The notes beneath the pieces were generated by a model. It searched no databases. It had not been told where the DNA came from and saw nothing but the letters and a program-made list of their open reading frames with translations. Below are positions 1-5,130 of a stretch of 5,130 nucleotides of DNA, piece after piece. The DNA is taken from positions 1-5,130 of the forward strand of contig JALOPK010000265.1 of NCBI GenBank assembly GCA_025453925.1, read 5' to 3'. Positions within the stretch are counted from its first letter, which is position 1, and every line of letters begins with the position of its first letter. A program made the translations under genes and the position numbers. The stretch comes from Candidatus Eiseniibacteriota bacterium. Its GTDB lineage: Bacteria; JAFGKV01.

Positions 1-183
1 GATGCGGACGTGGGGTACCGTGTCGCGGCGGGCCTGTTCAGGCGCAACGTGCTTGTGGCCGGGACGCTGATCAGCGCGCACACGGTGCGAATCGAGCCGC
101 CGATTGTGATCCCCTACGAGCTTCTCGATCAGGTGCTCGGCCGCCTGGAGGAGACCCTGGTCGAGGTGAGCCGATCGAACTAG
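1..183 (+). CDS. Class III PLP aminotransferase, C-terminal tail (partial, putrescine/omega-amino-acid type)
   Basis: Frame 1 is open from the first base to TAG at 181-183, giving the last 60 residues of a protein whose start lies outside the window. The stretch NVLVAGTLISAHTVRIEPP followed by an amphipathic helix (LLDQVLGRLEETLVEV) is the typical C-terminus of class III (subgroup II) pyridoxal-phosphate aminotransferases. It most resembles the putrescine aminotransferase (PatA) and ornithine aminotransferase branch. These enzymes move an omega-amino group from a diamine or omega-amino acid to a keto acid in the cytoplasm. The PLP lysine and cofactor-binding residues lie upstream and cannot be checked. 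An APC permease follows 215 bp downstream on the same strand, a common pairing of transporter and aminotransferase. The family call is firm; the substrate is an inference from the tail only. Confidence 0.85.
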   Translation, partial: DADVGYRVAAGLFRRNVLVAGTLISAHTVRIEPPIVIPYELLDQVLGRLEETLVEVSRSN

Positions 184-189
184 GCGGCC

Positions 190-210
190 GGCCCACGCCC
201 GGCTTGGGCC
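190..210 (+). terminator. Hairpin just after the aminotransferase stop (terminator-like, no T tract)
   Basis: GGCCCA (190-195) and TGGGCC (205-210) are perfect inverted repeats around a 9-base loop, starting 6 bases after the stop codon. No T run follows, so it is not a classical intrinsic terminator. GGGCCC at 206-211 could instead pair with GGGCCC at 223-228. The position suggests 3'-end formation or transcript protection for the aminotransferase gene, but the function is not shown. Confidence 0.3.
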
Positions 211-385
211 CAGGATGAGGCGGGGCCCTCGGGCAAAGCGGCCAACGAATGCCGGGGGTGGGGGTGACACTGGCAACCCGCCTCGTGGGAAAGGGGGCAG
301 GCTGAGATCCGACAAGACCGAGCCGTTCCAAGCCGTGCGGTTCCGCGTGCTTGCAGCGAGACCGACCGCAGGCCTCCCTCAAGCC

Positions 386-393
386 AAAGGAGG
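386..393 (+). promoter_or_regulatory. Strong ribosome binding site fixing the permease start
   Basis: AAAGGAGG lies 5 bases before ATG at 399. It selects this start over an in-frame upstream ATG at 351, which would add 16 non-hydrophobic residues encoded across this site. Confidence 0.85.
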
Positions 394-398
394 AGAAC

Positions 399-2018
399 AT
401 GCCTGAGCAAATGACGTTCGCCCGCAAGGCCAGCGGCCTTGTACGGGGTCTGTCTTTCCTGGACGCTTTCGGAGTCGGCTTCATGAATCAGGGGCTGACG
501 CCCAGCATGTGGGTGATGATCAGCTTCGGTCTGGGCGTGTATCTCGGGGGCAACCTGCTCCTGGCCACGGCGATCTCGGCGCTGCTGTGCGGGATTGGCT
601 TCTCTCTCGTATGGGGCATCCTGGGTGGATCGATGCCGCGCTCCGGCGGCGAGTACATCTACAACTCGCGCATCCTCCACCCGATCATCGGCATCGCCGA
701 ATCCTTCGGCAACGCCTTTGTGTGGATCATGTGGATCTTCGTCCTGGCGCCCTACACGGTCGACCCCGGCCTGGTCATGATCTTCCAGTTCCTGAACCTT
801 CCCGCCGCGGCCGAGTTCTGCACCCACCCGCTCGCGCTATTCATCGTCGCCACCCTGGTGAATCTGATCGGGATGCTCTTCGTGGTCTTCGGGGTGAAGG
901 TGTTTGCCCGTGTGCAGAAGGTGGTCATGGCGGTGGCCATCCTGGGCACGCTCATCATCCTGCTGGTCTTCAGCTTCACGACGCATGAAGCCTTCGTCGC
1001 GGCCTGGAACAGTCTGGCGGCTCAATTTGGCTCCCTGGACTACGAGGGCTTCCTGGCGAGTGCCCGGGCGGCGATTGAGGAGAGCGGGAAGACCCTCCCC
1101 ACGACCTGGAACTGGTTCGACACCTTCGGCGTGATGGTGGCCGGTTCGTGGATGTTCGCCTACGCGTACTGCATCACCTTCATCGCCGGCGAGGTCAAGC
1201 GCCCGGACAAGACCATCATCCTGGCGAACCTCACGGCGGTGCTGGTGCCCGCCGCCTTCATGATCTGGCTGGCCGCGGCCCTCTACCGCACCGTCGGTTT
1301 CGAGTTCCTCTCGGCGGCAGCCTGGGTGGACAACGCAGGCGTGGAGGCGATTGCGGGATACGCTTTGCCCTGGCCTCCGCACTTCGTCGGGCTGGCGGCG
1401 GTCATCACGCAGAACCCGTTCGTGGTCTTCATGATGGGGCTGTCGTACATCCTGTTCACCATCTGGTGGGTGGCCCTCTCCTACCTGGCGTTCCCGCGCA
1501 TCCTGTTCGCCTGGGGCATGGACCGCATGGGGCCCAAGTGGTTCTCCGACATCAACTACCGCTGGGCTTCGCCGGTCAAGAACCACATCCTGTGCTTCAT
1601 CCTGGCGGAGCTCGGAATCGTGGTCTATGCCCTGGGCCTGGATCCCATGGCAGGGCTCTCGGTGACGGGCATGGAGATCGTCTCGGTCTTTGGCGTCACG
1701 GCCATTGCCGCGGCGGTCTTCCCCTTCTCCAAGAGGGCAAAGGCCATCTGGGACTCCTCTCCCTACAAGAAGTGGAACATCCTGGGGATTCCAGTCGTGA
1801 CCATCGGCGCGGTGTTCAACCTGATCTATCTGGGGATCCTGTTCTACTTCTTCTTCTTCATGAAGGAAATGGGGGAACAGGAACTCGTCAGTGGTTCCCT
1901 GACCCTGTATGCGATCGTGTGGGGTCTGGGGATTGTCTGGTACTTCTTCTGGAAGGCGCGCAACAAGAAGGTGGGCGTCGACGTCGGAATGACCTTCGGG
2001 GAACTTCCGCCTGACTAG
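399..2018 (+). CDS. APC-superfamily amino acid/polyamine permease
   Basis: This 539-residue integral membrane protein probably imports an amino acid or polyamine by proton or sodium symport, or by exchange. Most of its length is hydrophobic segments compatible with about 12 membrane helices. Hallmarks of the APC family are SMPRSGGEYIYNSRILHP at residues 79-95, AGEVKRPDK after a buried segment at 263-271, and FPRILFAWGMDRMGPKWF at 365-382. A polar, probably solvent-exposed loop spans roughly residues 193-240, longer than in many family members. The length is close to the usual 450-550. The start at ATG 399 is set by AAAGGAGG five bases upstream. The gene follows an aminotransferase resembling putrescine aminotransferases, so a polyamine or omega-amino-acid substrate is a reasonable guess. 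The substrate cannot be read from the sequence. No frameshift or internal stop is present. Confidence 0.93.
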   Translation: MPEQMTFARKASGLVRGLSFLDAFGVGFMNQGLTPSMWVMISFGLGVYLGGNLLLATAISALLCGIGFSLVWGILGGSMPRSGGEYIYNSRILHPIIGIAESFGNAFVWIMWIFVLAPYTVDPGLVMIFQFLNLPAAAEFCTHPLALFIVATLVNLIGMLFVVFGVKVFARVQKVVMAVAILGTLIILLVFSFTTHEAFVAAWNSLAAQFGSLDYEGFLASARAAIEESGKTLPTTWNWFDTFGVMVAGSWMFAYAYCITFIAGEVKRPDKTIILANLTAVLVPAAFMIWLAAALYRTVGFEFLSAAAWVDNAGVEAIAGYALPWPPHFVGLAAVITQNPFVVFMMGLSYILFTIWWVALSYLAFPRILFAWGMDRMGPKWFSDINYRWASPVKNHILCFILAELGIVVYALGLDPMAGLSVTGMEIVSVFGVTAIAAAVFPFSKRAKAIWDSSPYKKWNILGIPVVTIGAVFNLIYLGILFYFFFFMKEMGEQELVSGSLTLYAIVWGLGIVWYFFWKARNKKVGVDVGMTFGELPPD

Positions 2019-2097
2019 TGCGGCCGGGCTTGCGACGGAGCATGGGGGTGAGCAGGTGAGCTGACCTTCATCCTTCGTTGCCTCCAGACGAGTGGTC

Positions 2098-2148
2098 GTC
2101 GAGGCGGCACGGCATGCGGGCTGCAGGGTCGGTGTGTGCCGCCTCGAC
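2098..2148 (+). repeat. Perfect 13-bp inverted repeat with 25-base spacer, upstream of the phosphoesterase gene
   Basis: GTCGAGGCGGCAC (2098-2110) and GTGCCGCCTCGAC (2136-2148) are exact reverse complements. The spacer (2111-2135) contains the short palindromes GCATGC and CTGCAG. The right arm ends 21 bases before ATG 2170. A second, mutually exclusive hairpin is possible: GGGTCG (2126-2131) with CGACCC (2145-2150), which uses part of the same right arm. No T tract follows. It may be a transcript 3' end for the permease, an attenuator-like switch on the next gene, or a protein-binding operator. The repeat is seen directly; its role is unknown. Confidence 0.8.
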
Positions 2149-2169
2149 CCCTCCTGGTGGGAGAGTTGC

Positions 2170-3111
2170 ATGGGCAAGGAAATCCGTCTCTTCTTTGTCA
2201 CGGATGTGCATGGCTCGAATGTGTGCTATCGCAAGTTCCTCAACGCCCTGAGGATCTATCGCGTCGACGTGGGGATTCTCCTGGGTGACCTCACGGGCAA
2301 GGTGCTCGTCCCCCTTGTGGACAGGGCCGGAGGGGGTTGGGAAACCACCCTGATGGGGAGTCAGACCGAGGCGACAACGGAGAAGGAACTGGATGAACTC
2401 AAGAAAACGATCGAGATGATGGGCTACTACTGGGTTCATCAGACGCCGGATGAGTTCAAGGCGCACCGCGAGGATCCCGGGAAGGTCGACGCTCTCTTCA
2501 AACATCTCATGCTCTCGCGGTTGCGGGAGTGGATTGCCCTGGCGGATGAGCGCCTGGCGGGGTCCGGTTTCCACGTCTACATGGCGGCCGGGAACGACGA
2601 CCACTTCGAGGTGGATGGCGTGATCGAGGATTCCTCGGTGGTCGTCAACTGCAACAACCGGAACGTGCCCGTCGGGGAACACGAGATGGTCACGTTCTCA
2701 TGGGCGAATCCCACCCCCTGGAACACCCCGCGCGAGAAGCCGGACGAAGAACTCGAGCCGATGCTGGAGGAGTTGATTGCGACCGTCAAGGACAAGTCCA
2801 GCGCCATCTTCAACTTCCACGCGCCCCCCTACGGATACGCGCTGGACCTTGCGCCGAGGTTGGACGAGAACCTGGTCCAGGCCGCCGATGACAAGATCCA
2901 TGTCGGGAGCCGTGCGGTCGCCAAGATGATCGAGAAGTACCAGCCCTTGATCGGACTGCACGGCCACATCCATGAGTCCAGGGGTGCGCAGAAGGCGAAG
3001 CGCACGCTGCTCATCAATCCCGGAAGTGAGTACTCCGAAGGAATCCTCAAAGGTGTGGTGGTCATTCTGGAAAAGCATCAGGTTAAGGACTACGTCTTCA
3101 CGTCCGGATGA
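2170..3111 (+). CDS. Calcineurin-like metallophosphoesterase
   Basis: This 313-residue cytoplasmic protein has no signal peptide or membrane segment. It carries the complete metallophosphoesterase signature in order. The motifs are TDVHGS (Asp12, His14), GILLGDLTG (Asp40), AAGNDDH (Asn142, Asp143), NFHAPPYG (His217) and LHGHIHES (His264, then Gly-His-Ile-His at 265-268). These residues bind the two-metal centre that hydrolyses phosphomono- or phosphodiesters. A roughly 100-residue, charged and mostly helical insertion separates the GD and GN motifs and probably shapes substrate choice. ATG 2170 is preferred because GGGAG lies about six bases before it and translation begins straight into the first beta strand. 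An upstream in-frame GTG at 2092 would add 26 unrelated residues across the inverted repeat. The stop overlaps the start of the nucleotidyltransferase gene, so the two are very likely co-translated. The physiological substrate is unknown. Confidence 0.9.
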   Translation: MGKEIRLFFVTDVHGSNVCYRKFLNALRIYRVDVGILLGDLTGKVLVPLVDRAGGGWETTLMGSQTEATTEKELDELKKTIEMMGYYWVHQTPDEFKAHREDPGKVDALFKHLMLSRLREWIALADERLAGSGFHVYMAAGNDDHFEVDGVIEDSSVVVNCNNRNVPVGEHEMVTFSWANPTPWNTPREKPDEELEPMLEELIATVKDKSSAIFNFHAPPYGYALDLAPRLDENLVQAADDKIHVGSRAVAKMIEKYQPLIGLHGHIHESRGAQKAKRTLLINPGSEYSEGILKGVVVILEKHQVKDYVFTSG

Positions 3112-3935
3112 GGCAGCCGATGACCCAGCCAAGGCGTTTCAGGTTACCCAAAGACATCCCGCTCGAGGAGTATCCGACGCCCGAAACCTACCTCGAGGAG
3201 GCCCGGCGGCTCACGGAGGAGGCGCGCGCGCAGGGGATCGTCCTGCGCGTCATGGGCCCCATCGCGCTGCATTTCTACTTCCCGGATCACGTCGATCTGT
3301 ATCGGCGGATGGAGCGCCTGGGGGAGAGGGTGTTCACCGACATTGACTACGCGGCGTATTCCAGACACCGGGGCAAGATCGTTCCCTTCTTTGAATCCCA
3401 GGGCTACGAGCTGGAGAAGCGGGCGGCGATGATCAGCGGCGGGGAGCGCCACATCTTCTTCGGCGATCGGATCCCGATGATCGATGTCTTCTACGATCGT
3501 CTGGACTACAACCACCCCATCGACTACCGGGGACGGCTCGACATCCACCCCTGGTGCGTCTCGCTGGCGGATCTGCTACTGCAGAAGCTGCAGATCGTCC
3601 GGATCGGCGACAAGGATCTGAAGGACGCCGTCCTGCTGCTGGTGGCCGCGCCGGTGGGCGGAGCCGGGGAGATGGAGATCGATGCCGACTATGTGGCGGG
3701 GATTCTGGCAGATGACTGGGGCTTCTATCACACCGCCACCGGCAACCTGGAGAAGGTGAAAGAGGTCATCGGGAGCATCGCCGCATTGCGTGACGATCAG
3801 AAGGCGGCCGCCCTGGCCAAGGCCGATCACCTGCTCGGGATGCTTGAGGCGAAACCTAAGACCGGGAAGTGGAAGAAGCGAGCTGAGATCGGCACGAAGA
3901 GACCCTGGTACAAGGAGGTGGGAGACTGGGACTGA
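3108..3935 (+). CDS. Nucleotidyltransferase-fold protein (AbiEii/minimal-NTase-like), uncharacterised
   Basis: This 275-residue soluble protein has the layout of a polymerase-beta-type nucleotidyltransferase. A glycine turn (VMGPIALHF, Gly50) leads to TDIDY (Asp78 and Asp80), and a third acidic position sits in the strand MIDVFYD (Asp126). A helical segment follows, SLADLLLQKLQIVRIGDKDLKD (151-173), like the K..D region seen in AbiEii-type and related NTases. Such enzymes transfer a nucleotide to a protein, RNA or small molecule. The usual Gly-Gly or Gly-Ser of the first motif is Gly-Pro here. The C-terminal third is charged and ends in a basic, Trp-containing tail. ATG 3108 overlaps the upstream TGA (ATGA), which implies coupling with the phosphoesterase. 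ATG 3120, with GAGG six bases before it, is an equally possible start four residues in. The fold call is from motifs I can see; the target is unknown. Confidence 0.7.
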   Translation: MRQPMTQPRRFRLPKDIPLEEYPTPETYLEEARRLTEEARAQGIVLRVMGPIALHFYFPDHVDLYRRMERLGERVFTDIDYAAYSRHRGKIVPFFESQGYELEKRAAMISGGERHIFFGDRIPMIDVFYDRLDYNHPIDYRGRLDIHPWCVSLADLLLQKLQIVRIGDKDLKDAVLLLVAAPVGGAGEMEIDADYVAGILADDWGFYHTATGNLEKVKEVIGSIAALRDDQKAAALAKADHLLGMLEAKPKTGKWKKRAEIGTKRPWYKEVGDWD

Positions 3936-3958
3936 TGGAGGGCAGCGGCACGGCTCGG

Positions 3959-3976
3959 AGGGGTCGGAAGGCCCCT
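3959..3976 (+). terminator. Hairpin with GGAA tetraloop after the nucleotidyltransferase gene
   Basis: AGGGGTC (3959-3965) pairs with GGCCCCT (3970-3976) through seven pairs, one of them U-G, closed by the stable GNRA-type tetraloop GGAA. It begins 24 bases after the stop. No T run follows, so it may be a non-canonical terminator or a 3'-end stabiliser for the phosphoesterase/nucleotidyltransferase transcript. Confidence 0.4.
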
Positions 3977-4105
3977 GGACGCGAGGACCATTCGTCAGAG
4001 CGCCGGGAGCGCCATCCACTGATCGAAGGAGCACATGCCCTCGATCCGAACATGCGGGAGGAGCAGCCGCTCGCGGTTGTCATGTGAGCCCGCAAGGAAG
4101 GACCC

Positions 4106-4674
4106 GTGTCCGACGATCGCTTCGAAGCCGTGATGCAGAGCATCTGTGACGGCGAACCTGAGGTGGCGTCCGAGCTTGCCCGCAAGTCCCTCCAGGAAGG
4201 CCTAGACCCGCTTGAGGCGATCAACAACGGATTCATGCCGGGGTCAATCACGTCGTGGAGGGCTTCAGCTGCGGGGATGCCATTCTGCCCGACCTTGTGC
4301 ATGCGGGAGAAGCGATGAAAGCGGCCGTCGCCGTGCTCGATCCGGAACTGGCCAGGCGTGGTCACAGCCGGAAGGCGCTGGGCGAAGTCGTCGTTGGAAC
4401 CGTCAAGGGCGGCATCCACGACATCGGCAAGACCTGGGTCGGGACGATGCTGTCTGCGGCCGGATTCCAGGTCCACGATCTGGGCGTCGATGATTCCCCG
4501 GAGCGTTTCGCCCACAAGGCGCGCGAGGTCGATGCCACGATCGTGGGGGTGAGCGCCCTGCTGACGACGACCATGGTCAACCAGAAGTCGGTGATCGAGG
4601 CGCTCGATGACCTCGGGCTGTGTCCGAAGGTCAAAGTCATGGCAGGCGGTGCGCCGGTGACGCCATCGCCTTGA
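4106..4674 (+). pseudogene. Methyltransferase-type corrinoid (B12-binding) protein, frameshifted and truncated
   Basis: The intact family (MtbC/MttC/MtaC-like, about 210 residues) carries methyl groups on cobalamin between a substrate methyltransferase and an acceptor. Reading starts at GTG 4106, with AAGGA seven bases upstream, and gives 46 residues of the N-terminal helical cap (ending EAINNGFMPG). The frame then breaks at a G4 run (4240-4243). Resuming one base back restores VNHVVEGFSCGDAILPDL, and the helical cap runs on to HAGEAMKAAVAVL. The Rossmann B12 domain follows: VKGGIHDIGK, VGVSALLTTTMVNQ and [10 protein letters not shown]. One missing G explains the shift. The cobalamin ligand His (reconstructed residue 105, codon 4417-4419) is kept, but the motif Asp two residues before it is Gly (4411-4413). 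Homology stops at about residue 186, after GGAPVT, and a TGA follows at 4672-4674. The last 25 or so residues of the domain are replaced by the mmsA fragment. No methyltransferase partner is present in the window. A sequencing or assembly error could account for the shift. Confidence 0.85.
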
Positions 4675-4937
4675 TCAACGGGGCCGAGTGCGGCTGTCAG
4701 GCGTGTCTCTCTACTGCCAGCGGGACGGCTGCCCGGCGCTTCCGTTCTGAGACGCAGGCGGGGAACATCGGGATCAACATCGGGGTGGCGGCGCCGACGG
4801 CCTTCTTCCCGCTCAGCGGATGGAAGGTGAGCTGCTTCGGCGATCTGCGCGCGCAGGGGCTGGATGCGGTCAAGTTCTTCATGCAGAAGAAGGTCGTGAT
4901 CGAGCGCTGGCCCAAGGAGCGGACGCGCAAGTTCTGA
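4659..4937 (+). pseudogene. mmsA: C-terminal fragment of CoA-acylating methylmalonate-semialdehyde dehydrogenase
   Basis: Intact MmsA (about 490-500 residues) oxidises methylmalonate or malonate semialdehyde with NAD and CoA to propionyl- or acetyl-CoA, in valine, beta-alanine or inositol breakdown. Only the last 92 residues are here. They begin at DAIALIN and run through [50 protein letters not shown] and the typical end [14 protein letters not shown]. The NAD-binding domain and catalytic cysteine are absent, so no dehydrogenase activity is expected. Homology starts exactly where the corrinoid-protein homology stops, in a different reading frame. Several usually conserved positions look changed: the expected YGN appears as CGC, the expected LFT as LST, and an expected Phe-Phe-Gly as Cys-Phe-Gly. 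That fits decay after loss of function. The expected residues are from memory of the family, not an alignment. Confidence 0.85.
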
Positions 4938-4957
4938 TCCGAGGCTGGCCCTATCGC

Positions 4958-4973
4958 ATCCGGGCACCGGGAT
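4958..4973 (+). other. Short hairpin downstream of the mmsA fragment
   Basis: ATCCGG (4958-4963) pairs with CCGG and AT (4967-4970, 4972-4973) around a GCA loop, with one bulged G at 4971. It lies 20 bases after the mmsA stop and lacks a T tract. It could be a remnant of the transcript end of the original mmsA gene; the evidence is weak. Confidence 0.22.
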
Positions 4974-5028
4974 CGCGGCAAGAGATCGTACGTTGTCTGC
5001 CGGTCTGTCGATCAGCAGGCGAGGAGGC

Positions 5029-5130
5029 GTGGAAGAGATCCTTGACAGCCCGGAGGAGGATCCCCTGACGGATGAGGTGTCATCCCGGCTGGATGACATC
5101 CTGCGGCGTGCCGACAGTGAGCTGCATGAG
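5029..5130 (+). CDS. Unrecognised gene start, running off the window (partial)
   Basis: Frame 1 has no stop from 4938 to the end of the window. From GTG 5029 it reads as 34 acidic, helix-prone residues with GC-rich third positions, including DEVSSRLDDILRRADSELHE. I do not recognise the family. The start is uncertain. GAGGAGG at 5021-5027 lies only one base before the GTG, too close for normal initiation. An upstream TTG at 4993 would add 12 residues but has only a weak ribosome binding site. It may be a real gene whose start lies elsewhere, or an open frame by chance in high-GC DNA. Confidence 0.25.
   Translation, partial: MEEILDSPEEDPLTDEVSSRLDDILRRADSELHE

Follow-up and report, generated by a model that had tools for sequence, protein, structure and literature searches.

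Here we describe the remnants of two genes, and probably of a third, at one end of a contig from Candidatus Eiseniibacteriota. The window, by which we mean the whole 5,130-nt stretch of DNA that was analysed, is the entire contig C299 of a MAG that consists of 502 contigs and is 82% complete. The features at issue, all on the forward strand, are as follows.

4106-4240, + strand, frame 2: N-terminal part of a corrinoid protein pseudogene (B12-binding_2 helical domain)
4238-4243, + strand: frameshift, one base short at a GGGG run, where frame 2 gives way to frame 1
4255-4662, + strand, frame 1: C-terminal portion of the same pseudogene, with the B12-binding domain, cut after GGAPVT
4659-4661, + strand: putative deletion junction, with GAC common to both parents (corrinoid GTG-AC(N), mmsA GAC-GCC; placed by orthologue alignment)
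4659-4937, + strand, frame 3: mmsA pseudogene, 3' tail only, closing with its own stop codon (4935-4937)
5020-5130, + strand: probable remnant of the C-terminal end of an MttB-family methyltransferase gene, found with a custom HMM and running off the contig end

The N-terminal corrinoid segment can be aligned with orthologues as far as ...DPLEAINNGFMPG; it matches the MtgC model at 2.5e-6 and Pfam PF02607 at 1.1e-4, the latter slightly below the curated cut-off. Orthologues are unbroken across the frameshift site, where they read GFVxGVNxVGExFSCGDAFLPEL. Beyond it, 4255-4662 matches the MtgC, MtbC and pyl_corrinoid models at E values of 1e-41 to 1e-38 (1e-41 for MtgC) and PF02310 at 2.3e-22. 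The model matches end at GGAPVT, which agrees with the limit of about 4662 proposed earlier for the corrinoid homology from the sequence alone. In orthologous proteins, 29-32 further residues follow GGAP[V/I]T, so that the same sequence-only reading was right about a C-terminal loss but set it slightly too low, at 25 or so residues. The Asp of the DxHxxG B12 motif, conserved in at least 95% of orthologues, is replaced by Gly in the window (column 53; GIHDIGK). Of 61 conserved columns, 5 are changed in the corrinoid fragment, and 2 of 31 homologues reach that number; the decay signal is less clear when this fragment is taken alone. A functional methyltransferase corrinoid protein has an intact two-domain frame and the DxHxxG cobalamin-binding motif; in the window the frame is broken at about 4240 and truncated at about 4662, and the motif is absent.

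The mmsA homology begins at 4659 in another frame, just where it had been placed before, and covers positions 394-477 of the 477 in TIGR01722 (5.3e-19). Its 68 bits compare with a curated cut-off of 448.5 bits for full-length MmsA; about 393 N-terminal residues are absent, in line with the 400 or so first estimated. At 46 near-invariant columns (at least 95% conserved), the tail is changed at nine; for 77 homologues scored leave-one-out at the same columns, the mean is 0.48 and the highest count 5. The closest intact gene, that of the Chloroflexi MAG locus L028, is 75% identical at the amino acid level and differs at 51 of 276 nt; 12 of these differences fall at first, 12 at second and 27 at third codon positions, as against 11, 4 and 32 between the mmsA genes of L028 and L032. 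In the mmsA tree the window tail is sister to L028 (support 0.77), and its terminal branch of 0.33 is the second longest, only that of the distant L004 being longer. Together with the Asp-to-Gly change in the corrinoid fragment, these conserved-site, codon-position and branch data indicate that the genes are no longer under selection. The remnants no longer encode working proteins.

At the join itself, the two parents necessarily have GAC in common, and up to about 5 nt may be shared, depending on their codons; the earlier statement that only the bases around GTGAC/GAC are common agrees with this. About 46 nt past the junction, the orthologous corrinoid genes have a segment for SEDAIGAV, in many cases with GACGCCATCG, so the DAI segment is attributable to either parent. 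The join may have arisen in two steps, with a longer first homology, a single step being the simpler history. A repeat scan of 3936-5130 revealed only short imperfect pairs. None of them lies at the junction, and the interval is free of mobile genes. No second copy of the junction was found in the assembly.

The last 111 nt of the window encode VEEILDSPEEDPLTDEVSSRLDDILRRADSELHE, which can be aligned, without a shift in register, to the C-terminal end of MttB-family methyltransferases. A custom HMM of this C-terminus gave 17.5 bits, versus a best score of 6.0 in 2000 shuffles, and an HMM from another sequence set gave 16.2 bits versus 6.4 in 3000 shuffles. The segment amounts to only about 34 residues; it had no match in Pfam, PF06253 included, and the MttB group commonly found with the window's corrinoid subfamily gave it 3.5 bits, within the shuffle range. 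This moderate evidence points to a probable mttB tail with the first ~440 codons missing. The sequence-only reading had overlooked this tail, as well as the frameshift at about 4240 and the conserved-site changes in both fragments.

All three pairings of corrinoid, mmsA and mttB genes occur among relatives. A corrinoid gene lies directly upstream of mmsA in one of 80 mmsA loci, namely L028 (JAPLGR010000070.1), where the two share a strand and overlap by 4 nt. This bears on the prediction that a close relative should carry the two genes near each other: the pair exists, and beside the closest mmsA, but its corrinoid protein is only 50% identical to that of the window, falls in a different tree clade and is not orthologous. 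Like the window, L028 has the corrinoid gene 5' of mmsA; unlike the window, it has both genes intact, a corrinoid gene of another subfamily and no mttB directly after mmsA within its contig. Its positions 341-3645 hold a row of LacI-type regulator, corrinoid gene and mmsA. Orthologues of the window's corrinoid gene (at least 63% identity) had an MttB-family gene directly beside them in 17 of 17 extended loci and mmsA in none of the 17, within the 5-18 kb examined. For the remaining pairing there are three loci, from Anaerolineales/Anaerolineae MAGs, in which mttB comes directly and closely after mmsA (L044 10001-11756, L070 10001-11745, L042 10001-12269). L044 and L070 have additional MttB genes in the vicinity, and no corrinoid gene was detected in any of the three. 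A locus with all three genes in the order proposed below was not found among the relatives' loci. Since the L028 corrinoid gene is non-orthologous and the orthologous corrinoid genes adjoin mttB with no mmsA nearby, we hold it as likely, and not more, that corrinoid gene and mmsA were once neighbours.

The rest of the contig was also compared. Positions 399-3935 hold APC permease, metallophosphoesterase and nucleotidyltransferase-like genes, a cassette that also lies near mmsA in L093 (67-79% identity) and, more distantly and in another gene order, in L092. Synteny among carriers of these three genes had been suggested as a check; L093 does have mmsA upstream of all three, but with the window tail this mmsA shares only 60% identity. 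When 400 genomes were screened for the phosphoesterase, only the genome of L093 itself had a close copy (79%), all others being at 49% or below; at the DNA level, nothing closely resembling the region turned up in 98 genomes. On a sister-species contig (G001:C95, locus L116), the phosphoesterase and nucleotidyltransferase are 37-40% identical and occur with neither corrinoid gene nor mmsA. Two other genomes of the phylum gave no mmsA match, so the direct ancestor cannot be read there. The closest relatives are L093 for the permease, phosphoesterase and nucleotidyltransferase, the class of L028 for the corrinoid protein and L028 itself for mmsA; all come from Chloroflexota records, and the two other genomes of the contig's own phylum hold distant copies only. 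The contig may have been gained laterally or binned wrongly; tetranucleotide composition does not decide the matter.

Elsewhere in the assembly, which may lack 18% of the genome, no mmsA was found. Contig C447 carries an apparently intact corrinoid gene adjoining homocysteine-methyltransferase-like and MttB genes, and C13 another MttB gene. What appears to have been lost, as far as an assembly possibly 18% short can tell, is the corrinoid–mmsA–mttB cluster, and mmsA. The earlier suggestion that the locus records loss of a methyltransferase/semialdehyde pathway therefore stands for the cluster and is overstated for the methyltransferase pathway, because the genome retains other corrinoid and MttB genes.

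In our reading, a corrinoid–mmsA–mttB cluster has collapsed here through two internal deletions and one frameshift, and we assign a probability of about 80% to the join being the scar of deletions within a decaying bacterial operon, that is, ordinary gene decay. As in a deletion-derived pseudogene, the remnants of two genes lie in order on one strand with their flanking parts absent, and they bear the marks of relaxed selection (conserved-site changes, second-position changes, a long branch). In the ancestor, one strand would have carried, in succession, a corrinoid-protein gene, mmsA and a gene of the mttB family. A deletion at short microhomology (GAC, perhaps to ~5 nt) would have joined corrinoid gene to mmsA, taking the last ~30 corrinoid codons, the first ~393 mmsA codons and anything between, at least ~1.3 kb. 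With the join out of frame, the corrinoid frame ends a few codons past it; a separate one-base loss at the G run broke the same frame upstream, and a second deletion probably took most of the mttB gene. The inactive remnants drift. The join, the frameshift and the surplus of conserved-site changes are observed, whereas the deletion mechanism, the gene order of the ancestor, the identity of the mttB tail and the succession of events are inferred. The original proposal of an illegitimate-recombination deletion between once-neighbouring genes is thus well supported as to a gene-joining deletion, but at least one further lesion is present, and a relative with the exact ancestral arrangement was not found.

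Other origins of the join were weighed against decay by deletion. Misjoining of unrelated contig ends during assembly, with the intact genes elsewhere, would suit a MAG fragmented into 502 contigs and a window whose tetranucleotide distance of 0.192 lies at the edge of the bin (0.138-0.204 for sampled contigs of 4.4-5.9 kb). We consider such a chimera very unlikely because just 3-5 nt are common at the join, far under the usual assembly overlap, and because decay marks both fragments, which is not expected of intact genes; the missing 5' part of mmsA is, moreover, on no other contig. An insertion or translocation that carried the mmsA tail from elsewhere to its present place, instead of a deletion between neighbours, is unlikely: the remnants are all on one strand, mmsA, corrinoid and mttB genes are pairwise neighbours in relatives, and the scanned interval showed neither a repeat at the junction nor a mobile gene. 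In its favour are the orthologous corrinoid loci, which lack mmsA within the 5-18 kb examined, and the mismatch between the organism with the closest mmsA and those with the closest corrinoid genes. That the locus yields a functional protein, truncated or fused, for example through frameshifting across the join, is scarcely credible; the two homologies do abut closely, but there are two frame breaks, the DxHxxG Asp is lost, all of MmsA before model position 394 is gone and the rate pattern is one of relaxed selection.

For annotation, the two ORFs of the window should not be labelled corrinoid protein and dehydrogenase; beyond this, a pseudogene scar is of little importance. A literature search found nothing specific. 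The recurrence of mmsA near MttB-family and corrinoid genes in Chloroflexota could hint at the substrates of uncharacterised MttB proteins. From the pairwise adjacencies in relatives comes a hint, to which we give long odds, of a three-gene unit in Chloroflexota-like bacteria, in which a corrinoid carrier, an MttB-type demethylase and malonate-semialdehyde dehydrogenase would couple methylated-amine demethylation to breakdown of the carbon skeleton; beta-alanine or 3-aminoisobutyrate betaine would be a guess at its substrate.

Among known systems, the corrinoid protein of the window shares the two-domain B12 carrier build of MtgC/MtbC/MttC-type corrinoid proteins (TIGR02370, NF047995, PF02607 + PF02310) and is up to 72% identical to such proteins of Chloroflexota encoded beside mttB-family genes; unlike them, it is frameshifted and lacks the last ~30 residues and the DxHxxG Asp. 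The mmsA tail, like MmsA/IolA methylmalonate/malonate-semialdehyde dehydrogenases (TIGR01722), reaches the normal stop and shares 75% identity with its intact counterpart in the Chloroflexi locus L028, but it lacks the ~393 N-terminal residues of the intact enzymes and has conserved residues altered. The locus as a whole resembles those bacterial pseudogenes that arise when DNA between short repeats is deleted; they likewise show an out-of-frame join, 3-5 nt of microhomology and further lesions in one unit, and the locus differs from them in nothing essential.
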